In this document: positions 1-64,000 of the stretch, piece after piece
How the letters are laid out: the number at the start of each line of letters is the position of its first letter
How positions within the stretch are numbered: the first letter of the stretch is position 1
Assembly: GCA_015152475.1 (NCBI GenBank)
Contig: SUTW01000006.1
Coordinates: 78,372-142,371 of the forward strand
DNA: 64,000 bases
Source of the DNA: Cyanobacteria bacterium SIG30
Lineage (GTDB): Bacteria > Cyanobacteriota > Vampirovibrionia > Gastranaerophilales > Gastranaerophilaceae
Direction of reading: 5' to 3'
Program-made: the position numbers and the translations under genes
The notes under the pieces: generated by a model
Databases searched by the model: none
Seen by the model: only the letters and a program-made list of their open reading frames with translations
Told to the model about the DNA's origin: nothing

Positions 1-1
1 T

Positions 2-478
2 ATGGATAATCCATTAAGCCACATACAAACAGCAAAAGAAATTCTTGAACAAACTGATGGCAAAATTGATATTTTAGTTGCTTGCATCGGAACAGGCGGA
101 ACAATTACAGGTATTGCAAAAGAACTCAAAAAATATAATAAAAATATAAAAATAGTAGGAGTTGAAGCAAAAGAAAGCCCACTACTTACAAAAGGGATTA
201 GCGCACCGCATAAAATCCAAGGTATAAGTGCAAACTTTATCCCAAAAACACTTGATTTATCAGTTGTTGACACAATAATTGATATAAGCGGTGATGATGC
301 CTATAATATGGCAAGAGGAATTGCTAAAAATGAAGGCTTGCTTATTGGCATTTCATCAGGTGCATCATTGTGTGGAGCAATTGAAGCTTCAAAAATATAT
401 AACAAAGACAATCCTATGATTGTTGCAATTTTACCAGACAACGGAGAAAGATATCTTTCAGGAGACTTATATGTTTGA
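2..478 (+). CDS. cysK: Cysteine synthase (O-acetylserine sulfhydrylase), C-terminal part
   Basis: PLP enzyme that makes cysteine from O-acetylserine and sulfide. Only the C-terminal 158 residues are inside the window; the first ATG is simply an internal Met and the reading frame should continue upstream. Visible family signatures are the NP..H.QTA.EI segment, the phosphate-binding loop GTGGTITG near residue 31-38, and the late SSGAS motif near residue 118. It ends eight bases into cysE, so the acetyltransferase that supplies its substrate is translated directly behind it. The paralogous cystathionine beta-synthase family shares these motifs; the pairing with cysE favours CysK. Confidence 0.93.
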
Positions 479-1121
479 AAATTTATCTATCGTCAGAGGA
501 ATTAAAACCGTCATTAGTGACATAAAAAATATAAGAGAAAAAGACCCAGCAGTTAAAAGCGTTATTGAAATAATCTTGTTGTATCCAGGCTTTCACGCAC
601 TTTTAATGTACAGAATTGCACATAAGTTATTAAAATGGCATATTCCATTTATTCCAAGATTTATAAGCCAACTTGCAAGATTTTTAACAGGAATTGAAAT
701 CCACCCTGGCGCAAAAATTGGTAAAAATTTCTTTATTGACCACGGAATGGGTGTTGTGATTGGCGAAACAACAATAATAGGTGACAATGTTCTTTTATAT
801 CAGGGGGTTACCTTAGGCGGAACAGGAAAAGATGTTGGAAAACGTCATCCAACAATTCAGGATTGCGTCACAATTGGCGCTGGTGCAAAAGTTTTAGGGA
901 ATATTACAATTGGGGAAAGTTCAAATATCGGAGCAGGTTCAGTTGTTATTGATAATGTTCCAATTCACTCAACCGTTGTTGGTATTCCAGGAAGAATTGT
1001 TCAACAAAAAGTTTATATTCAAGGGCAATTGCAACACAACAGAATTCCAGACCCAATAACTTGCGAACTTAACAGATTAAAATACGAAGTACAAGATTTA
1101 AAGGAAAAAATAAATAATTAA
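471..1121 (+). CDS. cysE: Serine O-acetyltransferase
   Basis: Acetylates serine with acetyl-CoA to give O-acetylserine, the first step of cysteine synthesis. The start at 471 is chosen because AGGAGA lies seven bases upstream and the product begins MFENLS, as expected; the frame is open further upstream only by chance. At 216 residues it is the short bacterial form: a helical N-terminal region, then a left-handed beta-helix of hexapeptide repeats ([34 protein letters not shown]). The His of DHGMG and of KRHP are the usual active-site histidines. It overlaps cysK by eight bases and is followed by a hairpin terminator, so cysK-cysE is the end of an operon. Confidence 0.95.
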
Positions 1122-1135
1122 AAATATAAAATTAT

Positions 1136-1165
1136 AGCAGGCACAATGCCTGCTTTAATTTTAAT
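1136..1165. terminator. Bidirectional terminator between cysE and pheT
   Basis: Perfect 7-bp stem AGCAGGC / GCCTGCT with a 5-base loop (ACAAT), then TTTAATTTTAAT. T-rich sequence on both strands fits termination of the two convergent genes. Confidence 0.8.
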
Positions 1166-1186
1166 AATTATATTTTACTTAATTTG

Positions 1187-3649
1187 CTATCTAAGTTCTG
1201 TCTCTGCAAAAGTCTTTTCAATTGCAGATTTAATATTCTTAATTTGATTATCTATAACCTCATCTTTTAGAGTTGCTTCGTTATCTTGAAGAGTAATTCT
1301 TATAGCAACACTTTTTTTGTCTTGGCTTATGTTTTCGCCTTGATAAATATCGAAGATTTGAGCATTTTTATAAATAGATTTATCAGCTGCTTTTTTGATA
1401 ACCTTTTCGATTTCAGCATAAGTTCTTTCTTTATTAACAATGAATGCAATATCTCTTTCAACAAAGCCGAATTGAGGAACCTTTTTATATTTTACAATTG
1501 ATGAATTTACACCATTAAAAATAGGTTCAAGATTAATTTCAAAAACAAATAAATCTTGGTTTAATTTCATCTTATCATTCAAAACAGGATGAAGCTTTCC
1601 AATATAACCTAAATTAATTAGATTTTTGCCAAGCATTTGAATTTTAGCGCTTTGAGCAGGATGCAAGAAATCATATTTATCTTCTGTTTTAATGTCTGAA
1701 TAAACAATTCTGTTTGAAAGTCCTAAAATTTCAAACATATTTTCCAAAACACCTTTTAGATTATAAAAATCAACAGGGATTTTTTTGTTCCAGATTTCAT
1801 TGTTTACAGAACCAAAAATACAACCTGATAAACATCTTGATTCTTTAACGCCAGAATTTTCTTCAGTCGCTTCACTTTGAACAAAATAAGTTTTACCAAT
1901 TTCATATAATCTAAATTTTTTGTTTCCATTATCAAAATTATATTTAACAACATTTAAAAGATTAGCCATTAAATTTTGTCTTAGTGTAGTGGTGTCTTCA
2001 CTTTTTGGATTTAGAACCTTAACTGCATTGTCTTCATTCAAATTCATCAAAAAACTATTATAAAGATTATTGCCCACAAGTGAACTTGTCATAATTTCAT
2101 CAAAGCCAGAACCCAAAAATAAATCATTAATTTTTTTAAGAATTCTTTCGTCTTTACTAACCGATGCGCCTTCATCTAAATTAGGAATTGCAGGCTCAAT
2201 TTTGTCAAAACCATAAATTCTTGTGATTTCTTCAATTAAATCAATTTCGCGGTAAACATCGTTAACTCTGTATGATGGGATTTTAAATTTTGCAGCAAGT
2301 TCATTTTTGCCCAAAAGTTTAAAACCAAGATTTTCAAGTATTTCAATAGATTTTTCCTGAGGAATATCAATACCCATAATTCTTCTGATTTCAGAATTTC
2401 TTAATGTAACTTCTATATCTTGGTTTTTAGGATTACCGGTTTCAGCAATTTCTTCAATCTTGCCATCAGCAAACCTGACAATTAAATCCATTGCTCTAAG
2501 CAAAGCTGGCTTAACCATTTCAATGTCAACACCTCTTTCAAATCTAGCACTTGCTTCTGACCTATAACCAACGCTTCTTGCAGATTTTCTATTTGTATGC
2601 GAAGTAAAGAAAGCAGCTTCGAGTGCAAGATTTTTGGTATTATCATCAATTTCGCTATTATTACCACCAAAAACACCTGCCAAACAAACACCTTGTTCTT
2701 TTGTTGCAATTAAAACAGTTTGCTCAGTTAACGTTCTTTCAACATCATCTATTGTTGTTAATTTTTCGCCATTTTGAGCATATCTAACACACAAATAATT
2801 ATTTAATTTATCAAAATCAAAAGCATGCAAAGGTGTACCATATTCAAGCATTACGTAATTTGTAATATCAACTATGTTATTAATTGGGCGCATGCCAGAT
2901 GAAATCAATCTTCTTTGAATAAAATCAGGTGAAGGTTTAATAACAATATCTTTAATGACACCAATTGAATAATATTTGCAAGCGTCATCAGCTAAAATTT
3001 CAACTTTAAAATTATTTTTATTTAAATCCTGAACACATTCAAGAGGTGAAAAATTCATTTTTCTGTTAAACAAAGATGAAAGTTCTCTTGCAATACCAAT
3101 AACAGACATTTCATCACCCCTATTTGCAGTAGGTGCTGTATGATAAATTATCTCATCTTTTAAATTCATTACATCTTCAAGTTTTTCACCTAGCTTCAAG
3201 TTGTCATAAATTCTGTTTAAAATTAAAATACCATCTTCTTCTTGAACGCCATCAAGACCAAGTTCATCAGCTGAACACAACATACCTTGTGATTCAACAC
3301 CTCTTATAACGGCAGGTGTAAGTTCAAATATTTCACCAGTTTTTCTAGAAAAAACTTTTGAACCAACGCTTGCGTATGGGATAATTTGACCTTCTTCAAT
3401 ATTTTGTGCACCGCAAACAACTGTTTTTGTTGAAGAACCAGTATCTATAGTTACAAGATGGAGTTTATCTGCATTTGGATGGTTATCTATTTTAATAATT
3501 TTTGCAGTAATTATATTTGTAAAATTAACTCTTTTAATCTCAACATCTTCAACTTCCAAGCCACTCATTGTAAGCATGTGAGCGACTTCTTCCTTAGATA
3601 TATCACTTAGATCAACAAATTCATTTAGCCATTCGTGTGAAACTTGCAT
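1187..3649 (-). CDS. pheT: Phenylalanine--tRNA ligase beta subunit
   Basis: Beta chain of the alpha2-beta2 class II enzyme that charges tRNA-Phe. The 820-residue length and domain order are typical: N-terminal OB-fold tRNA-binding domain (about 40-150), B3/4 editing domain (about 210-385), B5 domain (about 405-475), inactive synthetase core, and a C-terminal ferredoxin-fold anticodon-binding domain (about 725-820, starting near VPQFGFVERDIAF). AAAGGAG lies 10 bases before the ATG. It sits 48 bases downstream of rqcH on the same strand; pheS is not next to it in this window, unlike the common pheST pair. Confidence 0.96.
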   Translation of the reverse strand: MQVSHEWLNEFVDLSDISKEEVAHMLTMSGLEVEDVEIKRVNFTNIITAKIIKIDNHPNADKLHLVTIDTGSSTKTVVCGAQNIEEGQIIPYASVGSKVFSRKTGEIFELTPAVIRGVESQGMLCSADELGLDGVQEEDGILILNRIYDNLKLGEKLEDVMNLKDEIIYHTAPTANRGDEMSVIGIARELSSLFNRKMNFSPLECVQDLNKNNFKVEILADDACKYYSIGVIKDIVIKPSPDFIQRRLISSGMRPINNIVDITNYVMLEYGTPLHAFDFDKLNNYLCVRYAQNGEKLTTIDDVERTLTEQTVLIATKEQGVCLAGVFGGNNSEIDDNTKNLALEAAFFTSHTNRKSARSVGYRSEASARFERGVDIEMVKPALLRAMDLIVRFADGKIEEIAETGNPKNQDIEVTLRNSEIRRIMGIDIPQEKSIEILENLGFKLLGKNELAAKFKIPSYRVNDVYREIDLIEEITRIYGFDKIEPAIPNLDEGASVSKDERILKKINDLFLGSGFDEIMTSSLVGNNLYNSFLMNLNEDNAVKVLNPKSEDTTTLRQNLMANLLNVVKYNFDNGNKKFRLYEIGKTYFVQSEATEENSGVKESRCLSGCIFGSVNNEIWNKKIPVDFYNLKGVLENMFEILGLSNRIVYSDIKTEDKYDFLHPAQSAKIQMLGKNLINLGYIGKLHPVLNDKMKLNQDLFVFEINLEPIFNGVNSSIVKYKKVPQFGFVERDIAFIVNKERTYAEIEKVIKKAADKSIYKNAQIFDIYQGENISQDKKSVAIRITLQDNEATLKDEVIDNQIKNIKSAIEKTFAETELR

Positions 3650-3697
3650 TTTAACAATACTCCTTTAATAATTTATAGGATAAATATACACAAAACA

Positions 3698-5230
3698 TTA
3701 CTCAATTACAATTTCTTTTTCATTAGAGTAAATAACAAGTCCTTCAATGCCACCGGTTTGTTTTGACAAATACTTTCTTTTTGTATAAATAACTGAAACT
3801 TTACCCGAATTTCTTGCGGATGAATTTTCTTTTACAAGTTTAGCGCAATAAAGCAAAACGTCGTCCATAATATCATTTGTTTTATTTGGATTTTTTAAAA
3901 TAACATGACAAGATGGCATATCCTTCAAATGAAACCAAAAATCATCAGGTCTTGCAATTTTTGATAAGAGAATTGAATTTTGTTTGCTTGATTTACCAAT
4001 ATAAATTAAATTATCAAGAAAATTAATTGGATTAAGAATATTGTTATTATCCGATTTTTTATCACTAAGCAAATTATTTTCATCCTCCAAATCAAAAATT
4101 GAAGTAGCATTTTCTATAAAAAATATTTTTTCATTTAAAAATTTTTTCTTTTGCAAAATAAACTCTTTTTTTTCATCTAAAACTTTTTTAGCATTTTTTG
4201 CCTTTTTATAAAGATCAAAATATTTTTGCGCATTTTGTGAAGGTTTCAAATTGGGGTCTAGTTTAATTTTGTCATTTCCGATAGTTAAATATTTATCACC
4301 CTCATTAATTAAATATAAATTAGAAAGTATAAGCTCAGCATAAGTTTTATATTTATCTGCATCAGAAATTTTAGAAGATTCATTAAAAATCTTTTCAAGT
4401 TGTTTAATCTCGCCATTAATTTTGGAAATTAAACTTTTCTTTTTTTTATCTAAAATAAAATTCTTAAAATTTTTATTATGATATTTCAGAATCAAATCAT
4501 TAAACGAATCAAAATCAACTCCATACAATTTAGATATAATGTCTTTATTTCCTTCAGAAACAACCTCTTTTAAAAGAGAAAATAAATTATCAGAAGAATT
4601 GGACATTTCAGCACAAAGAGAGATTAAGGGTTTTGTTAAATAAAAATAATTCTGATTAATATCGCCAACAGTTAAAGAATTAAAATCAGAAAAAGGAGTC
4701 AATAAGATATCTTTTTTTTCTTGTTTATTAGGATAAACATAAGGGATACCACCATAAATTTCCCTGACACTACTTTTTAATTTTGAAACATTATGAATTG
4801 AACCTAAAATCGTTCTTGTTATTGCGTTATACAAAATAATATTTGAATATTTGCCCATAAGTTCAACCGACAAACATAATTGAGTTGTTTCATTTAATTC
4901 GTCAATATAATCAAAATAAAATTCTAAAATTCTTTCATAAGGCGGACATGAAACACGCTTAATTTTAGCGCCAGATAAATATTTTCTAAGCAACATACAA
5001 AACATTGGTGGCTGCTTTGGAATTTCATAAAAAATTTCATCTATGAAACAAACATGATAAAAATCAGGATTAATATTTATATAAAATTTTTTGTTTTGTC
5101 CAAAGTTCCTTAACGTGAAAACAAGTTCATGCCTTGATGGCTGTTGAATTTTCTGCAAAGAGGCGTCCTCAAAAAAACCAACATTTTCTTCATAAAAAAA
5201 CTTTAAAATTAAGGAATCAAATTTATTCAT
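3698..5230 (-). CDS. rqcH: RqcH/FbpA (NFACT) ribosome quality-control protein
   Basis: Homologue of RqcH/Rqc2, which binds stalled 50S subunits with peptidyl-tRNA and drives addition of alanine tails; older annotations call the family fibronectin-binding. Visible are an NFACT-N region in the first 200 residues, a charged coiled-coil middle (about 265-395), and an NFACT-R domain (about 405-510) with IGKSSKQNSILLSK and ARPDDFWFHLKDMPS. At 510 residues it is somewhat shorter than the usual 550-590. The DR pair of the N domain, needed for tailing in studied RqcH, seems to be ER here (PPYERILEF). Divergent from nadD with only 32 bases between starts. Confidence 0.88.
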   Translation of the reverse strand: MNKFDSLILKFFYEENVGFFEDASLQKIQQPSRHELVFTLRNFGQNKKFYININPDFYHVCFIDEIFYEIPKQPPMFCMLLRKYLSGAKIKRVSCPPYERILEFYFDYIDELNETTQLCLSVELMGKYSNIILYNAITRTILGSIHNVSKLKSSVREIYGGIPYVYPNKQEKKDILLTPFSDFNSLTVGDINQNYFYLTKPLISLCAEMSNSSDNLFSLLKEVVSEGNKDIISKLYGVDFDSFNDLILKYHNKNFKNFILDKKKKSLISKINGEIKQLEKIFNESSKISDADKYKTYAELILSNLYLINEGDKYLTIGNDKIKLDPNLKPSQNAQKYFDLYKKAKNAKKVLDEKKEFILQKKKFLNEKIFFIENATSIFDLEDENNLLSDKKSDNNNILNPINFLDNLIYIGKSSKQNSILLSKIARPDDFWFHLKDMPSCHVILKNPNKTNDIMDDVLLYCAKLVKENSSARNSGKVSVIYTKRKYLSKQTGGIEGLVIYSNEKEIVIE

Positions 5231-5246
5231 TATGTTTTAATTGTAA

Positions 5247-5262
5247 TATAATTTTTTATATT
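5247..5262 (+). promoter_or_regulatory. -10 element directly before nadD
   Basis: TATAAT at 5247-5252, ten bases before the nadD ATG, and no Shine-Dalgarno sequence in between. No convincing -35 is seen. The 32-base divergent gap must also hold the rqcH signals. Confidence 0.45.
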
Positions 5263-5814
5263 ATGAAATGTTATTTTTTTGGAACATTTAATCCGGTTCA
5301 TATCGGACATATAGAAATAGCAAAATTCATCGAAAAAGAAAAAAAATACGGTGAAGTTATTTTTGTCCCTGCATATAACCCTCCACACAAAAAAGTTTTA
5401 AATTACAAAGACAGGGTTAACATGCTAAAAATCAACAACTTAAAAGTAAATGAAATAGAAAGCAGGCAAGAAGGCGTTACTTATACTTATAAAATTATAG
5501 AAAAACTTGGAAAATGTTATTTTATTATTGGATATGACGCATTTCTTGAAATTGAAACCTGGAAAAATCCAGAATATTTAAAAGAAAATTTATATTTTTT
5601 AGTTTTACCAAGAAAAACTGTTAAAAATCTTAATGAATTTGAAAAATTAAAACAAAAAGGATACAATTTTGAAATATTAAATTTCGAACAAATAGATATT
5701 TCATCAGAAGAAATAAGAAGAAAAAAGGCAAATAAAGAGTCATTAAATGGACTTGTTACAAAAGAAACGGAAAAATACATAAATGAACACAGATTATATG
5801 AAACAATGGCTTAA
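5263..5814 (+). CDS. nadD: Nicotinate-nucleotide adenylyltransferase
   Basis: Transfers AMP from ATP to nicotinate mononucleotide, making deamido-NAD. The start at 5263 is preferred because the family begins with the nucleotidyltransferase motif almost at the N-terminus: MKCYFFGTFNPVHIGH carries G-F-N-P and the H-x-G-H signature. The C-terminal ISSEEIRR matches the ISSTxIR motif. 183 residues is normal length. The frame is open upstream to 5134 but that part overlaps rqcH and lacks the family pattern. Overlaps yqeK downstream, a conserved arrangement. nadB and nadC lie elsewhere in the window (48.5-51 kb). Confidence 0.93.
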   Translation: MKCYFFGTFNPVHIGHIEIAKFIEKEKKYGEVIFVPAYNPPHKKVLNYKDRVNMLKINNLKVNEIESRQEGVTYTYKIIEKLGKCYFIIGYDAFLEIETWKNPEYLKENLYFLVLPRKTVKNLNEFEKLKQKGYNFEILNFEQIDISSEEIRRKKANKESLNGLVTKETEKYINEHRLYETMA

Positions 5815-6367
5815 AGAAAATCTAACACCAGAGCGTTATGTACATTCAGTTGGAACAGCAGGGTGTGCCGTTGAACTTGCAAGAATGTATGGTTTAGATG
5901 AAGAAAAGGCATATATTGCAGGTTTGATGCACGATTGCGCAAAATGCAAAAGTCAATTAGAAATGCTTGAAATTGTAAGACACAAATTGAAAGATATGGA
6001 CCCAATGGAAACGAGAACGGAAAAAATTCTCCACGCGCCAGTTAGTGCTTACATCGCAAGAGATGGTTTTGGCATAAAGGACGCTGATATTTTATCAGCA
6101 ATCCGCTGGCACACGATTGGTAAACCAGATATGAATTTGTTCGAATCAATTATTTTTATTGCTGATAAAATTGACCCTTCAAGAGGAAATTCTGAATTCA
6201 GGGAAGAAATAATAAAAATCTTAAAAGAAAACGAAGGTGAAAAAGGGGTTAAAAAAGCACTTCTTAAATGTTTTTCATCAACAATAAAATCGCTTGTTGA
6301 TAGAAGCCTTCCAATCTTTTCAATAACAATTGAAACATATAATGATTTATTAGAGTCACAAAAATAA
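5783..6367 (+). CDS. yqeK: HD-domain hydrolase, YqeK family
   Basis: YqeK proteins are HD-superfamily enzymes, shown in some species to split diadenosine tetraphosphate symmetrically. The 194-residue product has ERYVHSVGTA near the start, the HD pair in GLMHDCAK (about residue 52-53), and later metal-ligand histidines (HAPVSA, RWHTIGK). It overlaps the end of nadD by 32 bases from this start, or by 17 if the next ATG (5798) is used; neither has a strong ribosome-binding site. The nadD-yqeK order is common in Gram-positives and Cyanobacteria-related lineages. Confidence 0.88.
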   Translation: MNTDYMKQWLKENLTPERYVHSVGTAGCAVELARMYGLDEEKAYIAGLMHDCAKCKSQLEMLEIVRHKLKDMDPMETRTEKILHAPVSAYIARDGFGIKDADILSAIRWHTIGKPDMNLFESIIFIADKIDPSRGNSEFREEIIKILKENEGEKGVKKALLKCFSSTIKSLVDRSLPIFSITIETYNDLLESQK

Positions 6368-6410
6368 AAAATTTGTGTTAGAATTTTAAAAGGCCCTTAT
6401 CTGGAGAGAA

Positions 6411-7751
6411 ATGAAAAATTCTAAACTGACACTTTTTATATTTTTAGGACTGGCATTTGGCATCTTATTTGGTTGGCTTGCTCCTGAGTATGCAATAAAA
6501 ATGGATGTTTTTGCCGACATGTTTTTAAGAATGGTAAAAATGATTATTGCTCCGTTAATTTTTGCAACCCTTGTTGTTGGAATTGCGGGACACGGCGATA
6601 TTAAAAATTTAGGAAAAATTGGTTTAAAAACATTATTATATTTTGAAATAGTAACAACTCTTGCCTTGGTTATAGGACTATTAATGGGAAATTTGTTTCA
6701 GCCTGGAGTTGGTTTCAATATTGATTTATCGTCAATTTCAATGGATGCAGTTCAAAAAATGCAAACAGTACAAATTGATCATTCACTAAAAACATTACTA
6801 ATAAACTGTATACCAACAAGTCTATTTCAATCAATGGCAGAAGGAAATCTTTTGCAAATTGTTGTTTTTGCGGTATTTTTTGCGCTTGCAATTTGCGGAA
6901 TTGGACAAAAAGCGCGTCCAGTATTAGATTTCTTACAAAGTACTTGTGAAATAATGTTTAAATTTACAGAATATGTAATGTATTTTGCGCCAATTGGTAT
7001 ATTTGGTGCAATCGCTGTAACAATTGCACAAAACGGAATAGGTATCCTTGTAAGTTATGCAAAATTTATCGGCATAGTTTATTTCTCTTTAATTGTTTTT
7101 GTTGTAACTGTTTTGCTTGTTGTGTGCAGAATTATAAAAATACCATTCAGAGCTTTAATCCAAGCATTAAAAGAACCCGCACTTCTTGCATTTTCAACTG
7201 CAAGTTCAGAAGCAGCACTTCCTCATGCAATGGAAATCATGGAAAATTTTGGTGTACCAAAAAATATTGTAAGTTTTGTTCTCCCAACGGGCTACACATT
7301 TAATTTAGATGGCACAACATTATATTTGGCTTTAACATCATTGTTTTGCGCGCAACTTGCAGGAATTGATTTAAATCTGCAACAACAAATTGCAATAATG
7401 ATAACATTAATGCTTACTTCAAAGGGTATTGCAGGTGTTCCAAGAGTATCATTAATAGTTCTTGTTGGAACATTGTCCAGTTTTAATATTCCAACAATAG
7501 GTGTTGCAATATTACTTGGTATTGACCAAATTTTAGATATGGGCCGTACAACTGTTAACTTAATCGGTAACTGCGTTGCAACAACAGTTATAGCAAAATG
7601 GGAAAAGAATTTTAACTACGATAAAATGTTTAAATTTATAGACATTGAAAAAAAGCCAATCAAAAGCAAAACTCTTCAAAAAATCTATATTGAACATAAT
7701 CTAAATAAAAAAATTGCCCAAGAAGAAAAACAACTTGAGCATATTAAATAA
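6411..7751 (+). CDS. Dicarboxylate/amino-acid:cation symporter (DAACS family)
   Basis: Membrane transporter of the GltP/DctA family, moving glutamate, aspartate or C4-dicarboxylates with Na+ or H+. 446 residues with about eight hydrophobic segments, and the two re-entrant hairpins: the serine-rich AFSTASSEAALPHAM (about 262-276) and the GYTFNLDGTTLYLAL segment, with ASSEAALP standing for the usual S-S-x-x-T-L-P. The substrate cannot be read from sequence. GGAGAG lies just before the ATG. A second member of the family is encoded at 31888-33204; the two are clearly diverged. Confidence 0.92.
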   Translation: MKNSKLTLFIFLGLAFGILFGWLAPEYAIKMDVFADMFLRMVKMIIAPLIFATLVVGIAGHGDIKNLGKIGLKTLLYFEIVTTLALVIGLLMGNLFQPGVGFNIDLSSISMDAVQKMQTVQIDHSLKTLLINCIPTSLFQSMAEGNLLQIVVFAVFFALAICGIGQKARPVLDFLQSTCEIMFKFTEYVMYFAPIGIFGAIAVTIAQNGIGILVSYAKFIGIVYFSLIVFVVTVLLVVCRIIKIPFRALIQALKEPALLAFSTASSEAALPHAMEIMENFGVPKNIVSFVLPTGYTFNLDGTTLYLALTSLFCAQLAGIDLNLQQQIAIMITLMLTSKGIAGVPRVSLIVLVGTLSSFNIPTIGVAILLGIDQILDMGRTTVNLIGNCVATTVIAKWEKNFNYDKMFKFIDIEKKPIKSKTLQKIYIEHNLNKKIAQEEKQLEHIK

Positions 7752-7776
7752 TGTTATTTAATAATATAAAAAAACT

Positions 7777-8781
7777 ATGAAAATAGTTTTTTATGACATC
7801 AAAGAAATAGAAAAAGAATTTTATAGAACAAATTGTCCAAGCGAACTTGAGATAATTTTTACCAGTTCATCACTTAATAAAGAAACAATAAACAAAGAAG
7901 AATTAGAAGCTGAAATGATTTCTGGTTTTATTGGTTCAAATTTTTCAAAAGAAATCTTGAAAAAATTTAAAAATCTGAAATATGTATTTTTGCGCTCCGT
8001 AGGTTATGACCATGTAGATACCGAATACTGTAAGAAAAGAGAGATAAGGGTTTTTAACACACCTCGTTATGGCGACTGGACAATTGCAGAATATGCTTTT
8101 GGACTTCTTTTAAGTATTGTAAGAAAAATAATGGAAGCAAATAGTGCCGTTAAAAATGGAAGCGTAAATCCTGATGATTTTATGGGTCTTGAATTACATT
8201 CAAAAACATTAGGTATAATAGGGCTTGGTAAAATTGGCGAAAGGGTTGCACAAATTGGCAAAGGTTTTAACATGAAAATAATTTTTTACGACATAAAAGA
8301 CAACCCTGATTATAAAAAAGTTGATTTTGATAGCCTTTGTAAAATGTCGGATTTTATAATAATTACATGTCCATTAACTGACAAAACAAAATATTTATTT
8401 AATAAAGATAAATTTAAAATAATGAAAAATGAAGCAACAATAATAAATATAGCACGCGGAGAAATAATAAAAACGGAAGACCTATTAAATGCACTAGAAA
8501 ATAAAAAAATAAATTTTGCAGGGCTTGATGTAATAGAGTGCGAATATATAACAAACAACATAAATAAAAAAGATTTTTGTCTAGAATGTAATAGTGAAAA
8601 TTGCCTTAAAAAATATATAACAAATCAAAAATTACTAAAAAATAAAAAAGTAATTGTAACACCGCATATTGCATACAACACAAAAGAAGCAATGCAAAGA
8701 ATAATGCAGATGACAATATCAAATATAAAATGTGCTATGAATAAAAAATGCGAAGTTAAAAATGAAAATATAGTAATATGA
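7777..8781 (+). CDS. D-isomer 2-hydroxyacid dehydrogenase (D-lactate dehydrogenase-like)
   Basis: NAD-dependent dehydrogenase of the D-lactate/VanH/phosphoglycerate type. Rossmann motif GLGKIG near residue 148; catalytic Arg in NIARGEI, Glu in GLDVIECEY and His in TPHIAYNT are all present. 334 residues is normal. Between the catalytic Glu and His it has an unusual cysteine cluster C-x2-C-x4-C (CLECNSENC, about 266-274), which is not part of the catalytic core and could bind metal or be redox-active. It follows the symporter by 25 bases, so the pair may handle one organic acid. Preferred substrate is not readable. Confidence 0.9.
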   Translation: MKIVFYDIKEIEKEFYRTNCPSELEIIFTSSSLNKETINKEELEAEMISGFIGSNFSKEILKKFKNLKYVFLRSVGYDHVDTEYCKKREIRVFNTPRYGDWTIAEYAFGLLLSIVRKIMEANSAVKNGSVNPDDFMGLELHSKTLGIIGLGKIGERVAQIGKGFNMKIIFYDIKDNPDYKKVDFDSLCKMSDFIIITCPLTDKTKYLFNKDKFKIMKNEATIINIARGEIIKTEDLLNALENKKINFAGLDVIECEYITNNINKKDFCLECNSENCLKKYITNQKLLKNKKVIVTPHIAYNTKEAMQRIMQMTISNIKCAMNKKCEVKNENIVI

Positions 8782-8797
8782 CAAAGTATGAATATTC

Positions 8798-8826
8798 TTG
8801 ATAGCATGGACTGGTTTTGATATAAT
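8798..8826 (+). promoter_or_regulatory. Promoter of deoC, leaderless type
   Basis: TTGATA (8798-8803), 17-base spacer, TATAAT (8821-8826), then only six T bases before the deoC ATG at 8833. Transcription would start at or next to the A of the ATG, so the mRNA should have no leader. Confidence 0.8.
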
Positions 8827-8832
8827 TTTTTT

Positions 8833-9468
8833 ATGGAAATTAATAAATGCATTGAACATACTTGCCTTAAACAAGATGCAAGTGAAGATGAAATAAAAAA
8901 ACTGGCACAAGAAGCAATTGAACATAATTTTTTAGGCATTTGCGTAAATCCCGATTACGTTAAATTTGCAAAAGAAATTTTAAAAAATACAAATGTTAAA
9001 TTGGTAACAGTTGTCAATTTTCCGCTCGGAAAAGCAGGTGGTAAAATTACTGCACAGCAAGCAAAAGAAGCAATTGATAATGGCGCCGATGAAATCGACA
9101 CAGTTATCAATGTTTCAGATATCAAAAATAAAAAATGGGACAAAATTAAAGAAGAAATAAAAGAAATAAAAGCTTCTTGCAAAGATAAAATTTTAAAAGT
9201 AATCCTCGAAACAGATTTATTGACACAGGATGAAATTAAAATTTCAACAGAAACAATCAAAGAAGCTGGCGCAGATTGCGCGAAAACCTCTACCGGTTTT
9301 GTAAAAAACGGAGTAGGTGCAAAAGTTGAAGATGTAAAAATCATGAAAGCGGCAGGCATTATGGTTAAGGCAAGTGGTGGCATTAAAACAAAAGAGCAAG
9401 CACTTAAATTAATCGAAGCAGGCGCAGATAGACTTGGTACATCTTCTGGATGCGAATTAATAAAATAA
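8833..9468 (+). CDS. deoC: Deoxyribose-phosphate aldolase
   Basis: Splits 2-deoxyribose 5-phosphate to acetaldehyde and glyceraldehyde 3-phosphate in deoxynucleoside breakdown. 211 residues; the Schiff-base lysine is in VKASGGIKT (about residue 178) and the catalytic Asp/Lys regions NGADEIDTVINV and KVILETDLL are clear. The start is set by the promoter, which ends six bases upstream; there is no ribosome-binding site. It heads a tight cluster with an unknown 64-residue gene, an ACT protein and UPF0210. deoA, which feeds the same pathway, is at 30151-31446 and not in this operon. Confidence 0.95.
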   Translation: MEINKCIEHTCLKQDASEDEIKKLAQEAIEHNFLGICVNPDYVKFAKEILKNTNVKLVTVVNFPLGKAGGKITAQQAKEAIDNGADEIDTVINVSDIKNKKWDKIKEEIKEIKASCKDKILKVILETDLLTQDEIKISTETIKEAGADCAKTSTGFVKNGVGAKVEDVKIMKAAGIMVKASGGIKTKEQALKLIEAGADRLGTSSGCELIK

Positions 9469-9478
9469 GGAAAATAAT

Positions 9479-9673
9479 ATGACAAAGGCTGAAAAAATCA
9501 CAATCAGGTCAGACAGAACAACTGATTACAAATTTACTTACAGAGGAGAAGAGCAAATCCTTGGCGCAGGAAAAATTATAAGTATTGCAAACGGCTTGAA
9601 TGACGTTGTTTTACCAACTTGCGCAATGAAAATTATGAACAATTTAATCGTTATAAAGGATGACGTAAAATGA
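9479..9673 (+). CDS. Small protein of unknown function
   Basis: 64 residues, not recognised. It starts 10 bases after deoC with AAGGAAA upstream and overlaps the ACT gene by four bases (ATGA), so translational coupling supports it as a real gene. The sequence looks like a small beta-rich fold with no signal peptide, membrane segment or metal motif (one Cys near residue 48). Position between deoC and the UPF0237/UPF0210 pair is the only clue to function. Confidence 0.7.
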   Translation: MTKAEKITIRSDRTTDYKFTYRGEEQILGAGKIISIANGLNDVVLPTCAMKIMNNLIVIKDDVK

Positions 9674-9948
9674 GTAAACAAAGAATTATAGTTACAATTT
9701 CAGGACTTGATAAAATTGGAATTGTTGCATCAGTTTCAGCAAAACTTGCAGAATTGAATGTAAATATTGAAGATATAAAACAAACAATTATGCAAGATTT
9801 CTTTGTTATGGTTATGCTATGCGACATTTCAAATTCTGCAAAAAGTTTTAAAGAAATAAAAGATGAAATCATAGAAAATTCTGAAAAACTTGGAATGGAA
9901 GCTTGGATACAAAAAAAAGATATTTTTGACAAAATGCACACAATATAA
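9670..9948 (+). CDS. ACT-domain protein, UPF0237 family
   Basis: A 92-residue protein that is almost entirely one ACT domain, the fold that usually binds amino acids or other small effectors. The pattern [24 protein letters not shown] followed by [13 protein letters not shown] is typical of UPF0237 (shown here in shortened pieces: [25 protein letters not shown]). It overlaps the preceding small gene by four bases and is 11 bases before the UPF0210 gene. UPF0237 and UPF0210 are found together in many anaerobes, suggesting a regulator and partner enzyme, but their function is not established. Confidence 0.9.
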
Positions 9949-9959
9949 AAGGTTTTAAA

Positions 9960-11327
9960 ATGGCTGATTTTAATATAAACAACATAATGGAAACAATCCA
10001 AATGATAAAGGTTCACCACTTAGATATAAGAACCGTCACTTTGGCATTAAGTTTAAGGGATTGTATTTCAACGGACATAAAAGAAACTGGGGATAAAATC
10101 CATAGCAAAATTCTAAAATATGCAAAAAACCTTTCAAAATATGCAGATGATATTGAAAACGAATTTTCAATCCCAATTATAAACAAAAGAATTGCTGTAA
10201 CGCCGATTTCTTTAATTGGCGAAGCAGCAAAAGATATGGATTATGTGTATCTAGCAAAAGTTTTAGATGACGCAGCAAATCAAGTTGGCGTTGATTTTAT
10301 AGGTGGCTTTTCTGCTCTTGTTGAAAAAGGTTGTACAAAAGGCGACATTGCCTTAATTTCATCAATTCCAGAGGCATTACAAAAAACACAGCGTGTGTGT
10401 TCATCTGTTAACCTTGCAACATCAAAAGCCGGAATCAACATGAATGCTGTTTTAAAAATGGGCGAAATTATTAAAGAAACAGCAAACCTTACAGCAGATA
10501 AAGACGGTATTGGTGCAGCAAAACTAGTATGTTTTTGCAATTCCGTTTCAGATAATCCATTTATGGCTGGTGCATATTGTGGGATTAATGAACCAGAATG
10601 TGCGTTAAATATTGGTGTTTCAGGACCAGGTGTTGTCAAATGGGCAGTTCAAAATATGCCAAAAGATGCGGACCTTGGTGAAGTTTCAAATTTAATCAAA
10701 AAAACTTCATTCAAAATTACAACAACTGGCGAACTTATAGGCAGAGAGCTTGCAAGTCGTCTTGCAATTCCATTTGGAGTTATTGACTTGTCTCTTGCAC
10801 CAACACCTGCGGAAAATGACAGTGTTGCAGGCATTTTTAAAGCAATGGGCCTTGAACAAGCAGGTGCTCACGGAACAACTGCAGCCCTTGCAATGTTAAA
10901 TGATGCAGTTAAAAAAGGTGGGACAATGGCATCAAGTTATGTAGGAGGTTTATCTGGTGCATTTATTCCAGTTTCAGAAGATGCAGAAATGATTGAGGCT
11001 GTTAATAAGGGTGCTCTAACAATTGATAAACTTGAAGCAATGACTTGTGTATGTTCAGTCGGACTTGACATGATTGCAATCCCTGGCAATACACCAAATT
11101 CAACAATATCTGGAATTATTGCAGACGAAATGGCAATCGGTATGATTAACAAAAAAACAACTGCCGTTAGAATTATCCCTGTTCCAAACAAAGTGGAAGG
11201 TGACAAAGCGGTTTATGGCGGGCTTCTTGGCGAAGCGCCTGTTATGAGTGTTAATAAATATTCAAGCGCAGGTTTTGTAAATCGTGGCGGCAGAATTCCA
11301 GCCCCAATTCATAGCTTAAATAACTAA
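9960..11327 (+). CDS. UPF0210/DUF711 family protein
   Basis: 455-residue cytosolic protein of the UPF0210 family; recognised from [31 protein letters not shown] and the glycine-rich [10 protein letters not shown] and [12 protein letters not shown] segments. The family is structurally related to glycyl-radical (PFL-like) folds and has no proven reaction. It follows the ACT protein with an 11-base gap and AAAGG before the ATG, so the two are presumably co-expressed. A strong inverted repeat closes the operon. Confidence 0.9.
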
Positions 11328-11340
11328 ATTCATATAATAA

Positions 11341-11378
11341 AAATACTAGCAAGTAACTTAACTTGCTAGTATTTTAGT
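11341..11378. terminator. Bidirectional terminator after UPF0210 / pilin-like gene
   Basis: Perfect 14-bp inverted repeat AAATACTAGCAAGT / ACTTGCTAGTATTT (11341-11354 and 11361-11374) with a 6-base loop, A-rich before and T-rich after. It lies between convergent genes and can serve both. Confidence 0.85.
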
Positions 11379-11391
11379 TTGTATATTAAAT

Positions 11392-12204
11392 TTAGTAATT
11401 CATCTGCCAGCCTTCATCTATTATGCGAGCAGTGCAACCATAACCATTAACTTGTTTAATATTACCATCAGAACAACCAAGACTTACATTAGTACTAGTT
11501 TTCCAATGATATGCTTCAGGGTTTAAAGGGTCGATATATAGTGCATAGTCATAACCTCCTTCAGCATAAATTGAACCATTTGGAGCAACAATTAGTTCAA
11601 AAAGGTCACGACCAGCCTTATTAGGTCCTTTATCACCATTAACATCTATTAAAATTTGTCCTAAATCATATGGTAATTTACCACCCTTGCTTTTAATAAT
11701 CGGAATATTGGCAATTTGTTCCGGAAGCAAAACGGTGGAAGGATTAAAAGGATGAACAAAAACCGTTGAGCCATCGGCAAAATGAAAATATGGCAAAACA
11801 ATACTTGAAAGAGTTTGACCATTTAATCCAACATAGCCAAGGTCAGTCAATTTAGATGAGCTTGCCTCGGAATCGGTGACCTTAAACACTTTTGAAAATT
11901 CCGCAATAAAAGGTGAATAAACATTGCCTTCTAATTCATCCGGTGCCGCTTGCCACAAATTAGTATCTTCAAGTTTTGTAACACCATCATTTGCCATGGC
12001 ATTTTTAAAACCATTACTTAAAACCGAAACTGTTTTTTTAAGCTGAGTTACGTATTGTTGCTTTTGATAATTAACAATTAAAGTAGGGATTGTAAGTGCT
12101 GCAACAACGCCAATGATAGCTAATGTGATAAGTACTTCTGCAAGAGTGAAGGCTTTTAAACTTCTAGATGCCCCCCCCCCGTGATTAAAATTAAATCTAT
12201 ACAT
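11392..12204 (-). CDS. Pilin-like protein with prepilin leader and in-frame poly-G tract (10 G)
   Basis: Type IV pilin/pseudopilin-like protein, 270 residues. The leader is MYRFNFNHGGGASRSLKA, followed by the prepilin peptidase site KA|FTLAEV and a hydrophobic helix (LITLAIIGVVAALTIPTL). A run of ten G bases (12171-12180 as C on the + strand) encodes the three Gly plus the first base of Ala in the leader, so slippage would change the frame before the mature protein begins. With 10 G the gene is open. The C-terminal part carries DVNGDKGPNKAGRD, shared with the two pilins at 19-20 kb. GAAAGGA precedes the ATG. Such proteins are numerous in Gastranaerophilales-like genomes; the exact role (pilus, secretion or surface attachment) is not known. 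Confidence 0.88.
   Translation of the reverse strand: MYRFNFNHGGGASRSLKAFTLAEVLITLAIIGVVAALTIPTLIVNYQKQQYVTQLKKTVSVLSNGFKNAMANDGVTKLEDTNLWQAAPDELEGNVYSPFIAEFSKVFKVTDSEASSSKLTDLGYVGLNGQTLSSIVLPYFHFADGSTVFVHPFNPSTVLLPEQIANIPIIKSKGGKLPYDLGQILIDVNGDKGPNKAGRDLFELIVAPNGSIYAEGGYDYALYIDPLNPEAYHWKTSTNVSLGCSDGNIKQVNGYGCTARIIDEGWQMNY
12134..12186 (-). repeat. Copy 1 of the poly-G leader cassette (10 G)
   Basis: 53-base block that is identical to 19488-19541 except for one fewer G in the tract. It encodes the end of the leader and the start of the pilin helix. The homopolymer itself is 12171-12180. Confidence 0.9.
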
Positions 12205-12211
12205 AATTTTT

Positions 12212-12284
12212 AAAATCCTTTCTTAATTTCCGTATTTAAAAACTTCACATCTTTATTATAACATTTTCTGAAACAAAAAGTAAA
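12212..12284 (-). promoter_or_regulatory. Promoter and conserved 5' leader of pilin copy 1
   Basis: On the minus strand TATAAT is at 12260-12255 inside ATGTTATAATA, with a weak TTTACT about 18 bases upstream. The 31 bases at 12242-12212 of the leader, which include the ribosome-binding site AAGAAAGGA, are nearly identical to the leader of the second poly-G pilin (19597-19567). Leader length is about 45 bases. Confidence 0.65.
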
Positions 12285-12386
12285 CTTTAAAGTAAAAAAT
12301 TTACATAAAAACTCAATAAACACTTGATTTCTATTTTTGTTGATGTTAGATTTTAAATAAGTGATACCAATTGAAAGGAATTAAAA

Positions 12387-12575
12387 ATGTCAGTAGTATG
12401 TGATATATGTGGTAAAAAATCAATCAAAGCTGCAAAAATAACTTTTTCACACAAACAAAATACACACAGACAACTTCCAAACATCCAATCAGTGAGAGCG
12501 GTTGTAAATGGTCAAGTTAAAAAATTAAACGTGTGCACATCTTGCATAAAAGCAGGAAAAGTTACAAAAGCGTAA
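12387..12575 (+). CDS. rpmB: 50S ribosomal protein L28, zinc-ribbon form
   Basis: Ribosomal protein L28 of 62 residues: begins MSVVCDICGKK with the central HRQLPNIQSVRA pattern of the family. Cys pairs C5-x2-C8 and C51-x2-C54 form the zinc-binding (C+) version. GAAAGGAA precedes the ATG, and TTGATT-N17-TAGATT (12324-12352) is a weak candidate promoter. Monocistronic, with its own terminator. Confidence 0.94.
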   Translation: MSVVCDICGKKSIKAAKITFSHKQNTHRQLPNIQSVRAVVNGQVKKLNVCTSCIKAGKVTKA

Positions 12576-12593
12576 GAAGATTTTAAAGATTTG

Positions 12594-12623
12594 AAGGACT
12601 CCTTAAAGGGGTCCTTTTATTTT
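12594..12623 (+). terminator. Terminator of rpmB
   Basis: Nine-pair stem AAGGACTCC / GGGGTCCTT (one T-G pair) with loop TTAAA, followed by TTATTTT. Confidence 0.85.
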
Positions 12624-12700
12624 AAAGAAACATTTGCCTAAGGCAATGTTTATGATATGATTTTGACAGGAAAACGTTATATTTTTAAAGGAGAAAAATA

Positions 12701-15370
12701 ATGACAGAAAAACGTGTTTGGTTATTTCGCGAAGGTAATGCCGATATGCGCAATTTATTGGGCGGTAAAGGTGCTAACCTTTCAGAAATGACAAATTTAG
12801 GATTACCAGTTCCTCCAGGACTAACAATCACAACAGAAACTTGTATGGCATACATCAACAATGGAAACAAAATGCCAGAAGGTTTAATGGATGAAGTTAA
12901 AGTAGCTTTAAAAGACGTTGAAGCACAAACAGGCAAAAAATTCGGCGACACAACAAACCCATTATTAGTTTCAGTTAGATCAGGTGCAAGAGTTTCCATG
13001 CCTGGTATGATGGAAACAATTTTAAACTTAGGTTTAAATGATGAAACAGTTGAAGCTATGGTTAAATTAACAAACAACCCTCGTTTCTGCTATGACTCAT
13101 ATAGAAGATTCTTAACTATGTTTGGTTCAGTTGCTTGGGAAATGGACAGACAAAAATACTTCGAATCAGAAGTTGAAAAAGTTAAAGAAAGAGAAGGCGT
13201 TTCAGCTGACACAGAAATTTCAGCAGAAGGTTGGAAATCTTTAATCCCAATTTACAAAAATGTAATTAAAGAAGTTACAGGTAAAGAATTCCCACAAGAC
13301 CCATATGTTCAATTACAAGAAGCAATTGAAGCAGTATTCCGTTCTTGGAATATTCCACGTGCCGTTGCATACAGAAATATGAACAAAATTGACCACAATT
13401 TCGGTACTGCCGTAAACGTTCAAACAATGGTATTTGGTAATATGGGTAATGACTGTGCAACAGGTGTTTCATTCACAAGAAACCCTGCAACAGGTGAAAA
13501 CAAATTTTACGGCGAATATCTTGTAAACGCACAAGGTGAAGACGTTGTTGCTGGTATCAGAACTCCAAAACAAATCGCAGAATTAGAAACTGATATGCCA
13601 GAACTTTACAAACAATATGTTGCAATCGCAAAACAATTAGAAGAAGGCTACCATGATGTTCAAGATATGGAATTTACTATCGAACGTGGTAAACTTTGGA
13701 TTCTTCAAACAAGAAATGGTAAAAGAACTGCAAAAGCAGCTATCAAAATTGCAGTTGATTTATACAACGAAGGCATCGTGACTAAAGAACAAGCAATCGC
13801 TCAAGTTGACCCATATTCAGTATATCAAGTATTACTACCTTGCTTTAACCCAGCTGCTGTTAAACACGCACACAAAGTTTCAAAAGGTGTAAACGCATCT
13901 CCAGGTGCAGCTGTTGGTAAAATAGTATTTGATACAGAAGAAGCTGCAAGACGTGGTGAAGCTGGTGAAAAAGTTATTCTTGTAAGAATTGAAACTTGCC
14001 CAGACGATATTCACGGTATGGCAGTTGCTCAAGGTGTATTGACTCTTCGTGGTGGTGCTACATCTCACGCAGCAGTTGTTGCAAAAGGTATGGGTAAACC
14101 TTGCGTTTCAGGTTGTGAAGACTTAGTTATCGACCTTAAAGCCGAAACAATCACTTGCCAAGACGGCACAGTATTCCACAAAGATGATATTATTTCTCTT
14201 GATGGTGGTACAGGTGAAGTTATGGAAGGCGCTATCGAACTTGTTGAAGCAGGTATTGATTCAGACTTCGAAACTTTCTTCTCTTGGGTAAATGAAATTA
14301 AAACAATGAAAGTTGAAGCTAACGCTGATACTCCAAAAGATATCGAAAACGCAATTAAATTCGGTGCTGAAGGTGTTGGTCTTTGCCGTACAGAACATAT
14401 GTTCATGGATCCAAACAGACTTCCTTGGGTACAAAAAATGATTATTGCAGGAACAAAAGAAGCTAGAAAAGAAGCTTTGGATAAATTGCTTCCAATGCAA
14501 TATGATGACTTCTACTCAATGTTTAAAGCATTAGGCGACAAACCACTTACAGTTCGTCTATTAGATCCACCATTACATGAATTCTTACCTTCAAAAATCG
14601 AATTAGTTGAAAAAGTTGCAACTAAAAAAGCATTAGGTCAAGATTACTCAGAAGATCAAAAAATGCTTGATATCGTTGAAAACTTGTCAGAATCAAACCC
14701 AATGATGGGTCTTCGTGGTTGCCGTTTAGGTTTAACTTACCCTGAAATCAACGAAATGCAAGTAAGAGCAATCTTTGAAGCATGCTGTGATTTAGTTAAA
14801 GAAGGTCACAAAGTTCAACCTTGGATTATGATTCCATTGATTGGACATGTTAACGAACTAAAAGTTGCAAAAGAAATTTTAGTTAAAGTTGCTGAACTTG
14901 TAATGGCTGAAAAAGGCGTTAAGGTAGATTACAAATTTGGTACAATGATCGAAATTCCACGCGCTTGTATCACAGCTGATGAAATTGCTGACTACGCTGA
15001 ATTCTTCTCATTCGGTACAAACGACCTAACTCAAATGACATTCGGTTATTCAAGAGATGACGCTGAAGGCAAATTCTTGAAAAACTACGTTGAACAAAAA
15101 ATATTACCAAGCAACCCATTTGTAACATTAGATACAAAAGGTGTTGGTAAATTAGTTGAAATGTCAATGGAAAAAGGTAAAGCAGTTAATGCCAACTTGG
15201 TTGGTGGTGTTTGTGGTGAACACGGTGGCGACCCAGATTCAGTTAAATTCTGCCACAATATTGGCTTGAATTATGTTTCTTGCTCACCATTCAGAGTTCC
15301 TCAAGCACGCCTTGCAGCAGCTCAAGCAGTTATTGAAGCAAAAAAAGCTAAAACTTGCTGCTGTTGCTAA
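12701..15370 (+). CDS. ppdK: Pyruvate, phosphate dikinase
   Basis: Interconverts pyruvate + ATP + phosphate and phosphoenolpyruvate + AMP + PPi; in fermenting anaerobes it often works as a PPi-dependent glycolytic enzyme. 889 residues with the N-terminal ATP-grasp region (GGKGANLSEM), the phosphohistidine domain (GGATSHAAVVAKGMG, His near residue 455) and the C-terminal PEP/pyruvate barrel (SFGTNDLTQMTFG, GGVCGEHGGDP with catalytic Cys). An unusual end is four consecutive cysteines (KTCCCC) just before the stop. AAAGGAG lies eight bases before the ATG. Codon use is biased to a few codons, in keeping with high expression. Confidence 0.96.
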   Translation: MTEKRVWLFREGNADMRNLLGGKGANLSEMTNLGLPVPPGLTITTETCMAYINNGNKMPEGLMDEVKVALKDVEAQTGKKFGDTTNPLLVSVRSGARVSMPGMMETILNLGLNDETVEAMVKLTNNPRFCYDSYRRFLTMFGSVAWEMDRQKYFESEVEKVKEREGVSADTEISAEGWKSLIPIYKNVIKEVTGKEFPQDPYVQLQEAIEAVFRSWNIPRAVAYRNMNKIDHNFGTAVNVQTMVFGNMGNDCATGVSFTRNPATGENKFYGEYLVNAQGEDVVAGIRTPKQIAELETDMPELYKQYVAIAKQLEEGYHDVQDMEFTIERGKLWILQTRNGKRTAKAAIKIAVDLYNEGIVTKEQAIAQVDPYSVYQVLLPCFNPAAVKHAHKVSKGVNASPGAAVGKIVFDTEEAARRGEAGEKVILVRIETCPDDIHGMAVAQGVLTLRGGATSHAAVVAKGMGKPCVSGCEDLVIDLKAETITCQDGTVFHKDDIISLDGGTGEVMEGAIELVEAGIDSDFETFFSWVNEIKTMKVEANADTPKDIENAIKFGAEGVGLCRTEHMFMDPNRLPWVQKMIIAGTKEARKEALDKLLPMQYDDFYSMFKALGDKPLTVRLLDPPLHEFLPSKIELVEKVATKKALGQDYSEDQKMLDIVENLSESNPMMGLRGCRLGLTYPEINEMQVRAIFEACCDLVKEGHKVQPWIMIPLIGHVNELKVAKEILVKVAELVMAEKGVKVDYKFGTMIEIPRACITADEIADYAEFFSFGTNDLTQMTFGYSRDDAEGKFLKNYVEQKILPSNPFVTLDTKGVGKLVEMSMEKGKAVNANLVGGVCGEHGGDPDSVKFCHNIGLNYVSCSPFRVPQARLAAAQAVIEAKKAKTCCCC

Positions 15371-15397
15371 GCTAACAAAGCAATAGTGAACTCAAAA

Positions 15398-15426
15398 AGC
15401 CGGATCTTAATGGTCCGGTTTTTTAT
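15398..15426 (+). terminator. Terminator of ppdK
   Basis: Stem AGCCGGATC / GGTCCGGTT with a 5-base loop and two G-T pairs, followed by TTTTATT. Confidence 0.85.
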
Positions 15427-15433
15427 TAACAAA

Positions 15434-15462
15434 TTATACATTTAGCAAAAATATGATATAAT
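15434..15462 (+). promoter_or_regulatory. Promoter before the zinc-finger gene
   Basis: TTATAC (15434-15439), 17 bases, TATAAT (15457-15462). The start codon is 20 bases further on with AGAGGAAAA before it, so this transcript has a short leader and a Shine-Dalgarno sequence. Confidence 0.65.
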
Positions 15463-15482
15463 CAAACAAAAGAGGAAAATTT

Positions 15483-15752
15483 ATGGATAAAAAAGTAGTA
15501 TCAATAGGCTCAAAAAAGAAAGACAAAAAGGAAACAATTAAAGAAGTTGAAACAAAAAAAATAGAACCAGTCTATTGTAGTTTCTGCGGAAGACCAAATA
15601 CACAAGTGCCCAAAATGGTAAAAGGTCCAGGAGTTAATATTTGTTCTGAATGCACATTGATTGCAGTTCAATATTTAATTTTGCAAGATGGTGCCCTATC
15701 TCAAGAAGCACAAAAAATTATTGATATGCTTTGGGGAACACAAGAAAAATAG
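15483..15752 (+). CDS. Stand-alone ClpX-type zinc-finger protein
   Basis: 89 residues: a lysine-rich N-terminal tail (about 30 residues) then a C4 zinc finger like the ClpX N-terminal domain, CSFCGRPNTQVPKMVKGPG..ICSEC (C-x2-C and C-x2-C, about residues 32-57), then a short helix. No AAA+ domain follows, so it is not ClpX itself. In ClpX this finger binds adaptors and substrates; here it could be a stand-alone adaptor. It heads a four-gene run with a helical-repeat protein, ruvX and a DUF1292 gene. Confidence 0.8.
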   Translation: MDKKVVSIGSKKKDKKETIKEVETKKIEPVYCSFCGRPNTQVPKMVKGPGVNICSECTLIAVQYLILQDGALSQEAQKIIDMLWGTQEK

Positions 15753-15763
15753 AGAAATTTAAA

Positions 15764-17320
15764 ATGACCCAAAATCAACAAAGCAAGATTCAATTAAGAG
15801 CACAAATTTTAAAAAAATTAGAAAAAATAAAGCAGGGGATCAACAACAAAACTCTTGATGCGCAAGCTGAACTTGTTGATTTTTCAACAATTAAGGATTA
15901 CAAAACATTATCAAAAATTATTATAAATGAATTAAAAGGAGACAATTCAGATTATGATTATTTTTTGTTGCAAATTTTGACAAAAAGCATTGGAAAAGAT
16001 GCGGAAGATTATGTTTTTGATGCAATTATGTCAGATAAAATTGATGACAATAAAAAATTGTATTTAATAAATGTGCTAAAAGAATTAAATGAAAACGCAA
16101 ATTATTCCGCATTAGTTAATTCAATTTCAAATCCACTAAATAATTTTTACGAAGAAGCAGATGAAATTGAAGAAGATGCGATAAAAACAATATCTTCCCA
16201 AATTGATTTTATGGATTTTTATTTTGCATCAAATGATGAAGACAAAGATGAAATTTTAAATACATTTATTGAAAACAGCAATAAAAATGACTTAATAAAT
16301 ATACTATCTTTACTAATTTACAACAAAGATGAAAGAAATATTGAATACGCAATTGAAAAGATAAGTAAAATAAAATCATATCAATCATTTTTGCCGTTAA
16401 ATTACATAATAAAAAATTTTAAAAATAAAAAATATATAGCGCTTGCACACAAAGCAATCAATGAATTAAAACTTTTAGGATTAAGAAAAGAAAAAACAAG
16501 AGAAGAAATATATAGTGAAATTTTATATGATTCAAAACCTTTAAATGGTTGGGTAAGCGACATTGATGGCGCATTTAATTTTGTTTTAATGTTTGCAAGA
16601 GAAAATTTAAATTCAACAATTTCTTTCTTTGCAACCGTTTTAAATTTGGCAAACGGCGCAGTTGAATGTTTTGGTTTTGAAGATTTAGAAAGAAGTGAAT
16701 TTAGAGAAATTGCGAAAAATATATATAAAAAAGACAAAGTTACAGAAATTGGCGCAGAAAAAGCTGCTAATATTTTAACCAAAATAACAAAAAACGCTAT
16801 TATTAATGATATAGAACAGTGTTATGAATTGTATGCATGGCAAACACTAACTTGCGACATAAAAGAAGATGAAAATATCGAAGATGAAATAAATAATTGT
16901 CTAGAATATACAAATTTAAAGAAAGAAGATATTAAAAGTATCATAAAATATTTTGATAATTGGTTTATAAATTATGGTGACAATCAAGCATTTGATAAAC
17001 TAATAAATGAAATTAACCAAATAAAAGAAATTGAAAAAATTGAAGAAATTATCAAAGAAAAACAAGGTTTAATATTAAACAAAAATATAGATGATATGCT
17101 TTTATACCAAAGCTATTTCCTAAAACAAAATCATAAAAACGAATTGTCAAAGATATTAAATTCAATAAGAAAAGATGAAAAAACAAAAAAAGAATTAAAA
17201 AATTTAATTATCAAAAAAAGTATAATTATTCATTACAAAAATCAAAAAGAAAATTTATTTATAAAAACAAAAAATGAAATTTTGGATATAATAGAAGAGA
17301 AATGGCAAAAAGAATTTTAG
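15764..17320 (+). CDS. Helical-repeat protein of unknown function
   Basis: 518 residues from the ATG at 15764 (MTQNQQSK); an in-frame ATG at 15731 would overlap the previous gene. No family recognised. Composition is rich in Lys, Glu, Ile and Asn with a regular alpha-helical pattern suggesting a HEAT-like solenoid, though no clear repeat consensus can be aligned by eye. No signal peptide or membrane segment. It overlaps ruvX by 19 bases, so translation is coupled. The C-terminal third is very A-rich at the DNA level. Confidence 0.75.
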   Translation: MTQNQQSKIQLRAQILKKLEKIKQGINNKTLDAQAELVDFSTIKDYKTLSKIIINELKGDNSDYDYFLLQILTKSIGKDAEDYVFDAIMSDKIDDNKKLYLINVLKELNENANYSALVNSISNPLNNFYEEADEIEEDAIKTISSQIDFMDFYFASNDEDKDEILNTFIENSNKNDLINILSLLIYNKDERNIEYAIEKISKIKSYQSFLPLNYIIKNFKNKKYIALAHKAINELKLLGLRKEKTREEIYSEILYDSKPLNGWVSDIDGAFNFVLMFARENLNSTISFFATVLNLANGAVECFGFEDLERSEFREIAKNIYKKDKVTEIGAEKAANILTKITKNAIINDIEQCYELYAWQTLTCDIKEDENIEDEINNCLEYTNLKKEDIKSIIKYFDNWFINYGDNQAFDKLINEINQIKEIEKIEEIIKEKQGLILNKNIDDMLLYQSYFLKQNHKNELSKILNSIRKDEKTKKELKNLIIKKSIIIHYKNQKENLFIKTKNEILDIIEEKWQKEF

Positions 17321-17709
17321 GCTTAGACATAGGAACAAAAAGAATAGGGGTTGCAATAACCGACCCCCTATGTATTTTTTCGCGTGAATTAAAATTGGTT
17401 TTAAGAAAAAATGATAAAGAAGCTCAAGACGAAATACGAAATTTAGCAAAAGAAAATGGTGTTGAGACAATTGTTGCAGGTTTACCATACAACACAGACG
17501 GTTCAATAGGTTTTCAGGCACAAAATTGTATAGATTTTATGAAACCACTTGAAAAAGAATTCAAAATAGTATATTGTGATGAAAGGTATTCTTCATCAGA
17601 AGCTGAAGAACTACTTCGAAAAGAAGGAAAAAAATACACAAAAGACAAGGGTCTTGTTGATTTAAAAAGTGCTTGTTTGATATTAGAAGATTATTTAAGG
17701 GGACTATAA
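17302..17709 (+). CDS. ruvX: Holliday-junction resolvase-like protein RuvX (YqgF)
   Basis: RNase H-fold nuclease family implicated in 16S rRNA 5' processing and in resolving junctions. 135 residues with the catalytic Asp in LGLDIGTKRIGVA, the VAGLPYNTDGS segment, DERYSS with the second acidic residue, and a late acidic position in KGLVDLKSA. It lies between the helical-repeat gene (19-base overlap) and DUF1292 with no gap, the same ruvX-yrzB order as in Firmicutes. Confidence 0.94.
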   Translation: MAKRILGLDIGTKRIGVAITDPLCIFSRELKLVLRKNDKEAQDEIRNLAKENGVETIVAGLPYNTDGSIGFQAQNCIDFMKPLEKEFKIVYCDERYSSSEAEELLRKEGKKYTKDKGLVDLKSACLILEDYLRGL

Positions 17710-17979
17710 ATGCAAGAATTACAAATAATAAAAACAACTGACGAAGAAGGCAAAGAGGTAGAATTAAAACTTCTAGACATAGTAAATGTTGACGACATTG
17801 ATTATGCACTTTTATTACCAAAAGATGCAGACCCAGAAGCCGATGACGCAGAAGTTGTTTTAATGCGTTTTAAAATAGAAAACGAAGAATATATCTTTGA
17901 AACAATTGATGATGACGATGAATTCGATCTTGTTGCACAAGCAATCATTGATGATGCAGAAGAAAATTACAAAGATTAA
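17710..17979 (+). CDS. DUF1292 family protein (YrzB-like)
   Basis: 89-residue very acidic protein starting directly after the ruvX stop. The pattern VELKLLDIVNVDDIDYALLLP and the central VVLMRFKIENEEYIFETIDDDDEF (seen here as MRFKIENEE and ETIDDDDEFD) are typical of DUF1292, whose function is not known but whose gene regularly follows ruvX. Its stop overlaps the convergent mazG by four bases. Confidence 0.88.
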   Translation: MQELQIIKTTDEEGKEVELKLLDIVNVDDIDYALLLPKDADPEADDAEVVLMRFKIENEEYIFETIDDDDEFDLVAQAIIDDAEENYKD

Positions 17980-18725
17980 TCTTCTTTTTTAGCATTTTTC
18001 CACAATAATTCCCATTCTTCGAAAGTTAATTTTTCCAAATCTTTTGAAGAATTTGCTTCCATATGTCTAAAACGTTTTTGAAACTTATTATTTGTTTTAA
18101 TTAATGCTTGTTCGGCATCAATATTATGCCAACGAGCCAAATTGACAAGTGCAAACAAAATATCGCCAAATTCTTCCTCTTTGTTTAATTCGGTTTTAGC
18201 GCTTTCAAATTCTTTAAATTCGCTTTTAATACATTCTTTTAATTGTTCTAAATTTTGCCATTCAAAACCAACTTTAACAGCTCTTTTAGAAATTTTTTGT
18301 GCACTCATAAGAGCTGATTGAGATTTAGAAATTCCATCCAAAACACTTTTTCTATGTGGTTTTTGTTCCTTTTTTATTTTTTCCCAATTATCTAAAATAA
18401 CATTTACGTCATCTGTTTTAATGTCACCAAAAACATGAGGATGTCTTTCAATAAGCTTTTCATTAATACCTTTTGCAACATCATCTAAATTAAATTCATT
18501 TTCTTCACTTGCTATTTGCGAATGCAAAACAACTTGAAGTAAAACATCACCTAATTCTTCTTTTAGATGTTTCATATCATTTGCATTTATTGCATCAACC
18601 GCCTCGTAAGCTTCTTCAAGCATATTTTGACGAAGCGAATAATGCGTTTGTTCACGGTCCCAAGCGCATCCATTTTCAGAACGTAGAATTTCTATAGTTT
18701 TAATAAGTTTAGACATATTTTCCAT
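17976..18725 (-). CDS. mazG: Nucleoside triphosphate pyrophosphohydrolase MazG
   Basis: All-alpha NTP pyrophosphatase that hydrolyses (d)NTPs to monophosphates and can lower damaged nucleotides or the (p)ppGpp response. 249 residues with two MazG repeats: the first has the metal ligands in EEAYEAVDAI and KEELGDVLLQV (EExxE and ExxD), the second EFKEFESA and EEFGDILFALVN. The start at 18725 (MENMSKL) is chosen over 18716 because a consensus promoter ends seven bases before it. There is no ribosome-binding site. It faces DUF1292 and lies 32 bases behind the out-of-frame pilin. Confidence 0.95.
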   Translation of the reverse strand: MENMSKLIKTIEILRSENGCAWDREQTHYSLRQNMLEEAYEAVDAINANDMKHLKEELGDVLLQVVLHSQIASEENEFNLDDVAKGINEKLIERHPHVFGDIKTDDVNVILDNWEKIKKEQKPHRKSVLDGISKSQSALMSAQKISKRAVKVGFEWQNLEQLKECIKSEFKEFESAKTELNKEEEFGDILFALVNLARWHNIDAEQALIKTNNKFQKRFRHMEANSSKDLEKLTFEEWELLWKNAKKED

Positions 18726-18732
18726 AGAAATT

Positions 18733-18761
18733 ATTATAAAATAGTCGAATTTTTATGTCAA
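18733..18761 (-). promoter_or_regulatory. Perfect-consensus leaderless promoter of mazG
   Basis: Minus strand: TTGACA (18761-18756), 17-base spacer, TATAAT (18738-18733), seven bases, ATG (18725). Both boxes match consensus exactly. The -35 box covers the last base pairs of the preceding pilin gene, whose stop is at 18758. Confidence 0.88.
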
Positions 18762-19559
18762 AAATTCCAAGGGTATTCTTCAGGTGCTCCACCCCAATCA
18801 ACATATTGTTGCTTAGTTGGAATTTTCCAGCCATTATAAACAGTAATAAGCGAAGTGCAATAAACACCACTTCCATGAGTTGTTGTATGTTTGCATCCAA
18901 ATTTATTATCAGAAATATTACCCTCAGGACTACCTGTTCCCATAAAACTAAATCTATAATTAGACTTTTTATTTATACCTGAAGGTTTATTGAACATAAG
19001 AACTTGAACATCAACACCCAATTTGTTTGGTTTTTTCCAGCCATTTGTATCAATAAATAACTGGATTTGAGAAGCATTAGAACCAGTCATACCACCTACA
19101 ACACTAAGTGTTATAGCAGTACCATTTACCAAATAAAAACGAGCAAAATCCTCATTATTAAAAAAACCATAATCAAATTTTTCACCGTTTAATTGATAAA
19201 TATCATAAATACAGTCAGAAGATGTTGATGTGCCACATATTTTTGCCGTTTTAGTATATGGAATAATATATTTTTCAGCAAAATTTTGTGCACTACTTCC
19301 CGTATTTGCAAATCCAAAATCCCAAGTCAAAATTGGTCCATGGTCCGCAACTGCTAAATAAAGAGAATTAGACAAAATGGAAAGAGCACTTTTTGTTTTT
19401 GTTTCAATTTCATTTTTTTTATAATTAGTAACAACGGATGGAATAGTAAGTGCTGCAACAACACCAATAATAGCAAGTGTGATTAAAACTTCTGCAAGAG
19501 TGAAGGCTTTTAAACTTCTAGATGCCCCCCCCCCCGTGATTTAAAGCAAATTTATTCAT
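18758..19559 (-). pseudogene. Pilin-like gene switched out of frame by an 11-G tract
   Basis: Starts at 19559 (MNKFALNH) with AGAAAGGA upstream. Eleven G bases follow (C at 19525-19535 on the + strand); in this frame the product stops at TAG after 13 residues. Removing one G, as in the copy at 11392-12204, restores ASRSLKA|FTLAEV, the pilin helix and an uninterrupted frame to 18758: the whole protein would be about 266 residues. It keeps DTNGWKKPNKLGVD, is otherwise undamaged, and is a close relative of the gene at 19724-20539 (both have DHGP..TWD and FARFYL.NGTAIT). It is therefore best read as a phase-off gene rather than a decayed one; a homopolymer error in the assembly is the alternative. 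Confidence 0.88.
19488..19541 (-). repeat. Copy 2 of the poly-G leader cassette (11 G)
   Basis: 54-base block identical to 12134-12186 apart from one extra G. The tract is at 19525-19535. Both off-frames meet stops at once: TAG after ATC, or TAA after CATCTAGAAGTT, so only one frame in three is productive. Confidence 0.9.
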
Positions 19560-19566
19560 AATTTTA

Positions 19567-19642
19567 AAAATCCTTTCTTAATTTCCGTATTTAAAAAATT
19601 TATCCTACGTTTTTATTATAACATTTTTTATAGATGTTTCAA
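19567..19642 (-). promoter_or_regulatory. Promoter and conserved 5' leader of pilin copy 2
   Basis: Minus strand TTGAAA (19642-19637), 16 bases, TATAAT (19620-19615) inside ATGTTATAATA, then a leader that repeats the one at 12242-12212, including AAGAAAGGA. The promoter is intact although the gene is out of frame. Confidence 0.7.
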
Positions 19643-19662
19643 GAGAAATAATAAGATTTTTA

Positions 19663-19693
19663 AATAAAAAAAACGCCTTATTAAGATAAGGCG
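19663..19693 (-). terminator. Terminator of the third pilin-like gene
   Basis: Minus strand: CGCCTTA / TAAGGCG stem (19693-19687 with 19680-19674), 6-base loop, then eight T bases and TATTT. Confidence 0.85.
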
Positions 19694-19723
19694 CAAAATT
19701 AAGAAAAGTATATAAATTAAATC

Positions 19724-20539
19724 TTACCAAGGATAATTTTTTGCATAATCCTTATTTTCGGCCCATTTAACATATTGCTCTTTAGACGGAACTCTACCAT
19801 TATTATATAAATACATTAAACTTGTACACCACATGCCTGCATAAATCCCCGCAGATTTACTGCAACCTCTATATTGATTTGTAATAAGGGATTTAGCTTT
19901 TTTGCTTTCGCCTTCATAAGGCAAAGAGAGACGAAATCTATTCTTTGGATCGTAATCTTCATCCTCGAGATGAAGATTAATAAAATATGTTTGAACATCT
20001 ATGCCCATTTTATTTGGACCTCGCCAACCATTAAAATCGGTAAATAATTGAACCTCTCTTGTCTTTGTACCAATATGACCACCCAAAAAGAATGTTATTG
20101 CAGTACCATTAGCCAAATAAAAACGAGCAAATTCTTTCGGATAGTCATCAGTACTGTTCCAATCAAAAACTTCACCTTTTAAGTTATATATTTTATAATA
20201 ACAATCTTGCGTTTTTGATCTTTTGCAATTTTTTGCAATTTTAACGTACGGCAAAATATATTTTTCTATAAAATCTTCAGCATTATCAATATTACCAGTT
20301 ATACCAATATCCCAAGTATCAGTTGGTCCATGATCATAAACGGCTTTTCTTATAACATTACTCATAATCGAAAAAGATGTTTTTGCACCAGTTGAAATTT
20401 CTGTATGCCAATGATTTTTAATTGTTGTTGGAATTGTAATCGCTGCAACAACACCAATTATAGCAAGCGTAATTAAAACTTCAGCCAAAGTAAAAGCTTT
20501 CAAACTTTTATGGCCATATTTTTGACTAGTTAAAAACAT
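19724..20539 (-). CDS. Pilin-like protein without poly-G tract
   Basis: 271-residue pilin/pseudopilin-like protein. Leader MFLTSQKYGHKSLKA precedes A|FTLAEVLITLAIIGVVAAITIP. No G tract is present, so it should be expressed constantly from its own promoter. The body resembles the out-of-frame neighbour: DHGPTDTWDIG, a conserved YILPYVKIAKNC region, FARFYLANGTAITFF and DFNGWRGPNKMGID. Several Cys (CKRSKTQDCYY, RGCSKS, MWCTS) suggest disulphides outside the cell. Tandem duplication with the neighbour is likely. It is followed by its own terminator. Confidence 0.88.
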   Translation of the reverse strand: MFLTSQKYGHKSLKAFTLAEVLITLAIIGVVAAITIPTTIKNHWHTEISTGAKTSFSIMSNVIRKAVYDHGPTDTWDIGITGNIDNAEDFIEKYILPYVKIAKNCKRSKTQDCYYKIYNLKGEVFDWNSTDDYPKEFARFYLANGTAITFFLGGHIGTKTREVQLFTDFNGWRGPNKMGIDVQTYFINLHLEDEDYDPKNRFRLSLPYEGESKKAKSLITNQYRGCSKSAGIYAGMWCTSLMYLYNNGRVPSKEQYVKWAENKDYAKNYPW

Positions 20540-20580
20540 AATCTATAAACCCTTTTTCGTACTTACATAAATAATATTCA

Positions 20581-20609
20581 AGTATAACATTTTTTTAAAG
20601 AAGATTCAA
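20581..20609 (-). promoter_or_regulatory. Promoter of the third pilin-like gene
   Basis: Minus strand TTGAAT (20609-20604), 17 bases, TATACT (20586-20581) in the context ATGTTATACT, close to the ATGTTATAAT of the two poly-G pilins. Leader about 35-40 bases. Confidence 0.6.
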
Positions 20610-20614
20610 GCTAC

Positions 20615-21484
20615 TTATTTAACCATTTGGTCAACTGTCATGATCAAAATGCCTTGGCCACCAATTTTTTTGAGATTATCAATGCTGTCGTAAACTTTAT
20701 CTGCATCAATAACAACATGAATTACAACATTTTCGTCATCATTATAAAGTTTCATAATTGTTGGTGTTGATAATCCAGGCAAGAATTTTTTAATCTCATC
20801 CATTTTACTAAGTGGAACATGAGCCATCAAATATTTTTTCTTTTTAGCGTCAATAACACTATCTAAAGCTCTTAAAAGAGAACTAATTTTTTCATTTTGA
20901 GAATCGGTTAAGCCTTTTCTTTTAACAATTACTGCTGTTGAAGATAAAATTTCAGCAATAATTTTTAAGTTGTTAGATTTAAGAGTTGCGCCAGATGAAG
21001 TAATATCAACAACAACATCAGACAAACCAAGTGAAGGTGTGATTTCAACAGCGCCTGAAATTTCAATAACTTTAGCATTTTTGCCATTTTTTGCAAAAAA
21101 ATCCTTAGTGATATTTGGAAAACTTGTTGCAACGTTAATATTTTGAGGCAAATCAGAAACTGAATTATATGAATCAGATTCCCTGACCGCAACAACCATT
21201 TTGCAAGCACCAAAACCTAAATCTTTTATTTCTTCAATATCAAGATTTTCCTCAACAACAATGTCATGACCAGTAAAACCAATATCTGCAACATTTGCGT
21301 CTAAAAGTCTTGGTATATCTTGTGTTCGAACAAAAACAAGAGAATATTTGCCATCTTGAGTTTTGACAGATAACTTTCTCTCGCCTTTTGTTTCAAAGTG
21401 AAGTCCGGCATTATTTAATAATTCGTAAATTTTTTCAGATAATCTACCCTTATTTGGGATTGCAATTTTTAACATATTTTCCAT
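20615..21484 (-). CDS. hisG: ATP phosphoribosyltransferase, long form
   Basis: First step of histidine synthesis: condenses ATP and PRPP. 289 residues makes it the long, HisZ-independent form, with the catalytic phosphoribosyltransferase loop (DVVVDITSSGATLKSNNL) and a C-terminal ACT-like HisG_C domain (about 215-289) that mediates histidine feedback. The start may be 21484 or 21475 (MLKIAIPNKGRL is the usual beginning); a TAGAAT box (21496-21491) six bases before 21484 favours the longer form as a leaderless start. No other his genes are in the window. Confidence 0.94.
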   Translation of the reverse strand: MENMLKIAIPNKGRLSEKIYELLNNAGLHFETKGERKLSVKTQDGKYSLVFVRTQDIPRLLDANVADIGFTGHDIVVEENLDIEEIKDLGFGACKMVVAVRESDSYNSVSDLPQNINVATSFPNITKDFFAKNGKNAKVIEISGAVEITPSLGLSDVVVDITSSGATLKSNNLKIIAEILSSTAVIVKRKGLTDSQNEKISSLLRALDSVIDAKKKKYLMAHVPLSKMDEIKKFLPGLSTPTIMKLYNDDENVVIHVVIDADKVYDSIDNLKKIGGQGILIMTVDQMVK

Positions 21485-21590
21485 ATTTTTATTCTAACAA
21501 AAACAAAAATAATATGTTATTTGAAGATAAAAATCTTTGTCATATAATTTTATATATATTTAATTAATTTTATTTAAAGAGGAAAACAAA

Positions 21591-24389
21591 ATGGCAGAAG
21601 AAAAAACAATAGAAGTAAAAGACACAATAAACTTACCTCAAACAACTCTTGCTATGAGGGCAAACGCAATAATTAGAGAACCGGAAATTCAAAAATTCTG
21701 GGAAGAAAATAATATTTATCAAAAAATGCTTGAAGGTAAAGATAAATCAAACAGTTTTGTCCTTCACGATGGTCCTCCATATTTATCATCAGAAAAAATT
21801 CACGTAGGAACAGCTTTAAATAAAATTTTAAAAGATATTTTAATTAAATATAAAACTCAAAAAGGTTTTTATTCTCCATATGTTCCAGGCTATGATGCTC
21901 ACGGTTTACCTATTGAAAATAAAGTTGTTAAAAACCTAGAAGGCGGAAGAGAATCCGTCACACCATTTGAACTTAGAAAATTATGCAGAGAATTTGCACT
22001 TAAAAACCTTAAAGGACAAGAAAATGAATTCAAAAGACTTGGTGTATTGGGTAATTGGGAAGACCCATATTTAACAATTAAGCCTGATTACGAAGCACAA
22101 CAAGTTAGAATTTTTGGCGAAATGTATAAAAAAGCTTATGTTGAAAAAGGTCTAAAACCTGTTTATTGGTGTGCAGACTGCGAAACAGCACTTGCAGAAG
22201 CAGAAGTTGAATATATGGACCACACTTCAACATCAATCTATGTTCGTTTTGAATTTGAAAATCAAGAAGAAGTTAAAGAAAAATTTAACCTAAAAACAGA
22301 CAAACCAATTTATTCAATAATTTGGACAACAACACCTTGGACAATTCCATCAAATATGGCAATTTGTTTGCATGCTAAATTTGAATATACATTCTTTGAA
22401 TATAAAGATGCGGCATATGTTGTTGCAACAGAACTATTAGAATCATTCTTAAAAGATGTTGAATGGGAAGATATCAAAAAAATCGGAACAACATTTGGTC
22501 AAGAACTTGAAGGTTTCAATACAAAACATCCAATGTACGACAGACTTTCTCCAATTATTTTAGGAGATCACGTTACGCTTGAAGCAGGTGTTGGTTCAGT
22601 TCACACAGCTCCAGGTCACGGTCTTGAAGACTGGGAAGTTGGTCAAAAATATGGTATTGATACATTTTCACCACTTGACAGTAAAGGAAGATGGACAAAA
22701 CAAGTTCCAGACCTTGAGGGTATTCCATATTACAAAGGAAACAATATCGTAATTGAAAAACTAAATGAGCTAAATGCTTTAATTAAAGCGCAAGATATAA
22801 CACACTCATATCCACATTGCTGGAGATGTAAAAAACCAGTTATATACAGAGCAACTCCGCAATGGTTTGTTAAAGTTGACAGATTTAGAAAACAAGCAAC
22901 TGACGCAATTAAAAACGTAAAATGGATACCACAATCTGGTGAAAAAAGAATTGGAAATATGGTCGAAAACAGAACGGATTGGTGTATTTCACGTCAAAGA
23001 GCTTGGGGTGTGCCAATTCCTGTATTCTATTGTAAAGAATGCGGTAAACCTATTATTACAGATGAAACAATTGAAAAAGTTGCAGAAATCTTTGAAAAAG
23101 AATCATCTGATGCCTGGGTAAAATATGAAGCAAAAGATTTAATGCCAGAAGGCATTAAATGCGAATGCGGTTGCTCAGATTTTACAAAAGAAAATGACAT
23201 TATGGATGTATGGTTTGATTCAGGTGTTTCTTGGTCTGCTGTTGTAGAAAAAAGAAAAGAAGAATTAGGTGATATTCCTGTTGATATGTATCTTGAAGGT
23301 TCAGACCAACACAGAGGCTGGTTCCAATCTGCTTTATTAACTTGTGTTGCAACAAGAGGAATTGCGCCATACAAACAAGTTTTAACTCACGGTTTTGTAT
23401 TTGGTGAAGATGGTCGTAAAATGTCAAAATCCTTAGGTAATTTTATCAGACCAGACGAAATAATCAATAAATATGGCGCTGACATTTTAAGATTATGGGC
23501 TGCAAGTGTTGATTACAGAAACGACATCAAAATTGGTAATAACATAGTTGGCCAACTTGCAGAAATATTCAAAAAAACAAGAAATACTGCGAGATTTTTA
23601 CTTGGAAACCTGTTCGATTTCAATCCTGATGTTGATTATGTCAAATATGAAGACATGAAGCCAATCGATAAATTCGCACTTCACAGATTAAATGCGGTTA
23701 TAAAATCAGTTGATGAGGCTTTTGAAAGCTATGAATTCTTTAAATATTTCCAAGTTCTTCAAAACTTTGCCGCAGTTGACTTAAGTTCATTCTACTTAGA
23801 TATTGTAAAAGACAGATTATACACAGCTGGCAAAAAATCATTATCAAGAAGAGCATGCCAAACTGTATTATATGAAACATTACATGTATTAGTTAGAATC
23901 TTAGCACCAGTTATGCCACACCAAGCAGAAGATATTTGGCAAAATATGCAAGAATGCCAAAAACAAGGGCTTGAAAGCGTATTGTTAACTTCTTGGTGTG
24001 AACCTAACGACAAATGGGTTGCACAAAATCTGGAAGAAGATTTTAGCGAATTGCTAAAAATAAGAGAAATTGTAACAAAAGCGATTGAACCATTGAGAAA
24101 TAATGAAAACAAAATAATTGGCAGTTCACTTGAAGCTTCAGTTTACATCACAAGCGCAAATGCTGACTTATTGAAAAAATATGAAAGTGATCTAAAAGAT
24201 TTGTTTATCGTTTCTCAAGTTTACGTTAACACTCAAGCAGATACAGAAATTCTGGCATCATACGAACAAGATGATATCAAAGTTGATGTTATTAAAGCAA
24301 AAGGTGAAAAATGCGCAAGATGCTGGAAATATAGAGAATTAAATTCAAACGGCATTTGTGAAGATTGCCAAAATGCAATAAGTGAATAA
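21591..24389 (+). CDS. ileS: Isoleucine--tRNA ligase
   Basis: Class I synthetase of 932 residues. Order: catalytic Rossmann fold, editing CP1 domain (about 190-400, WTTTPWTIPSN and the GTGHGLEDW-like APGHGLEDW), KMSKS loop (GRKMSKSLGN, near residue 607), anticodon-binding domain, and a C-terminal zinc finger (CARCWKYRELNSNGICEDC). The HIGH signature reads HVGT (residues 65-68), with Thr replacing the final His, and the preceding segment is PPYLSSEKI rather than PPYANG. AGAGGAAA precedes the ATG. Confidence 0.96.
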   Translation: MAEEKTIEVKDTINLPQTTLAMRANAIIREPEIQKFWEENNIYQKMLEGKDKSNSFVLHDGPPYLSSEKIHVGTALNKILKDILIKYKTQKGFYSPYVPGYDAHGLPIENKVVKNLEGGRESVTPFELRKLCREFALKNLKGQENEFKRLGVLGNWEDPYLTIKPDYEAQQVRIFGEMYKKAYVEKGLKPVYWCADCETALAEAEVEYMDHTSTSIYVRFEFENQEEVKEKFNLKTDKPIYSIIWTTTPWTIPSNMAICLHAKFEYTFFEYKDAAYVVATELLESFLKDVEWEDIKKIGTTFGQELEGFNTKHPMYDRLSPIILGDHVTLEAGVGSVHTAPGHGLEDWEVGQKYGIDTFSPLDSKGRWTKQVPDLEGIPYYKGNNIVIEKLNELNALIKAQDITHSYPHCWRCKKPVIYRATPQWFVKVDRFRKQATDAIKNVKWIPQSGEKRIGNMVENRTDWCISRQRAWGVPIPVFYCKECGKPIITDETIEKVAEIFEKESSDAWVKYEAKDLMPEGIKCECGCSDFTKENDIMDVWFDSGVSWSAVVEKRKEELGDIPVDMYLEGSDQHRGWFQSALLTCVATRGIAPYKQVLTHGFVFGEDGRKMSKSLGNFIRPDEIINKYGADILRLWAASVDYRNDIKIGNNIVGQLAEIFKKTRNTARFLLGNLFDFNPDVDYVKYEDMKPIDKFALHRLNAVIKSVDEAFESYEFFKYFQVLQNFAAVDLSSFYLDIVKDRLYTAGKKSLSRRACQTVLYETLHVLVRILAPVMPHQAEDIWQNMQECQKQGLESVLLTSWCEPNDKWVAQNLEEDFSELLKIREIVTKAIEPLRNNENKIIGSSLEASVYITSANADLLKKYESDLKDLFIVSQVYVNTQADTEILASYEQDDIKVDVIKAKGEKCARCWKYRELNSNGICEDCQNAISE

Positions 24390-24403
24390 TCAACATAACA
24401 ATA

Positions 24404-24466
24404 GCAAAATATTTCCCTTCTGAGTTTTTAAAAAATATTAACTACAGGAGGGGAATATTATTTTGC
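24404..24466 (+). promoter_or_regulatory. Large RNA hairpin enclosing a Shine-Dalgarno-like sequence
   Basis: AATATTTCCCTTCTG (24408-24422) pairs with CAGGAGGGGAATATT (24445-24459): 15 pairs with two G-T pairs and a 22-base A/T loop. GCAAA and TTTTGC extend the stem after a small bulge. The 3' arm contains AGGAGGGG, about 24 bases before the ATG at 24476. There is no T-run after the stem, so it is not a standard terminator. It may be a regulatory leader or the 3' end of the ileS mRNA. Confidence 0.6.
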
Positions 24467-24475
24467 GTATAAATA

Positions 24476-24688
24476 ATGTTTAAAATAATGAAAAAAAGAT
24501 GGTTCAAAAGAACAGCTGAAAGAAACACTGTTGGCGAAGAAGCAATCAAGCAATTTAAAGACGTCACAGGTAAAGCTAAAATCCACATCTTGCCACAAGA
24601 ACAAAAAGCAGATATGGTTTTAAATGGACTATCTGATATTGATTATCAAAAAGAAGTAATTCAAAGAATTATTGATATAACAACTTAA
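24476..24688 (+). CDS. Small basic protein of unknown function
   Basis: 70 residues from 24476, or 66 from the ATG at 24488 (MKKRWFKR). Very basic N-terminus, no signal peptide, no recognised family; the second half looks helical. The strong AGGAGG is too far upstream to serve this ATG directly and is held in a hairpin. It ends three bases before the stop of the convergent nitroreductase. Real-gene status rests on codon pattern and position. Confidence 0.6.
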   Translation: MFKIMKKRWFKRTAERNTVGEEAIKQFKDVTGKAKIHILPQEQKADMVLNGLSDIDYQKEVIQRIIDITT

Positions 24689-24691
24689 AAA

Positions 24692-25318
24692 TTATTCAAT
24701 TATTTCAATAACATCATCTAAGTTCTTTTTTATTGCTCTTGTTGGAATAACTTTTGGTTCACCTATTGCAAGTAAAGATAAAATCTGTTCATCATCGTTA
24801 AGATTTAAAATCTGACGCATTTTAGCCTGTGCAATTAAAGGCGCGACCATCCAACAAGACCCATAACCCAAAGCCCATGAAGCAAGACTCATATTTTCTA
24901 CTGCGCCACCCATGCTTAAAATTTGTGAATCAGGACGAATATCTTGAATTTCTTTAGCAGACAAACCAGCATTTTCCAAAATGCCTTCCAAAAATTTTGG
25001 TGCATAAGTTTGCACGCAAACTATAAGCAAAGGTGCAGATGTAAAAAACGTAGAATGAGATTTGAAACGCCCCATTTTTTGATATTCTTCTTGTGGCAAG
25101 ATTTTTTCAAATTCATCATACTTTTCAAGAATAGCATCTGCTAATCTTTGTTTAACTTCATTATTTAAAACTGCAATAAATTTCCAGTTTTGAGCATTAC
25201 AAGCACTTGGTGCAAGTCTTGCTGAATTTATTATCCTTTTAATTTCGTCAACTGTAGGTACTTTGTCACCATAACTTCTGATAGTTTGTCTTGTATCAAG
25301 TGCTTCAAAAATTTCCAT
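24692..25318 (-). CDS. Nitroreductase-family flavoprotein
   Basis: FMN-dependent NAD(P)H oxidoreductase of the nitroreductase superfamily, 208 residues. N-terminal TRQTIRSYGDK (FMN-phosphate-binding Arg pair), APSACNAQNW segment, and the GAVENMSLASWALGYGSCW helix are typical. Natural substrate unknown. AAGGAGA lies just before its ATG. Divergent from the VWA gene. Confidence 0.92.
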   Translation of the reverse strand: MEIFEALDTRQTIRSYGDKVPTVDEIKRIINSARLAPSACNAQNWKFIAVLNNEVKQRLADAILEKYDEFEKILPQEEYQKMGRFKSHSTFFTSAPLLIVCVQTYAPKFLEGILENAGLSAKEIQDIRPDSQILSMGGAVENMSLASWALGYGSCWMVAPLIAQAKMRQILNLNDDEQILSLLAIGEPKVIPTRAIKKNLDDVIEIIE

Positions 25319-25337
25319 AAAATCTCCTTATTTATTG

Positions 25338-25343
25338 TATTAT
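25338..25343 (+). promoter_or_regulatory. -10 element six bases before the VWA gene
   Basis: TATTAT at 25338-25343, then TGTCTT and the ATG at 25350. No ribosome-binding site; -35 not clear. Fits the leaderless pattern seen at other genes. Confidence 0.45.
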
Positions 25344-25349
25344 TGTCTT

Positions 25350-26093
25350 ATGAAGAAAAACTTTTTAATAATATTAGCATTTTTTATAACTTTTGCAAAT
25401 ATCAACCAGAATATATTTGCAGATAATTTTAACTACAACGTAACTGGCGCAGGTGATGCAAAAGAAAATATACAACCATTTAAAAATGATAACAAAGTAT
25501 TATTTATAGTTGATTTTTCAAACAGTATGAATGAAAAAATCGGAAATCAAACAAAATTACAAATGGCAATTTCAACAATTGAAAATCTGCTTCCGCAAAT
25601 ACCAAAAGGAACACAAATTGGACTTAGAATATACGGTCACAGAGCAGGTTTTACCTATGTTGATGGTTGCACTGCGACAAAACTAATGGTACCACTTGGA
25701 CACAATAATACTGAAAATATAAAAAATGCCTTATACACATCACCCGCAAAAGGCTGGACGCCAATTACTTATTCTCTAAAACAAGCAGTAAATAAGGATT
25801 TTGCCGGAATTTCAGGTACAAAAAGAATTATATTATTAACCGATGGTGGTGAAAATTGTGACGAAAGCCCTTGCACATATGCAATATCACTAATGCGCGA
25901 AAGAGAAGATATACAAATTGATGTTATTGCACTCGATATTTATGATGCAGAAGCAAACAAACAATTAAGATGTACCGCAATTACAACAAGTGGAAAATTT
26001 TATACAGCAAATACACAACAAGAATTAAAACAAAGCCTTAGTGAAAGTTTAAATATAGATAAAGATGTTAAAGGTACAATAAAAATAAAATAA
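25350..26093 (+). CDS. Secreted von Willebrand factor A-domain protein
   Basis: 247 residues from the ATG at 25350: a signal peptide (MKKNFLIILAFFITFANI..., cleavage probably near FADN) then one VWA domain. The metal-ion adhesion site is complete: DFSNS (D-x-S-x-S), a downstream Thr (GWTPIT) and TDGGEN. Cys pairs (GCTATK, NCDESPC, RCTA) suggest disulphides in the periplasm. Such single-domain proteins often bind other envelope proteins; the partner is unknown. Confidence 0.88.
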   Translation: MKKNFLIILAFFITFANINQNIFADNFNYNVTGAGDAKENIQPFKNDNKVLFIVDFSNSMNEKIGNQTKLQMAISTIENLLPQIPKGTQIGLRIYGHRAGFTYVDGCTATKLMVPLGHNNTENIKNALYTSPAKGWTPITYSLKQAVNKDFAGISGTKRIILLTDGGENCDESPCTYAISLMREREDIQIDVIALDIYDAEANKQLRCTAITTSGKFYTANTQQELKQSLSESLNIDKDVKGTIKIK

Positions 26094-26096
26094 AAT

Positions 26097-26124
26097 TTGA
26101 AAAATAATAATTTTGTAATAAAAT
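26097..26124 (+). promoter_or_regulatory. Leaderless promoter of glyQ
   Basis: TTGAAA (26097-26102), 16 bases, TAAAAT (26119-26124), then seven bases to the glyQ ATG at 26132. No Shine-Dalgarno sequence is present. Confidence 0.7.
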
Positions 26125-26131
26125 TATTAGT

Positions 26132-27007
26132 ATGGCTTTAACATTTCAAGAATTAATTTTAAATTTATCAAAATACTGGTCTGAATATGGTTGCATAATT
26201 CAACAACCTTACGATATCGAAAAAGGTGCATCAACAATGAATCCTGCAACTTTTTTAAGAGCATTAGGACCAGAACCTTATTCAACTGCAATGGTTGAAC
26301 CTTGCAGACGTCCAACAGATGCAAGATATGGCGAAAACCCAAACAGATTGGGCCATTACTTCCAATATCAAGTAATTCTAAAACCATCACCAGATAACGC
26401 ACAAGACATTTACTTAAAATCTCTTGAAGCAATGGGAATTGATTTATCCAAGCATGACATTAGATTTGTGGAAGATAACTGGGAATCACCTACACTTGGT
26501 GCAGCAGGAGTTGGCTGGGAAGTTTGGCTTGACGGTATGGAAATAACACAGTTTACATATTTTCAACAAGTTGGCGGTCTTGAAGTTAAGCCTGTTGCTC
26601 TTGAAATCACATACGGTCTTGAAAGAATTGCTATGTATCTTCAAAATGTGGATAGCGTTTTTGATGTTATGTGGAATAAAGAATTAAAATACGGTGATAT
26701 TTATCTTCAAAACGAAATCGAACAATCAAAATATAATTTTGAATTTTCAACACCTGAAAGATTATTTAAAATGTTTGACATGTGCGAAGCTGAAGCGTTT
26801 AGCTGTGCTGAGCAGCAAATAGTTTTACCTGCTTATGACTGGACCTTAAAATGTTCACACACATTCAATTTGCTTGATGCGAGAGGTGTAATAAGCAAAG
26901 ACGAAAGAATAAATTATATAAATAGAGTAAGAAAAATGGCTGCTACAATTGCGAAATTGTACGTAGAACAAAGAGAGAAGTTGGGTTTCCCACTACTTAA
27001 AAAATAG
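26132..27007 (+). CDS. glyQ: Glycine--tRNA ligase alpha subunit
   Basis: Alpha chain of the bacterial alpha2-beta2 glycyl-tRNA synthetase, carrying the class II catalytic core. 291 residues with the hallmark [48 protein letters not shown] and [15 protein letters not shown] segments (given here in pieces). The beta subunit gene glyS is not adjacent; instead two amino-acid permeases follow 11 bases later. Confidence 0.96.
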
Positions 27008-27018
27008 GAAACTGGAAG

Positions 27019-28584
27019 ATGAATAACATACAAGAAAGCGAAGCAACACAACAAATAAGTGCTGATGAATTAAAAGGGCTGAATAATTTTGTAAAAAATA
27101 TATTTAAAATCAAAAACCCTGATGAAATGATTAAAACAGCAAACCAAGCTGGTTTAAAAAAAACACTAGGTGCTTTTGACCTTATAGTTTTAGGTGTTGG
27201 CGCAATTATAGGAAGTGGAATTTTTACAGTTATTGGACTTGCAACTGTTGGAGATAGTTCAACCTTAGGAGCTGGTCCAGGACTTGTTGTTTCAATGATT
27301 TTAGCTTCACTTGCTTGTGTTTTTTCAGCATTATGTTATAGCGAATTTGCATCAATGATTCCAGTTGCAGGTTCTGCTTATTTATATACATATGCAACAA
27401 TGGGTGAATTTTTTGCCTGGATTATAGGTTGGGCAGTTACATTAGAATATTTAGTTGGCTATATAGCAGTATCATTTGCTTGGACTGGATATTTAATGCA
27501 ATTCTTAAAAGGATTTGAAAAAATATTGCCTGCTTTTATTACAAATCCGCCTGCATATTTAATTGGTAACGAACCAATTATAACTCTTGCAAACGGAAAT
27601 ATGCCTATACTTTTAAATGTGCCTGCAATCATTGCGACAATTGTTATATGTATGATTTTAATTAAAGGTATTCAAGAATCAACAAAAATGACAGCAATAA
27701 TGGTTGCAATAAAATTACTTGTAATAGGTTTATTTATTGTTGCAGGTGCATTTTATGTAAAACCTGAAAACTGGACACCTTTTGCACCAAATGGAATTGA
27801 AGGTATAATATCAGGCGCATTTATTATATTCTTTGCATATATTGGTTTTGACGCAATAGCAACTGCGGCAGAAGAAACAAAAAATCCACAAAAAAATCTC
27901 CCGATAGGGATTATTGGCTCACTTGCAGTTTGTACGGTTGTTTATATTTTGGTTGAGCTTGTTTTAACAGGAATTATGCCATTAAACGCAATAGATGTTA
28001 AAGCGCCAATTGCATATGCTATGAACCATGTTGGTCAAAACTGGTTTGCAGGTTTTATTTCTGTTGGTGCACTAGCTGGATTAACATCAGTTTTACTTGT
28101 TTTAATGCTTGCAGGAAGCAGAGTTTTATATGCAATGAGCAGAGATGGTTTCTTACCAAAAAGCTTGCAAATGGTACATAAAAAATTCCAAACACCATAT
28201 GCTATAACAATCGGAATTGCGGCAGTTGTTATTGCTGGCTCATTCTTTATAGATATCAATATGGCAGCAGACCTTTGTGTTTACGGAACATTTACTTCTT
28301 TCATTATTGTTTGTGTTGCAGTTTTAATCTTAAGAAAAACTGATCCAGAGCGTCATAGACCATTTAAAGTCCCATTTTCACCATTATTCCCATCGCTTGG
28401 GGTAGTTTGTTGCGGTGGACTTATGGGATATTATACATTTTTAAAATTAACAAATGTCAAAGAAAACATAATGTCAACATCACCAATGTTGTTCTTGGTA
28501 TGGGTTTTGACAGGAATAATGATATATTTCACATATAGTTATAAGCAAAAAAGAAAGTTAGAAGCACAAGACAACAATGAATAA
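27019..28584 (+). CDS. APC-superfamily amino-acid permease (copy 1)
   Basis: Membrane transporter of the cationic-amino-acid/YfnA branch of the APC superfamily, 521 residues with about 12 to 14 membrane helices. The first helix has the substrate-binding GAIIGSGIFT; AGSAYLYTYATMGEF and the FFAYIGFDAIATAAEETKNP region are family hallmarks. A cytosolic tail of about 50 residues precedes the first helix. It overlaps the next permease by eight bases and follows glyQ closely, but nothing shows that it carries glycine. Confidence 0.93.
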   Translation: MNNIQESEATQQISADELKGLNNFVKNIFKIKNPDEMIKTANQAGLKKTLGAFDLIVLGVGAIIGSGIFTVIGLATVGDSSTLGAGPGLVVSMILASLACVFSALCYSEFASMIPVAGSAYLYTYATMGEFFAWIIGWAVTLEYLVGYIAVSFAWTGYLMQFLKGFEKILPAFITNPPAYLIGNEPIITLANGNMPILLNVPAIIATIVICMILIKGIQESTKMTAIMVAIKLLVIGLFIVAGAFYVKPENWTPFAPNGIEGIISGAFIIFFAYIGFDAIATAAEETKNPQKNLPIGIIGSLAVCTVVYILVELVLTGIMPLNAIDVKAPIAYAMNHVGQNWFAGFISVGALAGLTSVLLVLMLAGSRVLYAMSRDGFLPKSLQMVHKKFQTPYAITIGIAAVVIAGSFFIDINMAADLCVYGTFTSFIIVCVAVLILRKTDPERHRPFKVPFSPLFPSLGVVCCGGLMGYYTFLKLTNVKENIMSTSPMLFLVWVLTGIMIYFTYSYKQKRKLEAQDNNE

Positions 28585-30097
28585 ATTGAAAAAGATTTTT
28601 TTAAACATGGCAAGCGTCAAAAGCGCTGATGATTTTATTGATACGGCAAATAAATCAGAATTAAAAAAAACACTTGGAATATTTGATTTAATAATTTTAG
28701 GAATTGGTGCCGTTGTCGGTACTGGAATTTTTACAATCGTTGGCGTTGCGGCAAAAGGCGGACCAGAAGCAGTTGGTGCAGGTCCAGCTCTCATTATTTC
28801 AATGGTTCTTGCAGCGGTTGCCTGCATTTTTACAGCATTATGTTATAGTGAATTTGCATCAATGATTCCAGTTGCAGGTTCTGCATACACATATACATAC
28901 GCCACAATGGGTGAATTTATGGCCTGGATTGTAGGCTGGATTTTAATGCTTGAATACGCAATTGGGAACATAACTGTTGCATCAGCATGGACTGGGTACT
29001 TATTCCAGCTTTTAAAGGGTTTTGAACATGTTTTGCCATCTTGGCTTGTTAATCCTCCAATGTGGCTTATAAATGATTACAGAACAGTCACAATTTTATG
29101 CAAAGATCAAGGCTTAAATATAAAAGAACAAATACCTTATTTGTTTGACACAATTCCAATCGCAATAAATGTGCCTGCAATTTTTATTGTAACTCTTTTA
29201 ACAATACTTCTTGTAAAAGGCGTTAGAGAATCAACAAGGCTTGCAAGCATTATGGTTGGTTTAAACTTATGCATTATACTATCATTTGTAGTATTTGGCG
29301 CTTTTTATGTAAAACCTGAAAACTGGGCTCCTTTTGCACCAAACGGAATTGAAGGAATTTTGTCTGGCGCATTTATTATCTTTTTTGCATATATTGGATT
29401 TGATGCAATTTCAACCGCGGCAGAAGAAACAAAAAATCCGCAAAGAGATTTGCCAATAGGAATTTTAGGAACACTTACTATATGCACAATTTTATACATA
29501 TTAGTAACCCTTGTTTTAACTGGTATGATTCCATTTTCAATGATAGATACTCACGCACCAATAGCACATGCTATGCGCTTTGTTGGTCAAGATAAAATGG
29601 CGGGGCTAATTTCAGCAGGAGCACTTGCTGGATTAACCTCAGTATTACTTGTATATCAACTTGGAACAACAAGAATTTTGTACGCAATGAGCAGAGATAA
29701 TTTCTTACCAAAAATCTTACAAAAAGTACACAAAAAATACAAAACACCACACGTTGTAACTTGGCTATCAGGAATTATTGTTATACTTGGTGCTTTATTT
29801 ATGGACTTAAATATATCAGCAGAGCTTTGCAATTTTGGTACATTTACATCATTTATTATTGTATGTGTAGCAGTTTTAATTTTAAGAAAAACTGACCCTG
29901 ATAGAAAAAGACCGTTCAGAGTTCCTTTTTCGCCAATTGTGCCAATTCTTGGTATTTTAAGCTGTGGCGGTTTAATGATTTATTCACTTGGCTCGCTTAA
30001 AACATCGGCAAAATTATTTCCACTTTGGGTGATATTAGGCGTTATGTTCTATTTTATATATTGCTATAATAACCAAAGAAAAAATGAAAACAAATAA
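28577..30097 (+). CDS. APC-superfamily amino-acid permease (copy 2)
   Basis: 506-residue paralogue of the gene just upstream, with the same order of motifs (GAVVGTGIFT, AGSAYTYTYATMGEF, AYIGFDAISTAAEETKNP). The two differ most in the N-terminal tail and in the loop after helix 5, where this copy has an insert (about 155-185) with a Cys. A tandem duplication is clear. The eight-base overlap implies coupled translation, so both are made together. A strong terminator follows. Confidence 0.93.
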   Translation: MNKLKKIFLNMASVKSADDFIDTANKSELKKTLGIFDLIILGIGAVVGTGIFTIVGVAAKGGPEAVGAGPALIISMVLAAVACIFTALCYSEFASMIPVAGSAYTYTYATMGEFMAWIVGWILMLEYAIGNITVASAWTGYLFQLLKGFEHVLPSWLVNPPMWLINDYRTVTILCKDQGLNIKEQIPYLFDTIPIAINVPAIFIVTLLTILLVKGVRESTRLASIMVGLNLCIILSFVVFGAFYVKPENWAPFAPNGIEGILSGAFIIFFAYIGFDAISTAAEETKNPQRDLPIGILGTLTICTILYILVTLVLTGMIPFSMIDTHAPIAHAMRFVGQDKMAGLISAGALAGLTSVLLVYQLGTTRILYAMSRDNFLPKILQKVHKKYKTPHVVTWLSGIIVILGALFMDLNISAELCNFGTFTSFIIVCVAVLILRKTDPDRKRPFRVPFSPIVPILGILSCGGLMIYSLGSLKTSAKLFPLWVILGVMFYFIYCYNNQRKNENK

Positions 30098-30100
30098 TTT

Positions 30101-30130
30101 AAAACCCACTTTATAAGAAAGTGGGTTTTT
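30101..30130. terminator. Bidirectional terminator between permease 2 and deoA
   Basis: Perfect 12-bp stem AAAACCCACTTT / AAAGTGGGTTTT with loop ATAAG, A and T runs on both sides. Confidence 0.9.
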
Positions 30131-30150
30131 AAAAATAATTAAAATTGTTT

Positions 30151-31446
30151 TTATATTGTCTTATAAATTAAAGGCTCAATTTCGCTCTTATATTCATTAA
30201 TAGTATAAGCGTTTTTTGCAATTTCAACAGCATCTTCAATGTTTTTGGTTGCATATAAAATAGCAAGCGTGTCACCTTTATTCACAAAATCACCAATTTT
30301 AGATTTTAATTCAATACCAACTCCAAAATCAATTGGATCAGTTTTTTTATCACGGCCAGCACCAACAATTTTACAAGCCTTAGCAATCGAAAGTGCATCA
30401 AGATTTGTAATATAGCCAGTTTTATCAGATATAATATTGGTTTTTGATTCTGAAATATTTAAAATTGAATAATCATCAATTACATTAACATCACCTTCCT
30501 GGTGTTGAATTATTTGTTTAAATTTATCAAGAGCCTCACCAGATTGAATTTTTGAATTTAATAATTTTAAAGCCTCATCTTCATTTTTCACAATTCCTGA
30601 ATTTTCTAAAAGTAAAGATGCAATTTTCATTGTAACTTCATACAAATCATCTTCCCAGTTACCTTTTAAAAATTCAATGCTTTCATAAACTTCAAGCGCA
30701 TTACCAATAAATTTTCCAAGTGGTTGCTCCATTGACGTTATAACAGCTCTAATGTTTCTTTTTAACTGATGACCAATTTTAATCATAAGACTTGCAAGTT
30801 CATATGCATCTTCTTTTGTTTTAACAAAAGCACCAGAACCATATTTAACATCAAGCACAATGTGGTCCGCACCACTTGCAATTTTTTTACTTACAACAGA
30901 TGCGCAAATTAAAGACTTATTATCAACAGTTGCTGTAACATCTCTAAGAGCATAGGTTTTCCCGTCAGCAGGTGTTAAATTGGGTGTTTGGGCAGAAATC
31001 CCTGCGCCAATTTCCTTAATTTGTTTTTTAAATTTATCATTTGAGATTTGGCAATTAAAATTTTTAATTGATTCCAATTTATCAATTGTACCACCAGTGT
31101 AACCAAGACCTCTACCGCTCAATTTAGCACAATGCAAACCACAAGATGCCAAAAGAGGTATTAAAACCAAAGTAACTTTGTCTCCAACGCCACCAGTTGA
31201 ATGTTTATCAGCAATATTATTTGAAATATCACTAAAATCTAAGATTTCGCCAGAGTTTATATATGCCTCCGTTAACCAGGCTGTTTCTTCAATATCAAGG
31301 TCATTAAAACAAACTGCCATAAGCCACGCAGATATTTGATAATCATCAACTACACCATTCATATATCCATTGATCAAAAAATCAATTTCTTCCTTTGTGT
31401 GTTTTAAACCTGTTTTTTTCTTTTGAATTAAATCGACAGCCCTCAT
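30151..31446 (-). CDS. deoA: Pyrimidine-nucleoside (thymidine) phosphorylase
   Basis: Phosphorolysis of thymidine/uridine to base and (deoxy)ribose 1-phosphate. 431 residues. KHSTGGVGDK (phosphate loop), SGRGLGYTGGTIDKLESI (in part) and the C-terminal pyrimidine-nucleoside phosphorylase domain are visible; Lys and Ser of the VVSKKIASG segment bind the base. Ends a convergent pair with the permeases, and lies 10 bases downstream of rlmH. Whether it is strictly thymidine-specific (DeoA) or broad (Pdp) is not decided by sequence alone. Confidence 0.93.
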   Translation of the reverse strand: MRAVDLIQKKKTGLKHTKEEIDFLINGYMNGVVDDYQISAWLMAVCFNDLDIEETAWLTEAYINSGEILDFSDISNNIADKHSTGGVGDKVTLVLIPLLASCGLHCAKLSGRGLGYTGGTIDKLESIKNFNCQISNDKFKKQIKEIGAGISAQTPNLTPADGKTYALRDVTATVDNKSLICASVVSKKIASGADHIVLDVKYGSGAFVKTKEDAYELASLMIKIGHQLKRNIRAVITSMEQPLGKFIGNALEVYESIEFLKGNWEDDLYEVTMKIASLLLENSGIVKNEDEALKLLNSKIQSGEALDKFKQIIQHQEGDVNVIDDYSILNISESKTNIISDKTGYITNLDALSIAKACKIVGAGRDKKTDPIDFGVGIELKSKIGDFVNKGDTLAILYATKNIEDAVEIAKNAYTINEYKSEIEPLIYKTI

Positions 31447-31456
31447 TTATTCTCCT

Positions 31457-31879
31457 TTATTTATGATAAGTCTCATTATTTAAAATTTTAAAAGCCCTAT
31501 ATATCTGTTCAACCAAAATAAGAAGAGCCTCTTGGTGCAAAAAAGTTAATTTAGACATTGAAAATTTAAAATTCGACAAGTTTCGTACTCTTTTTTCAAG
31601 ACCATCAGAACCACCAATCAAAAATACAATTTCACTATAAAAACCTTCTTGTTGTATATCTTTTAATTTTTGAGCAAAAGAAACACTATCAAGCATCTTG
31701 CCTTCAATTTCAAGAGTAACTATGTAAATATTGTTTTTAGAAATACAATATTCATACAATTTATTGGTTTCTATAATTTTTAAATCAACAAAACCAGACA
31801 GGCGTTTTTGAAACTCTAAAACGCCTTCTTTAAAATAACTTTCTTTTAATTTACCATCAATAAGAATTCTGATATTCAA
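31457..31879 (-). CDS. rlmH: 23S rRNA pseudouridine-1915 N3-methyltransferase
   Basis: SPOUT-class methyltransferase acting on helix 69 of 23S rRNA in the 70S ribosome. 140 residues; LEIEGKMLDSVSFAQKL, FLIGGSDGLEKRV (the SAM-binding knot) and the C-terminal ILVEQIYRAFKILNNETYHK tail are diagnostic. Sits between the symporter (8 bases upstream) and deoA. Confidence 0.94.
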   Translation of the reverse strand: MNIRILIDGKLKESYFKEGVLEFQKRLSGFVDLKIIETNKLYEYCISKNNIYIVTLEIEGKMLDSVSFAQKLKDIQQEGFYSEIVFLIGGSDGLEKRVRNLSNFKFSMSKLTFLHQEALLILVEQIYRAFKILNNETYHK

Positions 31880-31887
31880 TGATTAAA

Positions 31888-33204
31888 TTATTCCTTATAA
31901 CTGTCTGGGTTATTCAATAAATCATAATTTAATTCATTTTCATTGTCTGCTATCATTGCAGCAACAACAACGTCAGATGTAACGTTAACTATTGTTCTTA
32001 ACATATCGGCAAATCTTTCAAGTGCAAACAGGAATGCAAAACCTGCAACTAATTGTTCTGGTGTTAAACCCAAACTATTTAATACAAGTGCAATAGTAAT
32101 TAAACCAGCACCTGAAATACCAGCACAAGTTGAAGATGCAACAATTGCAAGAAAAGCAATTTGAGCAACCAATGTAAGTGATAATTCAATACCATAAGCT
32201 TGAGTCAAGAATATAACAGCAACTGTTTGAACAAGAGCTGTACCATCCATACTTAATGTTGCGCCTAAGGGCAATACAAAAGAACAAATCTTATTTGAAA
32301 TACCACGTCTTTCACAACATGCAATAGTTAAAGGAAGAGTTGCAGAAGAACTTGCTGTACCAAAAGCAACCATTACGGCTTCCGTAATTGCAAGATACAA
32401 TTTTCTGACAGGAACCTTTGAAAATATTTTTAAAATAATAGGATAAACAAAGAATAATTGAAGTGCTAAGCCTATACAAATTGCAAGTATATATTTCCAA
32501 ACACCACTAAACATATCAAGACCAAAACTCGAAACCGCACTCGCAGTTAAGGCAAAAACACCAGGAGCAGCAAGATACATAATCCAATCTGTAACTTTCA
32601 TTGTTGCTGCAAAAATACTTTCAAAAAATGAAACAACTGGACGATTAATTTCGCCTATTTTAGTCAATGCAATTGCAAAAATCATAACAAAAGCAATAAT
32701 TGGAACCATCTCGCCACCAGCCAAAGATTTAAAAGGATTTTTTGGAATTAAACTTAAAAATACATTTGAAAGGTGAGCTTGTTGACTATCGATAGTTTCT
32801 TTAACAATAGTCTGCATTTCAACTGCCGTTTCTGAATTAATAAATTCAGCAGCTCCACGACCAGGTTGAAGAGTTAAAGCCAATGTTGCACCAATTACAA
32901 CCGCAATAATGGTAATTATTGCGTAATAAAAAATCATTTTTTTACCAAACTTAGCTAACTGCTTATTGTCACCAATATTTGCAATGCCAATAATAATAGC
33001 ACTAACAACAAGCGGAATAACAACCATTTGAATAATTCCAATAAATGCTTGTCCAATAAAATCCAATACATCATGGATAACTGGAAAATCTTGTGCTGGC
33101 AAATACATGCCAACAACAATACCAGCCAATAATCCAATAAATATATGCCAATTACGTTTAATACCAAGTGAAATAGCTATAATAAACTGTGTAACAAAAT
33201 TCAT
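31888..33204 (-). CDS. Dicarboxylate/amino-acid:cation symporter (second copy)
   Basis: 438-residue DAACS-family transporter; HP1 motif AFGTASSSATLP (S-S-S-x-T-L-P) and TM7 LGATLSMDGTAL are complete, closer to canonical GltP/DctA/GltT than the protein at 6411-7751. About eight membrane helices plus two hairpins. GAGGA lies upstream of the ATG. It is followed closely by rlmH and deoA on the same strand. Substrate not readable, glutamate/aspartate or succinate likely. Confidence 0.92.
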   Translation of the reverse strand: MNFVTQFIIAISLGIKRNWHIFIGLLAGIVVGMYLPAQDFPVIHDVLDFIGQAFIGIIQMVVIPLVVSAIIIGIANIGDNKQLAKFGKKMIFYYAIITIIAVVIGATLALTLQPGRGAAEFINSETAVEMQTIVKETIDSQQAHLSNVFLSLIPKNPFKSLAGGEMVPIIAFVMIFAIALTKIGEINRPVVSFFESIFAATMKVTDWIMYLAAPGVFALTASAVSSFGLDMFSGVWKYILAICIGLALQLFFVYPIILKIFSKVPVRKLYLAITEAVMVAFGTASSSATLPLTIACCERRGISNKICSFVLPLGATLSMDGTALVQTVAVIFLTQAYGIELSLTLVAQIAFLAIVASSTCAGISGAGLITIALVLNSLGLTPEQLVAGFAFLFALERFADMLRTIVNVTSDVVVAAMIADNENELNYDLLNNPDSYKE

Positions 33205-33254
33205 AAAAAAATCCTCATAAATGCTATTAAATTATCATACAACTTTTTTTTACT

Positions 33255-34781
33255 TTATTCAACATTTTTATTTTTTATACTATCGTCAAAAACAATAACT
33301 CTGTTTCTTCCTCTTTCTTTGGCTTCATAAAGAGCTTTGTCGGCATCTTGATATAAAGTGCTTGGGTCAGATTTTTTTTTATCATAAAGAGCAACACCCA
33401 CGGAAATTGTAACAGAAATAGTATCTTTACCTTCAATATGATACTCTTCTATATTGATTTTTTTCTTTTCAACTTCAGCACGAAGTCTTTGAGCTACAAG
33501 ATAAGCTTCATCAAGTGTGGTATTGGGGGTTAAAATAGTAAATTCTTCGCCGCCATAACGAGAAGCAATATCATATTCCCTTATTTCTTTTTTAATAACT
33601 TTTGATACATTTTTTAAAACACAATCGCCAACAGCGTGACCATATGTATCATTAACCTTTTTAAAGAAATCTATATCAAACATAATACAACAGAGCGAAG
33701 AATTCTGACGTTTTGCGGTTGCAACTTCCTGTTTTAAACGATGAGCAAACTGATGTCTGTTATTTAAGCCGGTTAAAGCATCAAGAGTTGCAAATTGCAG
33801 AATCTTTGAATAAGAATTTGCTCTGTCAACAGTAAGGGATGCTTGCGTTGATAATTGTTCCAAATATTCAATTTCCATTTGCGTTAAAGGCTCAAAATGA
33901 TTATAGGCAACAATTGCACCTATCGCTTTACCTTCACATGCAAGTGGGAAAATACCCATTTTTCCTTCGTCTTCAACAATTGTTGAAGTAGGTGAAATCT
34001 TATTTAAAATTGATAAAACTTTGCTATCAATACATTTTGCTGGCCAAATAAGATTATATTCATTTTTCCTTGGCGATTTTAAGAAAATATAAATCAAATG
34101 TTGAGAAATAAATTTATCAATCATTTCGCCCAAAATCGGAAGAATATAATTCAACTCATATTGTGTTTCTATAATCTTTGCAACATCTTTCATTGTCTGA
34201 TAAAACTTAACGTTTGTTTCCATTTTTTTGATGTATTCCAAAGTTTTAATAGCATTTGAAATTTGTTGAACAGCGAAAGATACAAGCTGAAGAAAATTTT
34301 TTGTAAATTTGCAATTATCAACATCGCAAGCAAAAAGAAATCTTATCAGGCCATACAATTTGCCTTTATGCGCCAAAGGATAAGATAAAACATTATCATT
34401 TGGTTTTAAATATTTTTTAAATTCTTTATTAAAATCAGAAACGCTTGAAGTTGATGTAATTTTATTATCATTAATGATAAGTTTTGGCAAATTACCACTT
34501 TCAACCATTTGATTATGTTTAAAAAAAGAATAATCAGAATTAATTAAACTAGATAAATTTTCATCAATGTTTTGCCAAGGCCTTGTAAAATCCCTCAAAG
34601 AATTTGATGTTTTATCGAATGCATAAATTTTAATATCCTTAATAGAAAAAGAATTAAAATCAAAGAAACTCTTAAAAGAGTTTTTGACTCCGTTTAAAAT
34701 TTCATTCTCATCAACTGCGCCTTCTAAATTACCAGAAAGGTCATATAAAAAATTAAATTGAAAGCTATCTTTTATTTCCAT
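33255..34781 (-). CDS. GAF-GGDEF diguanylate cyclase
   Basis: Makes the second messenger cyclic di-GMP from GTP. 508 residues: an N-terminal region and a GAF-like sensor (about 190-335), then a GGDEF domain (about 345-500). The active-site loop reads GGEEF, so it should be active, and RxxD (REYD) stands five residues before it, the inhibitory product-binding site. Metal Asp in FDIDFFK is present. No membrane segment, so the signal is cytosolic. It overlaps the upstream TPR gene by 10 bases, suggesting joint function in one pathway. Confidence 0.93.
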   Translation of the reverse strand: MEIKDSFQFNFLYDLSGNLEGAVDENEILNGVKNSFKSFFDFNSFSIKDIKIYAFDKTSNSLRDFTRPWQNIDENLSSLINSDYSFFKHNQMVESGNLPKLIINDNKITSTSSVSDFNKEFKKYLKPNDNVLSYPLAHKGKLYGLIRFLFACDVDNCKFTKNFLQLVSFAVQQISNAIKTLEYIKKMETNVKFYQTMKDVAKIIETQYELNYILPILGEMIDKFISQHLIYIFLKSPRKNEYNLIWPAKCIDSKVLSILNKISPTSTIVEDEGKMGIFPLACEGKAIGAIVAYNHFEPLTQMEIEYLEQLSTQASLTVDRANSYSKILQFATLDALTGLNNRHQFAHRLKQEVATAKRQNSSLCCIMFDIDFFKKVNDTYGHAVGDCVLKNVSKVIKKEIREYDIASRYGGEEFTILTPNTTLDEAYLVAQRLRAEVEKKKINIEEYHIEGKDTISVTISVGVALYDKKKSDPSTLYQDADKALYEAKERGRNRVIVFDDSIKNKNVE

Positions 34782-35863
34782 TGGATATCCACATTATCTT
34801 TATTTTTTACAAAATGTTCCCTGAGTGCACAAGTTTTAAAATATTTATACATAGTTCTTTCATAATTTTCATCTAAATATGCTCTTCCGCCTTTATAAAC
34901 AAGATGGTTTTCAACTTTTTTATCTTGAAGTTTTAAGGCATCAACAAGTGCATCATGGTTACCTTTTGCAACAATTCGTCTTGTTACATCATTTAGAATA
35001 TCATAAATATACTGGTTTTTAGAAGCATCACCGTAAATATCTAAAATAAGACTGGCTTTATGAAATTCTTCTAAAGATGCATTATATTGTCCATATTCTC
35101 TAAGCAAAATACCTAAATTATAATGCGCTTCATAATTCATTGGCGCTTTCTCAATTGCCATACAGTAGTTATAGCCAGCCATATACGGATATTTTAAAAT
35201 ATGATAAACAATTCCAAGATTATAAAAAGTTTGATAATTTTGCTTAATTTTAAGAGCATTGCTATAAGATTCGGCAGCATTATTTAAAAATTTTCTTGAA
35301 TCAAAATTTTTATCACCCATAAGAAGACTTTTACCGCGCCAAGCAAGTCCCAAATTGTAAAAAGCAACACCACGATTATACTTGTAAGTATTTTTACTGT
35401 TTACAATAAAAGGAATATATACCCATTTTGGAGACAATTTGATTGCCTTATCGTACTCCTCGATAGCCTTATCATAATTAAAAGTTGCCTCAGCAAGCAC
35501 AATTGCGTAATCAATTCTGGCGTTGATGGAATCCGGTTTTATTTGTAAGGCTTTTTCGTAAGCAGAAAGAGCGGAATAATAATCTTCATAGCTTACATAA
35601 ATATTAGCTAAATTATACTGTGCCTTAAAATGTTTTGGATAATATTCTAAACCTTTTTGATAAGAATAAATAGCTTTTTGAGGCTCTTTATTTTTATAAT
35701 ATTTGTCACCTTTATAAACCCAATAATAACTTACAACTTTTTTTGCCTGTTCTTTATAAAAATCAGGAAATAAAAAATAACCTCCAACCAAGGCTAAAAT
35801 AAACAAGGAAGAAAGTATTTTTGCAGTTGTACTTTTAATGAATTTTATAAACTTGTTTTCCAT
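34772..35863 (-). CDS. Membrane-anchored TPR protein
   Basis: 363 residues: one N-terminal membrane helix (about 12-31) then at least five tetratricopeptide repeats (for example KAIYSYQKGLEYYPKHFKA, SALSAYEKALQIKPDSINA, KAIEEYDKAIKLSPKW). The TPR part would lie outside the inner membrane. It sits between another TPR gene and the diguanylate cyclase with short gaps and a 10-base overlap. TATAAT on the minus strand (35877-35872) eight bases before the ATG could be an extra leaderless start. Partner unknown. Confidence 0.88.
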   Translation of the reverse strand: MENKFIKFIKSTTAKILSSLFILALVGGYFLFPDFYKEQAKKVVSYYWVYKGDKYYKNKEPQKAIYSYQKGLEYYPKHFKAQYNLANIYVSYEDYYSALSAYEKALQIKPDSINARIDYAIVLAEATFNYDKAIEEYDKAIKLSPKWVYIPFIVNSKNTYKYNRGVAFYNLGLAWRGKSLLMGDKNFDSRKFLNNAAESYSNALKIKQNYQTFYNLGIVYHILKYPYMAGYNYCMAIEKAPMNYEAHYNLGILLREYGQYNASLEEFHKASLILDIYGDASKNQYIYDILNDVTRRIVAKGNHDALVDALKLQDKKVENHLVYKGGRAYLDENYERTMYKYFKTCALREHFVKNKDNVDIQWK

Positions 35864-35872
35864 ATTTTATAA

Positions 35873-37513
35873 TTATATATCAAAAAGCTTAAATAATTTC
35901 TCTTCAATAATTGAATTATCCATTTCTAAAGAATTTTTATTTAAATTTAAAGCCTTTTGATACATTTTTGCAGCATCAATCTTGGCATTTAAACTTTCAT
36001 AAGCTCTAGCACAATTAAAATAAGCAAGAACATAATTTGGATTTATGTCAAAAGCGGTTTCAAAATAAGGTATAGCACGTTCTGCATCACATAAACCATC
36101 CAAGAAAACAACACCAAGATTATTGTAAGCAATATCGTAATCAGGATCTAAATCAATAGCTTTTAAATAATTTGAAATTGCCTCTTCAATTCTGTCACAT
36201 TCCCAATAAACCATAGCCAAACGAGAATAAGATTTAGAATCTTTAGGATTATCTTCAAGAGATAAATTATAATATTTAATTGCTTCTTCTATATTTTCTT
36301 TATCATAATAAATATCAGCTAAGGCTTGATAAATTTGTCCTCTATTTTTAGTGAGTAAAAGGGCATTTTGCAACATGGAAATTGCTGCTTCATAATTGCC
36401 CTTTACCTGATGATAAATTGCTGCCAACGCTTGTGCAACAATTGCTGACCATTCCGAATCAGAATTATTTTCTAATGCCTTCTTATAAAGTTCTATTGCT
36501 TCATCATACTGCTCTAATTGAACATAAGCAAAAGCTAGTGAATTTTGATAAAAAGCATTATTTTCATCATATTTTAAAGCAAATTTAAAAGCATTTAATG
36601 CGTTAAGTGGCTCATTTTTTCTAAAATATAAATGGCCAAGTTCATAATAACAACGAGAAAATTCAGGATTAGCTTTAAGTAAAATATTATAGTAATCAAT
36701 TAATTCGTCATAATTTTGTGAAAAATTCTTTTCAACAAATTCGATTGAATTTATAACCTGCTCAACATTGTTATTTGAAACAATAAGTGCATTTTGATAA
36801 CATTGATGAGCAACAACTAAATTATTTTTTCTAATTGCAATTTTGGCCATTTTTTCATAAAAAACTGGTTGATTTTTAGTTTCATCTAATGCATCACAAT
36901 AAGTTTCGTAAGCCTTTTTATCGTTTTTAAGGTTTTCGTAAATGCAGCCTTTTAATTTATATTTATAGTAACTTAAATCATCTGCAATATTTTTTAAAAC
37001 CATCTTAATTCCGCCTTTATCAGTCAAGAAAAGTGCAGAACCACTAAATAAACAATATAAACCCTTAAATAAATTTTTAATACATTTTGTTTTATCTTCA
37101 AGTAAGGTCATTGCCATAATAATTCTTGCTCTAGCCGATGAAAATGGTTTTAATTTAATAGCTTTTTCAAATTCATCTTTTGCGCAATTTTTATCCCCAT
37201 TTAAAGCAAGAAAATAACCCAAATACATATGTGCATCAGCATTATCTGGGTCCATAATGACCGCTTGCCTACATTGGTCAACAGCGCCTTGAACCGTAAT
37301 TTGTCCAGTTTCATACATTAAACTTGCAAGTCTATAATAAGTTGTTGAAATGTGAGGCTTAACTCTAATTGTTTCAACATAATAATTAATAGCCGTTTGC
37401 AAATCTTCCTTGCACGCGCGAATTAAATACTTCTGATGTGCTTCGACCGCAAGAGATAAAGTATCGACACATGTATTATTGTCTTGAATTAAATTTTCTT
37501 CTATTTCTATCAT
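35873..37513 (-). CDS. Large cytosolic TPR protein
   Basis: 546 residues made almost wholly of tetratricopeptide repeats, about 12 to 13 by eye (for instance NALNAFKFALKYDENNAFY, EAIKYYNLSLEDNPKDSKS, EAISNYLKAIDLDPDYDIA). No signal peptide or membrane helix. First gene of a run with the membrane TPR protein and the diguanylate cyclase; a scaffold role is plausible but no function is shown. Upstream there is no good ribosome-binding site. Confidence 0.88.
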   Translation of the reverse strand: MIEIEENLIQDNNTCVDTLSLAVEAHQKYLIRACKEDLQTAINYYVETIRVKPHISTTYYRLASLMYETGQITVQGAVDQCRQAVIMDPDNADAHMYLGYFLALNGDKNCAKDEFEKAIKLKPFSSARARIIMAMTLLEDKTKCIKNLFKGLYCLFSGSALFLTDKGGIKMVLKNIADDLSYYKYKLKGCIYENLKNDKKAYETYCDALDETKNQPVFYEKMAKIAIRKNNLVVAHQCYQNALIVSNNNVEQVINSIEFVEKNFSQNYDELIDYYNILLKANPEFSRCYYELGHLYFRKNEPLNALNAFKFALKYDENNAFYQNSLAFAYVQLEQYDEAIELYKKALENNSDSEWSAIVAQALAAIYHQVKGNYEAAISMLQNALLLTKNRGQIYQALADIYYDKENIEEAIKYYNLSLEDNPKDSKSYSRLAMVYWECDRIEEAISNYLKAIDLDPDYDIAYNNLGVVFLDGLCDAERAIPYFETAFDINPNYVLAYFNCARAYESLNAKIDAAKMYQKALNLNKNSLEMDNSIIEEKLFKLFDI

Positions 37514-37649
37514 AATTTGGGGAACTTCAACCTAACATTTTAATTGTTATTATTAAGTTTGCACCAAAAGTTAAGAAATGTTAAGAGGGTGCATGAAAAA
37601 TCATCTAAATGGAGTAGAAAATATAAAAAATTAACAAAAAATTAAAATA

Positions 37650-37678
37650 TTGAAAGAATTCGATTTTAATGCTAAGAT
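37650..37678 (+). promoter_or_regulatory. Promoter of clpC
   Basis: TTGAAA (37650-37655), 17 bases, TAAGAT (37673-37678). The leader is about 25 bases with AAAAAGGTAG before the ATG. No CIRCE or CtsR-type repeat is seen. Confidence 0.65.
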
Positions 37679-37708
37679 AGAACAATAGAGATAAAAAGGT
37701 AGTTTACA

Positions 37709-40162
37709 ATGTTTGAAAGATTTACAGAAAAAGCAATAAGAGTCATTATGCTCGCACAAGAAGAAGCCAGAAGACTTGGACACAACTTTGTTGGCACAGA
37801 ACAAGTTTTATTGGGGCTTATCGCTGAAGGTACAGGTATAGCAGCAAAAACCCTTAAAACAATGGGGGTTACAATAAAAGATGCAAGAGCTGAAGTTGAA
37901 AAAATAATAGGCAGAGGCTCTGGTTTTGTTGCAGTTGAAATTCCATTCACACCTAGGGCAAAAAAAGTTTTGGAACTTTCTTGGGATGAAGCAAGACAAC
38001 TTGGACACAATTATATAGGCACAGAACACCTTCTTTTAGGCTTATTAAGAGAAGGTCATGGAGTTGCAACAAAGGTTTTGGAAAATCTTGGTGTTGACCT
38101 TGATAAATGCAGAAGCAATGTTGTTAAGATGCTTGGTGAAACAAAACCAGCAAGTGATTCTGGTTCGCAACCTGCAATGATGGGCGGAAGCTCACAATCA
38201 AAAGCAAAAACACCAAGCCTAGATGAATTTGGTACAGATTTAACTCTTGCAGCACAAGAACAAAGACTTGACCCTGTTGTGGGAAGAGAAAAAGAAATCG
38301 AGCGTGTTATACAAATTCTTGCAAGAAGAACAAAAAACAACCCTGTTTTAATTGGTGAACCTGGCGTTGGTAAAACTGCAATTGCACAAGGTCTTGCAAT
38401 AAGAATTGCGGAAAACGAAGTTCCAGATATTCTTGATGGCAAAAAAGTAATTCAGCTTGATATGGGCTTACTTGTTGCAGGCACAAAATACAGAGGTGAA
38501 TTTGAAGAACGTCTTAAAAAGATTATGGATGAAATTCGCCAGGCCGGAAATATTATTCTTGTTATTGACGAAATGCACACTTTAATTGGCGCAGGCGCAG
38601 CAGAAGGCGCAATTGATGCTGCAAATATATTAAAACCTGCTCTATCACGCGGTGAAATCCAAGTAATTGGCGCAACAACTCTAGATGAATACAGAAAACA
38701 CATAGAAAAAGATTCAGCACTTGAAAGAAGATTTCAAATGGTTCTTGTTGAACAACCTTCAATGGAAGAAGCAATTGAAATTATCAAGGGTTTAAAAAGC
38801 AAATATGAAGAACACCACAAATTAAATATTTCAGATGAAGCAATTGTTGCAGCCGTTGAATTATCTAGCAAATTTATCACGGAAAGATTCTTGCCAGATA
38901 AAGCAATTGACGTTATAGATGAAGCAAGTTCAAAAGTAAGATTAAAAGTTTCTTCACTTCCACCAGAAGGAAAAGAACTTGAAAAAGAACTTAAAAATGT
39001 AATTAAAGAAAAAGAAGAAGCGATCAGAAACCAAGAATTTGAACATGCATCTGACCTAAGAGATGTTGAAGCTGACCTTAAAGATAAAATAAGAGCGGTT
39101 TCAAATAATTGGAAAGACACGCAAGAAGCAAACAAGCCAACAGTAACTGTTGAAGATGTAGCAAATGTTATTGCGATAATTACAGGCATTCCTGTTACAA
39201 AAATAACTGAAGGAGAAAGTGAAAAACTTCTTAAACTTGAAGCAACGCTTCACGACAGAGTTATTGGTCAAAATGACGCAATTGTTTCAGTTTCAAAAGC
39301 AATTAGACGCGCGAGAGTAGGTTTAAAATCACCAAACAGACCAATCGGAAGCTTTATTTTCTCAGGTCCAACTGGTGTAGGTAAAACCGAACTTGCAAAA
39401 GCTATCGCAGAAGCAATTTTTGGAAACGAAGACAGTATGGTCAGAGTTGATATGTCAGAATTTATGGAAAAACATTCAACTTCAAAACTAATTGGTTCAC
39501 CTCCAGGTTATGTTGGTTATGATGATGGTGGCCAATTAACAGAAATTATCAGAAAGAAACCATACTCAGTTGTATTATTTGACGAAATCGAAAAAGCGCA
39601 CCCTGATGTATTTAATATAATGCTTCAAATTTTAGATGACGGAAGATTAACTGATGCAAAAGGTCGTCACGTCAACTTTAAAAATACAATCATTATTATG
39701 ACATCAAACGTTGGTGCAAGTATGATTACAACAACTCAAAAACTTGGTTTTGCAACGTCAGAAGATGTAAACAAAGACAAATACGAAAAATTAAAAGAAA
39801 CCGTTATGGAAGAAATGAAAAAATCATTCCGTCCTGAATTCTTAAACAGAATTGACGATATAATTGTATTTGCTCACTTGAACCAAGTAGAAATCAGACA
39901 AATTGTTGATTTAATGCTGAAAGATTTATTTAAACGTCTTGACGAACAAGGTTTAAATGTCGAAGTAGGCGATGATGTTAAAGATTATCTTGGAAAAGAT
40001 GGTTACTCAGAAGCTTACGGCGCAAGACCTCTAAGACGTTTAATCCAAAAGAAAATCGAAGACATTTTGGCTGAGGAAATTTTGTCTGGCAACTATAAAG
40101 AAGGTGACACTTTAATAATGAGTATGCAAGATAATGAAATTAAACTAACTAAAAAAGCTTAG
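37709..40162 (+). CDS. clpC: ATP-dependent Clp protease ATP-binding subunit ClpC
   Basis: AAA+ unfoldase that feeds ClpP. 817 residues: two N-terminal Clp-N repeats ([11 protein letters not shown] and [11 protein letters not shown]), AAA1 with Walker A GEPGVGKT and Walker B VIDEMHT, a UVR/M-domain coiled coil (about 420-465), AAA2 with GPTGVGKT and LFDEIEKAH, and a C-terminal domain. It is close to the cyanobacterial/plastid ClpC type and lacks the long ClpB middle domain. It stands alone: no ctsR or mcsAB neighbours, unlike Firmicutes. Confidence 0.96.
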
Positions 40163-40180
40163 TAATGAATAAAAATACAA

Positions 40181-40218
40181 ATCAAAAATACTCTATTTTA
40201 GAGTATTTTTGATTTTTA
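40181..40218 (+). terminator. Terminator of clpC
   Basis: Thirteen-pair stem ATCAAAAATACTC / GAGTATTTTTGAT with a 7-base loop, then TTTTTAAA. Confidence 0.88.
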
Positions 40219-40240
40219 AATAAATAATTTAATTAAACGA

Positions 40241-40268
40241 TTGACATAAATGTAAAAAAGTATATTAT
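40241..40268 (+). promoter_or_regulatory. Leaderless promoter of the small gene at 40275
   Basis: TTGACA (40241-40246), 16 bases, TATTAT (40263-40268), six bases, ATG (40275). The six bases AAAGAA could at best be a weak ribosome-binding site. Confidence 0.75.
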
Positions 40269-40274
40269 AAAGAA

Positions 40275-40517
40275 ATGTTACCTTTAATCACACAAGAAGT
40301 ATACGAAGAAACAGTAAGCTCAATGCTTGAAGACATTGGTGCTTGGCGCAAAAAAATGATTCATTATATAAAGGATGAGAATCCTGAATTAAATTCAGCA
40401 ATAATTGATATTGCGCAAAAAACAGATTTGGATGCAAAAGCAGTTGCAACTGGTGCTTATATGGCTTATATGTTGCTTGAAAAATCTCCAGATAATTTTA
40501 TGGAAGATGAAGAATAA
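40275..40517 (+). CDS. Small acidic protein of unknown function
   Basis: 80 residues, not recognised. Mostly helical, acidic at the C-terminus (FMEDEE), no signal peptide. A consensus promoter aimed at its first codon supports it as a real gene. It is followed after 30 bases by the uridine-kinase-like gene, which has its own -10 box. Confidence 0.75.
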   Translation: MLPLITQEVYEETVSSMLEDIGAWRKKMIHYIKDENPELNSAIIDIAQKTDLDAKAVATGAYMAYMLLEKSPDNFMEDEE

Positions 40518-40534
40518 TTTTTTATTTTTTGTTG

Positions 40535-40547
40535 TATAATTTATCTT
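40535..40547 (+). promoter_or_regulatory. -10 element seven bases before the uridine-kinase-like gene
   Basis: TATAAT at 40535-40540; ATG at 40548. It favours this start over the in-frame ATG at 40563. No -35 match is convincing. Confidence 0.5.
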
Positions 40548-41387
40548 ATGGAAGATGAAATTATGAACGAAAAAATAGCATTTTGTGATTTAAGAACAGA
40601 TATCTCTTTTGTAGCAAGAGTTTTAGACAATATACGAAAGGTTATCTTGTACGATAGCGAACAAAAACAACCTTTAATCTTAAAACTAAATGAAGGTTTC
40701 ATATTTAATTTGGCAAGAAAAGCACTTTTAGAAAAAGATTCATCATTTTTAATATCAGTTACAGGTGAATCCGCTTCCGGCAAAACAACTCTTGTGCAAA
40801 ACACTGTAAAAGCTTGTTTAAAATCAGACACAAAAAATTATACAGTTGTTTGCTGTGATGATTATTACAAAGATGCTTCAAGAGAACTTAAAGAAGCAGG
40901 AAGTTACGAAAATCTATTCGCCACAGGTTTTAGCTTTGATACACCAGATGCAATTGATTTAGAACTTATGAAGGAACACTTGATTGATCTTAAAAATGGC
41001 AAAGAAATTAAATCACCACAATATGATTTTATAACTTGCGAAAGCAAAAAAAATTCAATAATTAAAAAACCTGCAAAAATCATTTTAAATGAAGGTTTAT
41101 ATGTTTTGGATAAAAACCTGCTTGATATAGTTGATGTAAAAGTATTTGTATTTACACCATTCCAAGTAATAAAAGACAGATGGTTTTCAAGAGCAATTTC
41201 AAGAGGTAAAACTGGAAAAGCTGCAGAGATGCAATTTAATGACGTAAATCAAACTGCATATAGATATATAAGACCAACAATGAACATTGCAGATGTCGTT
41301 ATAAATGGATTAACAACTTCAGAATATATTGAAGAAATTACCGGAATGTTAATTGAGGCAATATTAAAAGTTGTAAAATCAGGTTAA
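40548..41387 (+). CDS. Uridine kinase/phosphoribulokinase-like P-loop NTPase (copy A)
   Basis: 279 residues. After about 70 residues of an unusual N-terminal extension comes Walker A GESASGKTT, then the CDDYYKDAS substrate loop, the base-binding region TPDAIDLELM, and a late NEGLYVLD strand, as in Udk/PRK-type kinases. The extension is shared in outline with the protein at 60232-61098, so the two are paralogues. It could phosphorylate uridine/cytidine or another small alcohol; substrate not known. A terminator follows. Confidence 0.82.
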   Translation: MEDEIMNEKIAFCDLRTDISFVARVLDNIRKVILYDSEQKQPLILKLNEGFIFNLARKALLEKDSSFLISVTGESASGKTTLVQNTVKACLKSDTKNYTVVCCDDYYKDASRELKEAGSYENLFATGFSFDTPDAIDLELMKEHLIDLKNGKEIKSPQYDFITCESKKNSIIKKPAKIILNEGLYVLDKNLLDIVDVKVFVFTPFQVIKDRWFSRAISRGKTGKAAEMQFNDVNQTAYRYIRPTMNIADVVINGLTTSEYIEEITGMLIEAILKVVKSG

Positions 41388-41392
41388 AATAA

Positions 41393-41419
41393 AAAGACCA
41401 GCAAGAAGCTGGTTTTTTT
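41393..41419. terminator. Bidirectional terminator after the uridine-kinase-like gene
   Basis: GACCAGC / GCTGGT stem with loop AAGAA, flanked by A-run and seven T bases. Confidence 0.85.
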
Positions 41420-41436
41420 GTGTTTGCAGAGCTTAA

Positions 41437-42090
41437 TTAGCCAAATGTTGCAAATCCATTTTCGACGTTTTTGTCAATTACAGATTGAACACTTTCAATT
41501 TCTGTTTCAATTGCCTTGTGTTTTGTTTCAAGTCTATCAATTTCAAGTTCCAATTTTTTATCTTGATTTTGAATTTTTGTCATTTCATTATCATATTCTG
41601 TTTTCGCCGCAGCATCATCAGAATCATCATAAACTTCAGCTATATTAGAAATTCCAGCAATTGATTTTTGAACCATTTTGTTGTTTTCGTCTAAAGCACC
41701 AATAAAATACATTCTGTCTTTAAGAGCATCTTCAAAATATTCTCTTTTTAAAAGATTTTCATCAATAACATAATTATCTTTTTTTGAAGGGTCTTTAATT
41801 TCGCTGGCATCAGCAACAACAATTTTATTATTAACATCAATTAATTTATAAGAAGATAATGATGCATCACTTGTGAAAGCTTCATAGGTTAAAGGAACAT
41901 ATTGACTACTTGCATAAGGTCTATAAGACAAAATCTGATTATTGGTTTTTTCAGTATATTTTTGCTGAATAACCTCAGAATTATTAGCAAGCAACATACG
42001 CTTATGACTAATTTGCTGAACTTGAAATTCAGTATCTGATTTTTGTGCTGTAAGCATTAAAAATCTTGCCTGGCTCGCTGAAAGACCCAT
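41437..42090 (-). CDS. Coiled-coil protein, lineage-specific family (MGLSASQAR type)
   Basis: 217 residues with no signal peptide. It begins MGLSASQARFLMLTAQKSD and has a C-terminal coiled coil (about 165-210: LELEIDRLETKHKAIETEIES). The N-terminal motif is one I associate with a family common in Melainabacteria-like genomes, but no function is known. The protein at 63283-63813 shares the layout, including a similar C-terminal helix (ETQLKAAEAEYESIS...DKSI). The look resembles rod or secretion-apparatus components, which is only a resemblance. AAGGAGA precedes the ATG. Confidence 0.75.
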   Translation of the reverse strand: MGLSASQARFLMLTAQKSDTEFQVQQISHKRMLLANNSEVIQQKYTEKTNNQILSYRPYASSQYVPLTYEAFTSDASLSSYKLIDVNNKIVVADASEIKDPSKKDNYVIDENLLKREYFEDALKDRMYFIGALDENNKMVQKSIAGISNIAEVYDDSDDAAAKTEYDNEMTKIQNQDKKLELEIDRLETKHKAIETEIESVQSVIDKNVENGFATFG

Positions 42091-42212
42091 TTTATCTCCT
42101 TGATTTTTTACTTTACAAGAATAAATACGTCATTTTATCAGATAACTTTAGGTTTTTAAGCTAAATGTTAACAAAACTTAACAAAGAAATTATTAAAATA
42201 AAATAAATATTG

Positions 42213-42241
42213 TTGTATATCAATTATGATTAGCCTATAAT
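42213..42241 (+). promoter_or_regulatory. Promoter of grpE-dnaJ
   Basis: TTGTAT (42213-42218), 17 bases, TATAAT (42236-42241). A leader of about 28 bases with AGAGGAAAA before the ATG. No CIRCE element is visible. Confidence 0.7.
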
Positions 42242-42275
42242 TTAAGTAAGAGCACATAAAAGAGGAAAATCATAA

Positions 42276-42839
42276 ATGAACAAAGATAAAGACGTTTTTG
42301 AAGAAAAACAAAATCCATTTAAAGAAAATATAGAAGAAAATAAAGAAGCAGAAAACGAAGAAAAAGTCGAACAACAAGAAGAAAGTCTTGAAGAAAAATT
42401 GCAAAAAGAAAAAGACGAACTAAATAATAAATATTTAAGACTTGCTGCCGATTTTGATAATTACAGAAAAAGACAAGCTCTTGAAAGAGAAAATTTATTA
42501 CAATATGGTGCAGGCGAAACATTAACTAAATTAATAGATGTTTTAGACACATTTGAAAGAGCAGAAGAAAGTGTTGAAAAATTTGACGATTGCAAAACAG
42601 TAAAAGAAAGCTATAATGTTGCAATTAAACAATTTAAAGACACCTTAACAAAATGTGGCTTAGAAAAAATTGACACAAAAAATCAAAAATTTGACCCAAA
42701 TTTCCATGAAGCAGTGTCACAAACTCCGACAAACGACGTTGAGGAAGGCACAATAATTGCAGAAATGAGAACTGGTTATAAATTAAAAGACAGAGTCCTA
42801 AGACCTTCTATGGTAAGTGTGGCTGTAAGTGAGGAATAA
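42276..42839 (+). CDS. grpE: Nucleotide exchange factor GrpE
   Basis: Releases ADP from DnaK. 187 residues: acidic, coiled N-terminal half (about 1-60, rich in Glu/Lys), long helix with [17 protein letters not shown], and the C-terminal beta domain ([11 protein letters not shown]...[20 protein letters not shown]). One base separates its stop from the dnaJ start. dnaK, usually between the two, is absent. Confidence 0.94.
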
Positions 42840-42840
42840 A

Positions 42841-43977
42841 ATGGACTATTACGAAATACTTGGGGTAGGAAAAGACGCTACAAAAGACGAAATTAAAAAA
42901 GCTTTTAGAACTAAAGCAAGACAATATCACCCAGACGTCAATAAAGCACCTGACGCAGAAGAAAAATTTAAGAAACTAGGAAAAGCATACGAAACTTTAT
43001 CTGACGACAGTAAACGCGAATTATATGACAGATATGGTGAAGATGGCTTAAAAAATGCAGGTTATACTCAAGGTCCGTTTGATTTTGGCTTTGGAGATAT
43101 AAACGACATCTTCTCGCAATTCTTTGGTGGTTTTGATTTTGGAACATCAGGCGGTTTTTCAACAAGAGGTAATCCAAACTCTTCAAGAAGAGGCGATGAT
43201 CTAAGGTATGATATTGAATTAGAATTTGAAGAAGCAATTTTTGGTATTGAAAAAGAAATAAAGATTAAACATTTAGAACCTTGTGAAAGTTGCGCAGGTT
43301 CTGGCCTAGACAAAAATGTAAAAGATATAACTTGTAAAACCTGTGGAGGCAGAGGACAAGTCCAACAAACAATGAAAACGCCACTTGGCGCATTCACAAC
43401 TGTTGGTGCATGCCCAAGTTGCCATGGAACAGGAAGAGACCCTAGTGCATGTTGTAAAAAATGCAAAGGTTCGGGACTTGTTGAAAAAGAAAAAACATTA
43501 AAAATTAAAATTCCAAAAGGAGTTGATGACAACTCTAAAATTCGTATATCAGGCGAAGGCGATATGGGAAGAAATGGTGGCAGAAGCGGAGATTTATACC
43601 TAGTAATCCATGTTAAGCCATCAAAAATCTTTGAAAGATTAAATAATGATATCTTTTCAAACTTGCAAATAACAATGCCACAAGCAGTGCTTGGCGACAA
43701 AGTAATAGTTGAAACACTAGATGGCAAAAAAGAAATATCTGTTCCAAAAGGAATAAAAAATTTAGAAAAACTATGCCTCAAAGGCTTTGGCGTTCCAAAC
43801 CTTGGAAATTCAGAACACAGAGGTAATCATTATGTTACAATATCAATAACAACTCCAGATAAATTATCTTCAAAAGAAGAAGAATTATGGAGACAATTAT
43901 TTGAGCTTTCTAAAAAAGAAAAATTGAATGATAAAGAAGGAATTGTTGAAAAAATTAAAAGTTCTTTCGCGAAATGA
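42841..43977 (+). CDS. dnaJ: Chaperone protein DnaJ
   Basis: Co-chaperone that delivers clients to DnaK and stimulates its ATPase. The start at 42841 (MDYYEILG) is preferred over 42829 because GAGGAATAAA precedes it and the family begins there. 378 residues: J domain with HPD (YHPDVNKA), G/F-rich linker (about 75-115), four C-x2-C-x-G-x-G zinc repeats ([32 protein letters not shown]) and the C-terminal substrate domains. A full type I DnaJ. Followed six bases later by a beta-propeller gene. Confidence 0.96.
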
Positions 43978-43983
43978 GGTTAA

Positions 43984-45438
43984 ATGAAATTAAAAATTTT
44001 ATCTATTTTAGCAATATTGTGTTTAATTTTACCTGCCCATGCAAGTAAATTGCCGGATAACTTATGGGAATACATCCAAAAAGAATTACCTAATTCTTCA
44101 CAAAGATTTGACTCAGTTATTGTAGTTTCAAAAGATGTAATGTATGTTCCACTTTATCCAGCCCAAAAAGAAGAAGTAGATAAAATTGTAATCGATTATA
44201 CATATCCTCAAGATAAAAAACTTAAAAATCTTCCAGAAGTTATTATTTTTAACAATAATTTCGTTCTTTTAAAACTTTTTAAAGATAAAGACGGCTTTTA
44301 TGGAATAACAAAAAATGAAAATTTACCACTAAAAGTTAAACTAGGTGTAATGCCACAAGATATGCTTGTTCCACCAGGACTTAAAATACCAGAAAATTTA
44401 AGTCTTATTTTAGGTGACCTTGTAATCCCATCAGTTTCTGATTCAACATTAATTGTTGATAAAGATGGGCAAGAAACAAAAATTACACCACTTGCAGGAC
44501 AAGTTTTAGCAAATGAATTATTTAATAAAGGCAATTTTAAATCACTGGAAGAGTTAAAAGGAAAAAAAATATATGTATCTTCAAATGGTTCAAAATTTAT
44601 AAATGTATATGACGAGAAATCTTCAAACCCATTATATGAATTAAAATTAAATGCTCTTCCATTAAAAATTGTTGCTTCAAACATTTCAAAAATGGCACTC
44701 ACAATATATTACAATAATTTAAATGTGGAAGTTCTGGATTTGCAAAACGAAAGAATAATAACTCAAATTCCACTTGAAAAAAATCCAAAAGATATAATTT
44801 TAGATGATGGTAAAAATATTGCTTACATATCTTCGCCCGAAGCACACGCAATTTATGTTGCAGAAATTCCGTCAGGAAGATTATTAAAATCAATACAAGT
44901 TACAGGAGAACCATCAAAAATTGCTTTAAGTAACGATAAACAAAAACTTGCATTTATTGATAGAGTAACTCAAAAATTGTATACTCTTGAACTTAATGGC
45001 GAATACATTGAAAAAGAAATTGGTAAAACAAAAAATGCATCATCAATTTTATACAATGGTGATTTTATATACGCAATTTCAAGAACACAAAATAATTTAA
45101 TTGTTTATAATTCTTTAAAATCAACTGTTGAACACGAAATAAGATTGAATACAAAACCAACTGATGCAATTTTGCTCAACGAAAAGATATTTGTTTTATG
45201 TGCACAAGAAGGAACTGTTGATATTTTTAATACAAAAACAAATAAGGTTGAAGAAAAAATACAACTTGATAAAAAAGGATTTTATTCTAATTTAACAAAA
45301 ATACCAAACCAAAATAATTTAATGATTACAGGTTATAATACAAACCAATTCCTGATTTTAGATTGCGACAAACAAAAAGTCACAAATAAAAGAGATTTAG
45401 AAGTTCAGGTTTCAAATTTAATAATAATCGATAAATAA
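43984..45438 (+). CDS. Secreted beta-propeller protein (YVTN/WD-like repeats)
   Basis: 484 residues with a signal peptide (MKLKILSILAILCLILPAHAS, cleavage probably after AHA). After an N-terminal region of about 170 residues comes a series of blades with repeats such as KIYVSSNGSKFINVYD, NIAYISSPEAHAIYVAEIPS and DFIYAISRTQNNLIVYN, typical of YVTN-family six- or seven-bladed propellers. Likely periplasmic or surface-located; ligand not known. It lies in a run with dnaJ upstream and an O-methyltransferase four bases downstream. Confidence 0.82.
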   Translation: MKLKILSILAILCLILPAHASKLPDNLWEYIQKELPNSSQRFDSVIVVSKDVMYVPLYPAQKEEVDKIVIDYTYPQDKKLKNLPEVIIFNNNFVLLKLFKDKDGFYGITKNENLPLKVKLGVMPQDMLVPPGLKIPENLSLILGDLVIPSVSDSTLIVDKDGQETKITPLAGQVLANELFNKGNFKSLEELKGKKIYVSSNGSKFINVYDEKSSNPLYELKLNALPLKIVASNISKMALTIYYNNLNVEVLDLQNERIITQIPLEKNPKDIILDDGKNIAYISSPEAHAIYVAEIPSGRLLKSIQVTGEPSKIALSNDKQKLAFIDRVTQKLYTLELNGEYIEKEIGKTKNASSILYNGDFIYAISRTQNNLIVYNSLKSTVEHEIRLNTKPTDAILLNEKIFVLCAQEGTVDIFNTKTNKVEEKIQLDKKGFYSNLTKIPNQNNLMITGYNTNQFLILDCDKQKVTNKRDLEVQVSNLIIIDK

Positions 45439-45441
45439 TCT

Positions 45442-46005
45442 ATGCCAAATTTTGATAAAAAAACAGAAGAAATTTTAATCGCTCTTGAAAAGACACAAGA
45501 GGAATTTTGGAACGTTGATAGAGCAACAGCGAATTATCTTAACTTAATGGTTAAAGCATTGAATGTGCAAAATGCTCTTGAAATTGGTACTTCAAATGGT
45601 TATAGTGCAATATGGATTGCAAAAGGACTTAAAGAAACAAATGGCAAGCTAACAACAATTGAGTTTTGGGACAAAAGACTGGATTTAGCAAAAGAAAATT
45701 TTAAAGAATGCGGAGTTGACGACATAATAACAACAAAACTTGGTTCAGCATCAGATGTTTTACTTGATTTACAAAATGAAATTTATGATTTCGTTTTTAT
45801 TGATGCAAACAAATTAGAATATTTAAATTATTTCAAAAGAATTGACCCAATACTTAAAAAAGGCGGAGTAATTTTATCGGACAACATTATTTCGCATGCA
45901 AAAAAAGTTCAACCATTCTTAGATGAAATATTATCAAGAAAAGATTATCAAAGCGAATTATTGAACTTTCAGGATGGACTCTTAATTTCAAGAAAAAATT
46001 TATAA
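45442..46005 (+). CDS. SAM-dependent O-methyltransferase
   Basis: 187-residue class I methyltransferase of the catechol/caffeoyl-CoA O-methyltransferase family (Methyltransf_3). SAM-binding EIGTSNGYSAIWIA near residue 47-60, acidic TTIEFWDKR after strand 2, FVFIDANK (metal ligand Asp), and GGVILSDNI. Several members act on tRNA uridine (TrmR) and others on small catechols; sequence alone does not choose. Four bases after the propeller gene. Confidence 0.88.
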   Translation: MPNFDKKTEEILIALEKTQEEFWNVDRATANYLNLMVKALNVQNALEIGTSNGYSAIWIAKGLKETNGKLTTIEFWDKRLDLAKENFKECGVDDIITTKLGSASDVLLDLQNEIYDFVFIDANKLEYLNYFKRIDPILKKGGVILSDNIISHAKKVQPFLDEILSRKDYQSELLNFQDGLLISRKNL

Positions 46006-46081
46006 TTATCATCTTTTTGTATGTTTTACTTTTAAAATAAAAACATTAATATACTTTATGTAAAATAAAGGGAAGTAAAAT

Positions 46082-46621
46082 ATGGCACAAAGACTTAATG
46101 GAACAGGATTATTTACACAACTTATTTCAGGAATAAATAATTCTTATTCATTAGCACTTCAAAATACAGATAAAGATGCAAAAGGTATTTCATTAAACAA
46201 CATTATGTCGTCTTTAAATTCAACAAATTTATCAAACCCTTTGTATTTTGCACAAAGTAATAATTTTTCAAGTTATTTATCAACTAATTTTAAAGGAATA
46301 GACCAAGATAAAGATGGAGTTATTTCAAATAATGAACTTACTAATTTTACAAATAACTTATATCAAACAGGATTAACCCAAGAGCAACTTGCGCTTTTGT
46401 GCAACTATGGTACTGCAAGCTCAACCCTTGAAGAAGTCTTAAATAATTTCAATGAAATAGATAAAAATCATGACGGCAGAGTAACTCAAGCAGAAATTTC
46501 AGCTTACGGAATAGATGAAGAAGTAAGCGAAAAACAAAAAGAATTTATGGACTTAAAACCAAAAAGAATGTCTTTATTTTATTCGGGCTCAACTAGTTCA
46601 AGTGATTCAATAGAGAACTAG
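46082..46621 (+). CDS. EF-hand calcium-binding protein
   Basis: 179 residues with two complete EF-hand loops: DQDKDGVISNNE (74-85) and DKNHDGRVTQAE (127-138), each with Asp at 1, 3, 5 and Glu at 12. The rest is rich in Ser, Asn and Leu, with a Ser-rich end; no signal peptide is evident. No family recognised. GGGAAG lies before the ATG. It ends four bases into the convergent rsmD. Confidence 0.82.
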   Translation: MAQRLNGTGLFTQLISGINNSYSLALQNTDKDAKGISLNNIMSSLNSTNLSNPLYFAQSNNFSSYLSTNFKGIDQDKDGVISNNELTNFTNNLYQTGLTQEQLALLCNYGTASSTLEEVLNNFNEIDKNHDGRVTQAEISAYGIDEEVSEKQKEFMDLKPKRMSLFYSGSTSSSDSIEN

Positions 46622-47166
46622 GCTTTATAGAAGCTCAATAAACAACGACCATATACTTTCTCTCTTATTAGCTTTTCTTCAAAGAATTTTAAATCTTGAT
46701 GTAAAAGCTTTTTTATTTTCTCGCTTTCAAAAACAATAATTCCGCTTTCCTTAATATTATTAAAAGCAAGTTCAAGAATATCATTGTAAGTATATTTAAA
46801 ATCAGCATTCGTCCAGGGTGGATCAATATAAATGACATCAAATTTTTCAGTATTAGATTTTAAAAATTTTATACAATCGGCACATATTAAGTCAGCTTGA
46901 GCATTAATGCTTTTAAAATTAGATTTAATTATTTGAAAATTTTTTCTATTTAACTCAATAGATGTTACTTTATAACCCCTTGAAATCGCTTCAAGTGACA
47001 TAATGCCACTTCCTGCAAATAAATCAAGAAAACTTAAATTATCAGAATCATAAAAATAAGAATTTAAAACATTAAAAACGCTTTCTCTGACTTTTGATAG
47101 AGTTGGTTTAACACCTTTTGGAACATCAACTTTACTACCTTTATATAGCCCAGCTGTCAAATGCAA
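46618..47166 (-). CDS. rsmD: 16S rRNA (guanine-966-N2)-methyltransferase
   Basis: SAM-dependent rRNA methyltransferase, 182 residues. The motif order of RsmD is clear: PTLSKVRESVFNVL, FLDLFAGSGIMSLEA (SAM loop), IYIDPPW (DPPY-type catalytic site). The start codon is TTG at 47166: AAAGGAG lies eight bases upstream and no ATG fits. Convergent with the EF-hand gene (four-base overlap) and divergent from the CoA-disulfide-reductase-like gene. Confidence 0.92.
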   Translation of the reverse strand: MHLTAGLYKGSKVDVPKGVKPTLSKVRESVFNVLNSYFYDSDNLSFLDLFAGSGIMSLEAISRGYKVTSIELNRKNFQIIKSNFKSINAQADLICADCIKFLKSNTEKFDVIYIDPPWTNADFKYTYNDILELAFNNIKESGIIVFESEKIKKLLHQDLKFFEEKLIREKVYGRCLLSFYKA

Positions 47167-47195
47167 TTTATATTCTCCTTTTGCATAATGATAAC

Positions 47196-48557
47196 ATGAA
47201 AAAACAAATCGTAATTATAGGCGGATCGGCCGCGGGACCAAAAGTTGCAGCAAAATCAAGAAGAATGGATAAAGATACAGAAATTAATCTTTACACACAA
47301 AGTAATTATGTATCTTATTCGGCATGTGGACTTCCTTATTACATTGGGCAAGATGTTAAAAATATAAATAAATTAATTGTAAGAACACCAGAAGAATTTG
47401 AAAAAAATAATATACACATACATCTTCATAGGCATTGTCAAAAAATTATACCAAGTGAAAAAATGGTGATTATAAACGAAGAAAAAATAAAATATGATGA
47501 ATTAGTAATCGCAACGGGCGCAAGAGCTAAAATCCCCAATATAAAAAATGTAAATTTAAAAAACGTATTCACTTTAAGGTTTTTGGAAGACGGACTTTTG
47601 ATTAAAGATATTGCTCAAAGGTCAAAATCTGTATTAATTATAGGTTTTGGTTATATTGGACTTGAAATGCTCGAAGCATTTTTAAAAAACGATTTAAAAG
47701 TATATATTGTTGAAAACGGAAATTATCCAATGTCATTTTTTGATGAGGAATTTGGAGAAAAAATTTATCAATATATACAAGAAAAAAATGGGAAAAATGT
47801 TGAAATTATAAGCAACGACATAGTTGTAGAACTTAAAGGCAGTTCTCATTTTAAAAGTGCAGTAACCTTAAACGGAAGAGAAATAAGTGCTGATTTTTGT
47901 TTAATTGCAACAGGTGTTACACCAAACATTGAACTTGCAAGAGAATGCGGAATCGAAATCGGAGTGACAGGTGCTATTAAAACAAATAATAAAATGCAAA
48001 CAAATATAAAAAACATATGGGCAGCAGGAGATTGTACCGAAAAAAAATGCCAAATAACAGGTCTGCCTATATATGTTGCGCTAGGTTCAATTGCCAATAA
48101 AGAAGGAAGAGTATGTGCAATAAACCTAAATGGCGAAAACGAAACATTTGATGGGATTTTGTGTTCAAGTGCAACAAAATATTTTGATTATACAATGTCA
48201 TTAACCGGCATAACTCAAACAAGGGCTGAAAAAATTAAACATTTAACGGGCTTTGAACCAATTAGTGTTACTGTAAACAAAATGGATAAAGCATCTTATA
48301 TGCCAGATGCAAAACCAATAACAGTAAAATTAACTGCAGATAAAAAATCAGGAAAAATCTTAGGTGCACAAGGAATTGGGTTAGGTGATGTTGATAAAAG
48401 AATCAATATCGTCACATCAGCACTTCAAAAGCATATGAGTATTTGGGAATTATTACATCTTGATTTAACATATACGCCATCCACATCGGGTGCAATAGAC
48501 CCTTTACTCACAGCTTGTTATGAACTTAAAAAAATTATAGAAAATGACAAAAACTAA
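47196..48557 (+). CDS. CoA-disulfide reductase / NADH oxidase-like flavoenzyme
   Basis: FAD-dependent pyridine nucleotide-disulphide reductase with a single active-site Cys (SACGLPYY, about residue 43), as in CoA-disulfide reductase, NADH oxidase and NADH peroxidase. The 453-residue product starts at 47196 (MKKQIVIIGGSAAG), chosen for the FAD loop at the N-terminus; CATAAT ends six bases upstream. NAD loop GFGYIGLEM and AAGDC are present, with a C-terminal dimerisation domain. The electron acceptor, CoA disulphide, oxygen or peroxide, is not readable. Confidence 0.9.
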   Translation: MKKQIVIIGGSAAGPKVAAKSRRMDKDTEINLYTQSNYVSYSACGLPYYIGQDVKNINKLIVRTPEEFEKNNIHIHLHRHCQKIIPSEKMVIINEEKIKYDELVIATGARAKIPNIKNVNLKNVFTLRFLEDGLLIKDIAQRSKSVLIIGFGYIGLEMLEAFLKNDLKVYIVENGNYPMSFFDEEFGEKIYQYIQEKNGKNVEIISNDIVVELKGSSHFKSAVTLNGREISADFCLIATGVTPNIELARECGIEIGVTGAIKTNNKMQTNIKNIWAAGDCTEKKCQITGLPIYVALGSIANKEGRVCAINLNGENETFDGILCSSATKYFDYTMSLTGITQTRAEKIKHLTGFEPISVTVNKMDKASYMPDAKPITVKLTADKKSGKILGAQGIGLGDVDKRINIVTSALQKHMSIWELLHLDLTYTPSTSGAIDPLLTACYELKKIIENDKN

Positions 48558-49417
48558 TTATCTTGTTCCCAATCAAAACCTAAATCCATAGTTCCTGCAA
48601 CAACCAATGAGCTTGTTGAAATAACATCAACGCCAGTTTTGGCAACATCTTCAATATTATCAAGATTAATACCACCACTAGCTTCAATTACAGCATTTGG
48701 ATTTGATTCTCGGATAAATTTAATGCATTTTTTCATATCGTCAGTATTCATATTATCAAGCATGATAATATCAACACCAGCCTTAACGCAATCATGAACC
48801 TGTTTTACAGTATCGCATTCAACTTCAATTTTATGTGCATGAGATAAATTTTTTCTAACCTTTTGAACAGCAAGTTCAATAGAACCATCACACAAAGCAA
48901 TGTGATTATCTTTAAGCATTACACAATCAGATAAATTAAATCTGTGCAAACTTGCACCACCACATTTTATTGCATATTTTTCAAACATTCTGAAATTTGG
49001 AGTATTTTTTCTTGTATCAACAATTCTGACAGGATAATCTTTAACTTTTTCAGAAAATTTATTTGCCTTAGTTGCAATAGCGCTCATTCTTTGAGCATAA
49101 TTAAGCGCAAGTCTTTCACCTGTTAAAATACTTCTTGCGCTTCCTTTTATCTTTGCAATTCTGTCACCTTTTTTTATTTTTCCGCCATCATTAACATAAA
49201 ATTCTAATTCAACACCACCAAGAATTTCAAAAACAGTTCTAAATGGAATTTCACCACAAAAAATACCATCTTGACGAGTTTTTAAATAAACTGTAAATTC
49301 TTTATCTTCATCGCATAAAAAATCAGTTGAAATATCTCCATATACAACGTCTTCTTTAAGTGCTTCTTTAACATGGTCTACTACTAAAAAATTATTTAAT
49401 AAAAATGGTGTTGTCAT
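48554..49417 (-). CDS. nadC: Nicotinate-nucleotide diphosphorylase (carboxylating)
   Basis: Converts quinolinate and PRPP to nicotinate mononucleotide. 287 residues with N-terminal KEALKEDVVYGDISTDFL, RKNTPNFRMFEKYA, HRFNLSDCVMLKDNH, EVECDTV and EASGGINLDNI regions (cited in part). It overlaps nadB by 26 bases, so the two are coupled. nadA is not present here. The stop overlaps the convergent flavoenzyme gene by four bases. Confidence 0.95.
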   Translation of the reverse strand: MTTPFLLNNFLVVDHVKEALKEDVVYGDISTDFLCDEDKEFTVYLKTRQDGIFCGEIPFRTVFEILGGVELEFYVNDGGKIKKGDRIAKIKGSARSILTGERLALNYAQRMSAIATKANKFSEKVKDYPVRIVDTRKNTPNFRMFEKYAIKCGGASLHRFNLSDCVMLKDNHIALCDGSIELAVQKVRKNLSHAHKIEVECDTVKQVHDCVKAGVDIIMLDNMNTDDMKKCIKFIRESNPNAVIEASGGINLDNIEDVAKTGVDVISTSSLVVAGTMDLGFDWEQDN

Positions 49418-50990
49418 AATTTAATATCTCTTCCTTCGTGTTATTAATATTTTCGCTATCCTGCATAGAATCTAATCTATAATGCGCACCAACAGATTCC
49501 CTTCTGTTAAGCGCTGAATCCACAATTAAATTTGCAACTTCGATAAGATTTCGAAGCTCATATTCTCTTCTGTTTTGGCATCTGTGTGTTTTTCTAAATT
49601 CTTTTTTAATTTCAGCAATTTCAAATTTTGCCTGCAATAAAGATTTTTCGTCTCTTAAAATGCCAACTTTATCCCACATTATCTCTTTCAAAGAAGCAAT
49701 TAAGCTATCTGTATCAACTTCAATATAATCAGCTTCCTCATCGTATAATTTAAGAGTTTTCTTCACTTTGTCATCAATTTTTTTAGGCGCATCAAGATTT
49801 CTTAAACTTAATGTATTTGATAATTCCCAAGCACAAACAACACATTCTAAAAGTGAATTTGATGCAAGTCTATTGGCTCCATGAAGCCCCGTACATGCAA
49901 CTTCGCCTATTGCAAAAAGGTTATTTACATTTGTTTCGCCAGATATTTTTGTTTTAACACCACCCATACAATAATGTGCAGCTGGTGCAACAGGAATCAA
50001 CCCATCTTCTAAGTTAATTCCATATTCCATACAAACTTTGGAAATATTTGGAAATCTGTTTTTAAATTTGTCTAACCCAATTGGAGAAATATCAAGATAA
50101 ACCGAACTTCCTTCATTAAAAATTGCTCTTGAAACAATATCTCTTGGTGCAAGCTCAGCTCTTAAATCATATTTATTCATAAAGCGAGTGCCGTTTTTGT
50201 CAACTAAAAGAGCACCTTCTCCTCTAACGGCTTCAGACACAAGAGGTTTATTCCCACCTTCAATATTGAGGGCAGTTGGGTGAAACTGAATAAATTCCAT
50301 ATTAGAAATTTCAGCATTAACCCTTTTTGCAAGAGCTAAACCATCACCAGTTGTGACATCTGGGTTTGTTGTATGTTTATAAACCTGTCCAACACCACCT
50401 GATGCAAGAACAACAGCATTAGAATAAATTGCTTCGTAAGAATCAGTTGCTTCTCTATAAACTAAAACCCCAATACATTCATTTGAAGAATTAGTTAAAA
50501 GTTCAACCGCCATTGTGTTTTCATAAACTTCAATATTGTCGTTATTCCTAATTTTTTCACAAAGTGTATGTTCAATTCTCTCACCCGTTGCATCACCACC
50601 AGCATGAAGAATACGAGGTATTGTATGAGCAGCTTCTAACCCAAAGAAAAGACCATTTTTATCTTTATCAAAAGGAACACCTAGTTTTAATAAATCATTT
50701 ATAACCTGCTCAGAATTTTGCGAAATAAATGTTGCAACGTTAAAATCAACAAGTCCGCAACCAGAACGAAGTGTGTCTGAAACATGAAGACTTACTGAAT
50801 CCATTTTGTTTTGCCCCATAACCGCAACAATACCGCCTTGAGCAAAACGTGAATTACTGTCATCTAATTTAGATTTAGTTATAACCAAAATTCCATCTTT
50901 AAGGTTTTTTTGCGCATCAAGCTTTAATGCAAGATATAAGCCTGCAACACCACTACCAATTATGATTGCTGAATATTTGGAATATTTCAA
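49392..50990 (-). CDS. nadB: L-aspartate oxidase
   Basis: FAD enzyme that oxidises aspartate to iminoaspartate for quinolinate synthesis. 532 residues; GSGVAGLYLAL near the N-terminus binds FAD, with FIQFHPTAL, VRGEGA, AHYCMGGV and GEVACTGLHGANRLASNSL typical of NadB and fumarate-reductase-like flavoproteins. The start is TTG at 50990 with AAAGG ten bases before it; no nearer ATG keeps the N-terminus. Last gene before nadC; with nadD at 5263 it gives most of the de novo NAD route. Confidence 0.94.
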   Translation of the reverse strand: MKYSKYSAIIIGSGVAGLYLALKLDAQKNLKDGILVITKSKLDDSNSRFAQGGIVAVMGQNKMDSVSLHVSDTLRSGCGLVDFNVATFISQNSEQVINDLLKLGVPFDKDKNGLFFGLEAAHTIPRILHAGGDATGERIEHTLCEKIRNNDNIEVYENTMAVELLTNSSNECIGVLVYREATDSYEAIYSNAVVLASGGVGQVYKHTTNPDVTTGDGLALAKRVNAEISNMEFIQFHPTALNIEGGNKPLVSEAVRGEGALLVDKNGTRFMNKYDLRAELAPRDIVSRAIFNEGSSVYLDISPIGLDKFKNRFPNISKVCMEYGINLEDGLIPVAPAAHYCMGGVKTKISGETNVNNLFAIGEVACTGLHGANRLASNSLLECVVCAWELSNTLSLRNLDAPKKIDDKVKKTLKLYDEEADYIEVDTDSLIASLKEIMWDKVGILRDEKSLLQAKFEIAEIKKEFRKTHRCQNRREYELRNLIEVANLIVDSALNRRESVGAHYRLDSMQDSENINNTKEEILNYDNTIFIK

Positions 50991-51082
50991 TCTTTTTTAC
51001 CTTTATTAGTAATATTTTAATATAAAGAAAAGCTTATTACAATAAAATAAAACTCGTGAAGAAAAGTTTTTTCATGCTGAAA

Positions 51083-51529
51083 TTAATTTGTGCCAGTTGA
51101 ACCAAAACCGCCAGAAGCACGTTTGGTATCAGATAAATTTTCAACTACAATGATATCTGCAAAAACAACTGGTGCAATAACCATTTGGGCAATTCTGTCT
51201 CCTCTTTTAACCACAAATTCATCATTTGATAAATTAACCAAAGGAACACAAACTTCGCCTCTGTAATCTGCATCAATAGTGCCGACACAATTTATTAAGG
51301 TTATACCATTTTTTATTGAAAGTCCACTTCTTGGTCTAATTTGTGCTTCGAAACCTTTTTGAAGTTCGATTTGAATACCTGTTGGAACAAGTTTTCTGTC
51401 CATAGGCTTTAAAACTATATCTTCATTATTTGCAGCACAAAGGTCCATGCCACTTGCAAGTTCGCTTTTGTATTGTGGTAATTCAACAAAATTTTCTAAT
51501 TTTTTAATTTTTAAAACAGTATTATCCAT
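51083..51529 (-). CDS. dut: Deoxyuridine 5'-triphosphate nucleotidohydrolase
   Basis: Trimeric dUTPase, 148 residues from the ATG at 51529, which has GGGGAT just before it (a TTG-initiated extension to 51541 is less likely). All five motifs: [34 protein letters not shown] and the C-terminal [10 protein letters not shown] flap. It lies 22 bases downstream of coaX. Confidence 0.95.
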
Positions 51530-51551
51530 TTTTATCCCCAAGAATTTAATA

Positions 51552-52319
51552 TTATTTGAAATTTAATTCATATAATTTTTTAATACCTTTAAAGGTTAAA
51601 TCTTTATCTAATATGTCAAATTTTCTTTCCATGCAATCAATTAAAACAGATGACAATCCACCGGTTGCAATAATTACTGCTCTTTGACCAAGTTCTTTTT
51701 CACACTCTTCAATCATACCCTCTATCATCTTAGCATGCCCTCTTACAATTCCCGTCATCATAGCATCAATTGTATTTGTTGCAATAGCATTTTTTGGGGC
51801 TTCAATTTTAATTTTAGGCAATTTAGAAGTAAAACTAGCAAGAGATTTAGCCTGTATTAAAAGTCCTGGCGCAATCAAACCTCCAACAAACTTTTTATTT
51901 TCATCCAAAATATCAAATGTTGTTGCTGTACCAAAATCAATAACAATAACAGGTTTTTTAATATCGTCTGGAATGGCTGCAGCATTTGCAATTCTGTCAG
52001 CCCCTAATGTTTTAGGCTCATCAATTTGAATTTCAAAAGGCATTTTTAATTTATGTGTAACAAAACGAGCTTCAATTTTTAGATATTTTTCAATAGCTTC
52101 TTTGAAAACATTATCTAATTGGGTTACAACATTTGAAATAACAGCAAAATTAATTTTGTCTGCCAGATTTGCATTTTTTAGCAGATTTAGAATTGTAATA
52201 CCATATTCATCTGCAAGTTTATTGGTGTCTGTTGCAAGTGAAAAAGACAATATAATATCGTCTCCGTCAAAAACACGAAAACCAGCATTTGTATTACCTA
52301 TATCAACTGTTAAAAGCAT
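51552..52319 (-). CDS. coaX: Type III pantothenate kinase
   Basis: First step of CoA synthesis, in the feedback-insensitive type III form. 255 residues of the ASKHA fold: DIGNTN (P-loop-like), [19 protein letters not shown], and GGLIAPG. The start is set by the promoter, which lies six bases upstream; no ribosome-binding site. Followed by dut. The nearby rpmH/rnpA are separate. Confidence 0.94.
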
Positions 52320-52325
52320 AAAAAT

Positions 52326-52354
52326 ATATTAGCATAAAAATTTATGCTAAACAA
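52326..52354 (-). promoter_or_regulatory. Leaderless promoter of coaX
   Basis: Minus strand TTGTTT (52354-52349), 17 bases, TAATAT (52331-52326), six bases, ATG (52319). The spacer holds a palindrome (52329-52350). The promoter lies over the last codons of the upstream small gene. Confidence 0.6.
52329..52350. repeat. Palindrome TTAGCATAA-N4-TTATGCTAA
   Basis: Inverted repeat with nine-base arms (52329-52337 and 52342-52350). It overlaps the stop codon of the small proline-rich gene and the spacer and -10 of coaX. It can be the terminator hairpin of the former (a T-rich tail follows on the minus strand), or an operator, or both. Confidence 0.6.
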
Positions 52355-52590
52355 TTTATATTACTGCCACACCCTGGAGGTGGAGGTGGCGAATTAACAG
52401 CTGCTTGATGCATTTGATTGTCTTGTTGTTGTTGCAAAACCTGAGATGAAGCTAAAGGTGGTGCACCAGTAGCCAAAGTATTTTGTGCCATTAAATTTGC
52501 GTTTGTTGCGTTTTGTGCCGACTCAGCAGTCAAATAAGGATTTCTAATAGTTGGAGGCGTCAAAACATCGCGTATACCTTGTACTGTCAT
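52342..52590 (-). CDS. Small Gln/Asn/Pro-rich protein of unknown function
   Basis: 82 residues from the ATG at 52590, which has AAAGGAAG before it; an upstream GTG would add five residues. Low complexity: Ala, Gln and Asn in the middle, then PPPPPGCG and a second Cys near the end (NINCLA). No signal peptide. Not recognised. It lies between rnpA and coaX, where yidD/yidC would be usual. Confidence 0.65.
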   Translation of the reverse strand: MTVQGIRDVLTPPTIRNPYLTAESAQNATNANLMAQNTLATGAPPLASSQVLQQQQDNQMHQAAVNSPPPPPGCGSNINCLA

Positions 52591-52685
52591 AATACTTCCT
52601 TTCACACACTATGTATAAATAAAGTATTTATTTGAAAGTAAATTGTCATTAAATAAAAAAAATTTAACAATATGAAACAAAAAAA

Positions 52686-53036
52686 TTAAGAATTTTCAGC
52701 CTTTGAAATTAAGGCTGAAACGCTATTTTTGATTTCTAAAAAACTTTTATTAAGCGAATTAGATTTTGCAACAAAAATCAAACTTAAATATTTAGAATTA
52801 TAACCATCTTTTAAAAGTAAACGAACACTTTCTCTTAGTCTTCTTTTTATATAATTTCTCTTAGTTGCACGATTATGTATTTTTTTACTTACAACAAAAC
52901 CAAATTTGGTTTCTTCATTATTTTCTTTTAATCTACCTGTATATAGCACAAACAAACCATCGCTTACGCTATGGTTTTGTTTATACGTTGCAAAAAAAGC
53001 AACCCTATTTTTTAATCTATTTTTTTGATTAAGCAC
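52686..53036 (-). CDS. rnpA: Ribonuclease P protein component
   Basis: Protein subunit of RNase P, which matures the 5' end of tRNAs. 116 residues with the RNR motif ([13 protein letters not shown]) and the N-terminal [14 protein letters not shown]. It starts at GTG 53036, overlapping rpmH by eight bases, the standard rpmH-rnpA pair. yidD and yidC, which usually follow, are absent. Confidence 0.93.
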
Positions 53037-53181
53037 GTTCTTTTGCAGTGATTGCTAATTTATGACGACCTTTAGCACGACGTCTGTTAATAACTTCTAC
53101 ACCGCCTGCAGTTGCCATTCTAGCTCTGAAACCGCTAGTTTTTTGTCTTTTTGCTTTTGTACCTTCTAATGTACGACGCAT
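53029..53181 (-). CDS. rpmH: 50S ribosomal protein L34
   Basis: 50 residues, [20 protein letters not shown]..., ending [15 protein letters not shown]; basic and typical of L34, though with the unusual beginning MRRTLEG where MKRTYQP is common. AAGGAG lies nine bases before the ATG. It overlaps rnpA by eight bases. Divergent from proC. The pair rpmH-rnpA often marks the dnaA/oriC region, but no dnaA is near. Confidence 0.92.
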
Positions 53182-53192
53182 TGTTGTTCTCC

Positions 53193-53223
53193 TTGACTTT
53201 TATATATCGTTATGAAGTATAAT
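53193..53223 (+). promoter_or_regulatory. Promoter of proC
   Basis: TTGACT (53193-53198), a long 19-base spacer, TATAAT (53218-53223). A leader of about 22 bases with AAGGAG before the ATG. Confidence 0.5.
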
Positions 53224-53252
53224 AATAAAGACAAATCAAGGAGTCAAGCTTT

Positions 53253-54059
53253 ATGAAAGAAAAAAATGATAAAATAGGTTTTATTGGGGCTGGCAAAATG
53301 GGCACAGCCATAATGAAAGGCATTATAGAATCAGGTTTTTTGCCAAAAGAATCAATATATTTTTATGATTTAAATAAAGACACATTAAAATGTACAAAAA
53401 AGAATTTAAAAATAAATGCATGCGAAACACTTGAAGAACTTATGGCAATGTCTTCCATTGTTTTAATTGCAACAAAACCTTTTGTTGCAGATAATGTTTT
53501 AGATTCAATAAAAGATAAAGTTAGAAATCATTTAATAATTTCAATAATGGCAGGTGTTTCAACAAAAAAAATGGAAACAAAATTGCCAAACACAAGGATA
53601 GTAAGGGTTATGCCAAATACTCCTGCCTTAATTAATGAAGGAATGAGCGCCATTTGTGGTGGAAAATACGCATATGAATACGATATAGAATGGACCCTTG
53701 AACTATTTTCAAAATTAGGAAAAGCAATCAAGGTTGACGAAAAAAATATAGACATAGTAACTGCAATTTCAGGTTCTGGACCGGCATTTTTCTATTACTT
53801 TATAGATAAAATTGCACTTGCAGGGAAAAAACTTGGTTTGGATTATGAAACTTGCCTTGAGCTTGCAAGCCAAACCGCAATTGGTTCAGCCAATATGATA
53901 ATGAAATCAGGTGAAAGTCCACAAAAACTAATTGAAAATGTCACAACTCCGGGCGGTTGCACAGAAGTTGGAAACAATATTTTAATTAACTCAAAAGTTG
54001 AAGATATTTTATTTAAAACAATAAAAAGAACCATGGAAAAAGCAAAAAAATTAGGATAA
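53253..54059 (+). CDS. proC: Pyrroline-5-carboxylate reductase
   Basis: Last step of proline synthesis: NAD(P)H reduction of pyrroline-5-carboxylate. 268 residues; N-terminal GFIGAGKMGTAI (Rossmann), VRVMPNTPALINEGM, and the C-terminal SGSGPAFFYYFID and TPGGCTEVG signatures. Divergent from rpmH with AAGGAG before the ATG. Confidence 0.95.
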   Translation: MKEKNDKIGFIGAGKMGTAIMKGIIESGFLPKESIYFYDLNKDTLKCTKKNLKINACETLEELMAMSSIVLIATKPFVADNVLDSIKDKVRNHLIISIMAGVSTKKMETKLPNTRIVRVMPNTPALINEGMSAICGGKYAYEYDIEWTLELFSKLGKAIKVDEKNIDIVTAISGSGPAFFYYFIDKIALAGKKLGLDYETCLELASQTAIGSANMIMKSGESPQKLIENVTTPGGCTEVGNNILINSKVEDILFKTIKRTMEKAKKLG

Positions 54060-54072
54060 ATTCATTTTTTGC

Positions 54073-54101
54073 TTGCAAAACAATAATGTTTTAGGTAGAA
54101 T
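54073..54101 (+). promoter_or_regulatory. Promoter of rplI
   Basis: TTGCAA (54073-54078), 17 bases, TAGAAT (54096-54101). A leader of about 27 bases; CAAGGAGA precedes the ATG. Confidence 0.6.
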
Positions 54102-54134
54102 TGCCTTACATAATACTAAATCAAGGAGAAAACA

Positions 54135-54638
54135 ATGCAAGTAATACTTAAAAAAGACGTACAAAACTTAGGTGAAGTAGGCGATTTAATAAATGTTAAA
54201 GACGGTTATGCAAGAAACTTTTTAATACCAAACAACTTAGCACAAGTTGCAACAAAAGGCGCTTTGCAAGATCGTGAACAAAATATCCAAAGAATTAAAG
54301 CTAAATCAGAAAGATTACACAATGAAGCAGTTGAAAAAGCTAGCAAAATTGAAGCAGTTGAAGTTATCGAAATAGATACAAAAGCTGGTGAAAGCGGAAA
54401 ATTATTTGGCGCAGTAACAACAAAAAGATTAGCTGAAGAACTTCTTGCTAAAACTGGTATCGAAGTTGATAGAAAACTTATCATTCTAGACAGCCCAATC
54501 AATAAAGTTGGCAACTACACAATGACAATCAAATTAACTTCAAAAGTTAAAGCAAAATTAGCAATTTCAGTTGTTGCAACAGAAACAATTAAAGAATCAA
54601 TTATTGAAGAACAAGAACAAGAAGCTACTGAAGCATAA
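54135..54638 (+). CDS. rplI: 50S ribosomal protein L9
   Basis: 167 residues: the N-terminal rRNA-binding domain MQVILKKDVQNLGEVGD, the YARNFLIP loop, a long central helix, and the C-terminal domain (SGKLFGAVTTKRLAEEL). An acidic 15-residue tail is longer than usual. rpsF/rpsR, common neighbours, are not here. Monocistronic with its own promoter and terminator. Confidence 0.95.
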   Translation: MQVILKKDVQNLGEVGDLINVKDGYARNFLIPNNLAQVATKGALQDREQNIQRIKAKSERLHNEAVEKASKIEAVEVIEIDTKAGESGKLFGAVTTKRLAEELLAKTGIEVDRKLIILDSPINKVGNYTMTIKLTSKVKAKLAISVVATETIKESIIEEQEQEATEA

Positions 54639-54656
54639 TTGATTATAAAATAAATT

Positions 54657-54684
54657 AAAATCCCTCAGTTTTGAGGGATTTTTT
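54657..54684. terminator. Terminator after rplI
   Basis: AATCCCTCA / TGAGGGATT perfect stem with a 4-base loop, then TTTT; A-rich on the other side, so it may also serve the convergent gene. Confidence 0.88.
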
Positions 54685-54724
54685 AATGCATTTTTACATA
54701 AATTTAAACAAAAAAATCAAACTT

Positions 54725-55741
54725 TTAAACTGTCTGACATTTTTGTCTAAGTCTTGACATTGCGAAATCAACTTTATCAAGTTCGAGACGCTTTTCACCA
54801 AGCAATATTTCTTCAGCTTGTTCAAGAATCTTAACTGTCATTAAACCATTTTCACCGTTAGAACGAGGCGTCTTACCTTCTTCAATACATTTAATAAAAT
54901 GCTCGCATTCAAGTTTAAGTGGCTCGATTTCAAGATAATCCATAACTTCAATATTATTAGAATTAGGTGATAAATTATCGTAAACTCTGAGTTTTTTATC
55001 AGCAACAGTATCATCCAGAATCGCTGTCATTTTTTCTCCACGAACAAGCAGTGAGACATGTTTTTGGGGAGTAATCCAGCTATCTGAAATTTGCGCAACA
55101 ATGCCATCTTCATATTCCAACGTAAGGTGTGTGATATCAAAAATATTTTCTTTTCGAGTCGCACAACCAGTTGCATTCAAGATTCTTGTTGGTTCCTTGC
55201 CTAGAATATGAGAAACCATAGAAACATCATGAGGCGCTAAATCCCACATAACACTTCTGTCGTTTGCAAAATAGTTTACATTCAATCTATCAGATTGAAC
55301 ATACTTAATTTTACCCAAAACACCTTGTTCGACAAGCATTTTCAAGCGATTAACAGCAGGATGGTACAATAATAAATGTCCAACCATCAAAACAAGATTT
55401 TTTTCAGTTGCAACTTTATTGAGTTCATAAGCTTCTTTGTAAACAGTTGAAATAGGTTTTTCTATATAAACATGCTTACCTGCTTCAAGTGCCTTAATTG
55501 CAAAATTATAATGTGTATGGCTTGGTGTAACAACGCAAATCGCCTTAATATCAGGGTCATTAATAACATCGTCATAACAAGAAGTTGTCTTAATTTCAGG
55601 ATATAATTCCTTCATTTTTTTAAGATTTTCAACATCTAAATCACAAACAGTATTTAGCGCATTTAGATTATAAAAGTTTCTAACAATGTTTTTTCCCCAG
55701 ACGCCACAACCGACGACTGCAACAAATTTCTTTTTTTCCAT
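54725..55741 (-). CDS. Gfo/Idh/MocA-family sugar oxidoreductase
   Basis: NAD(P)-dependent dehydrogenase, 338 residues: Rossmann GCGVWGKN at the N-terminus, the catalytic EKP motif (YIEKPIST), and DLAPHDVSM (the usual D/H position). Closest in feel to UDP-sugar 3-dehydrogenases of surface-glycan pathways (WlbA/WbpB type), fitting the divergent WecG/TagA gene next to it. A promoter ends six bases before its ATG. Confidence 0.85.
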   Translation of the reverse strand: MEKKKFVAVVGCGVWGKNIVRNFYNLNALNTVCDLDVENLKKMKELYPEIKTTSCYDDVINDPDIKAICVVTPSHTHYNFAIKALEAGKHVYIEKPISTVYKEAYELNKVATEKNLVLMVGHLLLYHPAVNRLKMLVEQGVLGKIKYVQSDRLNVNYFANDRSVMWDLAPHDVSMVSHILGKEPTRILNATGCATRKENIFDITHLTLEYEDGIVAQISDSWITPQKHVSLLVRGEKMTAILDDTVADKKLRVYDNLSPNSNNIEVMDYLEIEPLKLECEHFIKCIEEGKTPRSNGENGLMTVKILEQAEEILLGEKRLELDKVDFAMSRLRQKCQTV

Positions 55742-55747
55742 ACCCTT

Positions 55748-55775
55748 ATTGTATAAAATTAAAAAATTAAGTCAA
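55748..55775 (-). promoter_or_regulatory. Leaderless promoter of the Gfo/Idh gene
   Basis: Minus strand TTGACT (55775-55770), 16 bases, TACAAT (55753-55748), six bases, ATG (55741). No separate ribosome-binding site other than the overlapping AAGGGT. Confidence 0.65.
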
Positions 55776-55788
55776 ATTAAGATTGTGT

Positions 55789-55800
55789 TAAAATGTTTAT
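55789..55800 (+). promoter_or_regulatory. -10 element six bases before the WecG/TagA gene
   Basis: TAAAAT at 55789-55794, then GTTTAT and the ATG at 55801. The -35 region is shared with the divergent Gfo/Idh promoter and is weak (TTAAGT at 55767). Confidence 0.45.
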
Positions 55801-56529
55801 ATGAAAGAGAATATTTTAATTCAGGGTATAAAAATTGACTTAGTCAACAAAGAAGAAGCCTTAAAAAAAGTTGAAAACACAATAAAATCAACACAAAATA
55901 TGCAAATTGTCACACTAAACCCGGAAATGGTAATCAAGGCATCCAAACAAGATGATTTTAAAGAAATATTAAATAAAGCTGAATTAACCATAATGGACGG
56001 TGTTGGTATAAAAATTGCACTAAAATTAAAAGGAATAAATTTAGAGAATACAAGAGGAATTGATTTTTCTTATGAATTATTAAAATTAGCCGATAAAAAT
56101 AATTTCAAAGTCGGATTTCTTGGAACAGATGAAGAAACTTTACAAAAAGCTGTTACAAATATAAAAAAAGATTTAAAGAATCTTAATATAGTTTATATTC
56201 AAAATGGCTTTTTCGATGATGAAGAAAAAATAATAAACGACATAAAAAATGTATCGCCACAAATTTTACTTTGCGCTCTAGGTTCACCAAAACAAGAATT
56301 CTTAAACTACAAATTAAAAAATATTCTTACAAATTGTATAACAATAGGTGTTGGTGGCAGTTTTGATGTATGGGCAGGCAAAGTATGCGAAGCGCCAAAA
56401 ATATGGCAAAAATTAGGCCTTGAATGGTTATACAGAACAATAAAACAACCTGAAAGATTCAAGAGAATTTTCCCAACTTTGCCAATATTTCTTTTTCGAA
56501 GTATAATTGATATGGGACGAAGGTTTTAG
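55801..56529 (+). CDS. WecG/TagA/CpsF-family glycosyltransferase
   Basis: Family that adds N-acetylmannosamine or a related sugar to an undecaprenyl-linked acceptor, for wall polymer or surface glycan. 242 residues with the motifs TLNPEMV, MDGVGI and GSPKQEF, and a C-terminal amphipathic region (about 195-242). It runs into a transketolase N-terminal gene after 10 bases. Confidence 0.88.
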   Translation: MKENILIQGIKIDLVNKEEALKKVENTIKSTQNMQIVTLNPEMVIKASKQDDFKEILNKAELTIMDGVGIKIALKLKGINLENTRGIDFSYELLKLADKNNFKVGFLGTDEETLQKAVTNIKKDLKNLNIVYIQNGFFDDEEKIINDIKNVSPQILLCALGSPKQEFLNYKLKNILTNCITIGVGGSFDVWAGKVCEAPKIWQKLGLEWLYRTIKQPERFKRIFPTLPIFLFRSIIDMGRRF

Positions 56530-56539
56530 AAGGAATAAA

Positions 56540-57370
56540 ATGTCAAAAAGTATTCAAGAGTTAAAAGATTTTGCAAAACAAGTCAGAATAGATATATTAA
56601 AGATGGTATATGGCGCAAAATCAGGACATTTGGGGGGTTCTCTGTCATGTACAGATATTTTAGCTGTGCTGTATAACAATATTTTAAACGTACCAAAAGA
56701 CTGGAAAAACAATCCTGATTTTGAAAAAAGAGATATTTTTGTATTATCAAAAGGTCATGCAAGCCCAGCATTATACGCAACTCTTGCACATTGTGGCTTT
56801 TTCCCAACAGATGAACTTAAAACGTTTAGAAAATTAGGCACAAGATTACAAGGGCATCCTTGCCTAATTACAAAACTTGAAGGAATTGAAACTTCAACAG
56901 GCTCACTTGGACAAGGTTTATCAATAGCTGTTGGTATGGCCTTAGGAAAAAAACTAGACAATATAAATTCAAAAACATATGTTTTATTGGGTGATGGCGA
57001 AATGCAGGAAGGAAGTGTTTGGGAAGCACTTATGAATGCATCACATAGGAAACTCGACAACCTAATTGTCATAATAGACAAAAATGGTTTACAAATAGAC
57101 GGCGAAACATCAAAAGTCAAAAACATTGACCCATTAGATAAAAAACTTGAATCATTTGGCTTTAAAACAATTGAAATAAATGGACACAATTTTGAAGATA
57201 TAGAAAAAGCCTTAATTGAAGGCAAAAATTCAAATAAACCATTCGCCATTATTGCAAACACAATTAAAGGCAAAGGTGTATCATTTATGGAAAACAATGC
57301 AGGTTGGCATGGAAAAGCGCCTGGCGAAGAAGACTACAAAAAAGCATTAGAGGAGCTTCAAAATGCTTAA
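56540..57370 (+). CDS. Transketolase, N-terminal subunit
   Basis: N-terminal half of transketolase, encoded as a separate chain. 276 residues starting at 56540 (MSKSIQELKDF; AGAAGGAA upstream): GHLGGSLSC, SKGHASPALYA, GSLGQGLSIAVGMA, and the thiamine-diphosphate site GDGEMQEGSVWEA...KNGLQIDG. It overlaps the C-terminal gene by eight bases. Split transketolases are usual in many anaerobes. It may alternatively serve a related two-chain enzyme. Confidence 0.92.
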   Translation: MSKSIQELKDFAKQVRIDILKMVYGAKSGHLGGSLSCTDILAVLYNNILNVPKDWKNNPDFEKRDIFVLSKGHASPALYATLAHCGFFPTDELKTFRKLGTRLQGHPCLITKLEGIETSTGSLGQGLSIAVGMALGKKLDNINSKTYVLLGDGEMQEGSVWEALMNASHRKLDNLIVIIDKNGLQIDGETSKVKNIDPLDKKLESFGFKTIEINGHNFEDIEKALIEGKNSNKPFAIIANTIKGKGVSFMENNAGWHGKAPGEEDYKKALEELQNA

Positions 57371-58307
57371 AAAAATATCTGAGATACAATCACCAAGAAA
57401 AGCTTATGGTGAAACATTGGTTGAACTTGGTAAGAAAAATAAAAACATAGTTGTTTTAGATGCTGATTTAGCATGCTCAACTCAAACCTGCATGTTTGAA
57501 AAAGAATTTCCGGAAAGATTTTTTGATGCAGGCATAGCAGAACAAGATATGATGACAACAGCAGTTGGCCTGTCACTTACAGGAAAAATTGCCTTTGTCA
57601 GCACATTTGCTATGTTTGCAAGTGCAAGATGTCTTGACCAGGTCAGAAATTCAATATGTTATCAAAAAGCAAATGTAAAAATCGTTGCAACTCATGGCGG
57701 AATTACTGTTGGAGAAGATGGTGCAAGTCATCAAGCATTAGAAGATGTTGCATTTATGAGAAATTTACCCAATATGACAGTTATTGTGCCTGCTGATTAT
57801 ACAGAAGTAAAACAAGCCATAAAATATGCAAGCGAAACTGATGGTCCATTTTATATTAGAATCGCAAGAGGCAATATTCAAACAATATTTGATGAAAAAG
57901 AATACAAATTTAATCCAGATAAATCAGTAACAATAAAAGAGGGTTCCGATTTAACAATCATAACAAATGGAGAAGAACTTTTAGAAACAATTAAATGTGC
58001 TGAACTTTTAGAAAAAGATGGAATCGAAGCGCAAATTATACATATACCTGTTGTAAAACCTTTGCCAAATGACATTATCCAAAAAATAGAAAAAACACCA
58101 CTTATTGTAACTGTTGAAAACCACAGCATTATTGGTGGCTTAGGTAGCGCAATATGCGAATTAACAGCAGAAAACAAACCGGTAAAAGTTTTAAGAATAG
58201 GAACAAATGATGTCTTTGGCCAAAGCGGAGAACAAAGGACGTTAATGGAATATTATGAATTAACTGCAGAAAAAATTTACAAAAAAATCAAAGGGATTTT
58301 AAGCTAA
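57363..58307 (+). CDS. Transketolase, C-terminal subunit
   Basis: C-terminal half with the pyrimidine-binding and the regulatory domain, 314 residues. Visible are DADLACSTQT, FDAGIAEQDMMTTAVGLSL (catalytic Glu), HGGITVGEDGASHQALEDVA, and VENHSIIGGLGSA. With the previous gene it makes a complete transketolase of the pentose phosphate pathway. Its stop overlaps the ftsE start (TAATG). Confidence 0.92.
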   Translation: MLKKISEIQSPRKAYGETLVELGKKNKNIVVLDADLACSTQTCMFEKEFPERFFDAGIAEQDMMTTAVGLSLTGKIAFVSTFAMFASARCLDQVRNSICYQKANVKIVATHGGITVGEDGASHQALEDVAFMRNLPNMTVIVPADYTEVKQAIKYASETDGPFYIRIARGNIQTIFDEKEYKFNPDKSVTIKEGSDLTIITNGEELLETIKCAELLEKDGIEAQIIHIPVVKPLPNDIIQKIEKTPLIVTVENHSIIGGLGSAICELTAENKPVKVLRIGTNDVFGQSGEQRTLMEYYELTAEKIYKKIKGILS

Positions 58308-58981
58308 TGATAAAGATTAAGGATTTATACAAACAATACAAAAATAAACTTGCACTTTGCAACATTAATTTGCATATCAAACCAGGTGAATTTGTATTTT
58401 TGACAGGTACATCAGGGGCTGGCAAATCAACATTGATGAAAATGTTATATATGGAAGAAACACCGACAAGAGGAAGTGTTATTGTAGGTGGAATTGATAC
58501 AGCAAAATTAGACCCAAATAAAATTCCAAGTCTAAGACGTTGTATGGGAATAGTTTTTCAGGATTATAAATTACTTCAAAACCACAATGTTTATGACAAC
58601 ATTGCATATGTTTTAAGAACACAAGGAATTGCTTCACGCGAAATTGAGGCAAGAGTTGTTGGGGCACTTAGGGTTGTAGGTTTATACGACAAAATGAAAT
58701 CAAAACCAAGCGAATTATCTGGTGGCGAACAACAAAGGGTAAGCATTGCACGCGCAATTGTTAACGGACCACCTTTATTAATTGCAGACGAACCAACAGG
58801 AAACTTAGACCCAAATAATTCAATGGAAATTATGCAAATTTTAGAACAAGTAAATCAAAGGGGAATAACTATTCTTGTTGCAACACACGATAGAGCAATG
58901 GTTAATTATTTCAGAAAAAGAGTTATAACCCTTGATGCAGGACAAATTGTAAGAGATGTTGAGGCAGGTACATATGACTAG
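58307..58981 (+). CDS. ftsE: Cell-division ATP-binding protein FtsE
   Basis: ABC ATPase that works with FtsX in regulation of cell-wall hydrolases at division. 224 residues: Walker A GTSGAGKS, signature LSGGEQQRVS, Walker B LLIADEPTGNLD, and the H-loop ATHDR. It starts on the last base of the transketolase stop. It overlaps ftsX by eight bases. Confidence 0.95.
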   Translation: MIKIKDLYKQYKNKLALCNINLHIKPGEFVFLTGTSGAGKSTLMKMLYMEETPTRGSVIVGGIDTAKLDPNKIPSLRRCMGIVFQDYKLLQNHNVYDNIAYVLRTQGIASREIEARVVGALRVVGLYDKMKSKPSELSGGEQQRVSIARAIVNGPPLLIADEPTGNLDPNNSMEIMQILEQVNQRGITILVATHDRAMVNYFRKRVITLDAGQIVRDVEAGTYD

Positions 58982-59888
58982 AGGCTCAAGAAGACAATAT
59001 TTAAAACAAAAAATAAAATCACATATACCAAAAGACTGGCTTACAGAACTAAGAATAACTTACAGAATAATTGCAGAAGTTGTAAAAAGTATTGGAAGAA
59101 CCGGTCTTATAAACATAGCAATCATCACAACACTTGCTGCGATTTTGACAATTTTTGGCACAATATTCAGAACAACTTTATCTGTTTCAAGTATAGTAAA
59201 TGAAATGGGAAGCGTTCTTGAAATCTCAGCTTATTTAAGTCCAAATGCCGACGTAAATACAACTGTTAAAGAAATTAAGAAAATCGAAAATGTTGTAAGA
59301 GTACAATACATACCAAAAGAACAATCTTGGGAAGAACTCAAAAAAGAACTTGATGTCCCGGATATTTCAAACCCTCTACCAGATACATTACATATAAAAG
59401 TTAAAACACCAGAAAAAATTGAAGAAGTTATGAAAAATATGAAAAATATTTCTGGCATTAACGATATGAGCTATGCAAAAGATTTGGTACAAAAATTCAA
59501 AGTCATTGACAAAATAAGCCACACAATAACTTTTATTGTCATAATCGTTGTTTGTATTTTAACGGTTACTGTCATAAACAATACTATTGAACTTGTAATC
59601 CAATCAAGAAAAGAAGAAATTGAAATTATGAGGTTAATGGGTGTAAGCAACTGGTATATTAAATTCCCACTCATATTGCAAGGCGCGATATATGGGTTCT
59701 TAGGTGCAATATTGGCTGTTATACCAATAAATATAGTTCAAAATTATCTGCAAAAAATGCATGCATATTTCATGATGCCTTGTTATTCATACGCACAAGC
59801 ACTTACAATATTTTCAGTATTAATACTTGGTGTTGCATTTTCTGCAAGTGGAAGTTTTATAAGTATCAAAAAACACTTGTTGACATAA
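58974..59888 (+). CDS. ftsX: Cell-division protein FtsX
   Basis: Membrane partner of FtsE. 304 residues from 58974 (MTRGSRRQ); 58956 would be an in-frame longer alternative. Four membrane helices (about 45-70, 190-210, 235-260, 280-300) and an extracellular domain after the first, with VRVQYIPKEQSWEEL near it, typical. Eight-base overlap with ftsE; a peptidoglycan hydrolase (often next to it) is not present. Confidence 0.93.
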   Translation: MTRGSRRQYLKQKIKSHIPKDWLTELRITYRIIAEVVKSIGRTGLINIAIITTLAAILTIFGTIFRTTLSVSSIVNEMGSVLEISAYLSPNADVNTTVKEIKKIENVVRVQYIPKEQSWEELKKELDVPDISNPLPDTLHIKVKTPEKIEEVMKNMKNISGINDMSYAKDLVQKFKVIDKISHTITFIVIIVVCILTVTVINNTIELVIQSRKEEIEIMRLMGVSNWYIKFPLILQGAIYGFLGAILAVIPINIVQNYLQKMHAYFMMPCYSYAQALTIFSVLILGVAFSASGSFISIKKHLLT

Positions 59889-59916
59889 TTTTGCCAATAA
59901 GAACAGAAATATAAGC

Positions 59917-59970
59917 ATTTAAATCTTTAGAAGGTCTAAATACAAATAAGGCTATCTAAAGATTTTAAAT
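59917..59970. repeat. Large inverted repeat around the stop of the small gene
   Basis: ATTTAAATCTTTAGA (59917-59931) and TCTAAAGATTTTAAAT (59955-59970) are complementary apart from one bulge, separated by 23 bases. There is no T-run, so it is not a typical terminator. It overlaps the last codons of the gene at 59936-60169. Confidence 0.55.
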
Positions 59971-60169
59971 ATTCGTATCCAACACCAGCTTCTGATAATT
60001 CTTCAGCACTCAAACCAAAAAGAGTAATAAGGCTTTTAGCTTCATTTTTCTGTTTAATATCAGAATTTATACTATTTAAGCAACCCTTAACTTTATAAAG
60101 AGCTGATTCACGAGTCATAAATAATGAGGAATTTGTTTTATGTAATATTCTTTTTTTCGATTTACCCAT
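59936..60169 (-). CDS. Small basic protein of unknown function
   Basis: 77 residues from the ATG at 60169 (MGKSKKRIL); the open frame continues upstream to 60199 but the extra part overlaps a likely promoter (GATACT seven bases before the ATG, TTTACT 17 bases further). Basic N-terminal half, then a helical LITLFGLSAEELSEAG. Not recognised. It lies between ftsX (convergent) and a uridine-kinase-like gene. Confidence 0.55.
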   Translation of the reverse strand: MGKSKKRILHKTNSSLFMTRESALYKVKGCLNSINSDIKQKNEAKSLITLFGLSAEELSEAGVGYEYLKSLDSLICI

Positions 60170-60231
60170 TGAAATAAGTATCCAACAAATTAAATTCAAA
60201 GTAAATAAAATGTGTAAAAATGTAAAAAATT

Positions 60232-61098
60232 TTATCCTTCTTGGAAATTATTAGTAATTATTTTCAGATATTCTAAAATATCAGCAAAATAACCCAAATC
60301 ACATTCGCCACTTGCAATAATTTCACATTTATCTCTAAATGTTCTAACATATTTTTCGCCGGCTTCCTTGACATATTTCCAATGTCTTCTTGCATTATCC
60401 ATATCTTGATTTCTTGATTGAGCTCTATCCATAAAACGCTTTTCGCGCATTTTGTCAGGAATTTCAACATAAACTTTAATATCAAAAAGTTCATCTAGAT
60501 TATTGTAAAGAGAACACATTCCTTCAACAACAATAATTTTTTTGCTTTGTACAAGAACTTCGTTTGGAACACTAATACCAGTTCCATTGACAAGATATTT
60601 TGGGGCTTTTATGTCAATACCTTTTGACAATTTAATTAAATCATCACGCAACAAATCTAATTGAAAACTTTCAGGCGCATCAATATCATATCCGGCATCT
60701 CTAAGCGCATCAAAAGTTCCATGAACTTTAATTAAATCAGAAATATCATTAAAATAATTATCAGCATTCAGAATAGAAACAGGAAGATTTAATCTTTCAA
60801 TTGATTCTTTAATAGCATCACATATGGTTGTTTTACCAGAAGCAGACTCGCCGGTCAGAGCAATTAAAATTCTATCTTCTGGTCTATTGATAAGTCTTTT
60901 TAAGAAATTTGAAAGAAAATCATGTTTAATGTCAACTAAAAGTTGTTTTTCAGCCCTTTTGTCATATGCAATTACTTGTCTAAATTTAGTAAGTAAATAA
61001 AAGGCAAGAAACTCGCGTCCAATTTTTGTATTAAAATTAGGCTTTTGTATTTTTTCGTTATTGGCACTAACTGTCAATTCTTCCAGCAAATTATTCAT
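60232..61098 (-). CDS. Uridine kinase/phosphoribulokinase-like P-loop NTPase (copy B)
   Basis: 288 residues, paralogue of the protein at 40548-41387. An N-terminal extension of about 80 residues precedes Walker A GESASGKTT; NADNYFNDIS, DAPESFQLDLLRDDL and VVEGMCSLY follow as in the Udk/PRK kinases. The RFMDRAQSRNQ lid has the usual basic residues. Substrate not known. TATAAA lies seven bases before the ATG on the minus strand, another candidate leaderless start. A true uridine kinase is shorter by the extension. Confidence 0.82.
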   Translation of the reverse strand: MNNLLEELTVSANNEKIQKPNFNTKIGREFLAFYLLTKFRQVIAYDKRAEKQLLVDIKHDFLSNFLKRLINRPEDRILIALTGESASGKTTICDAIKESIERLNLPVSILNADNYFNDISDLIKVHGTFDALRDAGYDIDAPESFQLDLLRDDLIKLSKGIDIKAPKYLVNGTGISVPNEVLVQSKKIIVVEGMCSLYNNLDELFDIKVYVEIPDKMREKRFMDRAQSRNQDMDNARRHWKYVKEAGEKYVRTFRDKCEIIASGECDLGYFADILEYLKIITNNFQEG

Positions 61099-61134
61099 GA
61101 TGTTGTTTATAATACACCTAAAAAAAATTTTTTG

Positions 61135-61734
61135 CTATACACTCTCTTCATATTTTTTTATTTTAAGAGAAATTGCTCGGACCATCTTTGCATTTTCAAG
61201 CTTTGCAGCCAATCTTAAAGCTTGATTTAAATCAGCCAAAACAAGTTCATTATCCTTTAATAAAGATGCAATATTTGCTTTTTCGATATGTGCCGAAATG
61301 TTTTCAGGAGAAAATACGGTCACATATTTTGCATCTTTATATGCATTTTTGTAATCACCAATTTCCTTATAAAGTCTCATTCTGTATTCATAAAATTCAA
61401 CTCTGTCAGGTTTTAATAATAATGCGGAAGTCAAATCCTTAATCGCATCTTTGAAACCATGCAATTTTGATTTAGCAATAGCTCTAAAATAAAAATATTC
61501 TGGCTGTTGGTTATTAAGTTTTATAGCCTTATCAAGAGATACAACAGCCTCAACATAATTTCCTTCACTTTCTTTATTGACACTATCTTCAAAAAAATCA
61601 TTTGCCAGTTTTAATCTTCTTTTATATAAACCGCCTTCAATACTTAAGGCAAATCGTAGCCAAAAATATAAAACAAGAAGCAAAATTAAAACAATTATCA
61701 AAATTATTCTAGTTATGTCATTTAAATCAAACAT
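61135..61734 (-). CDS. Membrane-anchored TPR protein
   Basis: 199 residues: one N-terminal membrane helix (about 8-28), then four tetratricopeptide repeats (EAVVSLDKAIKLNNQQPEY, DAIKDLTSALLLKPDRVEF, NAYKDAKYVTVFSPENISA and a partial). Similar in layout to the protein at 34772-35863, so one of several such anchors in the genome. Lies between the uridine-kinase-like and the M14 amidase-like genes on the same strand. Function unknown. Confidence 0.85.
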   Translation of the reverse strand: MFDLNDITRIILIIVLILLLVLYFWLRFALSIEGGLYKRRLKLANDFFEDSVNKESEGNYVEAVVSLDKAIKLNNQQPEYFYFRAIAKSKLHGFKDAIKDLTSALLLKPDRVEFYEYRMRLYKEIGDYKNAYKDAKYVTVFSPENISAHIEKANIASLLKDNELVLADLNQALRLAAKLENAKMVRAISLKIKKYEESV

Positions 61735-61761
61735 TATTAACTCCCTATAACAATTTTATTT

Positions 61762-62370
61762 TTAAAATTCATTTGCCAGATAATTAAATATTTTATCAAA
61801 TTTTAAAAATAAGTCATCTATTTTTTCATTCTCAGAAAGTTCTATAGTTATTGTTGGAATACCTCTTTCAATACCGGCATAAGTTCCAAAACTGCCGGGT
61901 GTTGGATAACCAATATCGCCTTCAACAGGATAATCCAAATAAGATGCAATTTTTGAAGCAAGAGGTTTTGTTATTTTACAATCCTTATGGCAATCATAAT
62001 TAACAAGCCTGAATGGTGCATGAATTGTAATAATTGCGTCAAAATTATATTTATTTAACAAATCAACAACAAACTTTGTTTCAACTTCACTGTTCGCACT
62101 GAAACCACCAAAATAATCAGATTCACAATCCGTTACAGTCCAATTTTTAGTTGGAAAATTACGATTTAAATCCACACCATTTGGATTTTTTCTTGTGTTT
62201 GACGAGTTTAGGCGAGGTACAAAAAATAATCTGTTTTTACAAACAAAATCTTTTTCGAGAAATTTATTTATTAAAATTTCCCCCTGAGGTTCGTCTCCAT
62301 GAACAACACCAATCACGAGTATTGTTTTATCGTAATTGGTGTTATTTTTTATAATAAGTTTTTCTTTCAT
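61762..62370 (-). CDS. M14-family zinc peptidase/amidase, MpaA-like
   Basis: 202 residues of the M14 carboxypeptidase superfamily: zinc ligands in GVVHGDEPQGE (H and E) and the later His of TIHAP, the substrate Arg/Asn in GVDLNRNFP, and the catalytic Glu in TIELSEN. The MpaA type removes DAP from murein tripeptides; the related AstE/AspA type acts on acyl-aspartate. MpaA-like is favoured by DLNRNFP and the short length. Its ATG overlaps the stop of the RpaB-like gene (TAATG), so the two are translated together. Confidence 0.82.
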   Translation of the reverse strand: MKEKLIIKNNTNYDKTILVIGVVHGDEPQGEILINKFLEKDFVCKNRLFFVPRLNSSNTRKNPNGVDLNRNFPTKNWTVTDCESDYFGGFSANSEVETKFVVDLLNKYNFDAIITIHAPFRLVNYDCHKDCKITKPLASKIASYLDYPVEGDIGYPTPGSFGTYAGIERGIPTITIELSENEKIDDLFLKFDKIFNYLANEF

Positions 62371-63116
62371 TAGTTGATTCTTGCAAACATATATCCAATA
62401 CCACGAGCAGTCAAAATAAGCTCAGGATTAGCTGGATCAGTTTCTAATTTTGAACGCAATCTTGAAATATGAACGTCAACAACACGTGTATCAATTCTGT
62501 GATCTGGTGGATAAGACCAAACATGTTGCAAGATTTCATTTCTTGAGAATGCTTGACCTGAATTATTAACCATTAATTCAAGCAGACTAAATTCCATACC
62601 AGTTAAACGAATACGTTCATTTTTTCTGTAAACTTGACGTCTTGCAGTGTCAATTTTAATGCTACCAGTTGTAATAACATTTTTTGTACCCTTGCCAGTT
62701 GGAGCCATAACTTCTTTGGCGTTAGTACGTCTTAAAACTGCTTTAACTCTTGCTTCAAGTTCTTTAGGGCTAAATGGTTTAATTACGTAATCATCTGCAC
62801 CAAGTTCAAGTCCAGTAATTCTTTCTGAAACATCGCCCAATGCTGTCAAAATAATTATAGGAACATCTGATGTGCGTCTAATTTCACGAGTTACACCATA
62901 ACCATCCATTTTAGGCATCATAACGTCTAAAACAACTAAGTCAGGGTTTGCTCTGTTATAAACCTCAACTGCTTCTTCGCCATCTTGAGCAGTAACGACA
63001 TCATATCCAACCATTTTCAAACGAGTTTCAAGAATTCTTCTGATACTTGCCTCGTCATCAACTACCAAAATTCTTTGTTTTGAATCACTAAGCTCATTTA
63101 AAGCTTCATCAGTCAT
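62370..63116 (-). CDS. OmpR-family response regulator, RpaB-like
   Basis: 248 residues: receiver domain with acidic pocket DDEAS, phospho-acceptor Asp in VVLDVMMPKMDG (about residue 64), the Thr of ILTALGD and the Lys of YVIKPFSPKEL; then a winged-helix DNA-binding domain ending HISRLRSKLE and ARGIGYMF. Very close to cyanobacterial RpaB (Ycf27), which controls light- and stress-responsive genes through the Hik33/NblS kinase. No kinase gene is next to it. GGATGTG-type ribosome-binding sequence (AAAGGATG) lies before the ATG. Confidence 0.9.
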   Translation of the reverse strand: MTDEALNELSDSKQRILVVDDEASIRRILETRLKMVGYDVVTAQDGEEAVEVYNRANPDLVVLDVMMPKMDGYGVTREIRRTSDVPIIILTALGDVSERITGLELGADDYVIKPFSPKELEARVKAVLRRTNAKEVMAPTGKGTKNVITTGSIKIDTARRQVYRKNERIRLTGMEFSLLELMVNNSGQAFSRNEILQHVWSYPPDHRIDTRVVDVHISRLRSKLETDPANPELILTARGIGYMFARIN

Positions 63117-63211
63117 CTTTGCACATCCTTTTCCTTAACTAACTATATTACAAAATATTTACTTTTATAAACTTATATTAACATAGTATTTTTAAAAAGT
63201 AAAATGTTTTT

Positions 63212-63242
63212 TTTAAAATAAAAACCGACTTATAAAGTCGGT
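63212..63242 (-). terminator. Terminator of the coiled-coil gene at 63283
   Basis: Minus strand ACCGACTT / AAGTCGGT stem with a 3-base loop, then TTTTATTTT. Confidence 0.85.
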
Positions 63243-63282
63243 CAAGTTAGTTTTATAATTTATATTCTTGGGTTATACATTT

Positions 63283-63813
63283 TTAAGCTAATTGAATTGC
63301 GCTTTGTTGAATTGATTTGTCAAGACTTTGGGAAATTGATTCATATTCAGCTTCCGCTGCTTTTAACTGAGTTTCAATTGTCAATTTTTCTTGTTCAAGT
63401 TCTTTTTCTTCAGCGTCAATTTGCTTCATAATTTGTTTTGAATATTCTTTTAATTCTTGCTTATATATCTCATTAAATAAAACTGCTGGTTGAACTGTGT
63501 TACCTATCGCATATTGATATTGGTTCCCAGTATTATTTCCTGTCATTTGCATTTGTTGAAGATAAGCATCAGTTTTTGTTGTCGCTGATTGATAAGCGAT
63601 TTGAGATGATGCATCCATAAATTCCATCTGAGTACCAAAATAATTCGAAGGTGTATTTCCAACCTCGTTTACAGTTAAAATACCGTCCTCAATGTTACTA
63701 GCGTATCTTTGCAAATCCATAATCTCTTGTGAGATTTGTAATTGTTTGCTTGTAAGCTCGTTAACACGCATTTTTAGCTGTTGCTTTCTAAGCGCCTGAA
63801 TAACCCAAGTCAT
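63283..63813 (-). CDS. Coiled-coil protein related to the one at 41437
   Basis: 176 residues, no signal peptide. Begins MTWVIQALRKQQLKMRVNEL, a helical segment, has a Gln/Thr/Asn-rich middle (about 90-115), and ends in a coiled coil (about 120-168) similar to that of the protein at 41437-42090. I take the two as members of one lineage-specific family. No function known. AGGAGGCAG precedes the ATG, and its own terminator follows. Monocistronic. Confidence 0.75.
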   Translation of the reverse strand: MTWVIQALRKQQLKMRVNELTSKQLQISQEIMDLQRYASNIEDGILTVNEVGNTPSNYFGTQMEFMDASSQIAYQSATTKTDAYLQQMQMTGNNTGNQYQYAIGNTVQPAVLFNEIYKQELKEYSKQIMKQIDAEEKELEQEKLTIETQLKAAEAEYESISQSLDKSIQQSAIQLA

Positions 63814-63908
63814 TTCTGCCTCCTAACCTATCTATAAACTTTATAAACTAACCTTACATATATAAAAACATTTTGCTCTAAAAAATTGACTTTTAGAATA
63901 AAATTATA

Positions 63909-63937
63909 TTTACATTTCTTAACAAATAATATATAAT
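63909..63937 (+). promoter_or_regulatory. Leaderless promoter of the secreted gene at 63945
   Basis: TTTACA (63909-63914), 17 bases, TATAAT (63932-63937), seven bases, ATG (63945). No ribosome-binding site. Confidence 0.75.
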
Positions 63938-63944
63938 TTAATTT

Positions 63945-64000
63945 ATGAAAAAATTTCTGATTATTCTATCTCTCATAATATTTTCTTCGCTAAGCGCAAA
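63945..64000 (+). CDS. Start of a secreted protein (cut by window end)
   Basis: 18 complete codons: MKKFLIILSLIIFSSLSA, a good signal peptide with a lysine n-region and a hydrophobic core, then the window ends. The mature part is not visible, so no family can be named. A promoter points at the ATG. Confidence 0.7.
   Translation, partial: MKKFLIILSLIIFSSLSA

Follow-up and report, generated by a model that had tools for sequence, protein, structure and literature searches.

The pilC1 and pilC2 genes of Neisseria are phase-variable through a run of 9-20 G within the reading frame (PMC5953494). In Bifidobacterium breve UCC2003 a G-tract switch operates at two sortase-pilus genes, bbr_0113 and bbr_1889, whose frames are interrupted in the reference genome; replication slippage restores the pilin frame and pili appear, as was shown by experiment (PMC9187656). 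This reference genome is therefore a precedent for tract genes that are OFF in assemblies; the paper adds the caution that G-tract lengths in assemblies may be wrong. At the scale of the genome, the phasomes of Neisseria are predicted to hold up to 54 loci in the gonococcus, 47 in the meningococcus and 36-82 in N. lactamica (PMC5953494). A 2025 review counts among the major open questions why large sets of phase-variable loci seem confined to the genomes of pathogens, and suggests that database bias may be the reason (PMC11868660). Type IV pili (pilA, B, C, D and T) are known from 'Melainabacteria' Tpq-Mel-01 (PMC5877343), which has its broad lineage and pilus machinery in common with the genome studied here; the text of that paper, searched for the terms, mentions neither tracts nor pilin phase variation.

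The window (the whole 64,000-nucleotide stretch of DNA that was analysed) holds two members of a set of type IV prepilin genes with a G tract in the leader. The mechanism that we propose for them is of a known kind, that of Neisseria pilC, the B. breve sortase pili and the Neisseria phasomes. As in pilC, a coding poly-G run would be the on/off switch of a type IV pilus protein, but PilC is an accessory protein or adhesin in two copies, whereas the switched genes here are pilin-like subunits in tens of copies. The B. breve case also comes from a gut commensal, and there the G tract separates the secretion signal of the first pilin gene from its body; it differs in comprising two loci for sortase-dependent Gram-positive pili, against approximately 45 loci per genome for type IV prepilins, without experiment, in our case. 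The Neisseria phasomes likewise place tens of simple-repeat switches in each genome, yet they span many kinds of gene and repeat, whereas the window genome has one repeat type and one protein family. Within the literature searched, three things are new: the lineage in which the switches occur, how many of the pilins are switchable and, for the window genome, the confinement to a single protein family. In the open-access literature we found no account of gut Melainabacteria in which most genes of a large pilin family are switched; subscription full text was outside the search and an earlier description is possible. The set is apparently among the largest collections of random on/off switches devoted to one protein family, and it occurs in bacteria not known to be pathogens. 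Several genomes with dozens of such switches occur in this gut family, whose members are not known as pathogens and many of which are metagenome-only; in the window genome essentially all switches act on one family of surface fibres.

The G tract in the leader of the 18758-19559 gene

The features of the locus are collected in Table 1. The ATG of the prepilin gene (19559-19557, minus strand) is followed by MNKFALNHGGGG, the eleven G at 19535-19525 and a TAG at 19520-19518, and the product as assembled is MNKFALNHGGGGI, 13 codons before the stop. With ten G instead of eleven, the frame runs for 266 codons and ends at a TGA (18760-18758). In this frame FTLAEVLITLAIIGVV begins at 19504, immediately after SLKA, and the open frame matches the Pfam family N_methyl (PF07963) above its cut-off. 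The criteria for a prepilin N-terminus are met: a short basic leader, F after the cleavage, E at +5 and a hydrophobic helix. Cleavage between A and F, that is between 19505 and 19504, is predicted from the motif and from the presence of a peptidase gene in the genome. Since the upstream pilin gene ends in a terminator, the gene would have its own transcript. Restart of translation past the tract was ruled out, with no ATG, GTG or TTG between the tract and FTLAE.

Table 1. Coordinates of the features in the window
Feature	Position	Strand	Basis
Second switchable prepilin gene, ON, 270 aa	11392..12204	-	sequence read
10-G tract of the 11392-12204 gene, in frame	12171..12180	-	tract scan
Prepilin gene, OFF in the assembly	18758..19559	-	sequence read; N_methyl match
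Mature pilin coding part, 248 codons without stop	18761..19504	-	open frame; N-terminal helix profile matches PDB type IV pilins
Leader, about 18 codons if in frame; predicted cleavage at its end	19505..19559	-	SLKA/FTLAEVLI motif; peptidase gene present
11-G homopolymer, putative switch	19525..19535	-	sequence read; shuffle expectation
Shine-Dalgarno site AAAGGA	19571..19576	-	sequence read; conserved in paralogues
Promoter-like site TTGAAA-16-TATAAT	19615..19642	-	11 of 12 positions; TG ahead of -10; similar region upstream of tract paralogues
Predicted intrinsic terminator of the upstream pilin gene	19673..19694	-	terminator prediction upstream of the 18758-19559 gene
Neighbouring paralogue without tract, leader MFLTSQKYGHKSLKA then F, always in frame	19724..20539	-	sequence read, leader comparison

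The first-pass annotation had claimed that the eleven G close the frame after 13 codons, that one G fewer gives a pilin-like frame of about 266 residues reaching 18758, and that the leader, prepilin site and helix are intact; all of this held. So did its statements that promoter and ribosome-binding site are present (TTGAAA-16-TATAAT and AAAGGA) and that the rest of the gene has not decayed, with 248 open codons from the cleavage site to the TGA. The claim that switching changes only the on/off state and leaves the mature protein unaffected also held, the tract lying ahead of the predicted A/F site. Slipped-strand switching itself is supported in that it agrees with everything computable; a uniform 11 G with downstream decay, which would have spoken against it, was looked for and was not the case.

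Only the helix of this pilin matches type IV pilins in a profile comparison, and by sequence its globular part is unlike solved structures. A fold model from a four-sequence alignment (pLDDT 52, pTM 0.50) showed a long helix and a sheet and was too weak to use; the model without alignment (pLDDT 37) was useless. The top match of a PDB fold search with the weak model was a pilin (3sok), at an E value of 0.024 that is not significant. A perfect TTGACA-17-TATAAT at 18733-18761 starts on the pilin stop codon, ahead of a MazG-like gene (17976-18725). A scan of the window for runs of at least 8 G gave seven overlapping matches, where shuffled sequence would give 0.08, and all are confined to the two pilin leaders. 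Rfam and tRNA searches across the window returned no matches.

The genome-wide set of tract genes

The assembly of the window organism, an uncultured relative of the cyanobacteria from the gut (1.49 Mb, 18 contigs), contains 101 nine-G words, which resolve to exactly 45 tracts: six of 9 G, twenty-two of 10 and seventeen of 11. The first-pass annotation had overlooked the second tract of the window (12180-12171, 10 G, ON) and the 43 others. Every run of at least nine G in the genome (n = 45) sits in a prepilin leader with the G on the coding strand; FTLAE follows in 44, and the remaining one is interrupted by a contig end past the same leader. Homology search of the genome gave approximately 55 pilin-like genes, some 45 of them with a tract. 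Outside the window the genome was examined as stretches around tracts and pilin matches. Six contig ends lie no more than about 130 bases from a G tract (G000 contigs C2, C4, C5, C7 and C16); assemblies are thus interrupted where the leaders repeat, and the set probably lacks further members.

Frame state could be scored for 42 tract genes, of which 19 are ON and 23 OFF, the two kinds being intermixed and equally intact. All 21 OFF genes that are complete on their contig have undamaged bodies (227-260 codons), and of the 99 OFF bodies in the genomes examined 97 reach at least 180 codons. In every one of the 42 genes both wrong frames meet a stop no more than five codons from the tract, compared to 13% at random body positions, although these are not independent cases because the leaders share descent. 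The layout, the number of genes, their confinement to pilin leaders and the integrity of the OFF genes are shown, as is the presence of genes for pilus ATPases (five of the T2SSE family, PF00437) and a prepilin peptidase (PF06750). There are two MutS-type genes, and loss of mismatch repair was therefore rejected as the cause of slippage; hypermutability from MutS loss does not account for the tracts.

Among the paralogues only the leader, the N-terminal helix and the 60 bases that precede the ATG are conserved, with bodies and flanks on average at the level of shuffles. The paralogues without a tract have different leaders, some as short as MKKA/F. Thus, the tract-bearing leader is unnecessary for processing, and retention of the tract for reasons of the protein was rejected. 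Interrupted tracts were found in four leaders (L003, L015, L024 and L033), all of them in frame; one of these genes, L015, is cut short after 62 codons.

Close paralogue pairs have dN/dS of approximately 0.2-0.5, whether ON or OFF. Orthologues of sister species that are OFF in both assemblies (dS 0.17) gave values of 0.25 (L141/L142) and 0.33 (L143/L144). Such OFF/OFF orthologues evolve under purifying selection; as they are not drifting towards 1, the protein must be made somewhere, sometimes. A single orthologue pair differed in tract length: L139 and L140 encode the same protein (dS 0.006), with tracts of G9 and G10-A, respectively.

Tract genes in the relatives

Runs of at least nine G followed by an FTLAE-type motif occur in 97 of 383 genomes and 16 of 41 genera of the organism's family, a Cyanobacteriota-type lineage of gut 'Melainabacteria' that is probably Gastranaerophilaceae; the reversed pattern, as a control, had no match in the same 383 genomes. 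In a phylum-wide sample the pattern was present in 61 of approximately 170 family genomes and absent from all of approximately 216 genomes sampled elsewhere in the phylum, with the proviso that it fixes the FTLAE motif and would miss pilins with other motifs outside the family. The flanks of the tract vary by genus (CATCTAGAAG in the window genome, CACAGGCGTAG in G022, CGACTCCTCTAAGTAG in genus g51), and the arrangement is therefore either old or repeatedly evolved. A body search with the 18758-19559 gene in named genomes returned one distant match only, at 44% identity, in an uncultured Candidatus Melainabacteria bacterium (L039), whose pilin gene, with ten G, is likewise out of frame.

The tract genes of the relatives are almost all out of frame. 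An initial tally of 8 ON among 70 was biased by the requirement for at least nine G; the excess of OFF persisted at loci picked by pilin homology, blind to the tract, where 1 of 33 was in frame (G022, G133, G244, G192 and G137). This is below the one third expected under free drift of length and counts against the slipped-strand reading, which leaves it unexplained. The tracts of G022 are nearly all exactly ten, where the in-frame lengths are eleven or eight. The offset is one G short in G022 and G133 and one G long in G244; thus, neither uniform undercalling nor a single programmed frameshift covers all of them. A population that is OFF by default is the simplest biological reading of the excess, and we regard it as a possibility.

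The same five relatives have 83-130 pilin-like genes per genome (approximately 1.6-2.8 Mb), an unusually large share of coding capacity. In several relatives a tract precedes a different class of pilin, FTLAEMMVVML (L120-L123, L145-L147 and L155-L156). The leaders of L120-L122, from G042, are near-identical, and their bodies are just 42-75% alike.

Slipped-strand switching as the probable reading, and its rivals

The best reading of these data, and in our judgment the likely one, is slipped-strand phase variation of the whole pilin repertoire. In this view some 45 type IV pilin-like genes of one genome would each carry, in the leader, a poly-G contingency switch independent of the others. Slippage at replication would add or remove one or two G. 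Every third length (mostly ten in the window genome) would place the pilin gene in frame, and at the other lengths translation would end a few codons past the run, upstream of the export signal. As the switching part precedes the processing site, the mature pilin would be identical whenever made; as promoter and tract are separate for every gene, many pilin combinations would coexist in a population. Switching of length within a population, expression of the ON genes and entry of their products into a pilus are inferred, with no reads, transcripts or proteins to support them.

The true lengths might instead all be in frame, the OFF states being homopolymer miscalls or arbitrary choices made by assembly at repeated leaders. 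G tracts are difficult to sequence, database lengths may depart from the true distribution (PMC9187656), nearly all G022 tracts are one short of ON and several contigs terminate at tract leaders; the lengths used here may be off by one, as homopolymer calls in assemblies are unreliable. The errors would have to be bidirectional, however, with one G in excess for the window genome and G244 and one lacking for G022 and G133, and inside one genome the required frame and the observed length vary independently. Miscalls also leave unexplained why the tracts exist, why they are confined to pilin leaders and why the wrong frames close so promptly. Even with calls off by one, runs of 9-11 G at the frame-critical sites of 45 genes remain prone to slippage. 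We consider an artefact unlikely. Similarly unlikely is programmed decoding, in which ribosomes would shift frame, or RNA polymerase slip, at the G run and a steady fraction of pilin would be made from out-of-frame genes whose DNA does not switch. The purifying selection on OFF/OFF orthologues is in keeping with it, and the near-uniform 10 G of G022, with a stop two codons on, is what a fixed frameshift site should look like. Yet the required shift varies, being -1 in G022 and G133 and +1 in G244 and most OFF genes of the window genome, no shift is needed in 19 of 42 genes of the latter, and the lengths vary. The least credible alternative is that the OFF genes are pseudogenes or silent recombination donors of the pilS kind, with crossover in the common leader and helix. 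A conserved leader and N-terminal helix with unconserved bodies does have the shape of a recombination cassette. Silent donors usually lack a promoter, a Shine-Dalgarno site, a start codon and a full-length frame; the OFF genes retain all four, and ON and OFF copies are mixed together and alike intact.

Slipped-strand switching, the preferred reading, also allows a bolder form, which we hold to be no more than possible: a default-OFF repertoire, in which tens of independent poly-G switches would keep nearly all pilins off in most cells. Each cell would then display one or few of approximately 50-130 pilins, and the population would sample the full set. If true, it would be a generator of diversity comparable to antigenic variation, attained solely through slippage and in bacteria not known as pathogens. 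If the switching is real, phages, host antibodies or attachment sites would be imposing changing selection on the pilins of gut Melainabacteria, and annotation pipelines would label dozens of their pilin genes as pseudogenes or truncated.

Long G runs were also seen outside pilins in the relatives. Runs of 9-14 G, very variable in length, lie in a repeated element in G016 (L061-L070) and G009 (L078-L079), with the forms CTTGCTACGACTTAGTATC-Gn-CAAGTTAAATGTACAACAGGAGTG and AATATGGGCCTGAACAGTA-G12-CAAGCCGAGCA. Runs of 10-14 G lie in or near non-pilin open frames in G014 (L072-L077) and G022 (L050), which may be other phase-variable genes.
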